The translations under genes and the position numbers were made by a program. Positions 1 through 64,000 of a DNA stretch of 64,000 nt are shown here, piece by piece. Numbering within the stretch: position 1 is the stretch's first letter; every line of letters begins with the position of its first letter. This stretch comes from a virus. Under the pieces are notes generated by a model. That model saw nothing but the letters and a program-made list of their open reading frames with translations, did no database searches and was not told the origin of the DNA. The DNA is taken from the IMG/VR virus record IMGVR_UViG_3300021519_001244, positions 1 to 64,000 of that record, one strand, 5' to 3'.

Positions 1-20
1 AACATTTCGGAGTAGAATAA
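1..20 (+). CDS. 3' end of small phage protein (FAELIVxEC family), partial
   Basis: Only the last codons are inside the window: the frame reads His-Phe-Gly-Val-Glu and then TAA at 18-20. The same HFGV(E/D)E ending closes the proteins at 448-708 and 896-1195, so this is most likely another member of that paralogous family whose body lies upstream. The stop overlaps the ATG of the next gene by one base, which suggests translational coupling. Function unknown. Confidence 0.55.
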
Positions 21-196
21 TGAAAGCATATAAGACCAGTATCAAGGAAGTGTTCAGTGATGATCCCAACAGTCCATTCTGGCAACGACTAAAGGCCAGT
101 CCTGGATATACGAAATTTGAAGATGACTTGGCACATATAATGGAAGAAAGTTTCAAACACAATATGCCCTATAACCAAATTCCCAAGGAGAAATAA
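20..196 (+). CDS. small hypothetical protein, 58 aa
   Basis: An ATG at position 20 opens a 58-codon frame ending TAA at 194-196. The start overlaps the preceding stop and the stop overlaps the next ATG (TAATG arrangement), so the frame sits in a tightly coupled series. The product is charged and soluble, with no membrane segment, cysteine pair or motif I recognise. It resembles the many small early proteins of large phages. No function can be assigned; support is from gene packing and frame continuity. Confidence 0.6.
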   Translation: MKAYKTSIKEVFSDDPNSPFWQRLKASPGYTKFEDDLAHIMEESFKHNMPYNQIPKEK

Positions 197-429
197 TGAA
201 CGAGAAGATTAAACAATTTGCTCTACAAGCTGGCATCATTACACCATCAGAAAATGATATTGCACCACCAATGGAAAAGTTCGCCCAGTTGATTATTGCT
301 GAATGTTTAGATGCTGTTCACAGTACCTATTCAGACTTTGGTAGTGCCTATCCTGAAAAATTAGCGGCAGGGCGCGGTGGTTTGCACTATGGGTATATCA
401 CTATACAGAATAGATTTGGACTTAGATAA
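196..429 (+). CDS. small phage protein, FAELIVxEC family member 1
   Basis: A 77-aa protein beginning MNEKIKQFALQAG and containing EKFAQLIIAEC near residues 29-39. The N-terminal pattern (MN-x-x-I-x-x-LA-x-QAG) followed by FA(Q/E)LI(V/I)xEC recurs at 448-708 and 896-1195, and the N-terminal part again at the right edge. Unlike its relatives it lacks the HFGV(E/D)E ending and stops earlier, so it may be a shortened copy. The gene is coupled to the one before it. The family is soluble, mostly helical, and of unknown function. Confidence 0.7.
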   Translation: MNEKIKQFALQAGIITPSENDIAPPMEKFAQLIIAECLDAVHSTYSDFGSAYPEKLAAGRGGLHYGYITIQNRFGLR

Positions 430-447
430 ACAAAATTTTGAGGATTT

Positions 448-708
448 ATGAATAAACAAATTGCAAAATTAGCCAAACAAGCTGGTTATAACCCTAGTTG
501 GGATACTAAAGCCGATAGGGAAGAATATTTTGATATTAAAGAGTTCGCCCAGTTGATTGTGCAGGAATGTGCTGACTTGTTTGTGGATCGGCGTTATATG
601 GTTCTAAACCCGCTTGAGCCATTTGCTGAAGAACGAGTTCGTGTAATGAAAGCACATGACAAGGACACAGTTAAAACCATTAAGAAACATTTCGGAGTTG
701 AAGAATGA
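448..708 (+). CDS. small phage protein, FAELIVxEC family member 2
   Basis: An 86-aa paralogue: it starts MNKQIAKLAKQAG, contains KEFAQLIVQEC near the middle and ends KKHFGVEE. An AGGA sequence about 8 bases before the ATG can act as the ribosome site. The 3' end overlaps the next gene by 4 bases (ATGA), showing coupling. The tandem copies imply duplication within the genome. No enzymatic motif is visible and the function is unknown. Confidence 0.72.
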   Translation: MNKQIAKLAKQAGYNPSWDTKADREEYFDIKEFAQLIVQECADLFVDRRYMVLNPLEPFAEERVRVMKAHDKDTVKTIKKHFGVEE

Positions 709-896
709 ACCTTTGCCCAGACTGTGACCCACGTGGTATATGCTGTGACCATTGTGCCTATTATAATTTTAATGGCGATACAGAAGGCCGCTATACTAAT
801 AATGGATTTTGTCGCTTACACAAGCGAGCAGAACACCCAGGTAGCGAATGCCAAGATTATTTTTGTTTTAAGTTATTGAAAAAGGAAAGCGAATAA
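705..896 (+). CDS. small cysteine-rich protein, probable zinc binder
   Basis: 63 aa with nine cysteines. The N-terminal set is CxxC (CPDC), then CC and CxxC-like spacing (GICCDHC), followed by single cysteines in the C-terminal half. Cysteine pairs of this kind in a small soluble protein without a signal peptide usually bind zinc, which is the inference here. The gene overlaps its upstream neighbour by 4 bases and its stop overlaps the next ATG by one base. No specific family recognised. Confidence 0.65.
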   Translation: MNLCPDCDPRGICCDHCAYYNFNGDTEGRYTNNGFCRLHKRAEHPGSECQDYFCFKLLKKESE

Positions 897-1195
897 TGAA
901 CGAACGAATTGAAGAACTTGCTGTGCAGGCTGGTAACTATGTGAATGAAACATATACTGGACCAGTCTCTGCAACGTTTACCGGCAACCCTGAGTGGCAT
1001 AAAGAGTTTGACAAATGGACACAGTTTAGCGAAAAGTTCGCCGAGTTGATTGTGCGAGAATGTATTGAAAAGATTACAACCTATGATTTGGTTCCTGGAC
1101 ATTCAGCCAAGTGGGAAGATATCTACGATATTCACACTAGGTTGCTACAAGACTTAGGTGATGAATTGAAAGAACATTTTGGAGTTGACGAATGA
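896..1195 (+). CDS. small phage protein, FAELIVxEC family member 3
   Basis: 99 aa, the longest member seen here. It starts MNERIEELAVQAG, has EKFAELIVREC near residues 47-57 and ends LKEHFGVDE. The spacing between the N-terminal helix and the FAELI motif is longer than in the other copies. ATG overlaps the previous stop by one base and the end overlaps the next gene by 4 bases. Function unknown. Confidence 0.72.
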   Translation: MNERIEELAVQAGNYVNETYTGPVSATFTGNPEWHKEFDKWTQFSEKFAELIVRECIEKITTYDLVPGHSAKWEDIYDIHTRLLQDLGDELKEHFGVDE

Positions 1196-1518
1196 AGAAT
1201 ATTGATCTTAAAGAAAAGTTCCAGCAATACTTCCACCAACAAGAAGGATTTGGCTTGCGTAGCGAACGATTCTATGAGGACTTAGATATACAACGATTAT
1301 ATTCGGAAGATTGTGTAGTAATGACAAAATGGCTAGAAGCAGCATTTATTCAGGGTGCCCGTACCATGGCCCAGGATACTGTAGACACACTAAGAGACTA
1401 TGCAACAGCAGTGGCAGGCATTGACGAAGTGTGTTACACTAGCGAACAGGCGTTTGATGCGTCTGCAGATAACTTGATGACTTACTATGCTCAAATTTTA
1501 CAGGCTGCGGAAGAATGA
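1192..1518 (+). CDS. small hypothetical protein, 108 aa
   Basis: An acidic soluble protein coupled to the preceding gene through an ATGA overlap. It lacks the FAELIV motif but contains a helical segment with WLEAAFIQGARTMA near residues 47-60, so it may be a distant relative or simply a co-transcribed early gene. It is the last gene of this small operon, followed by a strong promoter. No known domain recognised. Confidence 0.65.
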   Translation: MKNIDLKEKFQQYFHQQEGFGLRSERFYEDLDIQRLYSEDCVVMTKWLEAAFIQGARTMAQDTVDTLRDYATAVAGIDEVCYTSEQAFDASADNLMTYYAQILQAAEE

Positions 1519-1538
1519 ACACACAAAATAACAAGTAA

Positions 1539-1624
1539 AATCAACGACTTACGTAGCCTATATTTTGGTTGTCCAATAAATCCATTTACTGTATAATATA
1601 CACTTACACTAGCGAAACGGAGAA
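1539..1624 (+). promoter_or_regulatory. early sigma70-type promoter cassette, copy 1
   Basis: TTGTCC at 1569-1574, a 17-base spacer and TATAAT at 1592-1597 form a near-consensus promoter for 1629-1910. The whole 86-base block, including the upstream CGACTTACGTAGCC and the downstream CACTAGCGAAACGGAGA with its ribosome site, is repeated at 63884-63969 with only about two differences before the last few bases, and in shorter form at 52495-52563. The spacer carries AAATCCATTT, shared with other promoters in this window. Confidence 0.8.
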
Positions 1625-1628
1625 ATAA

Positions 1629-1910
1629 ATGAACATCGAACAGTATAAGAAATTGCAAATAGAAGTGGCTCTTAAAGCTCACGATTTGGTAATGGCAGAG
1701 AGCGCACTGAAAAATGCCGAGCAGGACTTGCGTAGTCAGGTGGTGGTTAGCAAGGTTGGCAAAACTGTGACAGTGGCATTTGGTGAGCGAGTCCTTAAGT
1801 GTGTGAAAAATAGTCGCAATCGATATCGCATCACAGAGAACAAGAAGGTGATCGATTCGGACTATCTCGGAAGCATAAATGACCTCCGGCTTGCGCTGGC
1901 CACGTGGTAA
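1629..1910 (+). CDS. small hypothetical protein, 93 aa
   Basis: First gene after the early promoter, with the purine-rich ACGGAGA about 7 bases before the ATG. The N-terminal half (residues 1-40) is predicted as a helix or short coiled coil; the C-terminal half is basic and beta-rich (KVGKTVTVAFGERVLKCV), resembling a small nucleic-acid-binding fold, though this is only an impression. No homologue recognised. Confidence 0.65.
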   Translation: MNIEQYKKLQIEVALKAHDLVMAESALKNAEQDLRSQVVVSKVGKTVTVAFGERVLKCVKNSRNRYRITENKKVIDSDYLGSINDLRLALATW

Positions 1911-1934
1911 AATAATCAAATAAAGGAGATGAAA

Positions 1935-2210
1935 ATGACCAAAACAGTTAAAGCGGCAAGCAAGAAAACGAAAACAGTGGTGGCACCTGTTAAAGAATTT
2001 GTTGCAGGTCAGCTGGCATTGCAAGACACCTGGGATGATGGACGCGGTAACTCCACTACAACCACTAGGGTGGTGCTGGTTCGCTCGCTGGAACAAGGCA
2101 CCAAATGGGGTCCTGACGCAGTAGTGGTGCTGGATAATGGCAGTCTTGCAATTGTTGGAGTTAACACCCTGCGCCACCTTCCAGAAGTATTTAACGGTGC
2201 CACAATCTAA
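1935..2210 (+). CDS. small basic hypothetical protein
   Basis: An AAGGAG ribosome site at 1923-1928 directly abuts an ATG at 1929, so the ATG at 1935, six bases after the site, is the more likely start and gives a 91-aa protein. The first 20 residues are strongly basic (TVKAASKKTKTVV), typical of a nucleic-acid-binding tail. The rest is beta-rich and contains LRHLPEVF near the end. The stop overlaps the ATG of the RNA ligase gene by one base. Confidence 0.65.
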   Translation: MTKTVKAASKKTKTVVAPVKEFVAGQLALQDTWDDGRGNSTTTTRVVLVRSLEQGTKWGPDAVVVLDNGSLAIVGVNTLRHLPEVFNGATI

Positions 2211-3250
2211 TGAGAAAATTAGCAACCATTCGTAAGATTGATTCGATCCGTCCTATCCCTGACGCCGATGCCATCGAGTGTGCAGTAGTAGGTGGGTGGA
2301 CTGTAGTGATTAAAAAAGGTGACTTCAAGGCAGGCGATCACGCCGTCTACTGTGAAATTGATAGTTGGATTCCCACTGAACTGGCACCGTTCCTATCAAA
2401 GGGTAAAGAGCCACGCGAATACAACGGTGTTCGTGGTGAACGTCTGCGTAGTGTTAAACTGCGTGGGCAGTTGAGTCAGGGCCTGCTTCTTGATCGATTC
2501 GTTGCCTTGGATAAGGTGGGAGAAATTCATGAAGGTATGGATGTATCCGATCTTCTCAACATCGTTAAATACGAAGCACCTGTGCCCGCATGTTTAGCCG
2601 GCAAGGCACGTGGTGGCTTCCCCAGCTTTATCCCTAAAACGGATCAGGAACGTATCCAAAATCTAACCACAGAATTTGCTGAATGGGTCAGCCCTGGCTT
2701 TCCTATAATGCCAACTTGGGAAGTGACTGAGAAGTTGGATGGTTCCAGTATGACTGTATATGTCAACGAACAAGATCAGGGAGTGTGTAGTCGCAATCTA
2801 AATCTATATGATACCGAAGGTAACACCCTGTGGCAAGTGGCACACCGTGATCAGATTATAACTGCTCTGCAGGATAGTCAACGTAATTTGGCCATTCAAG
2901 GTGAACTGATTGGTGAAGGTATCCAGGGCAATCCCTACAAGATCAAAGGTCAGAGTTTCTACGTGTTTGACATTTATGACATTGACAAGGGCAGTTACAT
3001 GACTCCAACCCAGCGTAGAGATTTTTGTGAGTTCCATGAACTGCTACATGTGCCGGTGATTGCATTTGGTGCTCATTTATACGATACGTTGGGTATGGCC
3101 ACCATAGATAGTTTGCTGAAGTTCGCTGAAGGCAAATCCAAATTGAACCCGCAAACTGATCGTGAGGGCTTAGTATTCAAGTGTAATGAACAGCAAAAAT
3201 CGTTTAAAACAATCTCCAACAAATACTTGTTGAAGCACGGAGATCGATAA
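2210..3250 (+). CDS. ATP-dependent RNA ligase, Rnl5/DraRnl-like
   Basis: 346 aa. Nucleotidyltransferase motif I is EKLDGSS at residues 174-180, with Lys175 as the expected AMP-attachment site. Motif IV is EGLVFK and motif V lies in SFKTISNKYL near the C-terminus. Residues 1-100 form an OB-like N-terminal domain (AIECAVVGGW...AVYCEIDSWIP) as in Deinococcus-type RNA ligases, which place the OB domain before the catalytic core. Such enzymes seal RNA nicks; in phages they repair tRNAs cut by host defence nucleases, which is the likely role here. The gene is coupled to its neighbours on both sides. Confidence 0.88.
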   Translation: MRKLATIRKIDSIRPIPDADAIECAVVGGWTVVIKKGDFKAGDHAVYCEIDSWIPTELAPFLSKGKEPREYNGVRGERLRSVKLRGQLSQGLLLDRFVALDKVGEIHEGMDVSDLLNIVKYEAPVPACLAGKARGGFPSFIPKTDQERIQNLTTEFAEWVSPGFPIMPTWEVTEKLDGSSMTVYVNEQDQGVCSRNLNLYDTEGNTLWQVAHRDQIITALQDSQRNLAIQGELIGEGIQGNPYKIKGQSFYVFDIYDIDKGSYMTPTQRRDFCEFHELLHVPVIAFGAHLYDTLGMATIDSLLKFAEGKSKLNPQTDREGLVFKCNEQQKSFKTISNKYLLKHGDR

Positions 3251-3546
3251 TGAATAACCTTTTCTTACTGTCGTGGGACCAATTGGGACTTGAATCGTGC
3301 ATCAACGTAACAGCAATGGAAAAAGAGCAAGTGTGGAGTTTGCTTAAAAACGAAAATTTGCGAGCACGGGCCAATTCCCAACGGCATTACGAGATTTATA
3401 CAGTTACCATAGATGGAAGCATTACCGAAGATGATGTGCGAGATATGTTTAAAGACAACCCACAGGCGATGGCAGACTTGATCCGTGATCGTGGGAACAA
3501 GATGTATAGCGATAGACTTAACCAAAAAGAGGTATTGATAACATGA
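3250..3546 (+). CDS. small hypothetical protein, 98 aa
   Basis: Starts by one-base overlap with the RNA ligase stop and ends overlapping the next start by 4 bases. It is soluble and mixed alpha/beta. The segment EIYTVTIDGSITEDDVRDMFKDNPQAMADLIRDRG in the middle suggests a helical regulatory domain. No recognised family; probably early and co-expressed with the ligase. Confidence 0.62.
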   Translation: MNNLFLLSWDQLGLESCINVTAMEKEQVWSLLKNENLRARANSQRHYEIYTVTIDGSITEDDVRDMFKDNPQAMADLIRDRGNKMYSDRLNQKEVLIT

Positions 3547-3779
3547 GTAAACTTTATCTGACCCGACGTAATTTGCTGACACTACTGTCGAAGCTTGACC
3601 GCAAGAAAGCAGGCGATGATACCGCTTGCACTATCGTCAAGTATAAAAACCCACAAAAAGAGTTTCAACAAACAATGAACTCTTGCGCCATTACAGCCGT
3701 AGAAGACGATGAATATTATACTGCACTCAACCGTCATGCTGGAGAAGTACACCCACTTGACGAAATGAAACTTGGATAA
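3543..3779 (+). CDS. small hypothetical protein, 78 aa
   Basis: A soluble 78-aa protein with a basic N-terminal third, translationally coupled to the genes on both sides (ATGA before, one-base overlap after). The ending VHPLDEMKLG and the pattern RRNLLTLLSKLDR near residues 8-20 are consistent with a small conserved phage protein, but I do not recognise a family. Confidence 0.6.
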   Translation: MSKLYLTRRNLLTLLSKLDRKKAGDDTACTIVKYKNPQKEFQQTMNSCAITAVEDDEYYTALNRHAGEVHPLDEMKLG

Positions 3780-5089
3780 TGCTATCAAAGTCATTTTGCT
3801 CCAGCCCGTGGTATCATATACGTCTAACATATAATGGTGATTTCAGCGAATGCCGTTGGTACAAGGATGAAAAGCCCCGCCCCATAAACATAGAAAAAAC
3901 ATCTATGTTGGAGTTTTATAATAGCGATCGTATGCGGCAATTGCGATCAGCATTGCTTAATGGCCAAAGTGCGCCTGGTTGTGCCAGTTGCTATTACGAA
4001 GATGAGTTTGGGAAGTTAAGCGGTCGTACTAGACAGCTACTTAAGAGCGGTGTTCAAGTTGACGATTTTGATCGAACTATGCGTAGTAGTCCGCACTACC
4101 AACGATTCCTTCACAGCTATCAAAATTTAGGTCATGGAGATTACCATCCTGTTGACTTGCAAATAGATCTCGGTAACGTATGTAACAGCGCCTGTATAAT
4201 GTGTGACCCAGTATCCAGTAGTCGGTTGCATACAGACTATATAAAATTGCATAAAATCAATTCTACACTATTTGAAAACCCATCTAAGTATACATCGTGG
4301 ACGCAAAATCCAGATACTCTTGAACGCTTTATTGCAGAGTTAATTGCAATACCCAATCTCAAATATATACATTTCCTTGGTGGTGAAACCCTTTACGATG
4401 AAGCATTCTACACTATTTGCGATCGTCTTGTTGCCTCGGGTATATCTAAGAATATTATTATAGGGACCACTACAAACGGCACCATACACAATAATCGTAT
4501 AGACAATTTAATTTCCCAGTTTAAAGAATTCCATTTGGGTATCAGTATAGAAGCAGTTTCAAGTCTAAATGACTATGTACGTTATCCAGGCAAGATTGAT
4601 CCAATACTAAGCAACATAGATAAATTTTTAGCATTGCGTAGTTCAACAGGACTTTACGTGTCCCTACGCATAACCCCAAATATTTTTACTATATCGGAAA
4701 TAGACCAATTGTTTGAATACATGATTGAAAAGAACGTTATTGCCGAGAGCTGTAACATTCTGTTCAAGCCCGAGTGTTTGCGAATCGAACTTTTACCGGA
4801 AAGTATTCGCCAACAAACTATAGACAAATTGGACCAATTGATTGTAAAATACAAACTTACTAAAACAAGTGACAATAATATACGCAAAGCAGATGCAATA
4901 GCAGACGTGATTGGTAATGTGGTCATTGACTATCAGCAATTCCTTACTACCTATGCCATACCAAAAAACGTAGATATACTTAGACAACAATTAGTGATAT
5001 TTTTAAAGAGCTTTGAGTCCCTTAGAAATAATTCAATATTAGATCATGCCCCAAACTACACAGAATTTCTTAGACATTACGGATACTAG
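3779..5089 (+). CDS. twitch-type radical SAM enzyme
   Basis: 436 aa. The radical SAM motif CxxxCxxC is at Cys135, Cys139 and Cys142 (CNSACIMC). Four further cysteines in the first 71 residues (Cys7, Cys25, Cys68, Cys71; FCSSPWYHI...CASC) form an N-terminal SPASM/twitch-like auxiliary cluster site, an arrangement known from radical SAM proteins of large phages. LGGETL near residue 200 corresponds to the GGE SAM-binding motif. Substrate unknown. The gene overlaps by 44 bases a small protein (5046-5435) and lies upstream of the fibre, so modification of a virion or small peptide substrate is a reasonable inference. Confidence 0.85.
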   Translation: MLSKSFCSSPWYHIRLTYNGDFSECRWYKDEKPRPINIEKTSMLEFYNSDRMRQLRSALLNGQSAPGCASCYYEDEFGKLSGRTRQLLKSGVQVDDFDRTMRSSPHYQRFLHSYQNLGHGDYHPVDLQIDLGNVCNSACIMCDPVSSSRLHTDYIKLHKINSTLFENPSKYTSWTQNPDTLERFIAELIAIPNLKYIHFLGGETLYDEAFYTICDRLVASGISKNIIIGTTTNGTIHNNRIDNLISQFKEFHLGISIEAVSSLNDYVRYPGKIDPILSNIDKFLALRSSTGLYVSLRITPNIFTISEIDQLFEYMIEKNVIAESCNILFKPECLRIELLPESIRQQTIDKLDQLIVKYKLTKTSDNNIRKADAIADVIGNVVIDYQQFLTTYAIPKNVDILRQQLVIFLKSFESLRNNSILDHAPNYTEFLRHYGY

Positions 5090-5435
5090 ATTAGATGGCC
5101 AACTTACAGTAGAGTTGCAGGTACGTACTCACGGGCATACTGTTAGAGTTATTAAGTTAAACGATTGGCTAATAAAAGAAAATCATACTATACTTCAATT
5201 TGATTTATTTTCTCCTCTACTACTAACTATTGATCTTGTGGAATTTACTGAAGGTAGCAGTGGCATTGAAGTAGAATTATTCACTATAAATAATTTTGAA
5301 ATATTACCACGCTATAAACATCTAGCATCAACTCCCACAAATTACATTGATACACTTGGTAGATGGCAGTTAGAAATACCATCGCCTTTTTATACTTGGT
5401 ACCACGAAGTCTCTGGCCAGGGGTGGATCGCATAA
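5046..5435 (+). CDS. small protein paired with the radical SAM enzyme
   Basis: 129 aa, starting 44 bases inside the radical SAM gene. No downstream ATG keeps the conserved-looking N-terminus (NFLDITDTRLDGQLTVELQ). It is beta-rich and ends with an aromatic segment, SPFYTWYHEVSGQGWIA. The unusually long overlap implies tight co-translation, so it is a candidate substrate or accessory protein for the radical SAM enzyme. No family assigned. Confidence 0.65.
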   Translation: MPQTTQNFLDITDTRLDGQLTVELQVRTHGHTVRVIKLNDWLIKENHTILQFDLFSPLLLTIDLVEFTEGSSGIEVELFTINNFEILPRYKHLASTPTNYIDTLGRWQLEIPSPFYTWYHEVSGQGWIA

Positions 5436-5484
5436 AAGTCACAAAGACACCTGATATTTTTAAAAATAGATATATACTAGTATT

Positions 5485-5922
5485 ATGTTATCAATTATCA
5501 AAGACATCGCAAATCCACTACTCGAATATCTTAAAGACGACCCTGTGCGTCCAGAAATCCCACGTGAGTTCAGAGTGAGCAATAATAGATTTGTTGCGGC
5601 TTTGATCACAGATGAAAATCCAAGGGCAATGATTTGTGTTAGCCTTCATGATTTTGTCCCGGCGGCAGTAGCAGATCTTGAGTTAGAAACCGACAATCCA
5701 ACAACAGCGATATTTTATACCATATGGAGTTATTTTCCAGGAGCCGGTGTAGAATTGCTATTGGCCATTGTTAACCAAATACGGTTAGAATATCCCAGTG
5801 TCACTAAATTTGTTACATTAAGCCCAAAAACCGAAATGGCCCGTAAATTCCATCTAAAGAATGGAGCCCATATTATGCGGGAAAACGAATCCAGCATTAA
5901 TTACGAATATACTGTAACATAG
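5485..5922 (+). CDS. GNAT-like acetyltransferase
   Basis: 145 aa with the fold pattern of the GNAT superfamily: beta strands FVAALITDENPRAMICVSL, a central helix after FPGAGVELLLAIVNQI, and the C-terminal FVTLSPKTEMARKFHLKNGA, where GNAT proteins place the last strand and helix. Similar proteins sit among tail genes of T4-like phages. There is no ribosome site; TATACT at 5473-5478 ends seven bases before the ATG, so the mRNA may be leaderless. The substrate is unknown. Confidence 0.65.
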   Translation: MLSIIKDIANPLLEYLKDDPVRPEIPREFRVSNNRFVAALITDENPRAMICVSLHDFVPAAVADLELETDNPTTAIFYTIWSYFPGAGVELLLAIVNQIRLEYPSVTKFVTLSPKTEMARKFHLKNGAHIMRENESSINYEYTVT

Positions 5923-5957
5923 TCATTGGGCCTGCTTGCTTGCTTTTTTATTTTGCC

Positions 5958-5965
5958 ATAAATAC
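5958..5965 (+). promoter_or_regulatory. T4-late-like promoter box upstream of fibre gene
   Basis: CATAAATAC contains the TAAATA core of T4-type late promoters and lies 23 bases before the fibre start. It is one of a recurrent set of (A/T)TAAATA(C/A) boxes placed just upstream of genes across the window. Inference only; no transcription data. Confidence 0.45.
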
Positions 5966-5986
5966 CTTATAATAGGGTAAAATAAT

Positions 5987-8596
5987 ATGAGTTTTGCAAA
6001 CGTTCAACTTGGTACAACAGCAGGGGACCAGTCTGGTGATCCATTACGGATTGCATTCCAAAAAATAAATCAGAATTTTGCCAACATTGCGTCCGGGCAA
6101 GCTAATATTACAGTTTCCGGTGCTGTTTCAACGGTTGCTGGTAGAACTGGAAATGTGATTCTTGGGGTAAATGATATCCTTGGCGCAGCCAGTATCGGTT
6201 ATGTTAATACCTCAGCCAACGCAGCAAACACATTTGTTACTACTACCTATGCTCAATTCTCAGGAAATGTATTTAATTGGATCTCTGCTAACCTAGCGGG
6301 AAATATTGCCAATGCCGCGGCCACATCAATTACCACTAGTGCTGTACTGGCGCCCTTGACTGGATTTCAAGCAAATCTTACAGCCGCAAACCTACGTATA
6401 GCAACACATGATGCTAATCTTGGTACAGCAACAACAAATATTACAGCCCTACAATATACACAAGATACGCAATCTGCTAACCTTGGTACGGCAACAACAA
6501 ACATCACAACATTGTTTGCCAATGCTGGAACACAAGCATCTAGCATCAGCACAATTAATAATAACATCACAGCAGCCAATGCACGTATAGCAACACATGA
6601 TGCTAACCTTGGTACAGCAACAACAAATATTTCTACGCTAACAGCAAATGCTGGCGTACAATCTGCAGCTATTGAAGTATTGAATAGTGGCGCAACAACT
6701 TTAACAACAAACGTAAATGCTCTTCGGGCAAACATCACAGCGGCCAATATAGCCATTGCATCATTGTCTACAGTTAGTATCCCGGAAGTTGCGGCCAATG
6801 TCACTGCGGCCAATGCACGTATAGCAACACATGATGCTAACCTTGGCACAGCAACAACAAATATTACAACATTGTTTGCCAATGCTGGGACACAAGCATC
6901 CAGCATTAATTCTGTTAATGCCAATGTTACCGCGGCCAATGCGGCCATCTCAGCAATAACAGTTGCGTGGACTGCCAACGCCGCAACTCAAGCAGGTGCG
7001 TTAGCAACATTAACATCCAACGCCGCAGTACAGTCGGGAAATATTAGTACATTGACTACAACAGTTGGATATAATTCATCGAATATTTCTTCGTTGTTAT
7101 ATACAACAACTGTGCATGCCGCTAATATTGTTGTACTGACAGGGAACGTTTCTAATTTAGAAGCAAATGCTGGTACACAACAAACACAAATTAATTTACT
7201 TAACGCCAACGTTGCCGGCATTGTTACAGGCAACAGTCTGGTTACTGCTACGCAACTTACAGCAAATATTTTAGCAGTTAATGTTGCTATATCTGCTGCA
7301 AATACTTTGGCAAGTGCAACAACTATCACAGCCAATACTGCAATGAAATCATATGTTGATGCTCAAATTATTTCAGCAAGTGGTTATGGAAATACACAGG
7401 TTGCAGCATACTTGGCGTCAAATCCTCAAACTGGTACCTACAGCAATTCAAATGTTGCAACCTACTTAACTACTACTGGTGTAAACGCAAACATTACAGC
7501 GGCCAATGTAGAAATTGGTCGTTTACGTGCAAACATCACAGCAGCCAATATAGAAATTAGTACACAAATTGCCACGTTAACATCAACAGTATCCAATGTT
7601 GTTTCAAATATATCAGCTGTGAGTGTTGCATGGACAGCAAATGCTGTTACACAGGATACAGCAATAAATTCATTACGTGCAAATATTACAGCATCAAACG
7701 TGGCCATATCAACATTACAAACACAGGTGTATGCTAATACCAATGTAGCAACATATCTACCAACATATCTACCAACATACTCAGGTAATATTAGTGCAGC
7801 CAACATAGCATCTAATTCATATCGTTATGCAAACGGTGTAAGTATTTTAACAGGCATCGGCGGAACATATTCTAACGCCAATGTGATTGCTAATTTACAA
7901 AACTTAACAACCAGCATTACAACCACAGCCAACATTACAGCAACCAACATATATGCATCAAACTTCTTGTATGCAAACGGAGTACCGTACGTTGGTGGAG
8001 GTAACGTTACTGTTATTAACAGCACCGCTGCCAATCTTACGGTGGTTGGTGCATTTTATCAAGGGATAGAGTCGAATGTAAATGCCAATACGTCGGTAAT
8101 CACGTTAGATACACTAACATCAGGAGTTTTCTTTATTGGAAATTTAGCCAGTAATGTTGTTATTAACTTTGCTAACATTGGCCTCCAAGGTAATGCCGGC
8201 GGAGTAGGAAGTACTACAATCACAGGTAATACAAGCACATCAATTTCTATAATAACTAATCAAGGTGCCACTCCGTACCATATTACTGGAATTCAAGTTA
8301 ACGGTAATGCAATAACTACAAGATTCCCAGGGGGCAGCACACCACCAATGGGTGTTGCAAATTTTCAGCAATTAGATCGTCTTGATTTAACCCGTGTTGC
8401 TAATGTATGGTCTTCTGCGCTCTTACGAATATCACCAGCACTGGATACATGGAGTGGTAACATTACAGCAGGTAACGTTATATCCAATGGTAACATCGCG
8501 ATGACATCTAATGTGACACGTAATGTTTTTGTTAATAGTTATGCGCCATTGACCACACAAGGTAACGTTGGTGATATTTGGTATCAGACGTTTTAA
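5987..8596 (+). CDS. long repetitive tail-fibre-like virion protein
   Basis: 869 aa. The N-terminus (MSFANVQLGTTAGDQSGDP...AFQKINQNFANI) is the kind that begins virion structural proteins in T4-like phages. Residues about 40-600 are low-complexity, Ala/Asn/Thr-rich heptad-like repeats. The unit RIATHDANLGTATTNI occurs three times with a fourth partial copy, and AANITAANI-type units recur throughout, consistent with a trimeric fibre shaft. The end (GNVGDIWYQTF) resembles other phage fibre C-termini. It presumably contacts the host surface. The DNA repeats are visible near 6395-6440, 6585-6630 and 6821-6870. A sedolisin gene follows four bases later. Confidence 0.82.
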   Translation: MSFANVQLGTTAGDQSGDPLRIAFQKINQNFANIASGQANITVSGAVSTVAGRTGNVILGVNDILGAASIGYVNTSANAANTFVTTTYAQFSGNVFNWISANLAGNIANAAATSITTSAVLAPLTGFQANLTAANLRIATHDANLGTATTNITALQYTQDTQSANLGTATTNITTLFANAGTQASSISTINNNITAANARIATHDANLGTATTNISTLTANAGVQSAAIEVLNSGATTLTTNVNALRANITAANIAIASLSTVSIPEVAANVTAANARIATHDANLGTATTNITTLFANAGTQASSINSVNANVTAANAAISAITVAWTANAATQAGALATLTSNAAVQSGNISTLTTTVGYNSSNISSLLYTTTVHAANIVVLTGNVSNLEANAGTQQTQINLLNANVAGIVTGNSLVTATQLTANILAVNVAISAANTLASATTITANTAMKSYVDAQIISASGYGNTQVAAYLASNPQTGTYSNSNVATYLTTTGVNANITAANVEIGRLRANITAANIEISTQIATLTSTVSNVVSNISAVSVAWTANAVTQDTAINSLRANITASNVAISTLQTQVYANTNVATYLPTYLPTYSGNISAANIASNSYRYANGVSILTGIGGTYSNANVIANLQNLTTSITTTANITATNIYASNFLYANGVPYVGGGNVTVINSTAANLTVVGAFYQGIESNVNANTSVITLDTLTSGVFFIGNLASNVVINFANIGLQGNAGGVGSTTITGNTSTSISIITNQGATPYHITGIQVNGNAITTRFPGGSTPPMGVANFQQLDRLDLTRVANVWSSALLRISPALDTWSGNITAGNVISNGNIAMTSNVTRNVFVNSYAPLTTQGNVGDIWYQTF

Positions 8597-8599
8597 TAT

Positions 8600-9871
8600 A
8601 TGATAGCCAATACCAGTATTACTTCGTATAGCACACTATCAGCTAATCCAGCTGCCAGTATCTTAGATTATATAAATGGGACCAATGTTACTCCCACTAT
8701 TATTTCAACTGCTTATAATATTCCCAGCAACACAGCATCCAATGTAAAAGTTGGTATCATTAGTCTAGGCGGAGGGTGGCAACCGAGCGACTTACAAAAA
8801 TCACTGGGTAATTTAAGCGTGACACTTGCTCGGTCTATCACAAGCGTTTTGGTAGATGGCGCCGGCAACGTGTTCAGCATAAGCGACAGTAACGCCAGTT
8901 TAGAAAATACGTTAGATTTATATTGTGTGGCCGGCATGGCTCCCAGTGCAAATATTGTTTTATACACTGGACAGAATTCTGTAATGGGTTTTGCTAACGT
9001 AATCAACCGCGCAATAAATGAAAATTGTGATATTATCAGTGTAAGTTGGGGTCTTGATGAATATTATAATACGTATGGAACTTTTTTAGAAACAGCCTTT
9101 GCCAATGCAGCCACACAAGGTATCACTGTTTGTGTTGCTAGTGGTGATTATGGATCATCAAGCGGAAGTACGCCAAGGGTCCTTTCGGTTGGATATCCAG
9201 CTGCCAGTCCAAATGTTGTGGCTGTTGGTGGCACAGTATTAACATATAATACTTCATCATATTCTAGAGTTACAGAGTCGGTCTCTAGTTTATCGGGCGG
9301 AGGCATAAGCACGGTATTTTCTGTGCCAAGTTGGCAAACAGGACTAACATATCAAAAATATTTTACATCTAATTCGTCATATGGACCATCTACCGCTTTA
9401 ACTGGGAGAGGTGTACCGGACGTATCAGCACCGTATCAGACATATCCACTATGGTACAATGGTACTATTGCCAGCGTTTCCGGAACCAGCGCATCTGCAC
9501 CAATCATAGCAGGTATGTTTGCTAGGTACATGTCAATGAATGGCGGCCGGCGGCCTGTTATCAATGGTATACACCCAATATTGTATTCCAACATTAATGC
9601 TTATTCTGATTTAACAACAGGTACCAATGCTGATCCGTTACCCGCTGGATATGCGGCAAACATTGGGTGGGATCCAGTAGTTGGTATGGGAGCCCCAATT
9701 GGAACCGTGCTATACCCAATGATAACATCAGGTGGCACTAAAATTAAAACTGCGGCAAATACGTGGTCCTATGTATCTAACGTACGGGTAAAAACTGGAT
9801 CAACAACGTGGAGTAATGTAAAAGCCGTTTGGACCAAGGTAAATTCAACTACCTGGAAGCAAACGTTTTAG
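8600..9871 (+). CDS. sedolisin-family (S53) serine-carboxyl protease
   Basis: 423 aa with the full S53 catalytic set: Glu102 and Asp106 (LENTLD), oxyanion Asp183 (ASGDYG) and Ser297 in SGTSASAP. The C-terminal calcium-site pattern GWDPVVGMGAP is also present. There is no signal peptide and no long pro-domain, unlike secreted sedolisins. The last 45 residues repeat W-x-x-V units and end TWKQTF, like the preceding fibre's ending, which suggests a virion-attached protease. It follows the fibre gene with a three-base gap, so co-translation is likely. A role in digesting surface protein during adsorption is an inference. Confidence 0.85.
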   Translation: MIANTSITSYSTLSANPAASILDYINGTNVTPTIISTAYNIPSNTASNVKVGIISLGGGWQPSDLQKSLGNLSVTLARSITSVLVDGAGNVFSISDSNASLENTLDLYCVAGMAPSANIVLYTGQNSVMGFANVINRAINENCDIISVSWGLDEYYNTYGTFLETAFANAATQGITVCVASGDYGSSSGSTPRVLSVGYPAASPNVVAVGGTVLTYNTSSYSRVTESVSSLSGGGISTVFSVPSWQTGLTYQKYFTSNSSYGPSTALTGRGVPDVSAPYQTYPLWYNGTIASVSGTSASAPIIAGMFARYMSMNGGRRPVINGIHPILYSNINAYSDLTTGTNADPLPAGYAANIGWDPVVGMGAPIGTVLYPMITSGGTKIKTAANTWSYVSNVRVKTGSTTWSNVKAVWTKVNSTTWKQTF

Positions 9872-9882
9872 CTTTGCTATCT

Positions 9883-9891
9883 GATAAATAA
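9883..9891 (+). promoter_or_regulatory. T4-late-like box upstream of 9916 gene
   Basis: GATAAATAA contains the TAAATA core and lies about 25 bases before the ATG of the next gene, which also has an AGGA ribosome site. Part of the recurrent late-box set in this window. Confidence 0.4.
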
Positions 9892-9915
9892 CACTAATAT
9901 CTGAGGAATTTAACA

Positions 9916-10230
9916 ATGTCTTTTAACGCAAATATCGTAAACATACTTAATTACAATAGTATTCAGAGTGCTGTAATTCCTAGCACACGGGCCCGGGTTT
10001 TGGCCAATATAACTTTACATTATTCGGTTGGCGTAAACCCAACCGCATACACGGGTAATTGTGAATTAATACCAGCAGGCGTTGTTAGATATATTAACAT
10101 GGAAGGCACCAATAACAAACTTGCTTTTATTGCCAGCTCAACTGGTGTTGGCGAAGTCAGTATTGTTCCATGTGGTACCGTACTTAAATCTGGTACAGTA
10201 ACCAGTTCCGACACATATATTCCTACCTAA
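9916..10230 (+). CDS. small virion-associated hypothetical protein
   Basis: 104 aa, beta-rich with no signal peptide. The composition (SFNANIVNILNYNSIQS...) matches its fibre and protease neighbours. AGGA lies about 10 bases before the ATG. The location after the fibre and sedolisin genes suggests a small structural or decoration protein. No family recognised. Confidence 0.6.
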   Translation: MSFNANIVNILNYNSIQSAVIPSTRARVLANITLHYSVGVNPTAYTGNCELIPAGVVRYINMEGTNNKLAFIASSTGVGEVSIVPCGTVLKSGTVTSSDTYIPT

Positions 10231-10330
10231 TCAAAACTTAAATACCCAACACGTTATATTAACCAAACTGCTTGACGACGTACATTTATTATAGTAAACT
10301 TATTGAGCTAAAACTCAATAAATACTAACT

Positions 10331-11842
10331 ATGATACTTGCCTGGCTATTGCTCTTAACTGGATTAACCATATCCTCTGTTGCTATCTACTATAGCGTAG
10401 TAGGCCTCACAGCAATCTTCAGTGCGGCGGCAGTCCCAATTATGATTATGGGTGTAAGCCTTGAAGTGGCCAAATTAGTTTGCGCTACCTGGATCAAACA
10501 GTATTGGACACAAGTACCAAGGTTAATGAAAACCTATATGGTCACAGCCGTTGTGCTGTTGATGCTGATTACAAGTATGGGTATTTTTGGATTCCTAAGC
10601 AAAGCACACAACGACCAAAACCTAGTGTCGGGTGATGTACAAAGTAAAATAGCAATATATGATGAAAAGATACGAACAGCCCGCGACAACATTGAAGCTA
10701 ACCGCAAGGCGCTTAAACAAATGGATGAAGCTGTGGACCAAGTTATGGGTAGGTCAACTGATGAAAAAGGTGCAGACAAAGCAGTCGCCATCCGTAACGG
10801 TCAAAAGCGTGATCGTGCCGCTATTGCCAAAGACATAGAAGCTAACCAACGTATCATTGCCACACTAAATGATGAAGCCGCACCCATACGTGCTGAAGTA
10901 CGTAAGGTAGAAGCCGAAGTTGGCCCAATTAAATACATAGCGGCATTCTTATACGGTGTTACCCCAGATGCAGGTATGTTGGAAAAAGCAGTAACTTGGA
11001 TTATTATCACCATTGTTGTTGTATTTGACCCGCTGGCAGTTATCATGCTATTAGCCGCACAAATGACCTTTGCATGGCGACGTGCTGAAGGCGGTTGGGT
11101 ACACGACAAGGATGGAACCATTGTTGGTGTAACTCCTGGTACAAAAATAACCGACGATGAAGCGGCAATGGATATTTCTGCCGAGGATATTCCTGGAGTA
11201 ACCACACGTCCGTTTACACAAGCAGAAATAGATGCCCTAAATAAACCAATTGTTGATGAAGCCATTACAGTGGAAAAGTATGCAGAAAATAATCCACCAA
11301 TTAATGAAAGTATAATTAGCACAGAACCTACTATACAAGAACTGGATTCTAATGTTGGCAAAAAACCAATTGTTGACGAAATACAAGAACCACCTGTTGC
11401 GGCTGAACCACAATTTGAAGGTATCCGGACTCCGGGATCGGATGAATGGGTACAAACTGGTCCAGTATTTGACGCACCAAATCTACGTGCGGCTGAAGCA
11501 TCGCCCGGTCGTAATAGAGGGGTAATGTACAGCCAACCGGTGCAGGCTGATAATACACCATCGCTTGGTAAGGCCAGCAATAGTGACTTTGGAAACCAAT
11601 ACCCCGACAATCCTGAAAAGGGAGATGTTTATTTACGTACAGACTTCCTTCCAAATCGATTATTTAAATATAATGGCAATAAATGGATAGAGGTTGACAA
11701 AAATCAAACTGATGTGTATGCTTATGAAGAACAGTATATTAAGTATTTGATAGAGCAAATAGAGCAAGGCAAATATGATGCCGAAACTTTAACAGCAGTT
11801 GAGCGTGAACAAATAGCACAATATATAGGAAAAAATGCATAG
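10331..11842 (+). CDS. membrane protein with coiled coil and long soluble tail
   Basis: 503 aa. Two hydrophobic segments at residues 1-55 and one or two more at about 60-85 and 215-245 indicate an integral membrane protein. Residues about 90-200 are a charged coiled coil. The C-terminal half is acidic and Pro-rich, ending with GDVYLRTDFLPNRLFKYNGNKW, a segment common in phage tail proteins. No ribosome site precedes the ATG; a TAAATA box ends seven bases before it. Similar proteins are found in T4-like marine phages with unknown function. Possible roles are membrane attachment during infection or ejection. Confidence 0.65.
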   Translation: MILAWLLLLTGLTISSVAIYYSVVGLTAIFSAAAVPIMIMGVSLEVAKLVCATWIKQYWTQVPRLMKTYMVTAVVLLMLITSMGIFGFLSKAHNDQNLVSGDVQSKIAIYDEKIRTARDNIEANRKALKQMDEAVDQVMGRSTDEKGADKAVAIRNGQKRDRAAIAKDIEANQRIIATLNDEAAPIRAEVRKVEAEVGPIKYIAAFLYGVTPDAGMLEKAVTWIIITIVVVFDPLAVIMLLAAQMTFAWRRAEGGWVHDKDGTIVGVTPGTKITDDEAAMDISAEDIPGVTTRPFTQAEIDALNKPIVDEAITVEKYAENNPPINESIISTEPTIQELDSNVGKKPIVDEIQEPPVAAEPQFEGIRTPGSDEWVQTGPVFDAPNLRAAEASPGRNRGVMYSQPVQADNTPSLGKASNSDFGNQYPDNPEKGDVYLRTDFLPNRLFKYNGNKWIEVDKNQTDVYAYEEQYIKYLIEQIEQGKYDAETLTAVEREQIAQYIGKNA

Positions 11843-12071
11843 CAATTTTATAACACCGCCGGATTATATTCAATCAATATTGATTTTAAACGCAACCGAA
11901 GAGCAAATTAAAGAATGTGCTGATACGTGTAAAGACAAGGGCAAGGCATACAATGTTTACTTTTATAATGCTGAAATGAATCAGCCCGATTGGCTTGAGG
12001 GTATTAAATCAAAGATTGATGTAACATTGGATGCAAATATTACTAACCCAGCAGACTACTTTAATAAATAA
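11835..12071 (+). CDS. small hypothetical protein, 78 aa
   Basis: Overlaps the preceding gene by 8 bases, suggesting coupled translation. It is an acidic soluble protein with two cysteines spaced CADTC in the middle. Its own last bases overlap the TAAATA box that appears to drive the bS21 gene. Unknown function. Confidence 0.6.
   Translation: MHSNFITPPDYIQSILILNATEEQIKECADTCKDKGKAYNVYFYNAEMNQPDWLEGIKSKIDVTLDANITNPADYFNK
12063..12070 (+). promoter_or_regulatory. late-like box placing transcription start at the bS21 ATG
   Basis: AATAAATA ends at 12070, six bases before the ATG at 12076. T4 late transcripts begin about six bases after this element, so the mRNA would start at the start codon. 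No ribosome site is present in the region, in agreement. Confidence 0.5.
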
Positions 12072-12075
12072 CTTT

Positions 12076-12324
12076 ATGGCATATTACTCAAAAGAAAAAC
12101 CAATGTTTCCGGGAAATACTGTTACATTACGTGATGGGGAACCAATAGAAAAAGCATTACGTAAATTCAAAAAGAAGGTATTGGAATCAGGATTACTTCG
12201 TGAACTTAAAGAACGTGAGTTTTACGAAAAACCAACTACCCGTCGTAAGAAGGCCAAAGCCTCTGCTAAGAATCGCTGGCGCAAAAAGTTAGCATCCGAA
12301 TCTCTCCCTAAAAAAATGTATTGA
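12076..12324 (+). CDS. rpsU: ribosomal protein bS21, phage-encoded
   Basis: 82 aa containing the bS21 signature: VTLRDGEPIEKALRKFKKKV followed by EFYEKPTTRRKKAKASAKNRW. bS21 sits next to the 3' end of 16S rRNA in the small subunit and helps initiation on natural mRNAs; phage copies are well documented in large aquatic phages. Here it presumably replaces host bS21 during infection. The ATG is chosen over an upstream in-frame one because homology starts here. The gene appears leaderless, which is notable for a protein that affects initiation. Confidence 0.9.
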   Translation: MAYYSKEKPMFPGNTVTLRDGEPIEKALRKFKKKVLESGLLRELKEREFYEKPTTRRKKAKASAKNRWRKKLASESLPKKMY

Positions 12325-12433
12325 TTTTACCAATATGTATTGCTTTAATGGACAATATGTAGTATAAATATATTTGTAGTGCCCAGGTGGGGCTACATTT
12401 TATAGTCATCTTGCTTAATAAAGGAGAAAACAA

Positions 12434-12898
12434 ATGACACAATTCACAATCGGAAAACTTCATACACTCGACGTACCTGCATTCGTAAACCAACTTCATC
12501 GTCAAACAATTGGCTTTGACAATATGTTTGATCAGCTACATCGCACTTTTGCCAACAGCAAAACCGACGGCAATTATCCCCCACATAACGTAGTTAAACT
12601 AGACGACACTCATTATGTTATCGAAGTTGCTGTGGCTGGATTTAGCGAAAGCGAAATTGATGTTGAATTAACTGATAATCTATTAACGGTTAAAGGCGAA
12701 CAGGTAAAAAGCGAAACAGAAGTGGAATACTTACATAAAGGCATTAGTGCCCGTAATTTTGTTCGTACCTTCCCGCTGGCAGAGCACATCGAAGTTCGTG
12801 GTGCCACTGTTAAAAATGGTATACTTGGCATTGCATTGGAACAACTAGTTCCGGATGAAGAGAAGCCTAAAAAGATACAAATTACGTTTGCAAAATAA
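12434..12898 (+). CDS. small heat-shock protein (Hsp20/alpha-crystallin)
   Basis: 154 aa. The alpha-crystallin domain spans residues about 45-140, with VIEVAVAGFSESEIDVELTDNLLTVKGE and the terminal strand region GATVKNGILGIALEQLVP. Small Hsp20 proteins hold unfolded proteins, and T4-like phages of cyanobacteria and other aquatic hosts often carry one. Here it precedes ClpS. An AAAGGAG ribosome site lies about seven bases before the ATG. Similar in size to bacterial IbpA, to which it is related. Terminated by a hairpin at about 12918-12950. Confidence 0.9.
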   Translation: MTQFTIGKLHTLDVPAFVNQLHRQTIGFDNMFDQLHRTFANSKTDGNYPPHNVVKLDDTHYVIEVAVAGFSESEIDVELTDNLLTVKGEQVKSETEVEYLHKGISARNFVRTFPLAEHIEVRGATVKNGILGIALEQLVPDEEKPKKIQITFAK

Positions 12899-12917
12899 GT
12901 AATTTATGTGTATAATA

Positions 12918-12950
12918 AAGGGGAGTTACACAACTTCCCTTTATTTTTAT
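12918..12950 (+). terminator. intrinsic terminator after hsp20
   Basis: AAAGGGGAGTT and AACTTCCCTTT form an 11-bp arm pair with one wobble around a four-base loop, followed by a T-rich run. A TATAAT-like hexamer lies just upstream at about 12911, so the element could also be the leader of the clpS transcript. Confidence 0.65.
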
Positions 12951-12951
12951 T

Positions 12952-13281
12952 ATGAATGATACTATGACAACAACGAAAACAACTACAGTAGTTAATCAAC
13001 GGATTGAACCAAAGTTGAACATCAGTGAGCCTCCACAATATCGTGTGATTTATATCAATGATGAAACAACAACTCAAGAATTTGTTGTAGAAACCCTTAA
13101 GGCTATTTTCAACTATGATGAAGGCGCCGCCGAAGCATTAACAGCCAAGGTCCACGAAGAAGGTAGCGCAGTAGTAGCAGTATTGCCATATGAAATGGCA
13201 GAACAAAAAGGTATTGAAGTTACCTTACTTGCACGTAATCACGGATTCCCATTACAAGTAAAAATCGAACAAGATAAATGA
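12952..13281 (+). CDS. clpS: ClpS-like adaptor for ClpA/ClpP proteolysis
   Basis: 109 aa matching the ClpS core: YRVIYINDETTTQEFVVETLKAIFNYDEGAA, then VHEEGSAVVAVLPYEMAEQKG and GFPLQVKIEQ at the end. The NDxxTT element and the early helix form the N-degron pocket. ClpS delivers proteins with destabilising N-termini to ClpAP. The phage also encodes ClpP (43009-43602), so the pair could form a phage-controlled pathway. Start at 12952 or at an in-frame ATG four codons later; neither has a clear ribosome site. It overlaps the next gene by 4 bases. Confidence 0.85.
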   Translation: MNDTMTTTKTTTVVNQRIEPKLNISEPPQYRVIYINDETTTQEFVVETLKAIFNYDEGAAEALTAKVHEEGSAVVAVLPYEMAEQKGIEVTLLARNHGFPLQVKIEQDK

Positions 13282-13742
13282 TATTTAACCACGTTAGAAA
13301 ACTCAAAGACGAAGGTAAGAAGATTGGCATAACATTCAGCACCTTTGACCTATTACATGCTGGCCATATTGCCATGCTTGCGGAAGCCAAAAACCATTGC
13401 GATTACTTGATTGCAGGCTTACAAACAGACCCAACTATAGATCGCCCAGACACTAAAAACAAACCGGTGCAAAGTATCGTGGAACGCCAGATACAGCTGG
13501 CCGCTTGTCGTTATGTTGATGAAGTAGTAGTGTATCAAACAGAACAGGACCTAATTGACTTACTGCTGATCCTGCCAATTGATGTACGTGTGCTGGGTGT
13601 TGAATACGAAGACAAAGAATATAGTGGTAAAGCGGAAGGTGTTAAGCGCAATATTACAGCAGTCTTTAACGGTCGTGATCATTCATTTTCTAGTTCGGGA
13701 TTGCGTAGCCGTGTAGTAGCCGCCCAAAAACTACTAACGTAG
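13278..13742 (+). CDS. nucleotidyltransferase of the RfaE/TagD type
   Basis: 154 aa. The HxGH motif is at residues 27-30 (LLHAGH) and the second signature is SSSGLRSRV near the end, the pattern of cytidylyl- and adenylyltransferases that make CDP-glycerol or ADP-heptose. It overlaps ClpS by four bases. Which sugar or alcohol phosphate is used cannot be told from sequence. It may feed surface glycan or nucleotide-sugar synthesis, alongside the sugar dehydrogenase at 30028-31251. Confidence 0.82.
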   Translation: MIFNHVRKLKDEGKKIGITFSTFDLLHAGHIAMLAEAKNHCDYLIAGLQTDPTIDRPDTKNKPVQSIVERQIQLAACRYVDEVVVYQTEQDLIDLLLILPIDVRVLGVEYEDKEYSGKAEGVKRNITAVFNGRDHSFSSSGLRSRVVAAQKLLT

Positions 13743-14810
13743 TAATCCAATATCGGTCCTGTAAGTGAAGCCAGACCCCAATAAACAAGTGTAGAGTATA
13801 TCGCAAGATTGCTCTACATTTTCTTTTGCAGCCATTACTGTTCCGTGATACGGTGCATTTTTTTGACAGAGGCTATAAACAATATCGCTTGGTACATTAG
13901 ATAATACACCGTTGCCCCATAAGCTAATAGCAACAGGTCGTAACGTGTTGCACGTAATCTTAGGTATTTCTTTGCCTGTGGCTGTTAGGTATAACAATTC
14001 TACAATATCATTTTCAATCGTTGGTACAATGGTTTGTATTTCCGGATCACCAGATCTAATGTTAATTTCAAGTATGTAAGGAACCCCTTGACTAACAAGT
14101 ATGCCCAGGAATATAAAGCCTATGTAAGGATCTGTCTTCTTTAAATGATGATAGATTTTGTCGGCATATTCATGCACGATATGATCAATATCAGTAACAC
14201 AATATGCACCCATACCTGGTGTATTATCTCCGTGATCACCATCTAACCTTTGCTTATAATCACGGGCCGATCCAAAGTACTGCCAGTTTTGGTCACCAAA
14301 CAATGCGTGATAGGAATATTCGCGATCGGCTGGTACATATTCTTCCACTAAAAAATTACGCTGTTCTCCAGGAAATAACTGAGCACAGGTCCATGTACTT
14401 GATTTAATGTATTCATATGCCCAGTTACAATTATCTTCGGTCACAATGATTGTCTGTAGACCAAATCTATTATCTCTATTGAACTTAACCACAAATGGTT
14501 GTGTAAAATGATTAAATTGTTTGAGTAATTCTTCCAACTCAAATACTTGGAATTTTGGTGTGGGGATTCCGAGCTTGAGAAACATTTCTTTTGTTTGAAC
14601 TCTGTCCCATTCAAGCATGGCATTATGTCGGCTGGGAATAGTGTGTGGCACAGTATAATTTAAATTTTGGAACGGCTGACGGCTGTTCAAGGAAATAATC
14701 AGATCGGCACGATCCATTTCATTAATAACTTGCACATTTGAGTCACGCTCAAGCCACTGTTTTAGGAAATGGGAGCCAGACAGTAAGGTACCAATAATAC
14801 CAATTTTCAT
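13734..14810 (-). CDS. PurD-like ATP-grasp ligase
   Basis: 358 aa from the chosen start at 14810 (MKIGIIG, the usual N-terminus of PurD); an ATG five codons further upstream is possible. Matches to glycinamide ribonucleotide synthetase are GDNTPGMGAY and the metal-binding strand YILEINIRSGDPEIQTIVP, with an ATP-grasp core FVVKFNRDNRFG. PurD catalyses the second step of purine synthesis, and purine genes are common in large phages. Divergence is considerable, so it may ligate a different substrate. It is on the minus strand, tail to tail with the nucleotidyltransferase, with an 8-base overlap. Confidence 0.72.
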   Translation of the reverse strand: MKIGIIGTLLSGSHFLKQWLERDSNVQVINEMDRADLIISLNSRQPFQNLNYTVPHTIPSRHNAMLEWDRVQTKEMFLKLGIPTPKFQVFELEELLKQFNHFTQPFVVKFNRDNRFGLQTIIVTEDNCNWAYEYIKSSTWTCAQLFPGEQRNFLVEEYVPADREYSYHALFGDQNWQYFGSARDYKQRLDGDHGDNTPGMGAYCVTDIDHIVHEYADKIYHHLKKTDPYIGFIFLGILVSQGVPYILEINIRSGDPEIQTIVPTIENDIVELLYLTATGKEIPKITCNTLRPVAISLWGNGVLSNVPSDIVYSLCQKNAPYHGTVMAAKENVEQSCDILYTCLLGSGFTYRTDIGLLR

Positions 14811-14830
14811 GTAAGTATATATCATTTAAA

Positions 14831-14859
14831 TTGACCTTAATATAAAAATGTAGTATAAT
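14831..14859 (+). promoter_or_regulatory. sigma70 promoter for leaderless exonuclease mRNA
   Basis: TTGACC (14831-14836), exactly 17 spacer bases, and TATAAT (14854-14859). The ATG at 14866 lies seven bases after the -10, where transcription would start, and no ribosome site is present. This supports a leaderless transcript. Confidence 0.75.
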
Positions 14860-14865
14860 GTTTTT

Positions 14866-15399
14866 ATGGACATAATGCTAGATATTGAAACATTGGGAAC
14901 ACGCCCGGAGTGCGTTATATTGACTTTGGGTGCAGTTAAATTTAATCCTTTCGACATCGACGCTGAGCCGGGACCTGGCTTGTATATGCGTATTGATGTT
15001 GATGAACAGTTAGCATTGGGACGAGAGGTACAGGAAGATACTCTCCAATGGTGGATGAACCAAGCCGAAGATGTGCGCGAGGAAGCCCTGGGCGAAAGTG
15101 ATCGGGTCAGTCTAGATACCATGTATAAAGATCTAAATCGTTTTTTAGTCGGAGCAAAAAATATATGGTGCCAAGGCCCGGCATTTGATATGGTGATACT
15201 TGAAAACATTTATCGTCAGTGCGGTTGGCCTACTCCGTGGCAATTCTGGCAGATACGTGATAGCCGTACGTTATTTGGGGTACACGGAGATCCTAGGGTC
15301 AAAGGTAAAGTTGGATTACATAATGCCTTAGAAGATTGTGTGAGCCAAGCAAAAGGTGTGCAGCAAGTTTTTCATAAGCACAACATAGTCAAGTTATAA
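14866..15399 (+). CDS. DEDDh-family 3'-5' exonuclease
   Basis: 177 aa. Catalytic residues are Asp6 and Glu8 (LDIETLG), Asp108 (GPAFDMVIL), and His152/Asp157 (LHNALEDC), the DEDDh set. The family (phage DexA-like and exonuclease VIII-like proteins) digests single-stranded DNA or RNA from 3' ends. Within T4-like phages such an enzyme takes part in host nucleic-acid recycling or repair. Transcribed from its own promoter, apparently leaderless. Confidence 0.85.
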   Translation: MDIMLDIETLGTRPECVILTLGAVKFNPFDIDAEPGPGLYMRIDVDEQLALGREVQEDTLQWWMNQAEDVREEALGESDRVSLDTMYKDLNRFLVGAKNIWCQGPAFDMVILENIYRQCGWPTPWQFWQIRDSRTLFGVHGDPRVKGKVGLHNALEDCVSQAKGVQQVFHKHNIVKL

Positions 15400-15402
15400 A
15401 TA
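15395..15402 (+). promoter_or_regulatory. late-like box for 15408 gene, ATG at +1
   Basis: TATAAATA, identical to the T4 late consensus, ends six bases before the ATG at 15408. No ribosome site is present. It overlaps the exonuclease stop. Confidence 0.55.
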
Positions 15403-15407
15403 AAATT

Positions 15408-15716
15408 ATGCAAATTATTTGGGATCAAGAAGTAGTAGAGAAAATAAAAAATACTCATACTATATTAGAGTTAGAAACATTTGAAGTAGAAGATAAATTT
15501 ATAACTGCATACTGTGTAGTACCTGCAGAAAAAATTGTCATGGAAATAATGCAATTAGATGCAAATAAAGAATTGCACAATGGCTTTGTTAAAGCGTTCA
15601 AAGATAAAAATTATGCCTTGTGTAATGAGTTATCTGAGCACTTAATGGGGAAATTTGGTGGGGAAGTTGACACATTCTACGAAGAAATAATCAATAGGAT
15701 CAACTCGGTCACATAA
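15408..15716 (+). CDS. conserved T4-like phage protein, 102 aa
   Basis: The pattern IIWDQEVVEKIKNTHTILELETF...YCVVPAEKI...GKFGGEVDTFYEEII matches a small protein conserved in T4-like phages of aquatic bacteria. It is acidic, soluble and mostly helical. Function unknown. Its position immediately after a perfect TATAAATA box makes it a late gene. Confidence 0.65.
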   Translation: MQIIWDQEVVEKIKNTHTILELETFEVEDKFITAYCVVPAEKIVMEIMQLDANKELHNGFVKAFKDKNYALCNELSEHLMGKFGGEVDTFYEEIINRINSVT

Positions 15717-15757
15717 CTTATTCTGGTTTTCTGTTAAATAGTAATAGGAGCCAGAGT

Positions 15758-16210
15758 ATGAAAAAAATAATAATAGCACTCTTGGGCGCCTCAGCGCCTA
15801 TTGTCGTTTTTGCAACCCCAATTGGGGACTATTCATTCAAAAGCCCGTCATTCAATGGATCAGGCTACAGTAGTCACGTGCTGACAATTGAAAATCAAGA
15901 ATTCACTCGCAAGGTACAACTTGCCAAGGACGCTTTGTCTGCATTGCAGGCCGAAGCAAATGCTAAGAATAACACCAATATTGCTAAGTTTATGAACAAC
16001 TTAGAATCGCGTATCTATGCACAGATATCACAGAATTTGGCCACAGCGATGTTTGCTACAGGCGGAAGTAATAGTGGTACGTTAAACTTTGAAGGAAATA
16101 CAATACTTTGGAGTAAGGATAGTAGTAATGTTTATCTAACAGTAACTGACTCGGTTGGTAATCAAACAAGTATAACGGTACCATTGGGGCAGTTCCAATT
16201 TGGAAATTAA
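15758..16210 (+). CDS. csgF: CsgF-like curli assembly protein
   Basis: 150 aa with an N-terminal signal peptide (MKKIIIALLGASAPIVVFA). After it the mature start GDYSFKSPSFNGSG matches the CsgF N-terminus, which inserts into the CsgG pore. The C-terminal part (VYLTVTDSVGNQTSITVPL) matches the CsgF beta region (LNVTDRKTGQTSTI in E. coli). CsgF anchors nucleator at the outer-membrane pore. It ends one base before the csgG start. AGGAG lies about 10 bases before the ATG, and TTAAATA is further upstream. Unusual for a phage. Confidence 0.82.
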   Translation: MKKIIIALLGASAPIVVFATPIGDYSFKSPSFNGSGYSSHVLTIENQEFTRKVQLAKDALSALQAEANAKNNTNIAKFMNNLESRIYAQISQNLATAMFATGGSNSGTLNFEGNTILWSKDSSNVYLTVTDSVGNQTSITVPLGQFQFGN

Positions 16211-17368
16211 ATGAAAACGATATTGTGTTTACTTTTAATTTTGCTAACAGCAGGTTGTGCAATAACCCAGAAGATGGGAGTAGAGTATAAACCACAGTTA
16301 GCTGAAGTAAAACTCCAAAAAGAGTTTGATGCTTTGCCGCCACCTGATGGTAAAAAAGTTACTGTGGCAGTATATGTATTTGCTGACAAAACCGGACAAC
16401 GTAAACCTACCACCGGTATTGCTAGTTTAAGTATGGCAGTTACCCAGGGTGCAGAAGTATTTTTAATTAAAGCATTACAAGATGTAGGCAAGGGAATGTG
16501 GTTTGATGTAGTGGAACGTGTAAACGTAGATGCATTGACTAAAGAACGGTTAATCATAAGACAAATGCGTGAAGCATATGAAGGCAAAGATGCAAAGCCC
16601 TTAATGCCATTGCAATTTGCTGGACTGATTATGGAAGGTGGTATAATTGGATATGATAGCGGAAGTGAAAGTGGTGGTGCTGCCTACAGATTTTTAGGAG
16701 TAGGACCACAAACACAATATAGCAAAGATACCGTGACTGTTAGTTTACGGGCCATTAGCGTTAACACAGGTAAAGTATTAGCGGCAGTAACAGTAACAAA
16801 GATAGTATACAGTACAGCAGACAGTTTTGCCATGTTAAAATTTTTAAATGCTGGCACACAAGCATTTGAAGCAGAAACAGGATTAACGATCAATGAGCCG
16901 GGAACGTTGGCTGTAAAAGCAACAGTAGAGGCGGCAGTTGTTGAACTTATTAAAGAAGGTGAACGCAAAGGGGTATGGGATTATAAAAAAGCAGAAGTCC
17001 CGGCCACAGTTATTCCGCCAAAAGTTAATATAGTTGTACCACCCAAGGTTGAATTAATAGAGCCAGAAAAGAAAGTTGCGGTTGTAGCAACAGCAGATCC
17101 AAAAGAAATTAGTAAAAACGTTAATAACCCTGTCGCTGTAGTGCGCGGTCCGCCACCGGAGTTAATTGGTAAGACAATGTACGTTAACGTAGCAGGTGTG
17201 TTCCTTCGCAAGGACCCACTAGAAACAAGCACTAAACAATGGTGGATGGGATTAAACCAAGAAGTAGTGGTAAATGTTGTAGACAACGATTGGTTGTTTG
17301 TAAAAGCTACAGATCCAGAAAGAAAAGGCTGGGTTAGGAAAAACTTACTGAGCGACACCAAGCAGTAG
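16211..17368 (+). CDS. csgG: CsgG-like outer-membrane curli secretion lipoprotein with SH3 domain
   Basis: 385 aa. It has a lipobox LTAGC with Cys16, as in CsgG. The core (VTVAVYVFADKTGQRK..., GGIIGYDSGSESGGAAYRFLGVGPQTQYSKDTVTVSLRAIS, KVLAAVTVTKIVYS) follows E. coli CsgG closely. The protein is about 110 residues longer than CsgG: a proline-rich linker is followed by a bacterial SH3 domain at residues about 318-382 (VNVAGVFLRKDP...GWVRKNLL). SH3 domains of this type bind cell wall. CsgG forms the nonameric pore exporting curli subunits. It is encoded directly after csgF. Confidence 0.86.
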   Translation: MKTILCLLLILLTAGCAITQKMGVEYKPQLAEVKLQKEFDALPPPDGKKVTVAVYVFADKTGQRKPTTGIASLSMAVTQGAEVFLIKALQDVGKGMWFDVVERVNVDALTKERLIIRQMREAYEGKDAKPLMPLQFAGLIMEGGIIGYDSGSESGGAAYRFLGVGPQTQYSKDTVTVSLRAISVNTGKVLAAVTVTKIVYSTADSFAMLKFLNAGTQAFEAETGLTINEPGTLAVKATVEAAVVELIKEGERKGVWDYKKAEVPATVIPPKVNIVVPPKVELIEPEKKVAVVATADPKEISKNVNNPVAVVRGPPPELIGKTMYVNVAGVFLRKDPLETSTKQWWMGLNQEVVVNVVDNDWLFVKATDPERKGWVRKNLLSDTKQ

Positions 17369-17566
17369 GTGTAAATTTTTTAACGGTGTAAATTTTTTAA
17401 CAGTGGCATATAATTACCATTAAACGGTACTTAAATATGTTAAATGCCGAAAGTTCTCTAGGTCGGAAGTTTAGAGGACAATAAGAGTAGTAACCAGTAG
17501 TGAATTATGTGCTACTGATCAATATGATTTTAATAAGGCCCAACTAATAGGGCAGAGGAAGAACAA
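17369..17566 (+). promoter_or_regulatory. intergenic leader of curlin gene
   Basis: A TAAATA box at about 17434 precedes a 130-base leader. The leader holds a near-palindrome around CCTTAAACTT-type arms (17455-17480), an AGTAG...CTACT stem (17486-17518), and a GGGCAGAGGAAG ribosome site. The terminal bases of csgG and the repeated TGTAAATTTTTTAAC sequence at 17370-17402 (two copies) precede it. A long structured leader contrasts with the leaderless genes and suggests post-transcriptional control. Confidence 0.4.
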
Positions 17567-18427
17567 ATGAAACAGGGGTTAGCTAAAAAAACATTAACAA
17601 CATTGCTAAGTCTTGTGATGAGTGTAGGTGTATATGCCGCAGATAACAGCATATATATCGATCAAGCAGGCGATAATTCTACAATTTCTATAACACAAGA
17701 TGGAGCAGGGAACGTTGTAAGAGGAATACAGGGAGTTGGTACTAACAACCAAACCCCAGCACGGTTATACGGCTCGGGCACAGTGGTTACTATTGACCAA
17801 ATTGGTTCAGGTAATACATTAAGTCTAGGTATACAAACTACCACAGGCGGAACTACAAATTTACCAGGTGGCACCACAGCTACAGCACCAACTGTAATTT
17901 ACTCAGTTGATGGTAATAATGCCACAGCAGTCATTAACAGCAATAACAGCAACACAGCAGTAACAAATGATAGCAACTATATCAATGTTAATCAAACTGG
18001 TAATACAGCAAATGCTAATATTAATGTTGAAGGAAACAATAATGCTGTAGTGGCTGTAACAGCAGGTGGCGCAGGCAATAGTATTATATCCACAGTTGTT
18101 GGTGATAATAATCTACAAAATATTGGAATGACTGGCGGTGGAGGAAACACAGCAACTATTAAACAAGGTAATGCCGGTGATTCAACTACTAACACCGGTG
18201 GTGTTGTTAATTTAGTAAGCGTGGGAGCGACCAACACATTTGCAGTTACACAAACTGGTGGCGGCACAAATGGTCATAATACTAGCATCGATCTAAATGG
18301 TTCGGGCAATACTGTGGGAGTTACCCAAGTTGGTACAGCTGGCGATAATATTGCCAATATTAAAGTAGGATCCAGTGGTGCTGGCAGTAACGGTAGCACC
18401 ATTACGATAAATCAAAACAATAGATAG
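17567..18427 (+). CDS. curlin-repeat protein (CsgA/CsgB-like), 286 aa
   Basis: A signal peptide (residues 1-24, ending VGVYA) is followed by repeats of the curlin type S-x(5)-Q-x-G-x-x-N: SIYIDQAGDNSTISITQDGAGN, TVVTIDQIGSGN, YINVNQTGNTAN, FAVTQTGGG and TVGVTQVGTAGDN. Repeats are irregular and Asn/Gly/Thr rich, about twice the length of CsgA. This predicts a beta-solenoid that can form amyloid fibres after export through CsgG. A second, shorter curlin-repeat protein is encoded at 19715. Whether it is a major or minor subunit is not clear. Confidence 0.8.
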   Translation: MKQGLAKKTLTTLLSLVMSVGVYAADNSIYIDQAGDNSTISITQDGAGNVVRGIQGVGTNNQTPARLYGSGTVVTIDQIGSGNTLSLGIQTTTGGTTNLPGGTTATAPTVIYSVDGNNATAVINSNNSNTAVTNDSNYINVNQTGNTANANINVEGNNNAVVAVTAGGAGNSIISTVVGDNNLQNIGMTGGGGNTATIKQGNAGDSTTNTGGVVNLVSVGATNTFAVTQTGGGTNGHNTSIDLNGSGNTVGVTQVGTAGDNIANIKVGSSGAGSNGSTITINQNNR

Positions 18428-18429
18428 AC

Positions 18430-18603
18430 ATGATAGATATGCGCTCACTCGAAGTTATGTACCAGCAATGGATACAGGGCAACGATGCGTATGTCCGTCG
18501 TTGGGTTGATTTTGTTGAATTAGCCGCAAGGGAATATGCAACAACTGGAGATCAAATAATGAAAGAATTACAAAAATGTACTTGGTTCAGAAAAGGAGAA
18601 TAA
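18430..18603 (+). CDS. small hypothetical protein between curlin and FecR genes
   Basis: A 57-codon frame starts two bases after the curlin stop and ends in TAATG, overlapping the FecR start by one base. Aromatic and charged residues (QQWIQGNDAYVRRWVDF) suggest a small soluble protein. The overlap and the ribosome site GGAG at its end support its reality. Function unknown. Confidence 0.6.
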   Translation: MIDMRSLEVMYQQWIQGNDAYVRRWVDFVELAAREYATTGDQIMKELQKCTWFRKGE

Positions 18604-19718
18604 TGCCATGGAAGGAAATACTATGCGTACTCTCGCTGAGTATATCGCTAACCTCCATCGCCGCGGCGGCGATAGGAACAATTACGGAACAGGTGAACAC
18701 GCCGCCTTCGATACAACGATCAACGAAGACTCTGACCGGGAACAAGGGAGCGGGAGTGGAGTTGGAAGATGCGATAAAGACAACTCGGGGAAAAGTGGGA
18801 ATAACCTTTGAGGATAATACGCAAGTTCAAGTAAATGAAAATTCAAAATTAGTCATTGACGACTTTGTGTATGATGCAAAAGCCAAAACCGGCAAACTGG
18901 CACTGAACATGGCAATGGGTACCGTACGTTATGCGTCGGGACAAATCGCAAAAAACAACAACCAAAATGTAAACATTCATACGCCAACTGCTACTATCGC
19001 TGTACGGGGTACTGACTTTAGTGCAACTGTTGATGAACTTGGCGCAAGCACTATTATTTTATTACCAAGTTGTCCTCCGTTGTACAAGGATGTATCAAAA
19101 GATTGTTACACCGGTGTAATTGAAGTTGTAACCGACGCAGGCAAAGTAATACTTGACCAGGCCTTTCAAGCAACAAAAGTAGAAAGTCGCGGGTTAATGC
19201 CACTGAAGCCTGTTACATTAAATTTAAGCGAAGACGCAATTGGTAATATGTTAATTATTTCACCACCACGACAACTAAGCAGAGATAATGATGCTTCCAA
19301 AGTCAAACTTGACGCTAAAGGTGCATTGGATGTTGACTTTCTTAAAGAGACTGGATTGGTTAATGCGTTGGATGCACAGAAAGAAGAAATTTTTAAAGAT
19401 AAACTAAGTCAAAACTTACTTGATCAAAATTTCCTTGCTAACATATTAGATATTATTAATATGCAACTAGCGGCACAACTTGATATGTTAAACAATACTA
19501 AAAGCGGACTGTTACCAGACTATGTGGCTACATCCGGTGTTGTTGCTGAAATAGATGATATGAATGTGACCTTATCTCGCAATGACGGTTCTAATATGCA
19601 AAGCGTCACAGTTCCAAAGAATCAAAATTCTACTATATATCAGACACAGGGTGCAGTTGATATTAAAAACCGTGTTAACAGTGGGAGCGGCACAATTATA
19701 ACGCTGATACAACGATGA
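18603..19718 (+). CDS. FecR-domain periplasmic protein
   Basis: The start at 18603 (MPWKEILCVL) has an AAAGGAG site and is preferred over an in-frame ATG nine codons upstream. It encodes 371 aa with a signal peptide ending near SIAAAA. Residues about 50-170 form a FecR domain: GVELEDAIKTTRGKVGITFEDNTQVQVNENS... and NVNIHTPTATIAVRGTDFSA. Such domains sit in periplasmic signalling or surface proteins. The C-terminal part is unassigned. Curlin genes flank it, suggesting a role in curli-like assembly or sensing; FecR domains also accompany CHASE2 cyclases in bacteria, and one is encoded at 24687. Confidence 0.8.
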   Translation: MPWKEILCVLSLSISLTSIAAAAIGTITEQVNTPPSIQRSTKTLTGNKGAGVELEDAIKTTRGKVGITFEDNTQVQVNENSKLVIDDFVYDAKAKTGKLALNMAMGTVRYASGQIAKNNNQNVNIHTPTATIAVRGTDFSATVDELGASTIILLPSCPPLYKDVSKDCYTGVIEVVTDAGKVILDQAFQATKVESRGLMPLKPVTLNLSEDAIGNMLIISPPRQLSRDNDASKVKLDAKGALDVDFLKETGLVNALDAQKEEIFKDKLSQNLLDQNFLANILDIINMQLAAQLDMLNNTKSGLLPDYVATSGVVAEIDDMNVTLSRNDGSNMQSVTVPKNQNSTIYQTQGAVDIKNRVNSGSGTIITLIQR

Positions 19719-20305
19719 AATTAGCCTTGATATTTTTTCTCGTAGCAATAGCAGGCCTACAATGCAATAAAGTACAGGCTGGCGACAATACCATTAACAT
19801 TGAGCAAGTTGGCAACAATAATACTATAACTATCAGTCAAGATGGCTCGGGGCACACAGCCACCGTGGAACTTGGAAAAACTACTGCTGGCAGCGGTAAT
19901 AACATCGCAATAGATCAAAAAGATTCAGGACCAAAAGTAGCCACAGTTATTATACCAACGGGTATAAACAATGGAGTATCAATACTTCAGCAAGGTGCCG
20001 GCAATCATACTGCTAACATACAAAACTTAAATGGCTCTGGTAATAATATAAGCATAGATCAAAATGGTGCAGGCAATCATCAATTTATATTAGTTGGCAC
20101 TAACGGATCAACAAATAACGGTAATACAGTTGGCGCTGTACAGTCGGGCGGCTTTGGGGCAGATAAATCGTTTCAATTAGATTTAAATGGAGCAACCGGA
20201 GCAACAGTTGGAATACAACAAACAAACCCAACACAAGCTAATCAAGGAACAATGACCATACAATGTAATCCGTGCAACGGTAATTATAGTTACACTAGAT
20301 TTTAG
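19715..20305 (+). CDS. curlin-repeat protein, 196 aa
   Basis: Signal peptide ends near NKVQA (residue 22). Repeats follow: TINIEQVGNNNTITISQDGSGH, NIAIDQKDSG, GVSILQQGAGN, NISIDQNGAGN, matching the curlin consensus. The start overlaps the FecR stop by 4 bases, so it is part of the same operon. It is shorter than the first curlin-like protein and might act as nucleator (CsgB role), an inference from size only. The end (CNPCNGNYSYTRF) contains a CxxC pair. Confidence 0.78.
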   Translation: MKLALIFFLVAIAGLQCNKVQAGDNTINIEQVGNNNTITISQDGSGHTATVELGKTTAGSGNNIAIDQKDSGPKVATVIIPTGINNGVSILQQGAGNHTANIQNLNGSGNNISIDQNGAGNHQFILVGTNGSTNNGNTVGAVQSGGFGADKSFQLDLNGATGATVGIQQTNPTQANQGTMTIQCNPCNGNYSYTRF

Positions 20306-20355
20306 AAGTACGTAGTAAGCTCAATTAGATCGGCTAAGCCGTCGGGAGACAATCG

Positions 20356-20547
20356 ATGATATCATTTAAAGCAAGTCTATTCAACACGGCCATGGACATA
20401 GACGAAATTGGTTTTTATACACAAGAAATTGGCGGCTACTTTGAAGTACAGCGAGGTATCAGGGTAGAATATTTTATTCCGCAAGAATACAGAGATTTTA
20501 TGATTTTAAAATATCCTTTCTTAGAAGAAGTACCTTATGTCTATTGA
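20356..20547 (+). CDS. small hypothetical protein, 63 aa
   Basis: A soluble, aromatic and acidic 63-aa protein with no signal peptide, so unlike its exported neighbours. It overlaps the next small gene by 11 bases. No recognisable motif. An imperfect GGGAGA site precedes the ATG. May be a phage early or middle gene rather than part of the curli set. Confidence 0.5.
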   Translation: MISFKASLFNTAMDIDEIGFYTQEIGGYFEVQRGIRVEYFIPQEYRDFMILKYPFLEEVPYVY

Positions 20548-20713
20548 TATAACAGAACTTAAGGCTCCGCCGGCCTGCCAAGTTCGTAGTTGTCAACATG
20601 GCGCCCAAATAATGGCCAAGTTTGGTCCCAATGTTACATATTTTAAAACATGTCGACGACATACATACCAAGATCTAATACCACATAAGTTACAGAGCAA
20701 CAATAATAAATAG
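20537..20713 (+). CDS. small hypothetical protein with Cys/His, 58 aa
   Basis: A 58-codon frame overlapping the previous gene by 11 bases. It has cysteines and histidines spaced CQVRSCQHG and later TCRRH, which might bind zinc. The stop codon overlaps an AATAAATA box. Weakly supported by overlap and composition. Confidence 0.5.
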   Translation: MSIDITELKAPPACQVRSCQHGAQIMAKFGPNVTYFKTCRRHTYQDLIPHKLQSNNNK

Positions 20714-20810
20714 GTATGTAAGTTTGATATTTACTGTTGCCTGTACAGGTTCTATAAAGCAGCACCGTGTTTTTTCGAGATCAAGAGAATAAAAATAAAG
20801 GATCTCGACA

Positions 20811-22817
20811 ATGAAATTAATAGTAAAGGCCTTGGTGGCCATATCGTTTTGCTTTGCTACATTAGCAATGGCACAAGATGTAAGTTTTGGTACAGGTGAC
20901 CTTAACGGTTGGACAGGCGGCCCCAGCGTAGGTACACAAACTGGCCCTTATGGATCGTCTGGTATTGGTGTTTCTACAGTAAACGGAACACAAACTATTA
21001 GTTGTTGCGGAACTAATACTTGGACTATTAGTCCTTACACAGGCAGTTACATGGTTGGTATGCAACCGGGTAGTGGATCAAACTACTCAGCAATGACCAC
21101 AGCACTTGGTCTAAGTAGTACTAGCATCACAGCATTGAATGGTCAAGTAGCATCCACTGGTGGTAGTATTACTAGTACAGCATGGATCGCTAAAGACTTT
21201 ACCTTTTCTGCAGGTACAACATTTAAAATGGCATGGGTCTACACAAGTACAGACTATGTTCCATTCAATGACGGGTCGTTAGCTACATTAGTTAATAAAA
21301 CTTCAGCTACAACATTTGGTACAATTAATGGTGTAAGTGCTCAATATATTTTATTGGGTGCTACTAATCCAGGAACAGGAAACTATTCAACAGGTAGTTA
21401 TGGTTCAACTGGATGGCAACAGATTAATTACAGTATTACTACTGCCGGTGATTATAAAGTAGGTTTTGGTGTATTCAACCAAGGCGATACTGCATTAAGT
21501 CCTGTGTTGTTTGTCAATGACAACTTAGGCACAGTAAATAAAAATGGAACACTATTTGGTGCAGTTGCATCAAATGACCCAACAATGCCAAGTGGTGGCG
21601 GCACGCCAACAGTAACAGGTACGACCACAACAAACTCTGTAACAACAAATAGTGTTAACGGCACTTCGTCAGTTGCGACTGTTGTTGCCTACGGAGTTAC
21701 AGCCACAGCAATTGATTTGGCAAATAGTCGTGGTTCACAAACAGCACAAAAGTTAACAGTTACTCAGACAACAACAGTAACAAATGAAACTCCTGTGGCT
21801 ATTACAACCACAACCACAACTCCAGTAACTACCACTACAACAACTACCCCTGTGACAGTTACCGCCTACAGTGACGGTACATCAACAACTACCAATGGTA
21901 CTGCTGTTGTAACCGTGGCAACTACCAACACAGTTACGTCAAATACTATCAACGGTATAGAAATTGATCAAACACAAAATAACAAAGACTATTCAACACG
22001 TATTGATATGTACAACGAATTAAAATCTGCTAACAGTATGGTTAACTTAGCAATGAATAGTGATCCGTTAAGTCGTAGTAGTGTCAATGACGGGCGTATT
22101 AGTTTACGTAACGGCAAAGATACTGATTTTTATGTAACAGGTATTGGTTCAAAGTCAAACACAACAAATACGTATGCAACTAAAACTGGTATTGTTGGTG
22201 TTGGTTACGAAAAGTTAATTGATCCGACGATGTTGGTTGGAGTACAATATAACCATAGTAATACAACCATGAACGGCAACGAAGCCGGCGGTAGTTTTAA
22301 CAAAGACATGGCTGGCGTATATGCTGTTAAAACAATCAAAGACTGGATTATTAAAAGTGACATAGGAGTTGCAACTAATCAGTATAATGCATACCATACA
22401 CTGAACGCTTTGGGATTAGGTAATAGTTCAACGGTCAACGGTCAAGATCGATGGGTGGCTGTACGCGGATATAGTCCGGCAGTAAATGGCTTCCGTCCGT
22501 TTGTTGGTACTCGTTTTGAGCACAACCAAATTGGCGGAACTAGAGAATCAGGTAGTGCCGTAAGTGCAATGACCTATGATCCAACAGCCACAAAAACATA
22601 CTCTGGTGAAGCTGGTGTAGCATATAACAAATACTTTGATAATAAATGGAGTCTAGGTGCCGAAGCTGGGCAAACTACAAAAAATGTAAAAACCATTATG
22701 GGTACAGCCAGTTACAAAACTACAGACAATACCAACGTATTATTAAAAGTTGGTACGCAGATGAAAGACTCTGTTGTTAGTAACTCTGCACAAGCATATT
22801 TGCGTGTAGTGTTTTAA
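20811..22817 (+). CDS. autotransporter-like outer-membrane beta-barrel protein
   Basis: 668 aa with a signal peptide ending AMA-QD. Residues about 22-260 are Ser/Gly/Thr-rich beta structure; residues 260-390 are a very Thr-rich stalk (TTTTTTPVTT); residues 420-668 look like a beta barrel ending with an outer-membrane insertion signal (AYLRVVF, aromatic last residue). This is the plan of autotransporter or porin-like adhesins. In a phage it would alter the host surface. It is the last gene before a strong terminator. Confidence 0.72.
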   Translation: MKLIVKALVAISFCFATLAMAQDVSFGTGDLNGWTGGPSVGTQTGPYGSSGIGVSTVNGTQTISCCGTNTWTISPYTGSYMVGMQPGSGSNYSAMTTALGLSSTSITALNGQVASTGGSITSTAWIAKDFTFSAGTTFKMAWVYTSTDYVPFNDGSLATLVNKTSATTFGTINGVSAQYILLGATNPGTGNYSTGSYGSTGWQQINYSITTAGDYKVGFGVFNQGDTALSPVLFVNDNLGTVNKNGTLFGAVASNDPTMPSGGGTPTVTGTTTTNSVTTNSVNGTSSVATVVAYGVTATAIDLANSRGSQTAQKLTVTQTTTVTNETPVAITTTTTTPVTTTTTTTPVTVTAYSDGTSTTTNGTAVVTVATTNTVTSNTINGIEIDQTQNNKDYSTRIDMYNELKSANSMVNLAMNSDPLSRSSVNDGRISLRNGKDTDFYVTGIGSKSNTTNTYATKTGIVGVGYEKLIDPTMLVGVQYNHSNTTMNGNEAGGSFNKDMAGVYAVKTIKDWIIKSDIGVATNQYNAYHTLNALGLGNSSTVNGQDRWVAVRGYSPAVNGFRPFVGTRFEHNQIGGTRESGSAVSAMTYDPTATKTYSGEAGVAYNKYFDNKWSLGAEAGQTTKNVKTIMGTASYKTTDNTNVLLKVGTQMKDSVVSNSAQAYLRVVF

Positions 22818-22836
22818 TAGTTTACTTTGGTAAAAT

Positions 22837-22862
22837 AAAAAAGCACCCTCGGGTGCTTTTTT
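22837..22862 (+). terminator. intrinsic terminator after beta-barrel gene
   Basis: AAAAGCACCC and GGGTGCTTTT form a 10-bp perfect stem around a two-base loop, followed by a T run. A typical strong Rho-independent terminator that closes the curlin to beta-barrel block. Confidence 0.9.
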
Positions 22863-22939
22863 GTTAATTGTAACACAACTGTAATAATAGCGGCCTTAAA
22901 TAATGTTGTGCATTCGCACATTAACTTAAGGAGTTCAAA

Positions 22940-23926
22940 TTGAAAAAATTATTGGCTATGTTATTGGTAACACTGGCTGTATCGGCACAGGCACAACCAG
23001 TTATTAACGGAGCAGGCGCAACTTTCCCAGCACCAGTTTACAGTAAATGGGCTGGAGAGTATCACAGAGAAACTGGCATCAAAATTAACTATCAAGCAAT
23101 TGGATCTGGTGGCGGCATAAAACAAATTGAAGCAAAGACTGTAGATTTTGGCGCATCAGATGATCCAATGTCAGCGGATGAGGTGAAAGCAAAAGGGTAC
23201 TATCAATTTCCAGCAGTCATTGGCGGCGTAGTTCCTGTTATTAACGTTAAAGGGATTGAGCCCGGACAGTTAGTTTTAGACGGCAAAACATTAGCAGATA
23301 TTTTTCAAGGCAAAATTACTAACTGGAATGATCCTGCTATTAAGAAACTAAATCCTAAACTAGCATTGCCAGATCTGGCACTGACCAGGGTAGTCCGTGC
23401 AGATGCCAGTGGCACTACAGCAGTATTTACAGACTACCTATGTCAAGTAAGTGAAGACTTTAAAACTGTAATTGGTACTAATAAAACAATTAGTTGGAAA
23501 ACTGGTAATACAACAGCAGGTAAAGGCAATGCTGGTGTTGCAGCGTTTGTGCAACAAATACAAGGTACAATTGGTTATGTAGAATATGCTTATGTTAAAC
23601 AAGCAAAGATGACATACGTTGGTATGCTTAATCGAGGTAAAGTAGTACATCCAGATGACACTACATTTGCTGAAGCCGCCCAAGGTGTAAATTGGAACAT
23701 ACCAGGAATGGCAGTTAACTTAAATAATCAAAGTAAAGGTTGGCCAATTACTTCTGCAACTTTTGTAATTATATACAAAGGAAGCGATAAGTCAGATCCT
23801 GTAATTAAGTTCTACGATTGGGCATTTAGTAAAGGTGACAAACTAGCATTAGAATTAGACTATGTTCCATTGCCATCGGCGGTGAAAGCACAGATACGTA
23901 AAGACTGGAAAACGCTGGGTTACTAG
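22940..23926 (+). CDS. pstS: PstS phosphate-binding periplasmic protein
   Basis: 328 aa beginning at a TTG start preceded by AAGGAG (22928-22933). Signal peptide ends AQA-QPV. Phosphate-binding signatures are GAGATFPAPVYSKWAGEY, the loop ASDDPMS and the segment RADASGTTAVFTDYL. Length matches bacterial PstS. PstS feeds the high-affinity phosphate transporter, and aquatic phages are known to carry it to support DNA synthesis under phosphate limitation. A leader with TAAATA and a small GTGCATTCGCAC hairpin precedes the gene. No other pst gene is present here. Confidence 0.92.
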   Translation: MKKLLAMLLVTLAVSAQAQPVINGAGATFPAPVYSKWAGEYHRETGIKINYQAIGSGGGIKQIEAKTVDFGASDDPMSADEVKAKGYYQFPAVIGGVVPVINVKGIEPGQLVLDGKTLADIFQGKITNWNDPAIKKLNPKLALPDLALTRVVRADASGTTAVFTDYLCQVSEDFKTVIGTNKTISWKTGNTTAGKGNAGVAAFVQQIQGTIGYVEYAYVKQAKMTYVGMLNRGKVVHPDDTTFAEAAQGVNWNIPGMAVNLNNQSKGWPITSATFVIIYKGSDKSDPVIKFYDWAFSKGDKLALELDYVPLPSAVKAQIRKDWKTLGY

Positions 23927-23986
23927 TTTTTAACTAAATAATTATGCGGGCACAAGATAAGGTGTCGTGGGAATCCGTAATCCACA

Positions 23987-24011
23987 CTGGACCACAAGCG
24001 GGTCCTTTTTT
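23987..24011 (+). terminator. intrinsic terminator between pstS and BPL_N gene
   Basis: GGACC (23989-23993) pairs with GGTCC (24001-24005) around a seven-base loop, followed by six T. The preceding 23945-23985 segment may also fold. It ends just six bases before the next TAAATA box, leaving no room for a long leader on the following gene. Confidence 0.7.
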
Positions 24012-24028
24012 AACGACTAAATATTTGT

Positions 24029-24679
24029 ATGAAGCCGCAAATTGCATTATTCATAAATCACCCAGAATGTAGTCAAGACTGTTGTGATGCTATGATTTAT
24101 GCCCTTGAGCCACGCTACAATGTCAGACTGTTCACTAAAGAAGAAGTTAGTGCAACAACGCTAACCGGGGTAGATGTTATTGCATTTCCCGGGGGTATCG
24201 GCGACTCGGACAGTTATGATAAATTCTTTAGGCGCAAAGCCGAAAATATAATAGCAGACTACGTTGCCAATGGTGGTAGGTACCTGGGAATCTGCATGGG
24301 CGCATATTGGGCCGCAAAACAGTATTTTGACATATTAGATGGAGTTGACGCGGTACAATATATTAAACGTCCAGGCGCCGATATACGCAGAAGTTACGGT
24401 ACTGTGGCGCCGATTCTATGGAATAATGCACCAGAAGACATGTATTTTTACGATGGGTGTGCCTTAGTAGGTGATCCAGCTACATTTGACACAATTGCTA
24501 CGTATGCGAATGGCGATCCAATGGCAATTATACAGAATAGGATTGGAATAATTGGGTGTCACCCTGAAAGTTCTAAATATTGGTATGAAGAGCCATGGGA
24601 TTATCTAGCACCAAAATGGCATCAAGAAAGACATCATACCTTATTGGCTGACTTCGTGGATACTTTAATGCTAAAATAA
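24029..24679 (+). CDS. BPL_N-type amidotransferase-like protein
   Basis: 216 aa resembling the N-terminal domain of biotin-protein ligases and class-I amidotransferase-like proteins: VDVIAFPGGIGDSDSYDKF then GGRYLGICMGAYWAA, where Cys is the nucleophile position, and later GIIGCHPESSKYW, where the His-Pro-Glu completes a triad-like set. The domain's substrate is not known. It has no ribosome site; TAAATA ends six bases before the ATG, and a terminator lies just upstream. The adjacent cyclase begins seven bases after its stop. Confidence 0.68.
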   Translation: MKPQIALFINHPECSQDCCDAMIYALEPRYNVRLFTKEEVSATTLTGVDVIAFPGGIGDSDSYDKFFRRKAENIIADYVANGGRYLGICMGAYWAAKQYFDILDGVDAVQYIKRPGADIRRSYGTVAPILWNNAPEDMYFYDGCALVGDPATFDTIATYANGDPMAIIQNRIGIIGCHPESSKYWYEEPWDYLAPKWHQERHHTLLADFVDTLMLK

Positions 24680-24683
24680 ATAC
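24675..24683 (+). promoter_or_regulatory. late-like box overlapping gene end, for cyclase
   Basis: AATAAATAC overlaps the stop of the preceding gene and ends its TAAATA core five bases before the cyclase ATG. No ribosome site. Consistent with a leaderless transcript. Confidence 0.45.
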
Positions 24684-24686
24684 CTT

Positions 24687-26702
24687 ATGCTGAAAAAAAT
24701 CCTAACAAGTCCGTGGACTGCCCTAATTACATTAGCACTTATATTAAGTATAAGAATTGCCGATCCTGTCTTTGTAGAAAGTATAAGATTACGCTATTTT
24801 GATACCTTAGTAACAAGTAAAGCATCAGAAACAATTGGTGTGAGCATAGTAAACATTGATGAGAAATCATTGGAAAAATATGGTCAATTCCCGTTCCCCC
24901 GCGATATATACGGATCCATTATTCGGGATCTTTATCGTCGTAATGCTGGCCTTGTGGTGTTTAACATTCTTACTCCAGATCGCGATCGACTTGGAAAAGA
25001 CTCGGAATATGTTCGAGCATTAAAACAATTCCCAACAATATTACCAAGCATTGGCTCCACTGCAACACGAAACAATCCTCGAGCCCCGGGTAGTGCTGTA
25101 ATTGGAAGTTTTAATCAAGATGCATTTATACAATATCCCGGAATTATTGCTAACTTACCAGCAGTTGAAAATGCAGCCGCGGGCGTTGGTATTACAAATA
25201 CGTTGCCCGAGGTAGATGGTGTTGTACGCAGAATGCCTTTGATAATAGCGCACGATGGTAAATTATATCCCAGCCTGGCAATGGAAACATTACGTGTTGC
25301 GGGCGCCGACTCAACGGTGCAGATTAAAGTTAATGCCAACGGCGTTGAGAAAATGCGTATTCCAAAGTTTGGTCCAGTTACTACAGATAGTTTATCCCGT
25401 ATATGGATTGACTGGAGTTTAGAACCAACAAAATATAGTTTAACAGATTTACCCAAGGACTTTAGGGGTGAAATTGTTATCGTTGGTGTAAGCGCACAAG
25501 GATTGAGTAATCCAGTGGCAACAAGCAAAGGTGAGCTGTTACCGCAGGAATTGCAAGCGGCAGTATTAGGTACAGTAATAGCCAATAAAGATAGATCGGT
25601 TATTACAAGGCCGGACTGGGCCGACGGAGCAGAAATGTTGGCGTTGGTAGTTATAGGAATAGTTTTACTTTTTTTAACAAGGTGGACTTATGTTGGAATT
25701 GTTTCCGGTGCTTTGGTTATTGGTGGTTTGTACCCTGCTAGTCAGTATTTGTATTCGAACAATAGCTGGTTGGTTGATATTACTATCCTTATCAGCGGCC
25801 TTATATTGGTTATGCTTCATGCATACGGTGTTAAGTTCGTAAGTGAGTTTTTACAAAAGCAACAGATAAAGAAACAATTTGGTACATACCTAAGCCCAGA
25901 CTTAGTGGCGCAGTTACAGCGACAGCCAGAACTATTGCAGTTAGGTGGCGACAGTCGTGAACTATCAATCATGTTTACAGACGTTCGTGGCTTTACAAGT
26001 ATTAGTGAGCACTACGGTGCCGATGTACAAGGCCTTACTAAGATCATGAATCGCTATATGACTGCAATGACTAAGAAGATCCTGGAAAACAAGGGTACTC
26101 TTGATAAGTACATTGGTGATGCACAAATGGCATTTTGGAATGCGCCGTTGATAGATGCCAATCACGCTAAAAATGCTGTAAGAACAGCATTACAGATGAT
26201 GGAGTCGTTAGATGAGTTTAATAAAGAAGTTGTGGCAGAAGGAGTACCACCTTTTGGAATGGGCCTTGGCATTAACACAGGCGTTGTTGTCGTTGGTAAC
26301 ATGGGTAGCGATCAACGCTTTGACTATACTTGCTTGGGTGATAGTGTTAATCTTGCAAGTCGCCTCGAAGGGCAATCGAAAAATTATGGAGTTCGTATTG
26401 TACTTGGGCCAGAAACAGCAAAGCAGGTGCAGGATGAATATCCAGTCTTTGAAATGGACTGTATCGCAGTTAAAGGAAAAAAAGAAGGTGTAAGAATTTT
26501 TACTCTGTCTGAACAGACACAGGCACAAAACGTTTTCTTATATTGGTACTATGAAGGTGTGTGGGAAGATGCATTACGTATTGCTAAACAAGAAGTAAAG
26601 AATAATAAAGAAATGTCCCATTACTACGAGCTAATGGTTGAGAGATTAGAAGAAGGAAAACCCAATGACTGGCACGGTACCTACGTTGCAACTTCTAAAT
26701 AA
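24687..26702 (+). CDS. CHASE2-domain adenylate/guanylate cyclase
   Basis: 671 aa. An N-terminal transmembrane helix (residues about 9-25) is followed by a periplasmic CHASE2 sensor domain (about 30-305), three transmembrane helices (about 312-390) and a class III cyclase domain (about 425-600). Cyclase motifs: FTDVRGFT (metal Asp), LDKYIGDAQMAFW, and FDYTCLGDSVNLASRLEG. It would make cAMP (or cGMP) in response to an outside signal. Very unusual for a phage. It could raise cAMP in the infected cell. The substrate-specificity residues cannot be called with certainty. Confidence 0.88.
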   Translation: MLKKILTSPWTALITLALILSIRIADPVFVESIRLRYFDTLVTSKASETIGVSIVNIDEKSLEKYGQFPFPRDIYGSIIRDLYRRNAGLVVFNILTPDRDRLGKDSEYVRALKQFPTILPSIGSTATRNNPRAPGSAVIGSFNQDAFIQYPGIIANLPAVENAAAGVGITNTLPEVDGVVRRMPLIIAHDGKLYPSLAMETLRVAGADSTVQIKVNANGVEKMRIPKFGPVTTDSLSRIWIDWSLEPTKYSLTDLPKDFRGEIVIVGVSAQGLSNPVATSKGELLPQELQAAVLGTVIANKDRSVITRPDWADGAEMLALVVIGIVLLFLTRWTYVGIVSGALVIGGLYPASQYLYSNNSWLVDITILISGLILVMLHAYGVKFVSEFLQKQQIKKQFGTYLSPDLVAQLQRQPELLQLGGDSRELSIMFTDVRGFTSISEHYGADVQGLTKIMNRYMTAMTKKILENKGTLDKYIGDAQMAFWNAPLIDANHAKNAVRTALQMMESLDEFNKEVVAEGVPPFGMGLGINTGVVVVGNMGSDQRFDYTCLGDSVNLASRLEGQSKNYGVRIVLGPETAKQVQDEYPVFEMDCIAVKGKKEGVRIFTLSEQTQAQNVFLYWYYEGVWEDALRIAKQEVKNNKEMSHYYELMVERLEEGKPNDWHGTYVATSK

Positions 26703-26810
26703 GTATTATATTCAGCCATATAAGGATTATCAAACGTGGCTAATGGTTATTATGATACGCCCGTACTACCCTGGCATAATGATGCAGGGTTGGCTAAACT
26801 ATCATCTAAT

Positions 26811-27521
26811 TTAATTTGTATCTTTTACTTTTGCTAGTCTTAAGAATTGTAAGAGATTAATATAAAACCAACCAATATCAAATTCAAACCATCTTAAACT
26901 AAGTCGTGGGCTGGCAGGAGCCAGATGATGATTATTGTGAAGTTCTTCCCCACCAATGATAATTCCCCAAGGGGAGATGTTTCTTGATGCATCGGCTGTT
27001 GGACCGTTGCGATATCCCCACCAGTGTGCAAGTCCGTTTACTACGCCAGCAGCCCAGAACGGTATCCATATCATTTGAATACCCCAAATTAATAATCCCC
27101 ATTCGCCAAACAACGAAGTATTGATAAACAACATTGTTAGAATGCCTACCCTACTATGCGTTGAGTAGATGTTTCTTTCCATCCAATCATCGGGGGTACC
27201 AACACCGTATTGGTTAACCATTTTTGTGTCTTTGCTTGCGGTATGATATAAACCGGCACCTTTAAACAATACTTGCCAAATACCATATACATGCGGACTA
27301 TGTGGGTCGCCTTCTTTATCGCTGAATCTATGATGCTTGCGATGTATGGCCACCCATTGCTTAGTAACCATGCCGGTTGTGAGCCACAGCCATGCACGAA
27401 AAAAATGTGCTATAACTGGATTAAACTCTACTGATCTGTGTGCTTGACCGCGGTGCAAAAATAAGGTAACGGAAACAATGGTGATGTGTGTCATCACGAG
27501 GAGGTATATAATTTCTATCAT
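26811..27521 (-). CDS. membrane fatty-acid desaturase (delta-9 type)
   Basis: 236 aa with the three histidine boxes of acyl desaturases: HRGQAH (His23, His28), HRKHH (60-64) and HNNHH near 197. Several hydrophobic segments indicate an integral membrane enzyme. It would introduce double bonds in acyl-CoA or lipid, altering host membrane fluidity. The ATG is preceded by TATATAA directly, with no ribosome site, so it may be leaderless. Minus-strand gene. Confidence 0.88.
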   Translation of the reverse strand: MIEIIYLLVMTHITIVSVTLFLHRGQAHRSVEFNPVIAHFFRAWLWLTTGMVTKQWVAIHRKHHRFSDKEGDPHSPHVYGIWQVLFKGAGLYHTASKDTKMVNQYGVGTPDDWMERNIYSTHSRVGILTMLFINTSLFGEWGLLIWGIQMIWIPFWAAGVVNGLAHWWGYRNGPTADASRNISPWGIIIGGEELHNNHHLAPASPRLSLRWFEFDIGWFYINLLQFLRLAKVKDTN

Positions 27522-27534
27522 TTATATACTTATG

Positions 27535-27876
27535 TTAGCCGTTTCCGCTTGCAGCTTCTTTATCATCCCCGGTAGATTTTCTAAAAGTTTTTTCGGATTC
27601 CTGATCAACCTTGTGTGCCTCAAGCACACGATCACTTTCAATTACTTTACCACGTAGATGTAGCACAGTATTAACTTTTTGATTTAATCGTATTAAATCG
27701 TTATCAAGCATACGTATGCGATCAATAAGAGCGATAAGAACAGAATTAGCATCACTGATAACTGGTTTAATTTCAGTGGTTGCCCAAGTCCATACATACT
27801 TAATGATAAATCCCATTCCAACTGCCATGACAATTGGAAAGCCATATTTGTTTACTAGTTCAACAATATTTCCCAT
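27535..27876 (-). CDS. small membrane protein, holin-like family, paralogue A
   Basis: 113 aa. One N-terminal transmembrane segment (FPIVMAVGMGFIIKYVW) then a helical coiled-coil region (LIALIDRIRMLDNDLIRLNQKVNTVL) and a charged tail. It is related to the protein at 28446-28727: both have a DLGFP/KYGFPI-like start and ALxDRxRxxDxD in the middle. Such small phage membrane proteins are often annotated as holin/Bhl-like, but no lysis function is proven here. It directly abuts the 27877-28047 gene. Confidence 0.62.
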   Translation of the reverse strand: MGNIVELVNKYGFPIVMAVGMGFIIKYVWTWATTEIKPVISDANSVLIALIDRIRMLDNDLIRLNQKVNTVLHLRGKVIESDRVLEAHKVDQESEKTFRKSTGDDKEAASGNG

Positions 27877-28047
27877 TTAGCTATACCCCGTAAAGAAACC
27901 AATGATAAAACCAACAGCAAGAGCAACACTGGCTATCCTGGCAACATCACGGTCGTGCCAAATTGGTTGATTACTTAAATATTCTTGTGTGTGCTTAGGG
28001 AGGCTATCCCACCATTTTGCCCATTTATCTTCTTTGAAAAATTTCAT
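27877..28047 (-). CDS. small membrane protein, 56 aa
   Basis: ATG at 28047 to TAA at 27877-27879; encodes MKFFKEDKWAKWW... and a C-terminal transmembrane segment (SVALAVGFIIGFFTGYS). GGAG lies about 7 bases before the ATG. It overlaps the next upstream gene by four bases and ends one base before the start of paralogue A. Together these form a minus-strand operon of small membrane proteins. Function unknown, possibly lysis-related. Confidence 0.6.
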   Translation of the reverse strand: MKFFKEDKWAKWWDSLPKHTQEYLSNQPIWHDRDVARIASVALAVGFIIGFFTGYS

Positions 28048-28256
28048 TGTAGTTCTCCTTGATAATTTTCTGTTATATTACTAAACCCTCTTACAAACTT
28101 TTCCACAGGGTTTATCTTGAGTAGGCTAGCTTTTCCGTTAACTTTAACTAATTTAAATATGTCTCCTTCTTCCCAACCCAACCCATCTATGTTTAATTCT
28201 TCATCAAACATAATTGCACCGGGCTCCAAGTCCCACGTATAATCAATGTATCGCAT
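28044..28256 (-). CDS. small acidic hypothetical protein, 70 aa
   Basis: Start chosen at 28256 (MRYIDYTWDLEPG) which follows a GGGAGGCA-type site; an earlier in-frame ATG at 28292 lies inside the upstream gene. Its protein is acidic and beta-rich with GWEEGDIFKLVKVNGKASLLKI, suggestive of a small SH3-like fold. Overlaps both neighbours by a few bases. Function unknown. Confidence 0.6.
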   Translation of the reverse strand: MRYIDYTWDLEPGAIMFDEELNIDGLGWEEGDIFKLVKVNGKASLLKINPVEKFVRGFSNITENYQGELQ

Positions 28257-28446
28257 AATTGCCTCCCTCCACAACAGCAGGGCAACAATCATGCCACTTT
28301 AATAGAAACTCAGTTAGCAGTAGACCGTCGGGTATCCAAAACCGTGTACGATTTAGATGTGGTTCATATTTAACGTTGTTGACAGTTAGCCAGTGGGCAA
28401 CCGCCATAAAATTAGGATCTTGTGTGTATACGCAGTACTGTTGCAT
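28243..28446 (-). CDS. small hypothetical protein, 67 aa
   Basis: A 67-aa soluble protein (MQQYCVYTQDPNFMAVAHWL...). GGAGA lies about 6 bases before the ATG, which overlaps the stop of the upstream gene by one base. No recognised motif. Part of the minus-strand operon. Confidence 0.58.
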   Translation of the reverse strand: MQQYCVYTQDPNFMAVAHWLTVNNVKYEPHLNRTRFWIPDGLLLTEFLLKWHDCCPAVVEGGNYAIH

Positions 28447-28727
28447 TAGTCTCTCCTTGCATCATTCTTGCCATCTGCACGGGCAATACGATCAACATCG
28501 GGTTTAAGACCTAATGCGTTGGATACAATCATGTCAATACGGACTACGTCATGATTCATAGTCTTAACACGATTATCTAATGCGGTAATAATACCGGCCA
28601 TGCCTTTAACAGCACTAAGGACTCCGGCTAAAAGTAATTTAATTGTTAGGTATACGAAGTAACCACCAGCGAGTGCGGCAGCAATTGGAAATCCGAGATC
28701 TCCAATGATCTTGAAAATATCATTCAT
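28446..28727 (-). CDS. small membrane protein, holin-like family, paralogue B
   Basis: 93 aa with an N-terminal hydrophobic segment (FPIAAALAGGYFVYLTIKLLLAG), a helical region ITALDNRVKTMNHDVVRIDMIV and a charged end. It is a paralogue of 27535-27876. AAGGAG precedes the ATG by about six bases. A hairpin ACGGC-ATAA-GCCGT is in its leader, and AATAAATAC lies upstream at about 28765-28773, a late-like box on the minus strand. Confidence 0.62.
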   Translation of the reverse strand: MNDIFKIIGDLGFPIAAALAGGYFVYLTIKLLLAGVLSAVKGMAGIITALDNRVKTMNHDVVRIDMIVSNALGLKPDVDRIARADGKNDARRD

Positions 28728-28774
28728 ACTAGCTCCTTGATGACGGCTTATGCCGTTCTATCTTATGCTAGTAT

Positions 28775-30025
28775 TTATTGTAAGAGTCTATTTTTTACTT
28801 CTTCTAAATACCCAGCAGGGAAATCAATACGTTGATGAAATCTGCTATGATTATTTGGTTCGCGCCCGTTATTGATACGGCCTATTATTCCATCAAAATT
28901 ATCAACCAACTCGTTAACAATAAGTTTTTTAAAATTGCCATAAAAATGTTGAAAGTTATATTCTAATACTTCTTGCATTTCCATATGCATCTGTTTAAGT
29001 GCAACAGGAGACAATGCACACAGTTTAGCAATTTCCGCTGTAATTTTTTCTATGCGTATATAATGGTCTTCTTCTAAATCGTAGCTTTCGTCTATCCAGC
29101 GATCAAAAGTTTTAAATCCATAGCTTTTTAAATAAGCAAGATTCCCAGGAGCCGCAACAAGTATAAAAGGTCTCTTGGCAACAATAGGTTTAAAAATCTT
29201 TTCTGTTAAATGTAGCTTAGGTAGAAAATATACAGTTTCAGTTACTATGTGCCATAGAGCACTTGTAAGTTGTTTTATATCAACTGTTGCGCTCATTGAA
29301 CCGGTTGGATCTTTGGTGTCAATTATTAAAGGTTCCGTTATATCTTTTAATACATTATGAATATGTACGCGAGCACGATTATCCAATGGTGTAGTTGAAT
29401 CTTCAATTACATCTTTCCATGTGCCGTGCTCATCCTTGAGGAAAAAACTAACATAACCATGTTTGGTCAAATCTTGTGCTATTAGATTACTAACCAGGTG
29501 TAGTCGATATGAACGATATTTTGATATCAGATGATTGTAGCATATAAATACTTTATCAAATTGATTAAATGAATCTTGTCGAATATATTGAAAATCCCTG
29601 TACCAATCTAATGCTGCAAATCCGTGAAAAAAATAGTACCAGTCGTAGTAGTCACGTTCTTTTAAAAACTGATGCTTAAATTCAGATTTTTCACTATTAG
29701 CAAACAGACGATATCGTCGTCCGTTGTTCCAAATTGGTTGGCCAGCCGCTACTTCGGTATCAAGTACAATTTGTTTGGTAAACTGATATAGTGGTTCCTG
29801 ATCAAAAAAGTAACAATGAGTAAATGCCTTAATTTGGTCCAACGATTTTCTAATGCCAATACATGTATAATCATCTGTTCGATATGTTTGGCCGTGTTCG
29901 GTGTCGGATAGTACTAAAAACACTTGGTACGTACCAAACGGATAAAAGTAAAAAGACATTCCATTTTTAAGTGGGAAGATCAAGTTATTATGAAGAATAT
30001 TGTAGAATCTATCTAAGGAGAACAT
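28775..30025 (-). CDS. glycosyltransferase-like (exostosin/GT-B-type) protein
   Basis: 416 aa. The C-terminal half carries FLPKLHLTEKIFKPIVAKRPFILVAAPGNLAYLKSYGFKTFDRWIDESYDLEED, the signature of a family of GT-B-like transferases found in aquatic phages and giant viruses; the TEKxxKPI and GFKxFDxxIDExYD elements are shared with the protein at 35708. The N-terminal half is divergent. The substrate is unknown. The start codon and the next gene's start face each other within the palindrome CATTAATG, with two bases between, so the annotated N-terminus may be slightly too long. Confidence 0.68.
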   Translation of the reverse strand: MFSLDRFYNILHNNLIFPLKNGMSFYFYPFGTYQVFLVLSDTEHGQTYRTDDYTCIGIRKSLDQIKAFTHCYFFDQEPLYQFTKQIVLDTEVAAGQPIWNNGRRYRLFANSEKSEFKHQFLKERDYYDWYYFFHGFAALDWYRDFQYIRQDSFNQFDKVFICYNHLISKYRSYRLHLVSNLIAQDLTKHGYVSFFLKDEHGTWKDVIEDSTTPLDNRARVHIHNVLKDITEPLIIDTKDPTGSMSATVDIKQLTSALWHIVTETVYFLPKLHLTEKIFKPIVAKRPFILVAAPGNLAYLKSYGFKTFDRWIDESYDLEEDHYIRIEKITAEIAKLCALSPVALKQMHMEMQEVLEYNFQHFYGNFKKLIVNELVDNFDGIIGRINNGREPNNHSRFHQRIDFPAGYLEEVKNRLLQ

Positions 30026-30027
30026 TA

Positions 30028-31251
30028 ATGGAAATTGGATTTATTGGTTGTGGAAAATTAGGAATGGCATGTGCCGAAACCATGGCAAGCAAACATAATG
30101 TAACTGGATATGATATTTATCCGCGGTCTAGCGACAAGATTACAATTGCTACCCAATTAGAAGATGCTGTGTTAGGCAAAGACTTAATATTCATTGCTGT
30201 CCAAACCCCACACGATCCGGTATACGGAGGGTCGCAACCAATTACGCATCTTCCAAATAAAGATTTTGATTATACTGTAGTAAACGATGTACTAAAGCAA
30301 GTTAATACCGTAGCAAAAGCAGACCAACTAGTAGTACTAATCTCCACAGTACTTCCCGGCACTACACGGAGAGAACTGAAGAACAACATCACCAATGCAC
30401 GTTTTATTTACAACCCTTACTTAATTGCCATGGGGTCTGTTGAATGGGACATGGTTAACCCAGAGATGGTGATCATTGGTACAGAAGATGGTAGCGAAAC
30501 AGGCGATGCAAAATTGCTGACCGACTTCTATAATACATTAATGGAAAATAATCCACGTTACGTAGTGGGCACGTGGGACGAAGCTGAGTGTATCAAGGTA
30601 TTTTATAATACATTTATTTCGGCAAAAATTGGCCTGGTTAACATGATACAAGACGTAGCAATTAAACAAGGGAACATTGATGTAGATGTAGTGACCAATG
30701 CCCTTGCACACAGTACGATGCGTATCATGGGACCTAAATATATGACAGCTGGAATGGGAGATGCAGGGCCATGTCATCCTCGTGATAACATCGCTCTGCG
30801 TTACCTTGCACAAGAATTAGATCTAGGGTATGATATATTTGACACCATAATGCATGCCAGAGAAAAGCAGGCTAAAAATATGGCACGTTATGTTTATGAC
30901 CATAGAGAAGGCTTGACCGTTTATATACACGGAAAAGCATACAAGCCCAACGTTACATATTTAGAAGGTAGCTATAGTTTACTGGTTGGGCACTATTTAA
31001 AAGAGATGGGAATTAATCCTGTCTATGTTGATCCACTAACAGAAGTAGTTAATCCTGTCTCAGTCAAAGGATGTGTATTGTTGGCACACAATCAACAGGT
31101 AACTTATGGTTACAGTGGTGTTGAAAACGAACAACCACTGTATTGCGAAATACTAGACGGTAGTATTGTAATTGATCCATGGCGAACATTTAAGACGTAT
31201 AAAAATATAAAGGTTATACATTATGGCAATACCCGCACACGCAATAATTAA
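30028..31251 (+). CDS. UDP-glucose/GDP-mannose dehydrogenase family protein
   Basis: 407 aa from 30028, which has AAGGAG upstream. NAD-binding motif GFIGCGKLG at residues 4-12. A conserved Lys200 (FISAKI) and Cys249 in GPCHPRD match the catalytic Lys and Cys of UGD enzymes (GGSCFPKD in relatives). It would oxidise a nucleotide sugar to a uronic acid. It lies beside a glycosyltransferase-like gene, suggesting surface polysaccharide or virion glycan synthesis. Overlaps the next gene by 29 bases. Confidence 0.82.
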   Translation: MEIGFIGCGKLGMACAETMASKHNVTGYDIYPRSSDKITIATQLEDAVLGKDLIFIAVQTPHDPVYGGSQPITHLPNKDFDYTVVNDVLKQVNTVAKADQLVVLISTVLPGTTRRELKNNITNARFIYNPYLIAMGSVEWDMVNPEMVIIGTEDGSETGDAKLLTDFYNTLMENNPRYVVGTWDEAECIKVFYNTFISAKIGLVNMIQDVAIKQGNIDVDVVTNALAHSTMRIMGPKYMTAGMGDAGPCHPRDNIALRYLAQELDLGYDIFDTIMHAREKQAKNMARYVYDHREGLTVYIHGKAYKPNVTYLEGSYSLLVGHYLKEMGINPVYVDPLTEVVNPVSVKGCVLLAHNQQVTYGYSGVENEQPLYCEILDGSIVIDPWRTFKTYKNIKVIHYGNTRTRNN

Positions 31252-31747
31252 ATATCAAATTGAAAAGTTCTGGGACGATAGCTTTAAACAATTAGACTAT
31301 GTTAACGAAGAATTCAATGACGCAGAAAACTTAACTAAGTGGTTGGCCTTGGGCTATCCAAATAAGTTCACCGGCGACATGTGCGATATACGTCAAACTC
31401 AGCCAAAGTGGAATCATGTGTTTATTGAGTTGTTTACTTCAATGAATTGGAAAGATATCGGTACCAGTTATTACCGCATGATGCCGGGTACTACATTACC
31501 CACGCATTATGATTTATATAAAAGATACATTGAAGTGTTTGACTTACAAGGGCAAGAACAATCAATTCGCAGAGCTATAGTATTCCTTGAAGATTGGCAA
31601 CCGGGACATTATGCAGAATACGTAGATCAACCATACACTAGCTGGATTGCCGGCTCTACAGTTGAGTGGGCGTATGATGCGCCACACATGGCAGCTAATA
31701 TGGGACCGACTCCTCGATATACGCTACAAATTACCGGACATGTATGA
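31223..31747 (+). CDS. 2OG-Fe(II) oxygenase-like protein (Asp/Asn beta-hydroxylase type)
   Basis: 174 aa. The pattern HYDLYKRYIEV near residue 94 (first His and Asp) and later HMAANMGPTPRYTLQI (second His and Arg) is that of aspartyl/asparaginyl beta-hydroxylase-like oxygenases seen in T4-like aquatic phages. Substrate unknown. It overlaps the dehydrogenase and the amidinotransferase (by 4 bases), forming one operon. Confidence 0.65.
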   Translation: MAIPAHAIIKYQIEKFWDDSFKQLDYVNEEFNDAENLTKWLALGYPNKFTGDMCDIRQTQPKWNHVFIELFTSMNWKDIGTSYYRMMPGTTLPTHYDLYKRYIEVFDLQGQEQSIRRAIVFLEDWQPGHYAEYVDQPYTSWIAGSTVEWAYDAPHMAANMGPTPRYTLQITGHV

Positions 31748-32664
31748 TTTTAACCTTCAATGAATGGGATTCACTTAAATCTGTTGTAGTGGGACACGCT
31801 ACCTATGCAAATTGGCCTACAAACGATCCTGTATTTGCCCTCGAAGGTGAAAAAACACTATGGAAAGAAACCCCAGTACCGAGCGGCCCAGTACCGCAGT
31901 GGATAGTTGAGGAAGCAACTGAAGATTTAAATGAACTGGCAGTAACCTTGAGTCGCTTGGGAGTAGCAGTTGAACGTCCAAGTCCACGCAATTTTCCAAT
32001 TACGCAAGGCATGTACAATTATTGTCCGCGTGATCGTTTACTTGTTTACGGCAGTACTATTGTGGATTGTGCTATGATGTATCCGTGCAGAGATCAAGAA
32101 ATACTATGTCTTGACAAAGTACTGGTCAAAACACATGATGTTCGACGTATGCCAAGAAATAAAGGCATGATACTAGATGCTGCAAATGTATGCAGACTGG
32201 GAAATAATTGGTTGTATCTTGAAAGTGCCAGTGGTAACAAAGCCGCATACGAGTGGCTCTGTGAACAATTTCCTGAAGTTAACATTGAACTATGTAATTT
32301 TTATGCAGGGGTACACATCGACAGTACTATTGTGCCGGTGCGCGAAGGATTGGTTTTACTCAATGGCGCTCGCGTTAACGAAGATAACTGCCCACGTGTA
32401 TTTGATTACTGGGAAAAAATTTATATAGAAGACGTAGTGGCACAAGATTTTTATCAATACCCTTATGCTAGTAAATGGATAGCAATGAACATGCTTACCG
32501 TGGATCCAAATACAATTATCGTGGATAAACACCAAAATAAATTAATAAAAATACTAGAACAACAAAATTTTACAGTTATACCCTTAGAATTGCGGCATAG
32601 TCGCACATTAGGGGGAGGATTTCATTGTGTGACTCTTGATTTAGTGCGAGATGGCAATAAATAA
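31744..32664 (+). CDS. glycine amidinotransferase-like enzyme
   Basis: 306 aa of the arginine-deiminase fold. Catalytic features: ILDAANVCRLGNNWL (Asp/Asn), GVHIDSTIVPVREGLVLLN (His and Asp) and GGGFHCVTLD with Cys295 as nucleophile, as in L-arginine:glycine amidinotransferase (GGGFHCWTCD). The N-terminus NEWDSLKSVVVG also matches. It would transfer an amidino group from arginine to an amine. Phage copies are unusual; one target might be a sugar amine or a virion part. It is in the operon with dehydrogenase and oxygenase. Confidence 0.85.
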   Translation: MILTFNEWDSLKSVVVGHATYANWPTNDPVFALEGEKTLWKETPVPSGPVPQWIVEEATEDLNELAVTLSRLGVAVERPSPRNFPITQGMYNYCPRDRLLVYGSTIVDCAMMYPCRDQEILCLDKVLVKTHDVRRMPRNKGMILDAANVCRLGNNWLYLESASGNKAAYEWLCEQFPEVNIELCNFYAGVHIDSTIVPVREGLVLLNGARVNEDNCPRVFDYWEKIYIEDVVAQDFYQYPYASKWIAMNMLTVDPNTIIVDKHQNKLIKILEQQNFTVIPLELRHSRTLGGGFHCVTLDLVRDGNK

Positions 32665-32696
32665 CATTATGCTTTATAAAGAGAAGAATACACATA

Positions 32697-33434
32697 ATGA
32701 CCGATTTTGCTAGATACACCGATGCTGTCTTATCTGCCTTAAAATTTAACCCAAGGGCAACAGATGTTATAGCAAAGAAACAAGAAATATTAGATGGAGT
32801 TTATGCAACACATAACTTTAGTCCTTCTAGTATTTTATTTGTAGGGTTCAGTCCCACTATACTAAGTTGTAATGCTTCTGTTATCACGGTAACAGCAATT
32901 AGTCAAGAAGCACGGGATTACATAAAGTCCAAGGGAGTAAAATTTACGTATATTCCGTTAGATGACATTACTAACTATACCAAACAATTCCAAGTAGTTA
33001 TTGCATTAGAAGAATTTTTTACTTTTGCTGATTCTGATGCAGACCAGCAAAATTCTGTTAAAACAATTTGTTCTGCGGCCACTGACTTTGTAATAAGTAC
33101 TTTAAGAGATTACAAGAATCAAGATTTTAAAGATCGTGAGTTTAGCTTACCGGCGTTGGTTAGAAATGGGTCGGATAGTACAATTTACGCAGAATACCAT
33201 GATTGGGATTTAAAGGATCGTACACTATGGAACACAATGGTATACGAAATTGAAAATCCAAGCGGCACATTAACTACGTATGGATTATTCCAAAGACGTA
33301 CAATGTACTTTAAGCAGTTAGCAAAGTTTAGTTCGGACGCTGGGGCAGTGGGTTTCCTCGTTCATAAGAACTTGATGTATAAGAGTTTAATAAAGAAAAA
33401 CTATGAACACGTAATTAGCATACAATTCGAGTAA
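32697..33434 (+). CDS. hypothetical protein, possible methyltransferase-like fold
   Basis: 245 aa. Residues about 40-130 alternate strands and helices with SSILFVGFSPTILSC and a later VVIALEEFFTFAD, similar to Rossmann-like methyltransferases but lacking a clear glycine-rich SAM loop. Similar proteins occur in T4-like phages next to fibre genes. It ends three bases before the fibre-like protein start. Function unknown. Confidence 0.5.
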   Translation: MTDFARYTDAVLSALKFNPRATDVIAKKQEILDGVYATHNFSPSSILFVGFSPTILSCNASVITVTAISQEARDYIKSKGVKFTYIPLDDITNYTKQFQVVIALEEFFTFADSDADQQNSVKTICSAATDFVISTLRDYKNQDFKDREFSLPALVRNGSDSTIYAEYHDWDLKDRTLWNTMVYEIENPSGTLTTYGLFQRRTMYFKQLAKFSSDAGAVGFLVHKNLMYKSLIKKNYEHVISIQFE

Positions 33435-33436
33435 AA

Positions 33437-34702
33437 ATGGATATCGATCAACACGTAAACCAAATAGTTCAAAACATAGTAGCAGATATAACAACAAAAG
33501 TACAAGCCCAAGCCGCTGACGCAATTTCTCAGAAGATTGACGAAGTTCTTAGTACGTTAGATTATTCTACTTTACTGTCAGATAAACTAAGTCAAAAATT
33601 AGATATAAAATTATCTAGTTTACCAATTGATAAAAATACCATTGAAACAGAGTTAACAAACAGGGTTAATAACTTGGCACGTAACCTGTCTGTGTCTGTT
33701 GAACAACAATCATTAAAGATAATCACCGATACCGTAAGTGGATATGTGAGTCAAATTGATTTTAAAGACTTATATCAAAAAACAATAGTACAGGCTGTAG
33801 CAAATGCAGAAGTCACATTCCCTGTAGCAAGTATACCACATTCGTCTATACAGTTTGAAGGATTAACAGTATCCGGCAATCAGGTAATTGGCGGAATAAT
33901 TCAACAATTTGGCAGTACCGGAATAGATGATCAATCCACTGTATGCCAATTGACTATACGGGATGATGTAACAGTAGTTGAGAATAATTTGCTAACCAAG
34001 GACTTAACCGTTAAGGGTACCACTACAATAGAAGGTGATCTAAATGTGACTGGTGAAATCCCGGAAACCAGTGCTATGTTTATTAAGTTTGTGAATGCCG
34101 CCACAAACAATGTGCGTACCAGCCTAGATCAAGTTGTATTTAAAAGTTATGCAGATATGGTAATTGATACCATTAAAAAAGATGGCCTGGATCTTACTAA
34201 AATTAAGTTAAATGGCGAGGAAGTAATAAATGGTGGCAACCTAAGCAACGCAATTACTTTTAGTAATTTACAACGGGTCGGTCAACTAAACGAACTACAG
34301 GTACGCGGTGAAACATTACTGGGCGAAACAGTTTATGTATCCGGAAAGCGTGTAGGTATTAACACCATTGAACCAACACAATCATTGAGTATTTGGGATC
34401 AAGAAATTGAAGTTGGTATCGGAAAGCAGTCAACCAATACCGCTATAATTGGTGCACCTCGCAATCAAACATTAGTTATCAGCGCAAACAACAAAAACAA
34501 CCTAACCTTATTACCAGATGGTTCTGTTTCGGTTAATCGGATAAACCTTGGTAGTGTAAGTATGTCAAGCAGTGATAAACCTCCAATGGACAATCAACCC
34601 AAAGGAACAATCATGTTTAATAGTAATCCTAGTCTTGGTGGACCAATGGGTTGGGTAAGTCTTGGCGATGCCCGTTGGGCAAATTTTGGAATCATTGACT
34701 AA
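33437..34702 (+). CDS. tail-fibre-like virion protein
   Basis: 421 aa. Residues 1-110 are a coiled coil (VNQIVQNIVADITTKVQAQAADAISQKIDEVL). The middle is beta-rich repeats like TVKGTTTIEGDLNVTGEIPE, typical of fibre shafts. The end MGWVSLGDARWANFGII resembles virion protein endings. Likely a short fibre or a fibre-associated protein. Promoter for uvsE starts inside its last codons. Confidence 0.72.
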   Translation: MDIDQHVNQIVQNIVADITTKVQAQAADAISQKIDEVLSTLDYSTLLSDKLSQKLDIKLSSLPIDKNTIETELTNRVNNLARNLSVSVEQQSLKIITDTVSGYVSQIDFKDLYQKTIVQAVANAEVTFPVASIPHSSIQFEGLTVSGNQVIGGIIQQFGSTGIDDQSTVCQLTIRDDVTVVENNLLTKDLTVKGTTTIEGDLNVTGEIPETSAMFIKFVNAATNNVRTSLDQVVFKSYADMVIDTIKKDGLDLTKIKLNGEEVINGGNLSNAITFSNLQRVGQLNELQVRGETLLGETVYVSGKRVGINTIEPTQSLSIWDQEIEVGIGKQSTNTAIIGAPRNQTLVISANNKNNLTLLPDGSVSVNRINLGSVSMSSSDKPPMDNQPKGTIMFNSNPSLGGPMGWVSLGDARWANFGIID

Positions 34703-34723
34703 TAATTAACATACTGCTATACT
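34695..34723 (+). promoter_or_regulatory. sigma70 promoter for leaderless uvsE mRNA
   Basis: TTGACT (34695-34700), 17-base spacer, TATACT (34718-34723), then ATG at 34730, seven bases later. No ribosome site. Same architecture as for 14866 and 52271. Confidence 0.7.
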
Positions 34724-34729
34724 AGCGGC

Positions 34730-35746
34730 ATGATTACAACTAAAATTGGTTTCGCTTGTAAATTTTCCTCGTTGACAAACAAGGGAATCGTATCTGTTCC
34801 TGAGATGAATGTCAAAGCCACAACCTGTCGTTGGTTGCGTGAACATCCAACAGAAGCTGATCAGAGATTGTGGGATATAACTACACATAATCTTGAAGCT
34901 ATCAAACAACTTGTAACTAAAGTAGGAGAGCAAGATGAGCACCTTAGAATGGTACGGCTGGGTAGTGATATATTGCCTGTTTATACTCATAGCGACTGGA
35001 AACATTATTGGTCTCGGAAAGATGTTATACAATACTGTGAAAGGGGATTTGGCGAAATTGGCCGTATCGCTAGGGACCGCGGTGTCCGCCTTAGTTTTCA
35101 TCCTGGTCAGTTTACAGTTCTTGCCAGTGAAAATCCCGGCATAGTCGATCGTTCAATTGAGGAGTTTGAATATCATGCAACAATGGCCGCTTGGATGGGG
35201 TTTGGCAGAAGTTTCCAGGACTTTAAAATTAACGTCCACATCTCAGGTAGACAAGGCCCTGACGGAATCCGTAAAGCATATAAACGGCTCAGTCCAGAAG
35301 CAAGGAATTGTATTACCATCGAAAACGAAGAAAACTCTTGGGGGTTAAATGATTGTATTGAGCTTTGTGATTTGTTGCCTATTGTTCTTGACATACATCA
35401 TCATTGGATTCGCGAAGGAGTATACATTGATCCAGCTGATGACACCGTTGCGCGAGTGTTGGATAGTTGGCGCGGTGTTCGCCCTACTATGCATTATAGT
35501 ATCAGTAGGGAAGATTACCTAGTAGGACATGACGCCAATGTTTTACCTGATCATGCCCAATTATTGGCGCAGGGTTACAAAAAGCAGAAGCTACGTGCCC
35601 ACAGTGATTTTTATTGGAATCACGCTGTAAATGATTGGGCATTGGGGTTCAATGATCAATTTGATATCATGTGCGAAAGCAAGGCCAAGAATCTCGCTAG
35701 TTTTAAATTAGCGGAAATAAGAAACAAAGGCCGGCTTAAAATATAA
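34730..35746 (+). CDS. uvsE: UV damage endonuclease UvsE/UVDE
   Basis: 338 aa with the UvdE signatures: N-terminal IGFACKF, RLGSDILPVYTHSDW, VRLSFHPGQFTVL, EFEYHATMAAWMG, KINVHISGR and IENEE, which provide the metal ligands (His, Glu, Asp) of its TIM barrel. The enzyme nicks DNA beside UV photoproducts, allowing repair. Large sunlit-water phages often encode repair enzymes. The 3' end overlaps the converging glycosyltransferase-like gene by 39 bases. Confidence 0.92.
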   Translation: MITTKIGFACKFSSLTNKGIVSVPEMNVKATTCRWLREHPTEADQRLWDITTHNLEAIKQLVTKVGEQDEHLRMVRLGSDILPVYTHSDWKHYWSRKDVIQYCERGFGEIGRIARDRGVRLSFHPGQFTVLASENPGIVDRSIEEFEYHATMAAWMGFGRSFQDFKINVHISGRQGPDGIRKAYKRLSPEARNCITIENEENSWGLNDCIELCDLLPIVLDIHHHWIREGVYIDPADDTVARVLDSWRGVRPTMHYSISREDYLVGHDANVLPDHAQLLAQGYKKQKLRAHSDFYWNHAVNDWALGFNDQFDIMCESKAKNLASFKLAEIRNKGRLKI

Positions 35747-36790
35747 ATCATACCAATCAGTTGTCATCATAACATTAAAGTTATGATCAACGATTGGTTT
35801 TATTTTATTTAAGATTTCTTCCTGTGGTTGGTTGCATAGATACTTAACTTGTTCCATTGCACCCATAAATCGTGTAGTATGATCGCCAATTGTATCATAC
35901 GTTTCGTCAATGACATTATCAAATGATTTGAATCCGTGTAACTTTAAATTACGTAGATGATATTGTCCCGCTAGGATAACAAACAATCGTCGACCTATTA
36001 TAGGTTTAACTGTTTTTTCAGTATAAAAACTATAGTGATTTGTCCAATTCGTCTCGGCAATGATGCTGTATACAGTTTGGTTGTAAATGCTAAGTGGTAT
36101 GATTTGACTTATGCTCATGCGATGATCATAGTAAGGGAAACGTTCCACAGTCCATTCCACATCGCGATCAACCACAAGCCCTTCGTTCTCCCACAACCAT
36201 TTATCGGCAGTTGTATTTGCCAGATTGCAGTCGCGACTTGCGTCTAAGTATGTGACAATATTCCTGTCAGCCAGATTATTTTCAACAATATAATCATATG
36301 CAAATCGTCTATGAATTTTACGTCTACCTAGCAATACGTCAAATGCTAATTTCTTTGGCGTGTATGGTGTTAATGTATCCAACGTCTGCGGTCGTACATT
36401 ACGATAAAAATGCACAGTGGTAGTAAACCAATCGTAAAATCTATGCACTGGACTATGCACTAGAGATAAATTTAATTCCCCGCATATAAAGTATGCAATA
36501 TTTTTTTGATCATTTCTTTGTAGTATTTCTACGGTGCGATCATGTAGTTCGCTTACTAGCACCAACACCGAATTGGCATTCTCTGCAAAGTATCGTAATT
36601 CCGCATCAAAGTTTGGATCAATGGGATACGGCATCTGTAAGCACACTACTTTATTGTCGTGCTGACTAGATACAAATGTATCTTTATCATTGTAAATTTT
36701 TGTGTCTAGTAGATTACAACGGGAAAAGTGAAAGTGAAAAAGGGCATCGGTATCTGATGTAACGAATACCCCCGTGGTAACACCGGCCAT
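35708..36790 (-). CDS. glycosyltransferase-like (exostosin/GT-B-type) protein, second copy
   Basis: About 360 aa. ATG at 36790 is preferred to a TTG six bases further upstream. C-terminal motif FYTEKTVKPIIGRRLFVILAGQYHLRNLKLHGFKSFDNVIDETYD matches the equivalent region in 28775-30025, so the two are distant paralogues. The N-terminal halves differ, suggesting different acceptors. It starts ten bases after the stop of the small membrane gene upstream. Confidence 0.68.
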   Translation of the reverse strand: MAGVTTGVFVTSDTDALFHFHFSRCNLLDTKIYNDKDTFVSSQHDNKVVCLQMPYPIDPNFDAELRYFAENANSVLVLVSELHDRTVEILQRNDQKNIAYFICGELNLSLVHSPVHRFYDWFTTTVHFYRNVRPQTLDTLTPYTPKKLAFDVLLGRRKIHRRFAYDYIVENNLADRNIVTYLDASRDCNLANTTADKWLWENEGLVVDRDVEWTVERFPYYDHRMSISQIIPLSIYNQTVYSIIAETNWTNHYSFYTEKTVKPIIGRRLFVILAGQYHLRNLKLHGFKSFDNVIDETYDTIGDHTTRFMGAMEQVKYLCNQPQEEILNKIKPIVDHNFNVMMTTDWYDLYFKPAFVSYFR

Positions 36791-36799
36791 TTGCAACTA

Positions 36800-37051
36800 T
36801 TAGGCTTTTGGTTTACGTGTAGTGGCTTTTTTAACTGTGGCTTTTGCTTTGGCAGCGCCAGCTCTAACCTTGGTAGCAACAACCTTAACTTCTTCTTCAA
36901 CCTTGGCTTCGATTACTTTAACTTCAGCAATAGCTTCTTCCTTGCTAACAACGCCATCCTGGTTTGTATCCGCTTTTTTGGCAAATGCTTTATATAACAT
37001 ATAACCACCAGCGACTACGACTGCAATAATAATAACTGTAGAAAAATCCAT
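36800..37051 (-). CDS. small membrane protein with EF-hand-like loop
   Basis: 83 aa. A transmembrane segment (IIIAVVVAGGYMLYKAF) is followed by DTNQDGVVSKEE, an excellent 12-residue EF-hand calcium loop, then a lysine/alanine-rich tail. A GGGAGA site precedes the ATG. A single calcium loop on a phage membrane protein is unusual. Function unknown; may anchor nucleic acid through the basic tail. Confidence 0.6.
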   Translation of the reverse strand: MDFSTVIIIAVVVAGGYMLYKAFAKKADTNQDGVVSKEEAIAEVKVIEAKVEEEVKVVATKVRAGAAKAKATVKKATTRKPKA

Positions 37052-37221
37052 TTTAAATCTCCCATTGAATAGATATAATATTTAGTAGACTTTTTGGGTA
37101 AACAGAATATATTAATTGTTGCACCGCAAGGTAAATACTGTTATACTAGATACTTGGTATAACGTAAGATGCTGAATAGTTCGGGTCTTACAATAACATT
37201 TCGCTTAATAAAGGAAAATAA

Positions 37222-37495
37222 AATGTTTACATTAGATACAACAATCGACGCAGTACAATCCGCAAAGAAACAGTTCGTTAAGACGTTTGTAACAAACGAA
37301 ACAATCGCTAAAGCAATGAATGAATTTGTTGACGCACAAGCCGCATACACAAAACAAGCAACCAAAGTTGGTACAGATACATTTACCACACTAGCACAAG
37401 AATCTGTTAAGGCCGTTAAAGAAGCTTCAAAATTTGACTACACCAAGTTCGGTGAAGGCATTATGAAGGCATACACAGCCCAGGGCAAAAAGTAA
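37222..37495 (+). CDS. phasin-like small helical protein
   Basis: Start at 37222 preceded by AAAGGA; an in-frame ATG 53 bases upstream lies in the leader. 90 aa, all helical, resembling phasin-type proteins (FVKTFVTNETIAKAMNEFVDAQAAYTKQATKVGTDTF), which coat polyhydroxyalkanoate granules in Betaproteobacteria. The match is by pattern only. Strong terminator follows. Confidence 0.55.
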
Positions 37496-37517
37496 CTTTG
37501 TTGCTAAAAAACAACAA

Positions 37518-37546
37518 ATAACCCCCTGATTTTAGGGGGTTTTTTA
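37518..37546 (+). terminator. intrinsic terminator after phasin-like gene
   Basis: AACCCCCT and AGGGGGTT form an 8-bp stem around a short loop (GATTTT) followed by a six-T run. Strong Rho-independent terminator. Confidence 0.88.
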
Positions 37547-37561
37547 ATGGCCAAAATATGG

Positions 37562-37621
37562 TTGACCCGAAATTCGGGTTCGTGTATACTAGTTGTATTG
37601 TTAATAAAGAGGAGTTACTAA
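37562..37621 (+). promoter_or_regulatory. early promoter with palindromic spacer, class B copy 1
   Basis: TTGACC (37562-37567), 17-base spacer and TATACT (37585-37590). The spacer contains the palindrome CCCGAAATTCGGG, a possible repressor or activator site. The whole 60-base segment, with AAAGAGGAG ribosome site, is repeated at 52781-52839 with few changes; a third related promoter is at 38001-38029. Confidence 0.78.
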
Positions 37622-37996
37622 ATGGCTTATATTACTGCCCAAGAAGTTAAAGCAATCCGCGATGAACTTAAAGCACAATTTCCAAAGTTCAAATTTGGTG
37701 TGCGTAAGGGCTCGGGTAGTTTGTCCGTTGATGTAACAATTAAAAGCGGACCCACTGACTTTTCCAATGCACTGGAAAACCACGGTCAAATCAATCAGTA
37801 TCACTTGCATAATTATGGTGAGCATCAAGCATTTTTTGAGCAGATCATGCGTATAATTAAGATTGCCCCGTCCACGATCCCCAATGGACGTCGTTGGTTT
37901 GATGAGTCGGATTCAATGACTGACTATTTCCATACTGCATATTACATCCACTTGCAAGTTGGCCAGTGGGACACTCCGTATATACTGTCAAAATAA
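37622..37996 (+). CDS. LPD29-like small protein
   Basis: 124 aa beginning AYITAQEVKAIRDELKAQFPKFKFGVRKGSGSLSVDVTI, the pattern of the Large Polyvalent-protein-associated Domain 29. Such domains occur in phage and plasmid proteins without a known activity. Early promoter and strong ribosome site (GAGGAG) indicate high early expression. Family assignment is by pattern. Confidence 0.6.
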   Translation: MAYITAQEVKAIRDELKAQFPKFKFGVRKGSGSLSVDVTIKSGPTDFSNALENHGQINQYHLHNYGEHQAFFEQIMRIIKIAPSTIPNGRRWFDESDSMTDYFHTAYYIHLQVGQWDTPYILSK

Positions 37997-38000
37997 GTGG

Positions 38001-38029
38001 TTGACCCAAAATTCGGGTTCATGTATAAT
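38001..38029 (+). promoter_or_regulatory. early promoter class B, copy 2
   Basis: TTGACC, 17-base spacer with CAAAATTCGGGTTC and TATAAT (38024-38029). Half of the palindrome CCCGAAATTCGGG is altered (CCCAAAATTCGGG). It drives 38060. Confidence 0.75.
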
Positions 38030-38059
38030 GTATGTATAGTGAAAAACAAGGAGAGAAAC

Positions 38060-38335
38060 ATGTTTGTAGTTTACCATAAAGAAACCACCAAAATTGTTGG
38101 TAGCCGTGTTCACAATACGTGGAAGAGTCTAGGTGCCGCAAAAGCGCATTTGGGCCGTATGGCTAAAATGGGTTACAATGTAGACGAATACGATATTGCT
38201 TCTTACTCGTTCTTTTCCGACAGCATTGAAAAAACTGTGGTCCGTACAAATTTGATGTCGGGCAAGGAATTTACCGAAAGTGTAAATACACCACATTATT
38301 GCAGTCCGTCTAGTGAATCATATTGGAGTATGTAA
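38060..38335 (+). CDS. small hypothetical protein, 91 aa
   Basis: ATG at 38060 is chosen because it follows AAGGAGAG by about eight bases and the class B promoter; an in-frame ATG at 37997 would lie across the promoter. Soluble protein (MFVVYHKETTKIVGSRVHNTWKSL...). No family recognised. The stop overlaps the ATG of the next small gene (TAAATG, adjacent). Confidence 0.6.
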   Translation: MFVVYHKETTKIVGSRVHNTWKSLGAAKAHLGRMAKMGYNVDEYDIASYSFFSDSIEKTVVRTNLMSGKEFTESVNTPHYCSPSSESYWSM

Positions 38336-38458
38336 ATGATTACCATATACAACGAGATGAAACAAGCTGGTTTGAGTAAAACCGATATGGTTATAGAAGT
38401 GGCGTGTGCGGTCATGGTGTTTGCGGTGCCATTGTTGTTTTTGTTCATTGACCAATAA
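38336..38458 (+). CDS. small membrane protein, 40 aa
   Basis: ATG follows the previous stop directly; 40 aa with a C-terminal transmembrane segment (VACAVMVFAVPLLFLFIDQ). Its coupling supports it. Function unknown. Confidence 0.55.
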   Translation: MITIYNEMKQAGLSKTDMVIEVACAVMVFAVPLLFLFIDQ

Positions 38459-38511
38459 ATTGTTTTGTAGTAAACTGTATTTCCGATTAACCAATAAGTA
38501 AAGAGCCATAT

Positions 38512-38835
38512 ATGAGTTTATTGTATCTTAGAGCAAGACCAATTTTAGCGTTCAACGAAAATGATCCGCTACACAGGAAATACTATTACGAATTCATGAC
38601 AACAAGGTCGTGGGGTCATTGTCCAGTTCGATTTATGGCAGAGGCTCTTAACACTAGCCTTGTGTATCATATAAACGAAAGGATGTTAGCTTATTATGTC
38701 AAACAAGAATTTGCCAAACGTATCGCGAAGCCCAAACCCAAGGGTGCATCTGGCGCTGTTCGCAAGAAACAGCCCATTCAAGCCAAAACAGGTACAGTTA
38801 AAAAATCTGTATCAAAGAAAACCAAAGCACTCTAA
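38512..38835 (+). CDS. small basic hypothetical protein, 107 aa
   Basis: Preceded by TGTAGTAAACTGTA, a sequence also found before 39946 and likely a promoter element. The N-terminal half is folded; the C-terminal 40 residues are Lys/Ala/Pro-rich (KPKPKGASGAVRKKQP), like DNA-binding tails. No domain recognised. Confidence 0.58.
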   Translation: MSLLYLRARPILAFNENDPLHRKYYYEFMTTRSWGHCPVRFMAEALNTSLVYHINERMLAYYVKQEFAKRIAKPKPKGASGAVRKKQPIQAKTGTVKKSVSKKTKAL

Positions 38836-38858
38836 ACCCGAAAATTATGGAGAATAAA

Positions 38859-39014
38859 ATGACTCACCAAGTTGAAGCCGTTGCCAATGAAGCAGTATTT
38901 CGTATGCAGTTTAACACCCGCGATGCCGTGCGGTATGTGCAACGTAATGCCAGCGTGGATCAAGCAACCGCGCAAAGTGCAGTTCGACAAGTAATGGTTT
39001 TTCATAAGAAATGA
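38859..39014 (+). CDS. small hypothetical protein, 51 aa
   Basis: A 51-codon frame with a GGAGA site before its ATG, ending by ATGA overlap with the next gene. Helical and polar (HQVEAVANEAVFRMQFNTRDAVRYV). Function unknown. Confidence 0.55.
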   Translation: MTHQVEAVANEAVFRMQFNTRDAVRYVQRNASVDQATAQSAVRQVMVFHKK

Positions 39015-39337
39015 AATTGTTAACAGCGTCGCTGATGGTTATAAGTTTAGTTGGGTGTGCAACCAGCAACCAGCCCAGCGGCCCTGTTAACCATCCTCGA
39101 GTTCGGGCAATTAGTTATGCTCAGTTAACTGAATTTTCTAATAATATGAGCAATAAAAATTGTCCCAGAATAGATGAAACTATTAATTTTTTAGAATCCC
39201 AATTGGAGGCCAAGGGTTTACTGTATGCCACACCGGAACAGTTAAACGATGAAGATCGTAAGTATAATGCCACAGCCAGGCTAACCATATGGGGCTTACG
39301 TATTGGGTGCAACAATCCCAATAGGTATAGATCATGA
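39011..39337 (+). CDS. putative lipoprotein, 108 aa
   Basis: Signal peptide with lipobox LVGC (Cys16). The mature part contains three further cysteines. It is coupled by ATGA overlaps to genes on both sides. Exported lipoproteins of this kind in phages may act in superinfection exclusion or lysis (Rz1-like), but no such motif is seen. Confidence 0.6.
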   Translation: MKLLTASLMVISLVGCATSNQPSGPVNHPRVRAISYAQLTEFSNNMSNKNCPRIDETINFLESQLEAKGLLYATPEQLNDEDRKYNATARLTIWGLRIGCNNPNRYRS

Positions 39338-39897
39338 AGCGTACCGTGTTATTTGGTTTATGTTTAGCAAGTGCTGTGGCCAATGCTGATTGTTATGTTA
39401 GGTCAAGTATTAAACTATCAGTTCAACCAGTTAATACAACGCCAACGGATATCCAAAAATTAGTGGTGCCCGATGCAAAAGGTTTCAAGTGTGTAATTCG
39501 GTACAGAATCCATATCAATGATGATTGGCAGACGGCTGAAGGCATTGGATATAATAAAACCGAGGCAGGTGCATGTATACAGGCATTGGAATTACAAAAA
39601 GGATTTATCTTAGAAGAAGTTATACCCACTAGAGTCAAGGCAGACACCCAGATGGTGTGTAGTGACTTAATTGATATTAAGGTACGTCCGGTTAAAGTTG
39701 GAGAAACTATTTGGGATTCTGAAGCAGATATGCACAGACACCCAGCTGAGAGAAAGCCGTTTAATTATAAAGGTACTGTATGCAGGATGTTTACAGAACG
39801 AAACGACAAGGACCGAAATTTGTATACGTACCAAGGTATCATGTGTCGCACTACATCACAGCCAGATTCAAAATGGCGTGTGATTGACAAGTATTGA
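39334..39897 (+). CDS. secreted cysteine-containing protein, 187 aa
   Basis: Signal peptide of about 18 residues ending VANA-DC. The mature protein has seven cysteines, probably disulphide-bonded in the periplasm. No family recognised. Coupled to the lipoprotein gene upstream. The following region has the TGTAGTAAACTGTA element. Confidence 0.6.
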   Translation: MKRTVLFGLCLASAVANADCYVRSSIKLSVQPVNTTPTDIQKLVVPDAKGFKCVIRYRIHINDDWQTAEGIGYNKTEAGACIQALELQKGFILEEVIPTRVKADTQMVCSDLIDIKVRPVKVGETIWDSEADMHRHPAERKPFNYKGTVCRMFTERNDKDRNLYTYQGIMCRTTSQPDSKWRVIDKY

Positions 39898-39945
39898 TTT
39901 TTGTAGTAAACTGTAGTTATTGTAACCAAACCAAAAGGTGATAAA

Positions 39946-40635
39946 ATGAAGAAGTTAGCGATTGTAGTAGCTGTAGCAAGTGTGTTGAGTGCATGTGGAA
40001 CCACTGGTGGTTCTTCAAATTATACAGCTCAACTTGAGAAACAGGCCGAGCGCACTGAAAAGCAGATGAAAATGGCTATCAGCGAAGCTCCCGAGTGGAT
40101 GACTAAACTGCCCAAGAGTGCCAATGCAGTATTTGAAAATGGTACATCTACCAGCATTGATATGTCCATGGCAGATTTGAAGGCCAAGACTATTGCGTAT
40201 GCTAAAATTTGTACTGCCGCAGGTGGTAAAGTTCGTAGCCAAATGAAAATGTATAGGGCAGATAACGGGGAAGCCAGCGTAGAGCAATCTGAGTTGACTG
40301 TACGTAGCCTGTGTCCGGACATCGACATCACTGGTGTAGAAACTGTGGAAATGAAGCATGTTTCTGAAGGTAACAGAATCCGTACTTATGTGCTAGTTGC
40401 ACTTCCAATTGGGCAATCGAATATTCTTAAATCTACCAAGGATGCAGAAAAACGTGCTCCGGAAGCATTTAGGGAATTAGATACTATCACTAACCCAAGA
40501 TCAGCACCGGTTGTTACGCCCACCCAGGAACGTGGCATTACCTTGATGCCTGTGGACAACGAAGAATACAAGCGCAAGCGCGATGAAGCTCTACAGAAGC
40601 CTGGTGCAGTAGTGGGACAAGCAGTAATTCGTTAA
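39946..40635 (+). CDS. lipoprotein of the LPP20-like type
   Basis: 229 aa; signal peptide with lipobox LSAC (Cys18). The mature body contains APEWMTKLPKSANAVFENGTSTSIDMSMADLKAKTIAYAKICTAAGGKVRSQ, a pattern seen in LPP20-type outer-membrane lipoproteins. AAAGGTG ribosome site. May modify host envelope; role unknown. Confidence 0.62.
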   Translation: MKKLAIVVAVASVLSACGTTGGSSNYTAQLEKQAERTEKQMKMAISEAPEWMTKLPKSANAVFENGTSTSIDMSMADLKAKTIAYAKICTAAGGKVRSQMKMYRADNGEASVEQSELTVRSLCPDIDITGVETVEMKHVSEGNRIRTYVLVALPIGQSNILKSTKDAEKRAPEAFRELDTITNPRSAPVVTPTQERGITLMPVDNEEYKRKRDEALQKPGAVVGQAVIR

Positions 40636-40668
40636 TTTTTGGTAGTAAAAGTGGTACTTTAACGCTTT

Positions 40669-40692
40669 CACAGTATAGGAGTAAATACTGTG
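40669..40692 (+). promoter_or_regulatory. inverted repeat around late-like box upstream of SprT gene
   Basis: CACAGTAT (40669-40676) and ATACTGTG (40685-40692) are perfect 8-bp arms separated by eight bases. TAAATA lies within the 3' arm (40682-40687). A related 7-bp inverted repeat surrounds the box at 43809-43827. Could be an operator on late promoters. Confidence 0.45.
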
Positions 40693-40703
40693 GAGGCGTT
40701 AAC

Positions 40704-41192
40704 ATGTCAAGACCCAATCCGATTCGATCAATAATGGAAAGTCCGCTACCCAGCATAACGTATCAGCGGCGACTGCAATTTCGTCCAACTTACAAAGATA
40801 TTAACTACGCATATAAAATTATTAACAGGCATATCTTTAATAATGTATTACACAAGCCTGTTATTAAACAAGGCATCAGACGCGATACCTGGGGATTTTG
40901 TACCTGGGAATCAGAAAAGCAAAAAACTGGTAGCTGGTGCGTTATTAGCCTGTCCGATAAATGGTTTTGCCCCCAGTGGTTTATGCAAACTTTAGCCCAC
41001 GAAATGGTACATCAATACCAGTGGGATAAACTTACCAAAGATACCAGGGTAGATGCTTACAGCAATCTAAGTGGGGCGCATGGTCCTAGCTTTTTTGAGT
41101 GGCGTGAACAATTTGGGTATTACGGACTTGATTTAAAAATAGCCCATGGACGTCAGCGATGGTTTCTTCATCAAGACTTTGCTAAGTGTTGA
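40704..41192 (+). CDS. SprT-like zinc metalloprotease
   Basis: 162 aa with HEMVH at residues 99-103 and the preceding SprT pattern (FNNVLHKPVIKQG...GFCTWESE). The family includes SprT and the DNA-protein-crosslink protease Spartan; phage copies are common. GGAGG lies about 8 bases before the ATG. Probably cytoplasmic, no signal peptide. The substrate is not known. Confidence 0.82.
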   Translation: MSRPNPIRSIMESPLPSITYQRRLQFRPTYKDINYAYKIINRHIFNNVLHKPVIKQGIRRDTWGFCTWESEKQKTGSWCVISLSDKWFCPQWFMQTLAHEMVHQYQWDKLTKDTRVDAYSNLSGAHGPSFFEWREQFGYYGLDLKIAHGRQRWFLHQDFAKC

Positions 41193-41910
41193 TTGTTTTA
41201 GTTCCACGCAGACAAAATATAAATTTTAAATTGCCATTGGTTGTGTCGGGATTTTCGTGGCTGGGATAAATTCCTTGCTTATTTGCTATTTGCTTTTTAA
41301 AGTTTATATCAGACCAACATAGCACCAAACCAAATTGTTCCTGTAGGCTGACAGCCCACAAACGATAGTATTCTTCCATGTCAACTACAAGCCTATTTAA
41401 AGGCAACATCTGCGTATCCCTAAAACTGTAAAACAACAGGCCATTGGGTTGCAAGCAATCAACGTAACTTTTGATATTGCTGTTAAGTTCGTTAACATCC
41501 TTCATCCAATGATCTCCGCGATTGTTGGTCACAATAAAATTAGCAGACTTGGGCACATGATTTTTGATGTCTTTACGGTCTGAGACTATAATGGCCTTGG
41601 GGTAGAACGTTTTAACCACTGGATGCATTTCAACTACATGTAAGTCGGGTACAACTTCTTCTAAATAATAACCAGCACTTCCAAATATAGTAGTTGGGCC
41701 AGCATTCAAGTTTTGCAGTATAAAATAGTCGTACGGATCAATAATAAATTCTGTTGAGTTTTTTCTATTGGTGAGCCAATACTGATGCTTTAGCCTTCCC
41801 ATACGAAATCTTTTATATTGCGTTATCCAACTTTGACTTAGATCAGGAACGTGGAGGTTATCTACGTATTTCATGCAGTAATCCAAAATATTTGATCGGG
41901 TATTACCCAT
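41182..41910 (-). CDS. hypothetical protein, methyltransferase-like
   Basis: 242 aa. Strands and helices in the order TTIFGSAGYYLEEVVPDLHVVEMHP...KAIIVSD...ANFIVTNN...YVDCLQPNGLLFYSF resemble a Rossmann-type methyltransferase, with TIFGSAGY at the place of the SAM-binding glycine loop. Motifs are weak. It overlaps the next upstream gene by 40 bases. Unknown substrate. Confidence 0.5.
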   Translation of the reverse strand: MGNTRSNILDYCMKYVDNLHVPDLSQSWITQYKRFRMGRLKHQYWLTNRKNSTEFIIDPYDYFILQNLNAGPTTIFGSAGYYLEEVVPDLHVVEMHPVVKTFYPKAIIVSDRKDIKNHVPKSANFIVTNNRGDHWMKDVNELNSNIKSYVDCLQPNGLLFYSFRDTQMLPLNRLVVDMEEYYRLWAVSLQEQFGLVLCWSDINFKKQIANKQGIYPSHENPDTTNGNLKFIFCLRGTKTINT

Positions 41911-42407
41911 GTAAAGTATGTGCCATCTTCAAAGTAGTTGTGTGATAAGTTAACTACATTGCCATTGATGTTTTGTGTTAGCCATTCGTGTATGGCCGTG
42001 GGGTAGCTATCCGCTAGTGCAGCGTCATGATAACTATTATCGATGTTGATATACGTTCTATTTAAACACACCAATATATCCTTATCACAGTTAAGGTAGT
42101 TAGTTAACTGTGCAACAATTTCTGGACACGGCAATCTACTGAATCTTTGATCTGTTATTAATAAAGTGTCGGCTAGTTCTATATATTCTGTCACAGGAAA
42201 CGTAACATCTGTGAATGTTTCGTTATCTTTGATGATATAAACTGGACCAGTAGAGTTAAAATACAAAAAGTCGTTTATAGTCTTCTCTCGTCTCATACCA
42301 ACCTTCTCAGTAAAAAAGTTTAATTGAACTTGTTTATAGTTGCGGTGCCAGCGATATACTCGCTGTCCGTTTTCTACAACAATGTTCTTACCTGTTAAAG
42401 TTTTCAT
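41871..42407 (-). CDS. hypothetical protein, 178 aa
   Basis: Start chosen at 42407 (MKTLTGKNIVV), which follows GGAAAG by about six bases; an ATG eleven codons upstream lies inside the upstream gene. No clear domain. Middle of a minus-strand set of three overlapping genes. Function unknown. Confidence 0.5.
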   Translation of the reverse strand: MKTLTGKNIVVENGQRVYRWHRNYKQVQLNFFTEKVGMRREKTINDFLYFNSTGPVYIIKDNETFTDVTFPVTEYIELADTLLITDQRFSRLPCPEIVAQLTNYLNCDKDILVCLNRTYINIDNSYHDAALADSYPTAIHEWLTQNINGNVVNLSHNYFEDGTYFTWVIPDQIFWITA

Positions 42408-42957
42408 TTTGTTCTTTCCATGTTTTATGGAGTAATTCAACTTGCTTTATATCAAAGGGTATAGAGTGCATGATACAAAATTCTTCAAAATCAAGTAGAA
42501 ATTGTTTTGTATTAAAAATATTGCTAATATCAAATTGCCTTGGGAACGTAAAACTCTGATTCCAGTTTGCACACATTTGAGCATACTCTGCATCAAAGTT
42601 ATCTTGGTTGATGTTAAGTTGACTGCATAAATGTTTAAGAATTTCTGGTCGATGCAATGCGCCAAATCTGCTACTTAATTTAGTCAGCGTATCTATATTG
42701 CTACATAGGATACGTATAGTTCGGTCTGGGTGTTGCAATGAAAAGTTGGTATCGTGCGAACTTAGAAATGCTGTACTGTTATGGTTATTTATATAGGTTA
42801 ATTTTTCGTCGTCGGTCATCTGCCAGAATTTTTTTAATAGTACAAATTCCTTTTTTACAGTTACAGCGACATAAATAGATTCTAGTTGGGTTGGGTTCAA
42901 ACAGCTAACAAAGAAGTCTCCAGCCATTCCACCTAAATACAAAACAATAGTTGACAT
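42388..42957 (-). CDS. hypothetical protein with GGMAGDFF N-terminus
   Basis: 189 aa starting MSTIVLYLGGMAGDFF, a possible phosphate-binding loop as in sulfotransferase-like proteins of aquatic phages. The rest is helical and aromatic. Assignment is tentative. First gene of a minus-strand cluster diverging from clpP. Confidence 0.48.
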   Translation of the reverse strand: MSTIVLYLGGMAGDFFVSCLNPTQLESIYVAVTVKKEFVLLKKFWQMTDDEKLTYINNHNSTAFLSSHDTNFSLQHPDRTIRILCSNIDTLTKLSSRFGALHRPEILKHLCSQLNINQDNFDAEYAQMCANWNQSFTFPRQFDISNIFNTKQFLLDFEEFCIMHSIPFDIKQVELLHKTWKEQNENFNR

Positions 42958-43008
42958 AATAGTATTATATAGTATACACTAAGAACTTACAACTTTTTAA
43001 GGACCGTA

Positions 43009-43602
43009 ATGCCAAATTTTATTCCCACAGTACTCGAAAAAACCAGTAACGGAGAACGTGCATATGACATCTACAGTCGTTTACTCAAGGACCGTATCCT
43101 TATGCTTGACCACGATGTAAATGAACATTCAAGTAGCCTTTTAGTTGCTCAATTTCTATTTTTAGAGTCAGAAGATCCAGAAAAAGACATCTACTTTTAC
43201 ATTAATAGCCCCGGCGGCAGCGTTACAGCGGGAATGGCCATTTATGATGTTATGCAATTTATCAAGCCCAATGTTAGCACTATTGTAATGGGGCAGGCAT
43301 GCAGTATGGGGTCGCTATTGGCACAAGCCGGTGCTCCGGGTAAACGATTGATATTGCCAAATGCCCGCCATATGATACATCAACCCTCTGGTGGTGCCCA
43401 GGGACAAGCAACGGATATCCAAATCCAAGCCCAAGAAATCATGAAGATGAAGAAATACCTAACTGAAATTTATGTTACTCATAACAGCGCAGGTAAAACA
43501 TTTGAAGAACTGTCGCAGGGCATGGAACGTGACTTCTTTATGAGCGCCGATGAAGCAGTTGCATACGGATTGGCAGACGAGGTTATTAGTAAAAGACAAT
43601 AA
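43009..43602 (+). CDS. clpP: ClpP serine protease
   Basis: 197 aa, full length. Catalytic triad: Ser99 (GQACSMGSL), His124 (RHMIHQPS) and Asp175 (ERDFF). The sequence is close to bacterial ClpP, including the hydrophobic N-terminal axial loop. ClpP forms a barrel that works with ClpA or ClpX. The phage also encodes ClpS and tmRNA, so it may shape degradation of host proteins or of tagged peptides. AAGGA lies about 6 bases before the ATG. It may alternatively serve in capsid maturation, but the sequence is of the housekeeping type. Confidence 0.93.
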
Positions 43603-43678
43603 TCAATACTTATAAATGTTGCATCGCCAGGTATAAGTACTAGTAGAAACCATGAGTCATTATACCCGGAGAGATGCA

Positions 43679-43801
43679 ATGTTTAACAAGATTATTGATA
43701 CAATTTTTATGTTTTTAGCAGTATTAGACCAAACACGTAGAGCCGCCGCATTGGCCAGACGTGGAGACACTCGTCAAGCAAAAGAATTAATGAAAACTTA
43801 A
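43679..43801 (+). CDS. small basic protein, 40 aa
   Basis: A 40-codon frame with GAGA site before ATG. N-terminal half hydrophobic, C-terminal half basic (RRAAALARRGDTRQAKELMKT). Similar small proteins accompany T4-like phage genes. Function unknown. Confidence 0.5.
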   Translation: MFNKIIDTIFMFLAVLDQTRRAAALARRGDTRQAKELMKT

Positions 43802-43808
43802 TACCTAT

Positions 43809-43827
43809 CACAGTAATAAATACTGTG
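43809..43827 (+). promoter_or_regulatory. late-like box in inverted repeat, before HAD protein
   Basis: CACAGTA and TACTGTG (7 bp each) flank ATAAA, with AATAAATAC in the middle; the TAAATA core ends 8 bases before the ATG at 43830. No ribosome site precedes the gene. Confidence 0.45.
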
Positions 43828-43829
43828 TT

Positions 43830-44765
43830 ATGAAATTTTTTGAACTAGAAACCAAACGCGAAACTGCTCCTATTGTTTACATAGATATGGATGGTGTTCT
43901 TGCTGATTTTTTTGGCGAAGTAGCACGTGAGCATGGCGTTAATTACTGGCGCGAAATACACCGCCAAGAAATAGCAATTGAACAAACAGCCAAAAAACCT
44001 GGCTTTTTCTTAAATTTACCCCCAATGCCCAATGCCGCAAGTTTTATCCGCGGAGTAAAGCATTTGGCTAGCAAGTTTAGTATACTGAGCAGTCCGTTAC
44101 AAAGCAACGTAGAACAAAGTAGCCAAGAGAAATCGCAGTGGCTACAAAATCACATGAAAAATATACAGCCACAGTCGGTTATATTTGATCATGAAAAGTT
44201 TAAGTTTGCCAAACAAGCAAACGGCACCCCAAACATACTAATTGATGATTTTGATACTAATATAAATCTGTGGATATCCAATGGCGGCATCGGTATACTA
44301 CACGTGGACAAAGAGTATCAACAGTCTCTACAACAGTTAAAAAAAGCATTGCATGGCGATCTTGAACAAGAAGTTAGATTGGCCGTAAAAGAAGAGTCAG
44401 ATGAAATTGCCAGCAATCTGCAGAAAAACAAATTATATACTGCACGGCAAGTATTAAAGTACGTGCAAGGCATACATAAAGACTATCATTTGCCCAAGCC
44501 TATATTAAAATACAAAACTTGGGTATTAATTGACGTGTCAGTGGACAGCCTTAAGACCCCAGAATTTGTGCACCAAGATGATCCTTATCGTAGAGTAATA
44601 GATATTGATTGGGATCATGTACAAGAAATACCACGGTGGGATATATTAAACAGGCCAGTTGTCATTGACGACAACGGCTGGGTATTAGATGGAAACCATA
44701 GAGCAACAGCGGCACGAGCTGCCGGCATAGACGTTATACCAGCATTAGCACCTTACCAGGATTAA
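43830..44765 (+). CDS. HAD-like hydrolase fused to ParB-like domain
   Basis: 311 aa. The N-terminal half has HAD motif I IVYIDMDGVLADF (Asp nucleophile) and later FDHEKFKFAK and LIDDFDTN (motif IV), as in 5'-nucleotidase-type HAD phosphatases. Residues about 240-311 carry VIDDNGWVLDGNHRATAARAAG, a ParB/sulfiredoxin-like motif (GNHR). The same GNHR domain ends the 569-aa protein at 49790. N-terminus MKFFELET is a weak variant of the M(K/R)AxEF tag of the following genes. Enzyme fusion of unknown role. Confidence 0.72.
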   Translation: MKFFELETKRETAPIVYIDMDGVLADFFGEVAREHGVNYWREIHRQEIAIEQTAKKPGFFLNLPPMPNAASFIRGVKHLASKFSILSSPLQSNVEQSSQEKSQWLQNHMKNIQPQSVIFDHEKFKFAKQANGTPNILIDDFDTNINLWISNGGIGILHVDKEYQQSLQQLKKALHGDLEQEVRLAVKEESDEIASNLQKNKLYTARQVLKYVQGIHKDYHLPKPILKYKTWVLIDVSVDSLKTPEFVHQDDPYRRVIDIDWDHVQEIPRWDILNRPVVIDDNGWVLDGNHRATAARAAGIDVIPALAPYQD

Positions 44766-44767
44766 TT

Positions 44768-45928
44768 ATGAGAGCAAGAGAATTTGTTATTAAAGAAAGC
44801 ACAGGATTTAAAGTTAAGAATGGTTTAACTTATCTATCGTTGGACCAGTTGATCCAACAACAGAAACCCGAGCCCGAAGTTGATGAAGCAATTGGATTAA
44901 ATGCTCCGCATCGTCGTGTGCCCGATGCCGAACTGCAAGATTATCTGGGTCGTGTTAAAAATAAAGACAAGAGCAACAAAAGTGATTACTATACTAAACC
45001 ACATGTACATGCATCTAGTTTAAAATACTCAGACAATGGCACTGAAATTGATATGGAGTCAGTGCGTCAGATTATTACTAAACGACCAACTGAACTTCTA
45101 AAGCAAAATAAGAAGCTGGAGCACAGCGGTGGTCATGGAGAAGTATCATTTAATACAGGATTGCCAGCATTAAAAGGTTTATGTGTCGATGAAGATACCG
45201 GCGAGTTTATATTTGTAGATACTTGTCCCGGTGCAGGTGGCTGTCAGTCATACTGCTATGTCAAAGGCGGCTTCTATATCATGTTCAAAGGACCCTGGGA
45301 AAAGATGAGCCAGACCCTGAACTTTTTGCTTAACGATCCTGCTGGGTTTGAAGAGCAAATGGCATCTGAGATTGAAACGTTACGTGCAGAATATGAAGCA
45401 CCACCAGCCTGGCAGATCAGTATCAGATGGCATGATTCCGGAGACTTCTTTAGTCCGGAATATATGGATATGGCTGTACGTATTGCAAAACGTTTCCCAT
45501 CGGTGAAGTTTTATGCTTATACCAAGATGGGTTCCGCGGCAGCGGCACAGTTACCCGATAACTTTATAATCAACTGGAGTGAGGGTGCTAAACCTGAACA
45601 ACGTAAGATTATTAAGATACATCAGCAAACAACTGGCAAGCCTATTAAAAAGAGTGAAGTAGTACCAAAAGAGATGTTCTCAAAAATGTTGATTAAAGAT
45701 GCAGGGAAACAATGGCAATGGAAGTCGCCGGAAATATATGATGCATTTAAAAATTCTTTAGCGGCAAAATATAAGATTCAACCGGATACTATATTGACGT
45801 ATGACCAGATGGAAAAGACTCCAATTGGCACAGAACCAAAATGGAATGTTATTGTAAAACCCGGTGGCGACGGAGATACCAGTGCTAATCGTAGAGACGT
45901 AATAGGTACGTATCTACTGTATCATTAA
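44768..45928 (+). CDS. GP88-like phage protein with capsid-targeting-like N-terminus
   Basis: 386 aa. N-terminus MRAREFVIKES fits the M(K/R)AxEF pattern shared by this block. The core CPGAGGCQSYCYVKGGFY matches the phage GP88-type domain, with cysteines and a CY segment that may hold a metal cluster; the downstream IRWHDSGDFFSPEYM and VKFYAYTKM also follow that family. Activity unknown. Possibly packaged into the virion and injected (inference). Confidence 0.68.
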   Translation: MRAREFVIKESTGFKVKNGLTYLSLDQLIQQQKPEPEVDEAIGLNAPHRRVPDAELQDYLGRVKNKDKSNKSDYYTKPHVHASSLKYSDNGTEIDMESVRQIITKRPTELLKQNKKLEHSGGHGEVSFNTGLPALKGLCVDEDTGEFIFVDTCPGAGGCQSYCYVKGGFYIMFKGPWEKMSQTLNFLLNDPAGFEEQMASEIETLRAEYEAPPAWQISIRWHDSGDFFSPEYMDMAVRIAKRFPSVKFYAYTKMGSAAAAQLPDNFIINWSEGAKPEQRKIIKIHQQTTGKPIKKSEVVPKEMFSKMLIKDAGKQWQWKSPEIYDAFKNSLAAKYKIQPDTILTYDQMEKTPIGTEPKWNVIVKPGGDGDTSANRRDVIGTYLLYH

Positions 45929-45951
45929 AGCAGTTAACTAGGAAATCAAGA

Positions 45952-46773
45952 ATGAAACAAGTGTTATTATCAATTATATTGCTGTTAAGCACAGTCAGCG
46001 CACAAGCATGGACGCAACGGGCCAATGTAGCACCACAGTATTGTGCGGCCCACGTACCGTTTGGTACACCACAAGTAAAAAAAGCGGACGCGACATTGAT
46101 TTGCCGCCAGGGTTATTTTTTACTACACGATAACCAAGCTAAGATCCCAACTTGGGTAGCATGGCAAATACTTCCGCAAAACATCAATGGTTGTGTACCA
46201 CGTAGCAATGCGTTTGCAACAGACCAAAGTTTACCACAGGGCAAAAGTGCAACACCTGACGACTATGCCGGGACTGGTTACGATAAGGGACATTTAGCAA
46301 ACGATGCACATCAATCCTGGGATCAACAAGTAGAATACGAATCATTCTTGATGACCAACATGAGTCCACAGTTACCTGGGTTAAACAGAGGTATCTGGAA
46401 ATTGCTTGAAACAGCGACCGGTGCTTGGGGATTTGCTAGACAGCATGAATTGATTGTTTATGCCGGTAACGTATATGATGTTACAAAAGATAAAAAGATT
46501 GGACCATCACAAGTTGATGTTCCGTATGGTCTCTTTAAAATTGTTATTGACAAGCAAACTGGTGACACGCTGGCCTTCTTGTTCCCACATAAGGAAAACC
46601 AAGGTAACGATTTAACTGTTGTTCAGACCACTGTACAGGCAGTAGAAGCTGCAACTGGCATTGTGTTTGCTATTCCTAAGGGACATAACAAAGCAGTCAA
46701 AGAGCCAATTTGGCCAATTGATTTTAAATCTGTTGCTGTCAATAAGAAACAATTATGCAAGGGTGCTGAATAA
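45952..46773 (+). CDS. secreted DNA/RNA non-specific endonuclease (Endonuclease_NS)
   Basis: 273 aa. Signal peptide of about 19 residues (LLLSTVSAQA) followed by the nuclease fold; active-site His is in YDKGHLAND (D-x-GH motif) and the metal ligand Asn is in NMSPQLPGLNRGIW. Family members such as Serratia nuclease cut DNA and RNA. It would act in the periplasm or outside, so it might degrade extracellular or competing DNA. AAATCAAGA is the only weak ribosome site. It lies within the packaged-protein block but lacks the tag. Confidence 0.85.
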   Translation: MKQVLLSIILLLSTVSAQAWTQRANVAPQYCAAHVPFGTPQVKKADATLICRQGYFLLHDNQAKIPTWVAWQILPQNINGCVPRSNAFATDQSLPQGKSATPDDYAGTGYDKGHLANDAHQSWDQQVEYESFLMTNMSPQLPGLNRGIWKLLETATGAWGFARQHELIVYAGNVYDVTKDKKIGPSQVDVPYGLFKIVIDKQTGDTLAFLFPHKENQGNDLTVVQTTVQAVEAATGIVFAIPKGHNKAVKEPIWPIDFKSVAVNKKQLCKGAE

Positions 46774-46776
46774 ATT

Positions 46777-47475
46777 ATGAGAGCTCGCGACTTCGTTAAA
46801 AATAATGTGGCCTACCATAGTAGCCTTAATCCGGCTGCATGGGATGGTACAGAATTACGTCCCGAAGTCCGCACTCGTTTACTTGAGATAGCCAAGGTGT
46901 TTGTTGGATATTTAGACATTCCGGATTTTATAGTAATTGATGTAGTGTTAACTGGATCAATGACCAATTACAATTATACCAAGTACAGTGATTTTGATAT
47001 ACATGTAGTGACACGCTATTCCGATCTACAATGTGATGACTTGGCAGAAGCATTGTATCGTGCCAAGAAACAAATCTGGAATGATGCACACGACATAATG
47101 ATACGTGGACACGAAGCAGAGCTATATGTTGAGGATATTGACCAGCCGCCGGTGAGCGCAGGCACATTTAGTCTGTTAAAAAACAAATGGATCAAAGAAC
47201 CAACGCATAATGTGCCTACTGTGGATGATGCTGCCGTTAACGCCAAGGTACGTGACTTAATTAAACAAATTGATTCAACGTTAAAAACTGCAGATGATCC
47301 CGAGGACCTTAAACGTATCATGGATAAACTACGCAAGATGCGTAGATCCGGATTGGATAGCACAGGTGAATTTGGCGTCGAGAATCTAGCATTTAAAATT
47401 TTACGCAATATGGGATACCTGAGTAAAATTAGTAAATCATATCACAAACAACAAGATATGGAACTAAGTTTATGA
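46777..47475 (+). CDS. nucleotidyltransferase-fold protein with targeting-like N-terminus
   Basis: 232 aa. MRARDFVKNNV begins the protein. The motif LTGSMTNYNYTKYSDFDIHV carries GS and the DxD of nucleotidyltransferase enzymes of the kind used for tRNA, antibiotic or protein modification (AMPylation/nucleotide transfer). No second domain known. Overlaps the next gene by 4 bases. Substrate unknown; injection into host is inferred from the block. Confidence 0.68.
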   Translation: MRARDFVKNNVAYHSSLNPAAWDGTELRPEVRTRLLEIAKVFVGYLDIPDFIVIDVVLTGSMTNYNYTKYSDFDIHVVTRYSDLQCDDLAEALYRAKKQIWNDAHDIMIRGHEAELYVEDIDQPPVSAGTFSLLKNKWIKEPTHNVPTVDDAAVNAKVRDLIKQIDSTLKTADDPEDLKRIMDKLRKMRRSGLDSTGEFGVENLAFKILRNMGYLSKISKSYHKQQDMELSL

Positions 47476-48122
47476 GAGCCAAGGAATTCCTAACCGAAGC
47501 GGTGTTTAATATAATTTTTAAGGCACAATTGCCCGACGGTAAACCATATCTTAAAAAGTTTAAAATTACAGCACCAGACAAGTATACCGCTTCAGACAAA
47601 ATTAAAGAAAAATTAGGTAATCTATACGATAAATTATTAAGACCTACATTTATATTTGGTGATCAAGAAAAGAAAATCGCACCAGACTATGTTTCAGACA
47701 AACTTAAAGGTCTCAAAGAAAGTGAAGCACCTATTAGGCTGTCTGACTCGTTGGTCAAACCACGGGCCTGGATTGAAAAGGTATATGCACTCTATCCGCA
47801 AACTTGGCAAAACAATCATGTCATGCCCATGGGCGGCACCGGCGATGACCAGCAATTTGCCATGTTTGAATTAATACCCAGCCTGAGTAAGAAAGATTCT
47901 GTAGAGGTCAAATGGTTCCAGGCATATCCATTACGACAAGGTGTGGGTAGCCGAGCAATGAAAGAGCTACAAGAGTTAGCCAGAACGGATGGGATTGGAC
48001 TTACATTATTCCCCTGGCAACATGGACAAGTAAGTCAATCTAAACTAACCAAGTTCTATAAAGGACAAGGATTTAACCCCATTGTAAAAGGTTCTAAAAA
48101 TATGCATTGGACTCCGCAATGA
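47472..48122 (+). CDS. GNAT acetyltransferase with targeting-like N-terminus
   Basis: 216 aa. MRAKEFLTEAV fits the tag and offers a TE|A cleavage site. Residues about 20-90 form a small N-terminal region; residues 130-216 are a GNAT domain with the acetyl-CoA loop PLRQGVGSRAM and C-terminal LTKFYKGQGF. It would acetylate an unknown host target. Coupled to neighbours. Confidence 0.65.
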   Translation: MRAKEFLTEAVFNIIFKAQLPDGKPYLKKFKITAPDKYTASDKIKEKLGNLYDKLLRPTFIFGDQEKKIAPDYVSDKLKGLKESEAPIRLSDSLVKPRAWIEKVYALYPQTWQNNHVMPMGGTGDDQQFAMFELIPSLSKKDSVEVKWFQAYPLRQGVGSRAMKELQELARTDGIGLTLFPWQHGQVSQSKLTKFYKGQGFNPIVKGSKNMHWTPQ

Positions 48123-48280
48123 CTATCAAATCTTTACAAACTCAACTAAGTATTGATTTAGTTAACATAGAAGATTTGGCTTATTTAGAACCGGATCAAT
48201 TAAAAATGGTAGAGGATGCATATCAGAAAGTATATGATATGTTATCAGAGTTAAACAAGAAGCAGGATACCCCCAAGTGA
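48119..48280 (+). CDS. small hypothetical protein, 53 aa
   Basis: ATGA overlap with the upstream gene. A single long acidic helix (SIDLVNIEDLAYLEPDQLKMVEDAYQKVYDML). No motif. Possibly an accessory or antitoxin-like partner; unknown. Confidence 0.5.
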   Translation: MTIKSLQTQLSIDLVNIEDLAYLEPDQLKMVEDAYQKVYDMLSELNKKQDTPK

Positions 48281-48448
48281 ATGGCCACTGTATGGGCATT
48301 ATTTTTAATATGGGGGCAGTTAAATCCCACATTGAACTACTTGGCTACATACAAGGATGAAGCAGTTTGTAAGCAGGCAGTAAAAGAATTACAAGACAGT
48401 AAATTAAAGAGTGTATGTATACCCATGCAACCAGAGAATAAAAAATGA
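48281..48448 (+). CDS. small exported or membrane protein, 55 aa
   Basis: Starts directly after the previous stop. N-terminal hydrophobic stretch (ATVWALFLIWGQL) then two cysteines. ATGA overlap with the next gene. Function unknown. Confidence 0.5.
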   Translation: MATVWALFLIWGQLNPTLNYLATYKDEAVCKQAVKELQDSKLKSVCIPMQPENKK

Positions 48449-49107
48449 GAGCAAACGAAATCACAACTGAAGCCCCGTTGCCGCCCGATTGGGATGAGAA
48501 ACAATATCAGCCTGGGTCATCATTCAAAGCACGGTTGGCCTATGCTTTAGATCGTGCTAAAAAATTAGGTGCAGGATCTAGTCGTGTTGCTGTAACTATA
48601 GAATATCAAGGTCGTCCAACTGTATTAAAGATCGCAAAAAACACCCGAGGGGTGGGACAAAATGGTGCAGAGGCAAGTATACTAAATGATGGATATGCCA
48701 GGCAGATGGGTATTCTTATTCCGCTGATAGACTACGATAAACAAAATCCTCAACCTACTTGGATCCAGACTGAGTTAGCACAACGAGCATCCAAGAAGCA
48801 ACTGTGTGCTATTATGAAATGTGATACTTTGGTACAATTGGTGGCAATGGCTCGTGCTATCAAAGGGGTCGGAAAGTATCAACAAAATTATGCCGACTTT
48901 GTAAAATCTCGATTAACTCACAAGTCCGAACAGGATATTGAGACAATGACAGAATATGCCGATAAATTAGCAGATTTAGATAGTCAGTTTGATGTCCTAA
49001 TAAGTGATTTAAGCAGAGAGGCTAATTGGGGGATTTATCAAGGTAATCCGGTCATAATTGATGTGGGATATACCAGCAACGTAAGTAAGCAATATTACTC
49101 AAGATGA
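48445..49107 (+). CDS. kinase-fold-like protein with targeting-like N-terminus
   Basis: 220 aa. N-terminus MRANEITTEA gives a TE|A site. The body has protein-kinase-like features: LGAGSSRVAVTIEYQGRPTVLKIAKN (glycine-rich loop and Lys62), Glu76 in the following helix, and NPVIIDVGY at the end with Asp206 (like DFG). The catalytic-loop HRD motif is not clear, so it may be inactive or atypical. Small size fits the compact kinases of phages. If packaged, it could phosphorylate host proteins at once after injection (inference). Confidence 0.58.
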   Translation: MRANEITTEAPLPPDWDEKQYQPGSSFKARLAYALDRAKKLGAGSSRVAVTIEYQGRPTVLKIAKNTRGVGQNGAEASILNDGYARQMGILIPLIDYDKQNPQPTWIQTELAQRASKKQLCAIMKCDTLVQLVAMARAIKGVGKYQQNYADFVKSRLTHKSEQDIETMTEYADKLADLDSQFDVLISDLSREANWGIYQGNPVIIDVGYTSNVSKQYYSR

Positions 49108-49793
49108 AAGCAAACGAAATTATAACCGAAGGTTTAAGTCATCCTATCATATGTGTGGATGTTCAGCCTGAGTACAGTGGTATGAACGACGGTGATGAAA
49201 ATTCCGTATTTCCGGAGATCATTAACTTTGTCAATAAACAAACTGGTCCAGTATTAATGTTTGTCAATGCCGAAGATCAGGGACTAAGCGGAGATACTGT
49301 TCAAAGCATAAAGCAATATTGGGATGATACTATTTGTCCCGAAGATGAACGATATACATATAACGACGAAACAGAAGAACACGATGAAAATCCCGATTGT
49401 CCCAAGATAAATTGGCAACGATTCACAATAGTAGACAAAGGGTATGGTTATTTTAGAGCCTGGATGGATCAAAACGTCAATCCTGCTACTATCATCAAAG
49501 TAATTAGATTCATGTATCAGAGTAAAGTAACCGACAGCAGAGAATTATTTGGTGGGGAGAATGAGGAAGATTACGCAGAAAACATGCAGAAACTCGTTGG
49601 CCCTGAGTTTGACTATTGGATGTTGAGTGACGCAATATCGGTTAATTGGACCAGTATCGCACAATTAAGGCGATTCAATGGTGCATATCTAGTAGGTGGT
49701 GGGCGAAATGAATGTTTACAAGAAGTTGAATTACTCATGTCTGCATTTAATGTTAAATACAAGAGAATAGATAGATTAGTATACGGACAATGA
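49104..49793 (+). CDS. hypothetical protein with targeting-like N-terminus, 229 aa
   Basis: MKANEIITEG gives a TE|G site. The body begins HPIICVDVQPEYSGM, a Rossmann-like strand reminiscent of isochorismatase-like hydrolases (VDVQ), followed by acidic segments, but no catalytic Cys is clear. ATGA overlaps on both sides. Function unknown. Confidence 0.55.
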   Translation: MKANEIITEGLSHPIICVDVQPEYSGMNDGDENSVFPEIINFVNKQTGPVLMFVNAEDQGLSGDTVQSIKQYWDDTICPEDERYTYNDETEEHDENPDCPKINWQRFTIVDKGYGYFRAWMDQNVNPATIIKVIRFMYQSKVTDSRELFGGENEEDYAENMQKLVGPEFDYWMLSDAISVNWTSIAQLRRFNGAYLVGGGRNECLQEVELLMSAFNVKYKRIDRLVYGQ

Positions 49794-51499
49794 AAATAAA
49801 CGAAATCTTAACTGAAGCGGTTAAACAACGATTAGATCCCAAATGCTGGCCGCGCAAGCACAAGGCTGGCACCAAGATCAAAGGTGGAATCCGTGTGAAT
49901 AATTGTGTGCCTAACGAAGGTGTGGCAGAAGGGCTACAGAATATTGAAATCCAAGACGATAAATCTATAGTCACTATTAGTGTTGGTGGAAAAGAAAGAT
50001 TCGTATTGCAACCTGCTACCGGTCATAAACTAAAATCATATGGTGGTCGCGCATACAAATACTGGACTATCTATGATATAGAACGTAAGAAGGATAGATT
50101 TAATCCTAATATTGGTATGATGAGTAAAAATCAAGCTATTGCGTATGTCAACAAAATAATCCAGCATGAAGAAGATACGGCAAAAGAAAAGCAAGGTGTG
50201 GCAGAAGGTACTTCTCCCAAACTTAGTGCGGCACCAATAAAGATTGGGTCGATTTACCGTATGAAGGTTAATGGGTCACAAACATACGGGAAGGTTGCAT
50301 CTATAAATGACGACAGGGGAACAGTTCGCCTTCGTCGTTTAAATAAAGATGGTTCGCCATATGAAGGCGCTGGGCCAGACAAGGATTCTGATGGTCGCTG
50401 GATTCAGCAATATCATTTCCATGTGACAACCCCGGATAATCTTGGTAAACGCTTTCAGATGGACAATATGTATGGGGAACTTGTTCCATATGGAACAGCA
50501 AAAATACCCGGAACAGAACCTATAGGTGAAGACAAAAGACCTGAAGAAACTTCCCCTAAACTCAGCGTATCCAAAGCTGATGTGGTGTCCGTGCAAGGTG
50601 TGGCGGAAGGCACGGAAAAAGTCAACCCGTTAACCAAATTAACCAACGCAGTGATTAGTTTCTATAAACCAGTTGTTGATCAGATTGAACCAGGCGCAGT
50701 TGACGACTATGACAAACAAGCCAAGGAGTTATTAAACCAAGCACCTGACCCAAATATACGCAGTCGGATGCGGGAGATATTTCAGAAGGGTCAGAAAGAT
50801 CCCATGATACAGGGCGGTGTTATTACTGCTATTGCGGCTATACTGACCGGCGGCTTATTATCATCTGCATCACGCATGGGATTAAGCCCAGCACAGACCA
50901 ACATATTGTTACAAGCAGTATTGAATACAGTTATACCCACTATTATCGCACGTATCAATAACAAGAGCTGGAGTGATACCATCAAATATACCTTGGCCAG
51001 TGTGGGTGTGGGAATGACCGCAGCCGCCACATTGAGTGAGAAACGTGTGACAGAAGGTCTCAGCATTGATGTACCCAACGAACAATGGTTACAAGACAAA
51101 ATAGACTATGCTAAAAGCAAAGGTCGTGATGAATGGGGAGCTCCTTTCTTTGGTACTACTACCGCTTATGTCAGACCAAACCCACAGGTATCAGTTGTTA
51201 GATTAGAAATGCTCAAAGGTATGCGTAACGAACAGAACAATGTTCGCAAGAAAGACCTAGAGTGGTTAATGGCTACTATGGAAAAGACCGGTAAACTACC
51301 ACTCACAGACCAGGGTGAAGAATACCCACCATTTGTCATGGTGGCATACAATGGTGAAGCCTGGGTCAATGAAGGCAATCATCGTATTATGGCTGCGTAT
51401 AGATTGGGTTGGAAAAAGATGCCTGTTGAAATTAGATACTTTGACGGCGGCGAACGTGTTGAAGACGGAATCATGTATCCAGGCAAGATTGGACTATAA
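49790..51499 (+). CDS. polyprotein with repeated GVAEG sites and ParB-like end
   Basis: 569 aa. Starts MKINEILTEA (TE|A site). The motif GVAEG occurs three times (near residues 43, 137 and 268), and VTEG occurs near 420. The sites separate a beta-rich region (about 44-135), a region with SH3-like strands (about 150-260), a helical membrane-like region (about 290-415, with VITAIAAILTGGLLSSA) and a C-terminal ParB-like domain with WVNEGNHRIMAAYRLG. The sites resemble T4-type prohead-protease sites ((L/I)xE| or similar). Possibly cleaved into four or five injected proteins. Confidence 0.65.
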   Translation: MKINEILTEAVKQRLDPKCWPRKHKAGTKIKGGIRVNNCVPNEGVAEGLQNIEIQDDKSIVTISVGGKERFVLQPATGHKLKSYGGRAYKYWTIYDIERKKDRFNPNIGMMSKNQAIAYVNKIIQHEEDTAKEKQGVAEGTSPKLSAAPIKIGSIYRMKVNGSQTYGKVASINDDRGTVRLRRLNKDGSPYEGAGPDKDSDGRWIQQYHFHVTTPDNLGKRFQMDNMYGELVPYGTAKIPGTEPIGEDKRPEETSPKLSVSKADVVSVQGVAEGTEKVNPLTKLTNAVISFYKPVVDQIEPGAVDDYDKQAKELLNQAPDPNIRSRMREIFQKGQKDPMIQGGVITAIAAILTGGLLSSASRMGLSPAQTNILLQAVLNTVIPTIIARINNKSWSDTIKYTLASVGVGMTAAATLSEKRVTEGLSIDVPNEQWLQDKIDYAKSKGRDEWGAPFFGTTTAYVRPNPQVSVVRLEMLKGMRNEQNNVRKKDLEWLMATMEKTGKLPLTDQGEEYPPFVMVAYNGEAWVNEGNHRIMAAYRLGWKKMPVEIRYFDGGERVEDGIMYPGKIGL

Positions 51500-51502
51500 C
51501 AC

Positions 51503-51527
51503 AAAAGCCACCCTAGGGTGGCTTTTT
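51503..51527 (+). terminator. intrinsic terminator after polyprotein gene
   Basis: AAAAGCCACCC and GGGTGGCTTTT pair in a near-perfect stem with a two-base TA loop, then T residues. Strong bidirectional-type hairpin, closing the packaged-protein block. Confidence 0.88.
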
Positions 51528-51548
51528 AATTGATATATTATTGTTATT

Positions 51549-52178
51549 TTACACTAAAGCATATTGAACGGTACGGGTACAGCCAACTGCATCTAACTCT
51601 ATTGCTCTATGATTGTCGGACCAATGATGTGCTGAAAAATTTGCACTATTGCTATACTGGTGTGTAGCAACAATTGAATTGGTATTTACAACTAAGTTTG
51701 TTAATGTACCTGCATCACAGCCACCTTCAGATCCATTTGTACGAATATTTTCTGCCAACTGTGCCACTTGGTCGGCTACCTCAGCCGCAAATGCCTCATT
51801 GGATGGAAACGTGTATGTTGTGGTCACTTTAAATGGTACTGTTATTCCCTCGTGCGTAAAACCCAAGTGCTCTATACCATGAGCATTGTTATATGTTGCA
51901 AAAGCCGCATCAAGCTGGATACTTAGAAACGAATCAAATTGACTATAACGATCTAGATTGGATAAAGTTGAAACCATAGTTGATGTCAGTCCATCTTCGC
52001 TTAGGGTGTTTGTATGAAATTTATTATTATTATCAAACGCCACTTTCATATCCGGATAAGCCTCATGAATTTTAGCTTGGATAGTTGCCCATAAGGCCAT
52101 GGCCTCGGCTGTATCCGCATAAAACGGTGTTGACGTGTTAGGCCGTTTCATTCTCTTTGTTTCGGTGATTGCTGACAT
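51549..52178 (-). CDS. hypothetical protein, 209 aa, minus strand
   Basis: A soluble 209-aa protein (MSAITETKRMKRPNTSTPFYADTAEAM...). Single gene on the minus strand converging with the polyprotein gene. Contains HHWSDNHRAIELDAVGC near the end. I do not recognise a family. Confidence 0.55.
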   Translation of the reverse strand: MSAITETKRMKRPNTSTPFYADTAEAMALWATIQAKIHEAYPDMKVAFDNNNKFHTNTLSEDGLTSTMVSTLSNLDRYSQFDSFLSIQLDAAFATYNNAHGIEHLGFTHEGITVPFKVTTTYTFPSNEAFAAEVADQVAQLAENIRTNGSEGGCDAGTLTNLVVNTNSIVATHQYSNSANFSAHHWSDNHRAIELDAVGCTRTVQYALV

Positions 52179-52235
52179 GTCTAAATTCCTTGATAAAATT
52201 ATTACTGATACAGTTATTTATACAAACTCGTTTGG

Positions 52236-52264
52236 TTGACCGAAAAATCCATTTCTGCTATACT
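52236..52264 (+). promoter_or_regulatory. sigma70 promoter for leaderless membrane protein mRNA
   Basis: TTGACC (52236-52241), 17-base spacer with AAATCCATTTC, TATACT (52259-52264), then ATG at 52271, seven bases after. Same spacer word as the early promoters and same leaderless spacing as 14866 and 34730. Confidence 0.75.
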
Positions 52265-52270
52265 AAGAGC

Positions 52271-52489
52271 ATGAAGAAACTAGATTTTTATCTAAAATGG
52301 ACGGCTACAGCGGTCATTGTTATTGCCACCCTGGCCAATGCGTTTGACATTAACCCATTGAATAAAATACTCTTTTTACTGGGGTGCGGACTATGGACCT
52401 GGGTGGGCATACTGTGGAAACAGCCCAGTCTTTGGTTGCTCAACGTATTTTGTGCCCTTGTATACGTAGTAGGCTTTGTAAGTCATTGA
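52271..52489 (+). CDS. small membrane protein, 72 aa
   Basis: Start at 52271 chosen from the promoter; an ATG 34 codons upstream lies across the promoter. Three hydrophobic segments (TATAVIVIATLANAF, KILFLLGCGLWTWVGILW, LWLLNVFCALVYVVGF). An integral membrane protein of unknown role. Confidence 0.6.
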   Translation: MKKLDFYLKWTATAVIVIATLANAFDINPLNKILFLLGCGLWTWVGILWKQPSLWLLNVFCALVYVVGFVSH

Positions 52490-52510
52490 TTTGTATAGAG
52501 AATATTTTGG

Positions 52511-52539
52511 TTGTCCAATAAATCCATTTCCTATATAAT
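52511..52539 (+). promoter_or_regulatory. early promoter class A, copy 2
   Basis: TTGTCC, 17-base spacer with AATAAATCCATTTC, TATAAT (52534-52539), followed by CTAGCAAAACGGAGA. It repeats the module at 1539 and 63884 over about 70 bases. Confidence 0.78.
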
Positions 52540-52568
52540 ATACATATACTAGCAAAACGGAGAAGAAA

Positions 52569-52775
52569 ATGGGATTTGAAAAAGTGGTACTTAATGTAGT
52601 CTCAGAAGTGTTGCAAAAAGACGACACCGCCAGTTTTACATGCGGCACATTATTTGTGGCCTGTGATGAGAGTGATGCTCGTAGTGTTTTCCACCGTTTG
52701 AGCCGTGATTTTGGGCTTGGAAAAGTGCAAATAAACGGTCCAATCCAAGGTGAATTTGCTTACGATTTTGTATAA
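52569..52775 (+). CDS. small hypothetical protein, 68 aa
   Basis: After the early promoter and ACGGAGAAG ribosome site. Mixed alpha/beta (GFEKVVLNVVSEVLQKDDTASFTCGTLFVACDESDA). No domain recognised. The next promoter starts just after its stop. Confidence 0.6.
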   Translation: MGFEKVVLNVVSEVLQKDDTASFTCGTLFVACDESDARSVFHRLSRDFGLGKVQINGPIQGEFAYDFV

Positions 52776-52780
52776 AACGG

Positions 52781-52809
52781 TTGACCCAAAATTCGGGTTC
52801 GTGTATACT
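52781..52809 (+). promoter_or_regulatory. early promoter class B, copy 3
   Basis: TTGACC, 17-base spacer with CAAAATTCGGGTTC, TATACT (52804-52809), then the same GAGGAG leader as at 37591-37621. Nearly identical to 37562-37621. Confidence 0.78.
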
Positions 52810-52839
52810 AGTTGTATTGTTAATAAAGAGGAGTTACAA

Positions 52840-53157
52840 ATGCTAAGTCAAATCGTCCAAGAAGCTTTTACAGCGGCCAAACAAGCCGAAGCAGAATTCC
52901 GTGCCAAACACGGTGAGCCAGGCTACTGTGGTTTTGGGTGGGTTGAAGTGTATGTTAATCGCACCAATTCCAAAGAAGCCAAAGAATTGCTGGCCGCTGG
53001 TTTTAAGAAAGACTACAAGCCGAAGTGCCTGACTGTTTGGAACCCAGGTGGCAGTTTTACCCAGTCCATGGATATCAAAGAAGCTGGCGCCCAGGCGTTT
53101 GCGGAAGTGTTGCAAAAGGCGGGATTGAATGCGTATGCTTGCTCGAGGGCCGACTAA
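52840..53157 (+). CDS. small hypothetical protein, 105 aa
   Basis: Start at 52840, about six bases after GAGGAG; an ATG 30 codons upstream lies before the promoter. Compact soluble protein (FGWVEVYVNRTNSKEAKELLAAGFKKDY...). Resembles a ferredoxin-like small fold but unassigned. Confidence 0.6.
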   Translation: MLSQIVQEAFTAAKQAEAEFRAKHGEPGYCGFGWVEVYVNRTNSKEAKELLAAGFKKDYKPKCLTVWNPGGSFTQSMDIKEAGAQAFAEVLQKAGLNAYACSRAD

Positions 53158-53158
53158 C

Positions 53159-53359
53159 ATGGCGTATACTGTTTATCAACACGATATACGGTTTGGTCCC
53201 AGAAAAGGACTTGAAGGGCCGTATCATTACCCCAACGGTCAGACGTTGTATTACGACCCCAAGGCTGGTGAATACTACGACCCTACCACGGACTTTTATG
53301 TAGACCGCGAAGATGTTGCTCGCTTGCAACAGAGTATTTTTGATAGGATCAGTGCCTAA
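53159..53359 (+). CDS. small hypothetical protein, 66 aa
   Basis: ATG at 53159 lies immediately after the previous stop. Tyr-rich beta protein (MAYTVYQHDIRFGPRKG...YYDPKAGEYYDPTTDFYV). Unknown function; co-translated. Confidence 0.55.
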   Translation: MAYTVYQHDIRFGPRKGLEGPYHYPNGQTLYYDPKAGEYYDPTTDFYVDREDVARLQQSIFDRISA

Positions 53360-53360
53360 C

Positions 53361-53600
53361 ATGAAAAAATTTATAATGCCGGAACGGGTTGCGTTTGATA
53401 AAGTGGGTGATACTGAAATATCCACAGTCAAATTGAACTCAGCTGGTTGGGGATACGAGACCTGCATGTTTTATGCCGATGGTCATTCGGATGTAGTTTC
53501 AACCTATGATACGTTGAAAGATGCCGTGGCTACCCACAAGCAGATAGTAGAACACGAAAAGAAACATTTTGTAGCAAAAATGCGACATTTTGGTGATTGA
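53361..53600 (+). CDS. small hypothetical protein, 79 aa
   Basis: ATG one base after the previous stop. Ends inside the next promoter (TTGACC overlaps its last codons). Alternating strands and a C-terminal helix. Unknown function. Confidence 0.55.
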   Translation: MKKFIMPERVAFDKVGDTEISTVKLNSAGWGYETCMFYADGHSDVVSTYDTLKDAVATHKQIVEHEKKHFVAKMRHFGD

Positions 53601-53625
53601 CCATAAAATCCATTTCAGCTATAAT
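53597..53625 (+). promoter_or_regulatory. early promoter class A, copy 3
   Basis: TTGACC, 17-base spacer ATAAAATCCATTTCAGC, TATAAT (53620-53625), then AAGGAG before 53658. It begins inside the coding end of the gene before. Confidence 0.75.
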
Positions 53626-53657
53626 ACTTGTATAGTAACTAAAAAGGAGTTTGAAAA

Positions 53658-53933
53658 ATGATCACAATCCAAGAAATTAATTCGCAAATTATCGCAGGAA
53701 CGTTTACAAACGATCAATTGACGTCTATTAACGATGCTGTAAAGTTTGCCCGAAGCAGGCTAACACAACAAGTAGCCCGTACACTCCAAATTGGAGCCGC
53801 TGTTAGATTTACCAGCAACCGTAACGGTAAAGTTTATCCGGGCATACTAGAATCAATTAAAATTAAAAATGCTATTGTCTCAACGGCGTTTGGACGATAC
53901 AAGGTTCCGATGAATATGTTGGAGGCTGTATGA
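53658..53933 (+). CDS. small KOW-like hypothetical protein, 91 aa
   Basis: Helical N-terminus then a small SH3/KOW-like beta segment (IGAAVRFTSNRNGKVYPGILESIKIKNAIVSTAFGRYKVPMNML), which could bind RNA. AAGGAG ribosome site. Overlaps the next gene by 4 bases. Confidence 0.6.
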   Translation: MITIQEINSQIIAGTFTNDQLTSINDAVKFARSRLTQQVARTLQIGAAVRFTSNRNGKVYPGILESIKIKNAIVSTAFGRYKVPMNMLEAV

Positions 53934-54112
53934 AATATATATTGATCATTCTGTTGATTGTTTTACTGATTGTTCTTGGCCCGCTCCTAACAATTTGGGC
54001 ACTGAATACATTGTTTCCGGTTCTTGCAATTGGGTATACAATTGAAACATGGTGTGCGGTAATAATTGTTGGTGCCGCTATGCGGGCCAACGTAACGGTT
54101 AAAAGGGATTAA
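53930..54112 (+). CDS. small membrane protein, 60 aa
   Basis: ATGA overlap with the preceding gene. Two hydrophobic segments (ILIILLIVLLIVLGPLLTIWAL and TWCAVIIVGAAM). Function unknown. Confidence 0.58.
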   Translation: MKYILIILLIVLLIVLGPLLTIWALNTLFPVLAIGYTIETWCAVIIVGAAMRANVTVKRD

Positions 54113-54115
54113 ATC

Positions 54116-54592
54116 ATGGGAACTCGTAGCCGAATTGCTGTAATGCATGGTACTATATGCAAGTCTGTATACTGTCATTGGGATGGTTATTTGGAACACA
54201 ATGGTAGCATACTAGAAAAACATTATGATACTGTCAAGGCCAATAATCTTGTTGCCTTAGGAGATATGTCTACTTTGCGTCCAAACATTGGTGTTAAGCA
54301 TGCCTTCAGCAAATTGGATATTCCGGAGGCGGATCGCGAGTTGTTTGAACAAGAACATGCAGAGTCATGCACCTTTTATGGACGTGACAGGGAAGAAAAA
54401 GATTGTTCATGGAAAGTGGCGCATACATTTGAAGAGTTTTTGGAACAATGTTACCAGTGTAACGCAGAATATTACTACGTTATGGAAAATGGTAAGTGGT
54501 TTGTTGGTACTACTGGCGGCGGTGAGTTCAAAGGTCGCTTGGTACGGTTGAGCGAAGCGTTGGAAGATGTTATTGAAACTGAATCAATCTAA
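54116..54592 (+). CDS. conserved phage protein (MGTRSRIAVM type), 158 aa
   Basis: MGTRSRIAVMHGTICKSVYCHWDGYLEHNGSILEKHY is a common start of a conserved phage protein family seen in many genomes with the CHWDG element. The function is not known. Soluble; close upstream neighbour is a membrane protein. Confidence 0.68.
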   Translation: MGTRSRIAVMHGTICKSVYCHWDGYLEHNGSILEKHYDTVKANNLVALGDMSTLRPNIGVKHAFSKLDIPEADRELFEQEHAESCTFYGRDREEKDCSWKVAHTFEEFLEQCYQCNAEYYYVMENGKWFVGTTGGGEFKGRLVRLSEALEDVIETESI

Positions 54593-54601
54593 GGAGATAT
54601 C

Positions 54602-54730
54602 ATGAGTAAATTTATCATTGGTGCTATTTTTGGTGTGATGATTTGTACTGTTGGGTTTTCGGGTATCGCTCGAATGTTTGACAACGGTGTGGCCAAGGTA
54701 CAGAGCGTGGCCAAGGATGCGGCAAAATGA
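54602..54730 (+). CDS. small membrane protein, 42 aa
   Basis: Preceded by AAGGAG. A single hydrophobic segment (FIIGAIFGVMICTVGFSG) then an amphipathic helix. Ends in an ATGA overlap with the entericidin-like gene, so the two are a pair, possibly acting together at the envelope. Confidence 0.58.
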   Translation: MSKFIIGAIFGVMICTVGFSGIARMFDNGVAKVQSVAKDAAK

Positions 54731-54852
54731 AAATTGTATTTGCATTGATTTTGGCAAGTGTGCTGTCCGCGTGTTCGACTGTGGCCGGTGTTGGTAAAGA
54801 CATTTCTTCTGGTGCAGAATGGACCAAAGAAAAAATGGGCAAGGCGCTGTAA
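54727..54852 (+). CDS. entericidin-like lipoprotein, 41 aa
   Basis: Signal peptide with lipobox LSAC (Cys16), followed by STVAGVGKDISSGAEWTKEKM, which matches the entericidin A/B family (GVGxDIS). In bacteria the pair acts as a small lipoprotein toxin/antidote. Phage copies are unusual. Could affect lysis or programmed host death; inference. Confidence 0.72.
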   Translation: MKIVFALILASVLSACSTVAGVGKDISSGAEWTKEKMGKAL

Positions 54853-54879
54853 TTTTGGTAAAAAGAATTCAAAAGTTGG

Positions 54880-54908
54880 TTGACTCAAAATTTGAAATCA
54901 GCTATACT
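54880..54908 (+). promoter_or_regulatory. sigma70 promoter upstream of 54969 gene
   Basis: TTGACT (54880-54885), 17-base spacer CAAAATTTGAAATCAGC, TATACT (54903-54908). A 60-base leader follows, starting near GTCCAGTGTGTGGAC, a small inverted repeat. Confidence 0.68.
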
Positions 54909-54968
54909 TAGAATATGTCCAGTGTGTGGACATGGTAGTTTTAATTTAACTTAAATGGAGTTTTAAAA

Positions 54969-55301
54969 ATGAGTAAACTGTTCAAAGTAGGTGGTGTTAG
55001 CAAGTGTAAGTCGGGTTATAAAGTTCGTTTCGCTAATGAAGTGACTCGTGTCAAGATCTTGGCTAAGACTGATACGGACATTCAACTGTTTGATTTGCCT
55101 AAGGCAATGGACAAAGCTGAATTGGTTACGTTTTTGAAGTCGCATGAGCTGTATGCTAATGCTGATTACAAAGCGGCAATTGATGCGGCTGATATCAAGT
55201 ACAACAGCGTTAAGGTTGTTAGTACCAAGGCTACCAAGGTTAAGCCTAGTCTTGAGGCTATTAAGGCCCGTGCAACTAGCAAGCAGGCGGTTGCTGAGTA
55301 A
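54969..55301 (+). CDS. small basic hypothetical protein, 110 aa
   Basis: Ribosome site GGAG about ten bases before ATG. N-terminal half is beta-rich (GYKVRFANEVTRVKILAKTDTDIQLFDLP); C-terminal half is Lys/Ala rich and probably a nucleic-acid-binding tail. A phage early protein of unknown role. The large ncRNA begins directly downstream, perhaps in the same transcript. Confidence 0.6.
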   Translation: MSKLFKVGGVSKCKSGYKVRFANEVTRVKILAKTDTDIQLFDLPKAMDKAELVTFLKSHELYANADYKAAIDAADIKYNSVKVVSTKATKVKPSLEAIKARATSKQAVAE

Positions 55302-56170
55302 TTCACGTAGGGGCATCGCCGAGAGGCGTATTAGTCCCTTACTATCTTTTAGCACATTGCCCGAACCGAGTTTCCGGTAGCAAGGCGAAAGCTGGCAAGT
55401 GTGCTAAAAAATAGCGGATAAGGACAAGTGCGTTCTTTTAGAGTCCCGAAAGGGTTCGCTTAATAAAGACTCTATAAAACGATGCGGGTGAATCCAGGTG
55501 CCACCTCCCAAAACCACCCTGGACGAATTTAGGTTATTCCAAAACGCAAGCCACGCGAAAGCAAAAAGACAAGCAAGGAATATTAAATGACCAAAGGTCA
55601 GCCAACTTGGACCCGCCTGGGTAACGCTGGGCTAGTATGACCCGTACGAAGGAGAAGTGAGTTCGTGACTCAAGGGTGGTAGTCTTTTTACCTAAAGGCC
55701 GCTGGCAATGCGTTAACGGAACCTGTCGTGGAGAGGGTGGAGGCTGTGTGTGATGATGTATTGGTCGTAAGCCAATATGTTTGATGCAGTATAATTACCT
55801 CCGGGGTTCGCAGAGCATTTTGTTTATATAGGTAAGTATTTGAGACTGAAAAGTGGGTATCGTTAGAAGACGTTCTAACTATTCGGGCCTAACCGGCGTG
55901 GAACAGGTCCTGATAAAACTAGCCGTACGCTATTGCCCGTGGGAGTTAGTCCGGACGCATAAATTGGCCCTCAAATACTTACCTATATAAATATTGTAGG
56001 CCTTTATATACTAATAGAACTGAAAGACTGGGTTGGTTCTAATGATAATACCGACACTAAATAGATATACGAATATTTTACGGAGGGCGATGCCAACATA
56101 AATATTTTACAAAAGCAGTATTCAATAAACGGTTAAATTCCGCATAGGCAACAAGCTCAAAGTGTGTTAC
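55302..56170 (+). ncRNA. large structured non-coding RNA (GOLLD/ROOL-like candidate)
   Basis: About 870 bases with no coding frame but dense helices: CGCC-GAGA-GGCG (55317-55328, GNRA loop); TTTTAGCACA 55347-55356 with TGTGCTAAAA 55400-55409, extended by TTGCC/GGCAA; AGAGTC 55440-55445 with GACTCT 55468-55473 around CCC-GAAA-GGG; TATTGG/CCAATA (55759-55777); GTTAGAA-GACG-TTCTAAC (55862-55879); and a perfect 22-bp long-range helix between 55823-55844 and 55970-55991. The size, GNRA loops and phage context resemble the ornate large RNA classes GOLLD and ROOL. Exact class, ends and function are unknown. No terminator poly-T is obvious. Confidence 0.7.
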
Positions 56171-56200
56171 AATTTATAAACTTTTAAAAAGGAAATAAGA

Positions 56201-56923
56201 ATGAAGAAATTACTATTAGCAGTATTATTGGTCACTGGTATTACTACAGCCCAAGCACAGGTATCAGGCAATTTAGGATTAACAAGTGACTATCGTTTCC
56301 GCGGTATTAGCCAAAGTCAAAATGCACCAGCAGTACAAGGTGGTGTTGATTACGCTCACTCAAGCGGTTTCTATGTTGGTAACTGGAACAGTTCAGTAAG
56401 CTCATCTGTTCACACAAACGGTTCTGGCGTTGAGAGCGATCTCTATGCTGGTTGGAAGAAAGATATTTACAAGGGCCTGACTCTTGATGTTGGTTCTTAT
56501 AACTATTTTTACCCACGTGCTACCGCTGCAAGCACAGGCTCAAACTTTGACACATACGAAGGTTTTGCAGGTCTAGGTTATGGTCCGGTTAGCGTTAAGT
56601 ACAGCCGTACACTAGGTAATGGTTATTTTGGTACAGCTAATGCTCAAGGTACACAATACTACCAAGCTGATGTAAACTATCCAATCGCTGGATCAAAGAT
56701 TAGTTTGCTTGCTCACGCAGGTAAGACTAATGTTGCGAATCAAAGCACAGGTGATTACAACGATTATAACTTTGGCGTTGGTTACGACTTAAAGGGCTGG
56801 AATTTAGCCGCTAAGTATTACACAAACACATCGTTAACAACTGCCGCTAAAACAGCAAATACAATCAATAGTCAAAAATTGTATAAGAATGCCGCTGTAT
56901 TATCAGTAAGCAAATCATTCTAA
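56201..56923 (+). CDS. TorF-family outer-membrane porin-like protein
   Basis: 240 aa with signal peptide ending AQA-QV. Starts mature part VSGNLGLTSDYRFRGISQSQNAPAVQGGVDYAHSSGFYVGNW, the signature of the TorF (Gcw_chp) family common in Betaproteobacteria. Ends with an outer-membrane C-terminus (VSKSF). A beta barrel. In a phage it might replace or mask the host receptor, or help uptake. AAAAGGA ribosome site. Confidence 0.82.
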   Translation: MKKLLLAVLLVTGITTAQAQVSGNLGLTSDYRFRGISQSQNAPAVQGGVDYAHSSGFYVGNWNSSVSSSVHTNGSGVESDLYAGWKKDIYKGLTLDVGSYNYFYPRATAASTGSNFDTYEGFAGLGYGPVSVKYSRTLGNGYFGTANAQGTQYYQADVNYPIAGSKISLLAHAGKTNVANQSTGDYNDYNFGVGYDLKGWNLAAKYYTNTSLTTAAKTANTINSQKLYKNAAVLSVSKSF

Positions 56924-56943
56924 TTTAAACATTAGAGTAAACT

Positions 56944-56968
56944 AAAAGCCCACTTTGGTGGGCTTTTT
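56944..56968 (+). terminator. intrinsic terminator after porin gene
   Basis: AAAAGCCCAC and GTGGGCTTTTT form a perfect stem with a TTTG loop. The hairpin core is repeated at 62867-62894 after the tmRNA. Confidence 0.9.
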
Positions 56969-57006
56969 CTTGACTTTTGATTACAGCATAGCGTATACTG
57001 AGTAGG

Positions 57007-57014
57007 TATAAATA
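57007..57014 (+). promoter_or_regulatory. T4-late-like promoter of the modification cluster
   Basis: TATAAATA, an exact match to the T4 late consensus, 24 bases before the ATG at 57038. It follows a terminator directly and so likely drives 57038-62209. Confidence 0.6.
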
Positions 57015-57037
57015 CAAGATAACAGAGTAAAGAAAAT

Positions 57038-57712
57038 ATGACCTTACCAGTAAGCGGAGCAATTAGCCTTAGCCAAGTTTCAGTTGAAGTAGGACAAGCA
57101 TCTACTTATTCTGCATCATTAAACTGGGTTAAATCTATAACCAAAGATAGTGTTAGCAATATGAATGCATTGCATGGTCGTTCGTACTATCAAAGTTCCA
57201 TGGATGGCAACTGTAACAATGGTAATTGCGACTCAGCTGTTGGCGGCGGCAATATAAATTGTGTAAATTGTAGTTTAACTACAGTTAATTGTGCAAATTG
57301 CGACGCCCAATCATGGTTGCAAGCTGGTACAAACTGCGCCTGTACTTATAACTGCGATCAGCACACAGATCAAGCGTACAACTGTAACTGCAATTGTAAT
57401 TGTAATTGTGCATGTTTTTGGTCTGATGATACGCTTAAAGATCGCCAAGGCGAAATTGTTAATGCGTTGGATATCATTTGCGAATTAACAGGGTTTTATT
57501 ATACTGGTAATAATAAAGCAAGACAACTTGGCCTAAATCCAAAACTTGATGTTGGAGTTAGTGCCCAAGATATAGAACGAGTGTTCCCTGTGGCGGCTGG
57601 CGACCCATTACCGGGAAGTGGTGTAAAAACTGTACGATATGAACGTTTAGTTCCGTTACTGCTCGAAGCTGTAAAATCATTAAATCAAAAAATTGATCAA
57701 CTCAAAAAATAA
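57038..57712 (+). CDS. Asn-Cys-rich virion protein with S74 chaperone-like end
   Basis: 224 aa. The N-terminus (MTLPVSGAISLSQVSVEVGQ) is of phage tail-fibre or baseplate type. Residues 58-126 contain 15 cysteines, 13 of them directly preceded by Asn, ending in NCNCNCNCNCAC (115-126). Residues 128-224 are an intramolecular chaperone-like S74 domain (SDDTLKDRQGEIVNALDII...VGVSAQDIERVFP), usually auto-cleaved after trimer formation. The Cys-rich part is a plausible substrate for the radical SAM enzyme encoded nine bases downstream. Such Asn-Cys density is not explained by ordinary fibre folding. Confidence 0.82.
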   Translation: MTLPVSGAISLSQVSVEVGQASTYSASLNWVKSITKDSVSNMNALHGRSYYQSSMDGNCNNGNCDSAVGGGNINCVNCSLTTVNCANCDAQSWLQAGTNCACTYNCDQHTDQAYNCNCNCNCNCACFWSDDTLKDRQGEIVNALDIICELTGFYYTGNNKARQLGLNPKLDVGVSAQDIERVFPVAAGDPLPGSGVKTVRYERLVPLLLEAVKSLNQKIDQLKK

Positions 57713-57720
57713 GGCCCAAT

Positions 57721-59166
57721 ATGCTGTTTGAAGTTCATGCTGAACGAAACTCTGAAGACAAAAAAATATTTTATTATGATAACGAAACAAATACGTTGTC
57801 TGATGCTAACAATAATATATTCGAATACCCCGTTGAACAAATTATAAACAAAGAACTTGATATTGTAACTAGAGCATTTTCTAAAGAAGATCCGTTACGT
57901 AAGTCCACTAAAATTAGTACGTTAAAGATTCAAATGGGTTTGTCTTGCAATTATTCGTGCGACTATTGTTCGCAAAAGTTTGTTGAACGGCCTCCAGAAA
58001 CAAATAGAAAAGACATTGATGATTTCTTGGCAAAATTGGAAGTGTTGGAATTTAACGAAGCCACTGGATTAAAGATTGAATTTTGGGGAGGTGAGCCATT
58101 TGTATATTGGAAAACTCTCAAACCATTGGCTGAAGCGTTAGTTGAAAAATTTAGCACATGGAAAACAAAGCCGAGACTAAGTGTCATAACAAACGGATCG
58201 TTGTTAACCAGAGAAATTTGCTCGTGGTTGTACTATATGGGATTCAGTGTAGGCATTAGTCACGACGGGCCGGGGCAAAGTGTACGTGGACCTGATCCTT
58301 TCTTAGATCCTGAGAAGAAAAAAATAGTATTAGAGTTTTATAACATTATGCGACAAGTTAATCGCATAAGTTTTAACTCAATGTTGAATAATAAAAATAC
58401 CAGTCGAAAAGCCGTATACGAGTGGTTTGTAGAGTTTACCGGAGACCCAAACGTTGTTGTCGGGGAAGGCTCAATTGTTGATGCATATGACGAAGACGGG
58501 TCAAATAGTTCACTAGATACACTAAACGAACATTTTGCATACAGACAGTTATCATTTAATGATATGTATTCTACAAATGGCCAAATTGGGTTTATAAATA
58601 TCAAAGACAAAGTCAATGGGTTTGTGCGTAGCGTATTGACGCACAAAAAATCAGAAGGGCTAGGCCAGAAGTGCGGCATGGACGATGAGCATACTATTGC
58701 CATAGATCTTAAGGGCAATGTTGTCACTTGCCAAAATGTTAGTGTAATGGAAACCAGTAAGAATGGTGAAAGCCACCTAGGTGGCAACTTAGCTGAGTAT
58801 GATGCAGTAGAACTTAAATCTGTTACGCATTGGAAAAATAGAGCAAACTGTTCTGGTTGTCCAGTACTGCATCTGTGCAAAGGCGCATGTATGTATCTAG
58901 ACGGCAAGTACTGGGACATCACTTGTAATAATGCTTACTCCGACAACATTCCATTATTTGCCTTGGGCTTTGAAAAAATTACCGGATACATTCCAACACT
59001 AATTAAAGGTGACGGACTTCCGCTAGAGCGCCAAGATATATGGGGTACCATATATGAGCATAAAGAAAAAGCTAAAAAGAAACTGATACCCATTAAAGTT
59101 GTAAATGAAAAGATTGCTGTCATTGACGACGTGGAAGTATACGGGCAGTCAAGAATAGGAGAATAA
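57721..59166 (+). CDS. SPASM-domain radical SAM enzyme (peptide-modifying type)
   Basis: 481 aa. CxxxCxxC at Cys76, Cys80 and Cys83 (CNYSCDYC) binds the radical SAM cluster; FWGGEPF follows. The C-terminal SPASM part (about residues 320-410) has cysteines in KCGMDD, VVTCQN and CSGCPVLHLCKGAC plus TCNNAY, the sites for auxiliary iron-sulphur clusters. This is the plan of enzymes that make thioether or carbon links in peptides and of sulfatase-maturing enzymes. Residues 1-65 could be a recognition domain. With the Asn-Cys protein next door, crosslinking or modification at Cys or Asn is the leading hypothesis. Confidence 0.85.
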   Translation: MLFEVHAERNSEDKKIFYYDNETNTLSDANNNIFEYPVEQIINKELDIVTRAFSKEDPLRKSTKISTLKIQMGLSCNYSCDYCSQKFVERPPETNRKDIDDFLAKLEVLEFNEATGLKIEFWGGEPFVYWKTLKPLAEALVEKFSTWKTKPRLSVITNGSLLTREICSWLYYMGFSVGISHDGPGQSVRGPDPFLDPEKKKIVLEFYNIMRQVNRISFNSMLNNKNTSRKAVYEWFVEFTGDPNVVVGEGSIVDAYDEDGSNSSLDTLNEHFAYRQLSFNDMYSTNGQIGFINIKDKVNGFVRSVLTHKKSEGLGQKCGMDDEHTIAIDLKGNVVTCQNVSVMETSKNGESHLGGNLAEYDAVELKSVTHWKNRANCSGCPVLHLCKGACMYLDGKYWDITCNNAYSDNIPLFALGFEKITGYIPTLIKGDGLPLERQDIWGTIYEHKEKAKKKLIPIKVVNEKIAVIDDVEVYGQSRIGE

Positions 59167-59168
59167 CA

Positions 59169-59822
59169 ATGTGGACCACAACGTTAAAATTAGAAGAATT
59201 TATAAACACATCTAAGAAACATGCCGAGATAGTTAATATTACTGCACAGGCGCCCACAGACTTAATGTTGGCCCAAATTTCTGATGCGTATACTTTTGCC
59301 GAGATCCCGACACATTTTACATTTACCGTCAAAGACTCCGATGGAGTATCACGTGAATTAAGCATACTAGTTCCAAGTGAGGTTTGGCAAAAGATGGAAA
59401 TACCCGTTACGGAATTAGTCAAGGCCGCTAATAGATTTAAAGTTGCCCCAATTATATACACACATTTTATAAGACCCGATATCGTTGATGGTTGTGAATT
59501 ATATGGATGCCTTATTAATCCAATGCTCGCCCCTCCGGAGCCACTTGCAAAATTACTCAATGAACTAAAAGTTTTACCCCGTGTTATAGATGCAAAAGCC
59601 TTTAATATAGTGGACCCGGCTCAGTTAGCGGCTGCTGGGTGTAATGAGGCTGTGCGAATTTTCCTTGAACTGGATATTATTACCGAAGCCAGGCTAGATC
59701 AATACGATGATAGTATATTTGATCGTCATGATTTCTTAGTTCCAAGTATTGGTTATATGAGCGAAGAAGCGCACGAGCATATTATTAATACCGCAAAAGA
59801 ATATTTAAATAATATAAAATAA
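59169..59822 (+). CDS. hypothetical protein of the modification cluster, 217 aa
   Basis: GGAG about seven bases before the ATG, which follows the radical SAM stop directly. The sequence (ITAQAPTDLMLAQISDAYTFAEIPTHFTFTVKDSDGVSRELSIL...) is mixed alpha/beta with no recognised domain. Its position suggests a chaperone, substrate-binding or second substrate protein for the cluster. Overlap with the next gene is nearly zero. Confidence 0.6.
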   Translation: MWTTTLKLEEFINTSKKHAEIVNITAQAPTDLMLAQISDAYTFAEIPTHFTFTVKDSDGVSRELSILVPSEVWQKMEIPVTELVKAANRFKVAPIIYTHFIRPDIVDGCELYGCLINPMLAPPEPLAKLLNELKVLPRVIDAKAFNIVDPAQLAAAGCNEAVRIFLELDIITEARLDQYDDSIFDRHDFLVPSIGYMSEEAHEHIINTAKEYLNNIK

Positions 59823-60449
59823 ATGATCAAACAGTTAAACAATTTGTTTAGCACACCGTTTTGGACCTTTGACTTTCATAAAGACAATCCACAATTGGCT
59901 AAAACCGTCCAGATGGATGGACTTACCTTTAGTAAATATGTTACAGACAAAAAAGCCAAAAACGAAACACCTACAAATATTCGTTATGATTTCTTTAATC
60001 ACATTGGGTACGGTATCAGTGGACTACGCGAGAACACAACAAACGCAATAATCGAAGTTGCAAAAGATCAACAGTGGACAGACTACACAGTTGATATACG
60101 TGCCAGACAAAATGTAATTTTCCCGGGACAATGCGATACCCCTCATCATCATCAAGGATTAGATTTAATTGGTGTGTATTACGTTACTGTTCCAGAAAAT
60201 AGTGGTGACATATTGTTATTTGAAACCAGGGGCAGTATTAACCGTTTATGGGAAGATCCAATGGTAACTCCCGATTCGATGGGCCGCACAGGCAGAGTTT
60301 ATTACAGGCATAAGCCACAAGTTGGTACATTGATAATGTTCCCTAGTTATCTATTCCATGCAGTTGAAACAAATTTAAGCAACGAAAATAGAATTTCTAT
60401 TGTGATGGATATACGGATAAACAAGGAATACGACGACGTATATGTTTAA
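59823..60449 (+). CDS. 2OG-Fe(II) oxygenase, TIGR02466-like
   Basis: 208 aa. Iron ligands: HHH at residues 108-110 (CDTPHHHQGLDLIGVYYV), His179 (FPSYLFHAVE) and Arg190 for 2-oxoglutarate (NRISIVMDIRI). This is the pattern of the putative 2OG-Fe(II) oxygenase family with PHxHxGxxLSGVYY. It could hydroxylate amino acids in the virion protein. No ribosome site is obvious; likely coupled translation with the preceding gene. Overlaps the halogenase by 8 bases. Confidence 0.78.
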   Translation: MIKQLNNLFSTPFWTFDFHKDNPQLAKTVQMDGLTFSKYVTDKKAKNETPTNIRYDFFNHIGYGISGLRENTTNAIIEVAKDQQWTDYTVDIRARQNVIFPGQCDTPHHHQGLDLIGVYYVTVPENSGDILLFETRGSINRLWEDPMVTPDSMGRTGRVYYRHKPQVGTLIMFPSYLFHAVETNLSNENRISIVMDIRINKEYDDVYV

Positions 60450-61596
60450 ATATGTAATAGTCGGGGGCGGAACTGCAGGTTGGTTAACTGCGCTATTTGT
60501 CAAAGAAAAATTCCCATACAGCGACGTCACAGTAATAGCAAGCTCTGAAATTGGCATACTTGGTGCTGGTGAAGGGACTACCCCACCGTTCATAAACTTT
60601 TTAGCAAAAATAAAAATTAACCCAGACGAAATTATATCCAACTGCCTTGGTACAGTAAAGACTGGCATTAAGTTTACTAACTGGTGTGGCGACACCAAAC
60701 ACTATTATCACAACTTCTTAGCCGACACACGGCAAGGAGACTCGGCTCTGCACTTTGATGCAAACTTGTTGGCAAAGTATTTGCAAACAGTTGGAATTAA
60801 ACGTGGTATTAAACTAGTTGATAACGAAGTAACTGATGTATGTGCCGACTCCAATAACAATATAACAAGTCTTATACTTAAAGATAAAACGTCTATAGAC
60901 CTAGACTTTGTATTTGATTGCTCGGGCTTTCGACGATTAATAATTGGCAAGCATTATAACGCTAAATGGACATCGTACAAAAAAATATTACCCGTCGACC
61001 GTGCTATGCCATTCTTTCTTCAAAACGATAATACCAACCTTCCTGTATATACAGAAGCGATAGCACTTAGACATGGATGGATGTGGAAGATACCAGTACA
61101 AGGAAGATACGGATGTGGTTACGTGTTTGATAGCGGTCGTGCCACAGACAGCGAAATTAAAGAAGAAATAGAAGAACATCTAGGACACGAGATTGTTAGT
61201 CCACGTATGTTTAGTTTTGATGCTGGATGCTTTGAAGATACCTGGATTAACAATTGCGTGGCAATTGGATTAAGTTCGGGATTTTCAGAACCACTTGAAG
61301 CCACTAGCATATGGGTACAAACAACTAGTCTGACTTTCTTGCTTAAAAATATCAACGGAATAATACTAACAGACACTGATGCAAAGCGTAGATACAACGA
61401 TGCTGTAAAAACTATGAATTTAGAAATAGCAAAATTTTTACATTTTCATTATCTAACTAACAGACAGGATAGTGATTTCTGGAGAAGTTTTGAAGTACCA
61501 AATGTATTTAATATGCATAGCAGCGGAGAACTACTCACGTTTGCAGAATACAATTGGGAAACAATACAAAAAGGGATTGGATATGGTAACCGTTGA
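60442..61596 (+). CDS. flavin-dependent (tryptophan-type) halogenase
   Basis: 384 aa. FAD motif VGGGTAGWL at residues 7-15; GEGTTP follows; Lys73 in GTVKTGIKFTNW aligns with the catalytic Lys of tryptophan halogenases; WMWKIP near residue 212 is the WxWxIP motif that blocks monooxygenase activity. FEPLEATSIW occurs near the C-terminal third. Length is shorter than tryptophan halogenases (about 520 aa), so the substrate may be large, such as a protein side chain. Phage halogenases have been described for cyanophages. It would chlorinate or brominate an aromatic ring. Confidence 0.88.
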   Translation: MFKYVIVGGGTAGWLTALFVKEKFPYSDVTVIASSEIGILGAGEGTTPPFINFLAKIKINPDEIISNCLGTVKTGIKFTNWCGDTKHYYHNFLADTRQGDSALHFDANLLAKYLQTVGIKRGIKLVDNEVTDVCADSNNNITSLILKDKTSIDLDFVFDCSGFRRLIIGKHYNAKWTSYKKILPVDRAMPFFLQNDNTNLPVYTEAIALRHGWMWKIPVQGRYGCGYVFDSGRATDSEIKEEIEEHLGHEIVSPRMFSFDAGCFEDTWINNCVAIGLSSGFSEPLEATSIWVQTTSLTFLLKNINGIILTDTDAKRRYNDAVKTMNLEIAKFLHFHYLTNRQDSDFWRSFEVPNVFNMHSSGELLTFAEYNWETIQKGIGYGNR

Positions 61597-62209
61597 TGCG
61601 TTTGGACATTGTATAGTTTTATCACATTGTGATAATAGTGACTACTATATCAACGATGATGTTATATCCGCAGTAGATAAAATTTTTGCATTACCCGAAG
61701 TACAGAATAGAGAGCGCGGCGCAGACTGGGATAGCCACCATGGAGAAGGCGAAACATCTGAGGTTAATCCTTATCTTGGACCAGCACATATACCGGGTGC
61801 AAGTAAGTTAGTACAATGGATTAAGTCCAGTTGTATTCGTGCATTGTCCGCATACAATATTACAGGAAACGACGTTGAAATCACGCGGTCTTGGATGAAT
61901 CGAATGAACCAAGGTAGCCAAGGTAGATGTCATATACATACAGGAAAGGATATTTTAGGCCTAGAAGAATCACCGGACCTTGTTGCTATTTTTTATGTAA
62001 ACAACCCAGACAACGGGTCAAAGTTAGTAATAGTCAAAGATGGTATCGCTGGTACATTGCCATCGGATATGCCAGAATCAGACAAAATATACATAACGCC
62101 ATCAACCGGAGATTTAATCATACATCGCCCAGATGTATGGCATGCTGTCAGTGAGCATAAAAATCCGGACCCTAGAATTTGTTTTGTGTTCCAATTACGC
62201 AAAATATGA
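61583..62209 (+). CDS. 2OG-Fe(II) oxygenase-like protein, second copy
   Basis: 208 aa from 61583, which overlaps the halogenase by 14 bases; an upstream in-frame ATG at 61472 would overlap by more than 100 bases and adds non-homologous residues. The iron pattern is HIH at 117-119 (GRCHIHTG), then His187 (RPDVWHAVS) and Arg198 (PRICFVFQL), the same superfamily as 59823. The start ([16 protein letters not shown]) is divergent. Could act on a second site of the same substrate. Confidence 0.72.
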
Positions 62210-62248
62210 GTCTGGGCAGATTAAATTTGACTATATTAGGGTATTATC

Positions 62249-62268
62249 GTATACTATACCAAGTATAC
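62249..62268 (+). promoter_or_regulatory. inverted repeat upstream of cold-shock gene
   Basis: GTATACT (62249-62255) and AGTATAC (62262-62268) form a perfect 7-bp pair with a six-base gap. A TTAAATAC box lies just after at 62271-62278. Possible operator. Confidence 0.42.
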
Positions 62269-62306
62269 AGTTAAATACTATTTTAAAAGAAGGAAGTACA
62301 GTAATT

Positions 62307-62510
62307 ATGGCAACAGGTAAAGTTAAGTGGTTTAATGATGCAAAAGGTTTTGGATTTATTACACCTGATGGTGGTGGTGAAGATTTGTTTGCACATTTCT
62401 CAGCAATCAACAGCAGTGGATTTAAGTCACTGAAAGAAAATCAGCAAGTTACGTTTGATGTAACACAAGGCCCAAAAGGCAAACAAGCGTCAAATATTCA
62501 ACCTCAGTAA
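62307..62510 (+). CDS. CspA-type cold-shock protein
   Basis: 67 aa with RNP1 KGFGFI and RNP2 DLFAHF, the canonical single-stranded nucleic-acid-binding motifs. Starts [14 protein letters not shown]. Binds RNA and melts structure. In phages it may help translation or protect phage RNAs; here it is next to tmRNA. AAGGAAG ribosome site. The start at 62307 is preferred because homology begins there. Confidence 0.92.
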
Positions 62511-62520
62511 GGTTGTAAAG

Positions 62521-62866
62521 AATTGTTGTAATTCCTTCGTAGTGAAGGCATCTTGGACGCGGGGGCAGTACCCGCCCAGTCCACCAGAGAGTATATTATG
62601 ATGTAATCTGAAGCCCAAACTAATCAAAATCGATAGATTATGATGAGGGCGGAACTTGTGTGTTGATAGCCTAACGGCAGGAGCCAAGATAATATACTCC
62701 CTAATGGGCTGGAAATAGTTTCGACAGGGTGAGATAGCGAAAGAGGCAACACAGTAGGCGATGACTGTAAATCAAGCAAAATTATAACTGCAAACGATGA
62801 GTTATTCGCTTTAGCCGCTTAATACCGGCTTGCTGAGGTAGGGATACCAATAAACAGAAACTTCCA
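62521..62866 (+). ncRNA. ssrA: circularly permuted two-piece tmRNA
   Basis: The acceptor part comes first: GGACGCGGG, a T-arm with CCCGC, then CCAGTCC-A-CCA ending at 62586. After an intervening segment (62587-62705) the coding part starts GGGCTGG at 62706. GGGCTGG and CCAGTCC form a 7-bp acceptor stem with a G-U at position 3, the alanine identity pair. The reading frame GCA AAC GAT GAG TTA TTC GCT TTA GCC GCT TAA (62790-62822) encodes the tag ANDELFALAA. Arms GAGTATATTAT and ATAATATACTC close the intervening segment and may guide processing. The loop GGCAGTA replaces the usual TTCRA. Permuted tmRNAs are known in some alpha- and betaproteobacteria and cyanobacteria; a phage copy is notable. 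Confidence 0.9.
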
Positions 62867-62894
62867 GAAAGCCCACTTTGGTGGGCTTTCTTTT
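62867..62894 (+). terminator. intrinsic terminator after tmRNA
   Basis: GAAAGCCCAC and GTGGGCTTTC form a 10-bp stem with a TTTG loop, then a T run. Core identical to the terminator at 56944-56968. Confidence 0.9.
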
Positions 62895-62910
62895 GTCAGT
62901 AAAATAATTG

Positions 62911-62919
62911 TATTAAATA
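62911..62919 (+). promoter_or_regulatory. late-like box, ATG at +1
   Basis: TATTAAATA ends six bases before the ATG at 62925. No ribosome site. Same exact spacing as 12063-12070 and 15395-15402. Confidence 0.5.
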
Positions 62920-62924
62920 CTTAC

Positions 62925-63854
62925 ATGGATATTCAACAATACTTTGTAGACAACCAAGATAAACTTGATGTAGATTTTATAAATGCCACCTTAGATAAAA
63001 AGATTGAATGGCTTAATTTTCTGAAAGAATCTGCAGCAATTGATTTATCTCTAGGACATATTATACAGCATAACCACACAGCACGATTAACAATTGAGTT
63101 GGTAAGTCCAGATCTTACTAAAGAATATTTACACGCACATCCATATAGTCAACTATTTGGCACCAGTAGCGTAATTAAACTTGATGATACTTGCCAAATT
63201 GATAATAACACATTATCTGGTGAAAAATTATTTGTTAGCGGGATTGACAGAGCTGGATATCATGTTTTTTGGATGAATCATAATAATAAACAACAAATTG
63301 CCTTTGTTAAAGACCATGCCAATGGCGTATCGCACAATATGAATTATGTACCAATTGGCATGGAAGGCACTACCACAGGACATCTAGTTTTTGATAACGT
63401 AACAGATTTCCAGTTGCTGACTACTACAGCAGATGAACGATTGGCAAAAAGGTTATTTTTTCATAATATTGGATTCAATACGGTCAATCTTGGATTATGT
63501 CGAGCATTACTAGTAGACCTGTTCTTGTTTGTAGAATCAAAAAATATTCCGTTTGAGTTTGAAACTAAAGCCCTAACCCATTCATTGAATGTATATGCAG
63601 ATTTATGGGAATCAAATTTGTATTGTTTACAAACCAACGGGTTTGATAATTATCAATTAAAAAAGATAGCAACAACGTATTCTGAAGGCAAGCGGGTATT
63701 AATGTCAATAATTGAAAAATACTTAATGCTAGGCGACAGCCGTTATACCCAGTATGGGATTGATAGCCAACGGTTTCGTGATGCATTAATCTACGTATCA
63801 CACCGCACTAATTTTTACAATTCGCTGTCTACTGTATATAAACAGGGAAAATAA
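62925..63854 (+). CDS. hypothetical protein, weak acyl-CoA-dehydrogenase resemblance
   Basis: 309 aa. Possible relation to acyl-CoA dehydrogenases: an N-terminal helical part (AIDLSLGHIIQHNHTARL), a beta part with VKDHANGVSHNMNYVPIGMEGTTTGHLVFDNV and a C-terminal helical bundle (LAKRLFFHNIGFNTVNLGLCRALL). Key FAD-binding residues are not clear. Appears leaderless. It could be a catalytically changed member. Low confidence in function. Confidence 0.5.
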   Translation: MDIQQYFVDNQDKLDVDFINATLDKKIEWLNFLKESAAIDLSLGHIIQHNHTARLTIELVSPDLTKEYLHAHPYSQLFGTSSVIKLDDTCQIDNNTLSGEKLFVSGIDRAGYHVFWMNHNNKQQIAFVKDHANGVSHNMNYVPIGMEGTTTGHLVFDNVTDFQLLTTTADERLAKRLFFHNIGFNTVNLGLCRALLVDLFLFVESKNIPFEFETKALTHSLNVYADLWESNLYCLQTNGFDNYQLKKIATTYSEGKRVLMSIIEKYLMLGDSRYTQYGIDSQRFRDALIYVSHRTNFYNSLSTVYKQGK

Positions 63855-63883
63855 CACCTTATTGCTGGTAAATTCTCTTTAAG

Positions 63884-63969
63884 AATCAACGACTTACGTA
63901 GCCTATATTTCGGTTGTCCAATAAATCCATTTCCTGTATAATATACACTTACACTAGCGAAACGGAGAC
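63884..63969 (+). promoter_or_regulatory. early sigma70-type promoter cassette, copy 3 of class A long module
   Basis: TTGTCC (63914-63919), 17-base spacer, TATAAT (63937-63942), ACGGAGA ribosome site. The block nearly repeats 1539-1624. It drives a gene of the same paralogous family seen at the left edge. Confidence 0.8.
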
Positions 63970-63974
63970 AGCAA

Positions 63975-64000
63975 ATGAACAAGAAAATTCAAAGATTACA
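63975..64000 (+). CDS. 5' end of FAELIVxEC family gene, partial
   Basis: ATG at 63975 begins MNKKIQRL, the N-terminal pattern of the family at 196, 448 and 896. The rest is outside the window. Same promoter as copy 1, so the early module and family recur. Confidence 0.5.

What the first reader, a model, noticed from the sequence alone, without database searches (positions are those of the whole stretch)
57038..62209. Candidate phage pathway modifying an Asn-Cys-rich virion protein with radical SAM, oxygenases and a halogenase
Six genes on one strand, with overlaps or short gaps, run from a virion protein carrying 13 Asn-Cys pairs and an S74 domain to a SPASM radical SAM enzyme, an unknown protein, two 2OG-Fe(II) oxygenases and a flavin halogenase. 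A perfect TATAAATA box precedes it and terminators flank it. The enzymes are classes known from peptide natural-product maturation, but the apparent substrate is a structural virion protein. A thioether or other crosslinked and halogenated fibre has not, to my knowledge, been described. The substrate link is inferred from adjacency only.
Basis: partly seen in the sequence, partly recalled or inferred. Interest (0 to 1): 0.93.

Follow-up and report, generated by a model that had tools for sequence, protein, structure and literature searches.

The report
Radical enzyme paired with phage fibres
Many phages carry a tail-fibre-like protein ending in a chain of alternating cysteines next to a gene for one particular radical enzyme, which suggests that viruses chemically remodel the tips of their own fibres, something I could not find described.

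Summary
The six genes are real. Of 80 relatives of the enzyme fetched from viral contigs, 78 have an Asn-Cys protein nearby. Independently, 84 of 91 in-frame C-terminal (Asn-Cys)4 runs share a contig with this enzyme, against 0 of 17 out-of-frame hits. The pair also occurs in Achromobacter phages JWF and 2-1 and in many bacterial genome contigs. The Cys run ends the protein or precedes a further domain, some of which (S74, Hint) are self-cleaving; in the window S74 cleavage is predicted at W128|S129, leaving ...NCNCNCNCNCACFW. Best reading: the enzyme installs covalent, probably thioether, links on a Cys-rich C-terminal tail of a virion fibre. The "six-gene pathway" is only partly right. Halogenase orthologues (49% identity or more) occur only where the tail ends in Trp (19 of 19 testable loci), so C-terminal Trp halogenation is plausible, but only 2-3 contrasts are evolutionarily independent. 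The oxygenases and halogenase also occur in HTVC008M without tail or enzyme. The chemistry is entirely inferred; no product is known.

The parts
57038..57712 (+). Asn-Cys-rich fibre-type virion protein (224 aa); Cys block residues 59-126; S74 chaperone domain from S129
57380..57421 (+). C-terminal tail NCNCNCNCNCACFW (residues 115-128), the proposed substrate of the radical SAM enzyme and, at W128, of the halogenase
   Evidence: cleavage W128|S129 inferred from the S129/K134 dyad by analogy with MyRF P586|S587, K592 (PMC8326128)
57422..57709 (+). S74 intramolecular chaperone (Ser129-Lys134 dyad), predicted to cut itself off
   Evidence: PF13884 29.1 bits; motif
57721..59166 (+). Radical SAM/SPASM enzyme (481 aa): CNYSCDYC at C76/C80/C83 and full seven-Cys SPASM signature C318, C337, C377, C380, C386, C390, C402
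59169..59822 (+). Unknown protein (217 aa), member of a divergent family lying directly 3' of the enzyme in 22 other loci; candidate partner or chaperone
   Evidence: no family (4-6) and no fold match (67)
59823..60449 (+). 2OG-Fe(II) oxygenase A (208 aa)
   Evidence: PF13759 63.1 bits, TIGR02466 63.5 bits
60442..61596 (+). Flavin-dependent halogenase, short form (384 aa), motifs GGGTAGW, WMWKIP, EPLEATS
   Evidence: PF04820 312 bits
61583..62209 (+). 2OG-Fe(II) oxygenase B
   Evidence: PF13759 34.5 bits
56944..56967 (+). Terminator-like hairpin upstream of the cluster (after the TorF-type porin gene)
56970..56999 (+). Sigma-70-like promoter candidate TTGACT-18-TATACT (10 of 12); number of such sites not above the shuffled expectation

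Best explanation
A phage fibre-tip maturation system. The phage makes a fibre-type virion protein whose (mature) C-terminus is a flexible tail of alternating cysteines, (Asn/Ala/Asp-Cys)n. A dedicated SPASM radical SAM enzyme encoded beside it covalently modifies this tail, most likely by joining Cys sulfurs to carbons of the intervening residues (thioethers; sulfur-to-alpha-carbon slightly favoured, because the intervening residues are mostly Asn and Ala whereas PapB-type enzymes need Asp or Glu). Where a C-terminal domain follows, S74 or Hint self-cleavage is predicted to expose the tail; in the window the cut would be W128|S129. In the window's own clade the halogenase probably acts on the C-terminal Trp so exposed. 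The two oxygenases are accessory and their target is open. Shown here: gene pairing, motifs, tail position. Inferred: that the tail is the substrate (about 0.85), thioether chemistry (about 0.55), Trp halogenation (about 0.5), oxygenases acting on the same protein (about 0.3), a role in receptor binding or tip stability (about 0.5).
For: Enzyme to tail: 78 of 80 viral loci with an enzyme relative carry an Asn-Cys protein on the same strand; one exception is cut off inside the enzyme gene (L062), the other is L067. Minus-strand ORFs with 4 or more alternating Cys in the same loci: 0 of 2086. Tail to enzyme: of 102 in-frame (NC)4 hits from a scan blind to the enzyme, 87 have it in the locus or record; with the run within 20 residues of the C-terminus, 84 of 91, the 7 exceptions being fragment records of about 8-24 kb; out-of-frame hits 0 of 17. 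Genome contigs and isolates: 62 of 82 loci have the run on the enzyme's strand, 1 on the other. 201 of 222 enzyme rows pair with such a protein. In 160 distinct tails the first x before Cys is Asn in 141, and 96 runs end within 5 residues of the C-terminus. The tails sit on different fibre proteins. The enzyme has invariant CxxxCxxC and SPASM cysteines, a confident model (pLDDT 89), and matches anSME, the sactipeptide-type enzyme CteB, ChlB, TigE and SuiB by fold, PapB, QhpD-type and Cys-rich-peptide maturases by sequence. Halogenase and Trp-ended tails: 19 of 19. Precedent: SrpI brominates the C-terminal Trp of SrpE, core LCCCW (PMC10286304).
Against: No product, mass or structure of the modified tail exists. 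The enzyme scores far below the cut-offs of every characterised maturase (PapB 73 of 340, QhpD-type 65 of 453), so the reaction cannot be transferred. Many loci are related, so the counts overstate independence. The Trp-halogenase link rests on 2-3 independent contrasts (p 0.5). A few distant enzyme relatives lie in bacterial loci without a tail found, some beside ABC exporters. Virion incorporation of the Asn-Cys protein is inferred from fibre homology, not measured; some Asn-Cys proteins have no fibre annotation (L009, L268).
Confidence: 0.7

Rival explanations
1. The radical SAM enzyme modifies the Asn-Cys tail, but by a reaction other than thioether formation (for example Cys oxidation as in formylglycine formation, epimerisation, C-C crosslinking), the tail then serving as an adhesin.
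For: The nearest fold match is the anaerobic sulfatase-maturating enzyme, and JWF's copy is annotated as such; NCBIfam weak hits include cyclophane-forming and other maturases as well.
Against: Sequence best hits are thioether-forming PapB and QhpD-type enzymes; one-Cys formylglycine chemistry does not explain runs of many alternating cysteines.
Confidence: 0.25
2. The tail is a metal- or Fe-S-binding tip (polythiolate), and the radical SAM enzyme helps cluster assembly or modifies something else in the virion or host.
For: CxC runs are good thiolate ligands; metal-bearing phage spike and fibre tips are known (own knowledge).
Against: The enzyme has the full catalytic CxxxCxxC and SPASM set and is paired almost one to one with the tail. 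Metal binding was not tested.
Confidence: 0.12
3. The Asn-Cys protein is a secreted ribosomal peptide (bacteriocin-like) of the phage, not a virion part.
For: Some members are small (about 65-140 aa) with no fibre annotation; a few distant enzyme relatives sit beside ABC exporters.
Against: Tails are fused to tail-fibre proteins with S74, Hint or shufflon-type regions and lie among tail genes in JWF and 2-1.
Confidence: 0.08
4. The halogenase and oxygenases act on a small molecule or a different virion or host protein and are in the operon for other reasons.
For: HTVC008M has halogenase and oxygenases without an in-frame tail or a detected enzyme relative, and cyanophage halogenases are common while the enzyme was found in no cyanophage record; the phage halogenase VirX1 is among the solved relatives.
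Against: Close halogenase orthologues occur only with Trp-ended tails.
Confidence: 0.45

Closest known systems
PapB/ranthipeptide and QhpD (PeaB) SPASM maturases
   Same: Best sequence relatives; radical SAM plus SPASM; act on Cys-rich ribosomal substrates, QhpD on a protein subunit (PMC8172795)
   Different: Far below family cut-offs; substrate is a phage fibre-type tail, with Asn/Ala rather than the Asp/Glu acceptors that PapB needs
Sactipeptide maturases (CteB-type, RumMC, thurincin H enzyme)
   Same: Fold match to CteB; RumC1 links Cys3 to Asn16 and Cys5 to Ala12, a CxC donor with Asn and Ala acceptors (PMC8172795)
   Different: Secreted peptides; no phage structural substrate
SrpI brominase with SrpE (core LCCCW)
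   Same: Flavin halogenase on a C-terminal Trp next to a modified Cys run (PMC10286304)
   Different: Cys modified by a YcaO enzyme, free peptide, not a virion
VirX1 and cyanophage Trp halogenases
   Same: Phage-encoded PF04820 enzymes
   Different: About 27-39% identical in the listed phage records; no in-frame Asn-Cys tail found in the one checked (HTVC008M)
S74 endosialidase-type chaperone fibres
   Same: C-terminal self-cleaving chaperone with Ser-Lys dyad
   Different: The segment exposed by the cut would be a Cys run

Membership tests
Radical SAM superfamily | CxxxCxxC cluster motif and PF04055 over cut-off | tested here: met
   PF04055 35.7 bits over 29.5; the three Cys invariant in 30 diverse members
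SPASM subfamily | Cx9-15Gx4C-gap-Cx2Cx5Cx3C-gap-C | tested here: met
   C318..G332..C337, C377, C380, C386, C390, C402; TIGR04085 34 bits over 27
PapB ranthipeptide maturases (NF047865) | Score over curated cut-off 340 | tested here: not met
   73 bits
PapB ranthipeptide maturases (NF047865) | Substrate with CX3D motifs and Asp/Glu acceptors | tested here: inconclusive
   Residues between Cys are mainly Asn and Ala: N 402, A 111, D 73, which argues against; CX3D motifs were not counted separately
QhpD-type (TIGR03906) | Score over cut-off 453 | tested here: not met
   65 bits
RiPP biosynthesis | Precursor with N-terminal leader removed, small product | tested here: inconclusive
   Substrate is a fibre-type protein, and the part predicted to be removed is C-terminal; the real product is unknown
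RiPP-like thioether installation | S-C links on Cys | not testable with these tools
   needs mass spectrometry
Flavin-dependent tryptophan halogenase | PF04820, GxGxxGW and WxWxIP | tested here: met
Flavin-dependent tryptophan halogenase | Halogenates Trp (free or peptidyl) | not testable with these tools
   384 aa against 497-550 aa for most solved homologues, with about 50 residues missing near residue 95
S74 intramolecular chaperone | Ser-Lys dyad (S, K at +5) and PF13884 | tested here: met
   S129, K134; 29.1 bits over 22

The most novel reading that the evidence does not exclude
A previously unrecognised, widespread class of phages covalently crosslinks the Cys-rich C-terminal tips of their tail fibres with a dedicated radical SAM enzyme, and in one clade also halogenates the terminal Trp at the fibre end.
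Probability: 0.45. Interest if true: 0.95.

Novelty: new variant of a known kind. Interest (0 to 1): 0.88.

Why it matters
It would be a new way for viruses to build their host-binding tips: a radical-enzyme chemistry known from peptide natural products applied to a viral structural protein. It gives a likely function to a radical SAM family (phrog_1802) annotated only as 'radical SAM domain-containing protein', and makes it testable because the pair is in the isolated phages JWF and 2-1 and in genome sequences of cultured Limnohabitans, Thalassobacter and Burkholderia strains. It may also explain part of the puzzling load of halogenases and 2OG oxygenases in phages, and could supply enzymes that crosslink repetitive Cys tails fused to other proteins.

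Tried and rejected
TATAAATA as a late promoter: copy number equals chance. Six genes as a fixed pathway: rejected by loci lacking halogenase or oxygenases and by HTVC008M; an apparent Asn-Cys match in HTVC008M is antisense to a structural gene. Unknown protein as a known fold: no PDB match below E 0.001, no phage relative by tblastn. Unknown protein as homologue of the other families between fibre and enzyme (clusters 3, 32, 33): hhalign found no relation. Asn-Cys relatives in the phage collection by tblastn: a synthetic Cys-run query found nothing, probably masked as low complexity. Five apparent halogenases with tails not ending in Trp: three lack both motifs (22% identity) and two are 32-33% identical and 511-512 aa long, so not orthologues. 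Literature: no paper linking a phage tail fibre and a radical SAM maturase was found in the open PMC set; subscription journals were not searchable.
Full report
THE GENES. The window lies in a 65.7 kb IMG/VR virus record. A putative adenylate-cyclase gene in it is closest to those of Methylophilales phage Melnitz and Pelagibacter phage HTVC008M, about 37% identical. The fibre-type protein has 16 Cys and 13 Asn-Cys pairs. The run is protein-level: mixed codons and 4 against 0.46 expected matches of (AAY TGY)2. The TATAAATA box is not above chance, and a terminator is found upstream only.

THE ENZYME AND ITS NEIGHBOUR. I scanned IMG/VR with the radical SAM protein alone: 128 relatives, 80 fetched. 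In 78 of the 80 an Asn-Cys protein lies on the same strand, usually next door or within a few kilobases. The two exceptions are L062, where the contig ends inside the enzyme gene, and L067. Even relatives about 40-45% identical, whose neighbours at first seemed to lack the run, turned out to end in short tails such as NCNCNCC, NCNCQCC, NCRNCNC and RWNCNCY. Minus-strand ORFs of the same loci gave 0 of 2086 with four or more alternating Cys.

THE REVERSE TEST. 102 encode the run in frame, and 87 of these have the enzyme in the locus or elsewhere in the record. If the run lies within 20 residues of the C-terminus the figure is 84 of 91, and the seven exceptions are fragment records of about 8-24 kb, several with a fibre that elsewhere does have the enzyme. 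Out-of-frame hits have it in 0 of 17. Relatedness inflates these numbers, but the pairing spans enzymes down to about 26% identity to the window's.

GENOMES AND ISOLATES. A genome scan gave 116 relatives, in bacterial contigs that include cultured Limnohabitans, Burkholderia paludis MSh1, Paraburkholderia, Thalassobacter, Thalassovita and Nereida; whether each is a prophage was not checked. 62 of 82 loci (80 genome loci plus JWF and 2-1) have the run on the enzyme's strand and 1 on the other. Among 222 enzyme rows, 201 pair with such a protein. The rest are cut contigs or distant members, some beside ABC exporters. Isolated Achromobacter phages JWF and 2-1 carry the enzyme two genes downstream of a fibre-like protein whose Asn-Cys run (NCNCDCNCNCS in JWF) stands directly before a Hint domain. 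JWF is temperate by turbid plaques and UV re-induction (PMC3899368).

THE TAIL. In 160 distinct contexts the residue before the first Cys of the run is Asn in 141; other intervening residues are N 402, A 111, D 73. Most runs (115 of 160) end within 20 residues of the C-terminus. In others a further domain follows: S74 (window, L002-L004, L054), Hint (9 loci) or a 'KIIC' domain (31 loci). In MyRF, which shares the S74-type dyad, the cut is P586|S587 with K592 as partner (PMC8326128). The window has S129 and K134, so the predicted cut is W128|S129, leaving ...NCNCNCNCNCACFW. That matches relatives whose genes simply stop after ...CACACW. The KIIC domain occurs in cyanophage SynMITS9220M01 after Gly-rich and poly-Pro tracts, so in that architecture the Cys run occupies the place of other repetitive tracts. 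The carrier proteins have diverse N-terminal parts, several annotated as tail fibres.

THE ENZYME. Thirty diverse members share CxxxCxxC and a complete SPASM signature. Best profile relatives are PapB, a geopeptide maturase and QhpD-type enzymes, all far below cut-off. The AlphaFold model (pLDDT 89) matches anSME, CteB, ChlB, TigE and SuiB. PapB needs Asp or Glu acceptors at CX3D, whereas the sactipeptide RumC1 joins Cys3 to Asn16 and Cys5 to Ala12 (PMC8172795). With mainly Asn and Ala between the cysteines I slightly favour S-C(alpha) links, but this is inference.

HALOGENASE, OXYGENASES, UNKNOWN PROTEIN. Every locus with a Trp-ended mature tail and enough downstream sequence has the halogenase (19 of 19), and 118 of 123 others do not. 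The five others are not orthologues: three lack both motifs at 22% identity, two are about 32-33% identical and longer. On the tree this rests on only 2-3 independent contrasts, so it is a lead, not proof. A close functional precedent is SrpI, which brominates the C-terminal Trp of SrpE, core LCCCW (PMC10286304). The oxygenases are common near the enzyme in IMG/VR loci (89 of 154) but also occur with a halogenase in HTVC008M, which has neither an in-frame Asn-Cys run nor a detected enzyme relative. The unknown protein belongs to a divergent family found directly 3' of the enzyme in 22 other loci, with no known fold.

CONCLUSION. Solid: a conserved pair of a SPASM radical SAM enzyme and an Asn-Cys-tailed, fibre-type phage protein. 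Likely: covalent maturation of the tail. Plausible: halogenation of the exposed Trp. Open: exact chemistry, presence in virions, role. I found no description in the open literature available here, which does not cover subscription journals. I file it as a new variant of a known kind because SPASM maturase and Cys-rich substrate pairs are known from peptide natural products; the phage structural substrate is what is new.

Noticed in passing
window 3779-5089: A second radical SAM protein with a SPASM-like domain N-terminal to the radical SAM core (PF13186 at 7-72, PF04055 at 131-293), the reverse of the usual order.
   Followed up: no
22 related loci, e.g. L058 13784-15301: A B12-binding radical SAM protein recurs about 2.3 kb from the enzyme in 22 of 154 loci.
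   Followed up: partly
68 related loci, e.g. L100 3668-4507: A 279 aa family with no Pfam match, usually just upstream of the enzyme gene (median offset about 1.4 kb); possible assembly partner.
   Followed up: partly
L286 169-2019 (SynMITS9220M01): A cyanophage protein next to the fibre gene with Gly-rich tracts, a run of more than 30 prolines and an Arg run before the KIIC domain.
   Followed up: no
L281 +1767 from the enzyme; L252, L267: Distant bacterial relatives of the enzyme: one near a 62 aa ORF ending ACACACGGPCY, two just downstream of ABC-exporter-like genes, possibly free-peptide systems.
   Followed up: no
L088, L129, also L153: Short (67-79 aa) proteins ending HTHxFxDDYxTACNCNCNCNC...; L088 and L129 form the deepest enzyme branch under midpoint rooting.
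   Followed up: no
window 56201-56923 and 62307-62510: Cellular-type genes flank the cluster: a TorF-type porin (TIGR02001) and a cold-shock protein.
   Followed up: no
window 62925-63854: Protein with a weak acyl-CoA dehydrogenase middle-domain match below the Pfam cut-off.
   Followed up: no
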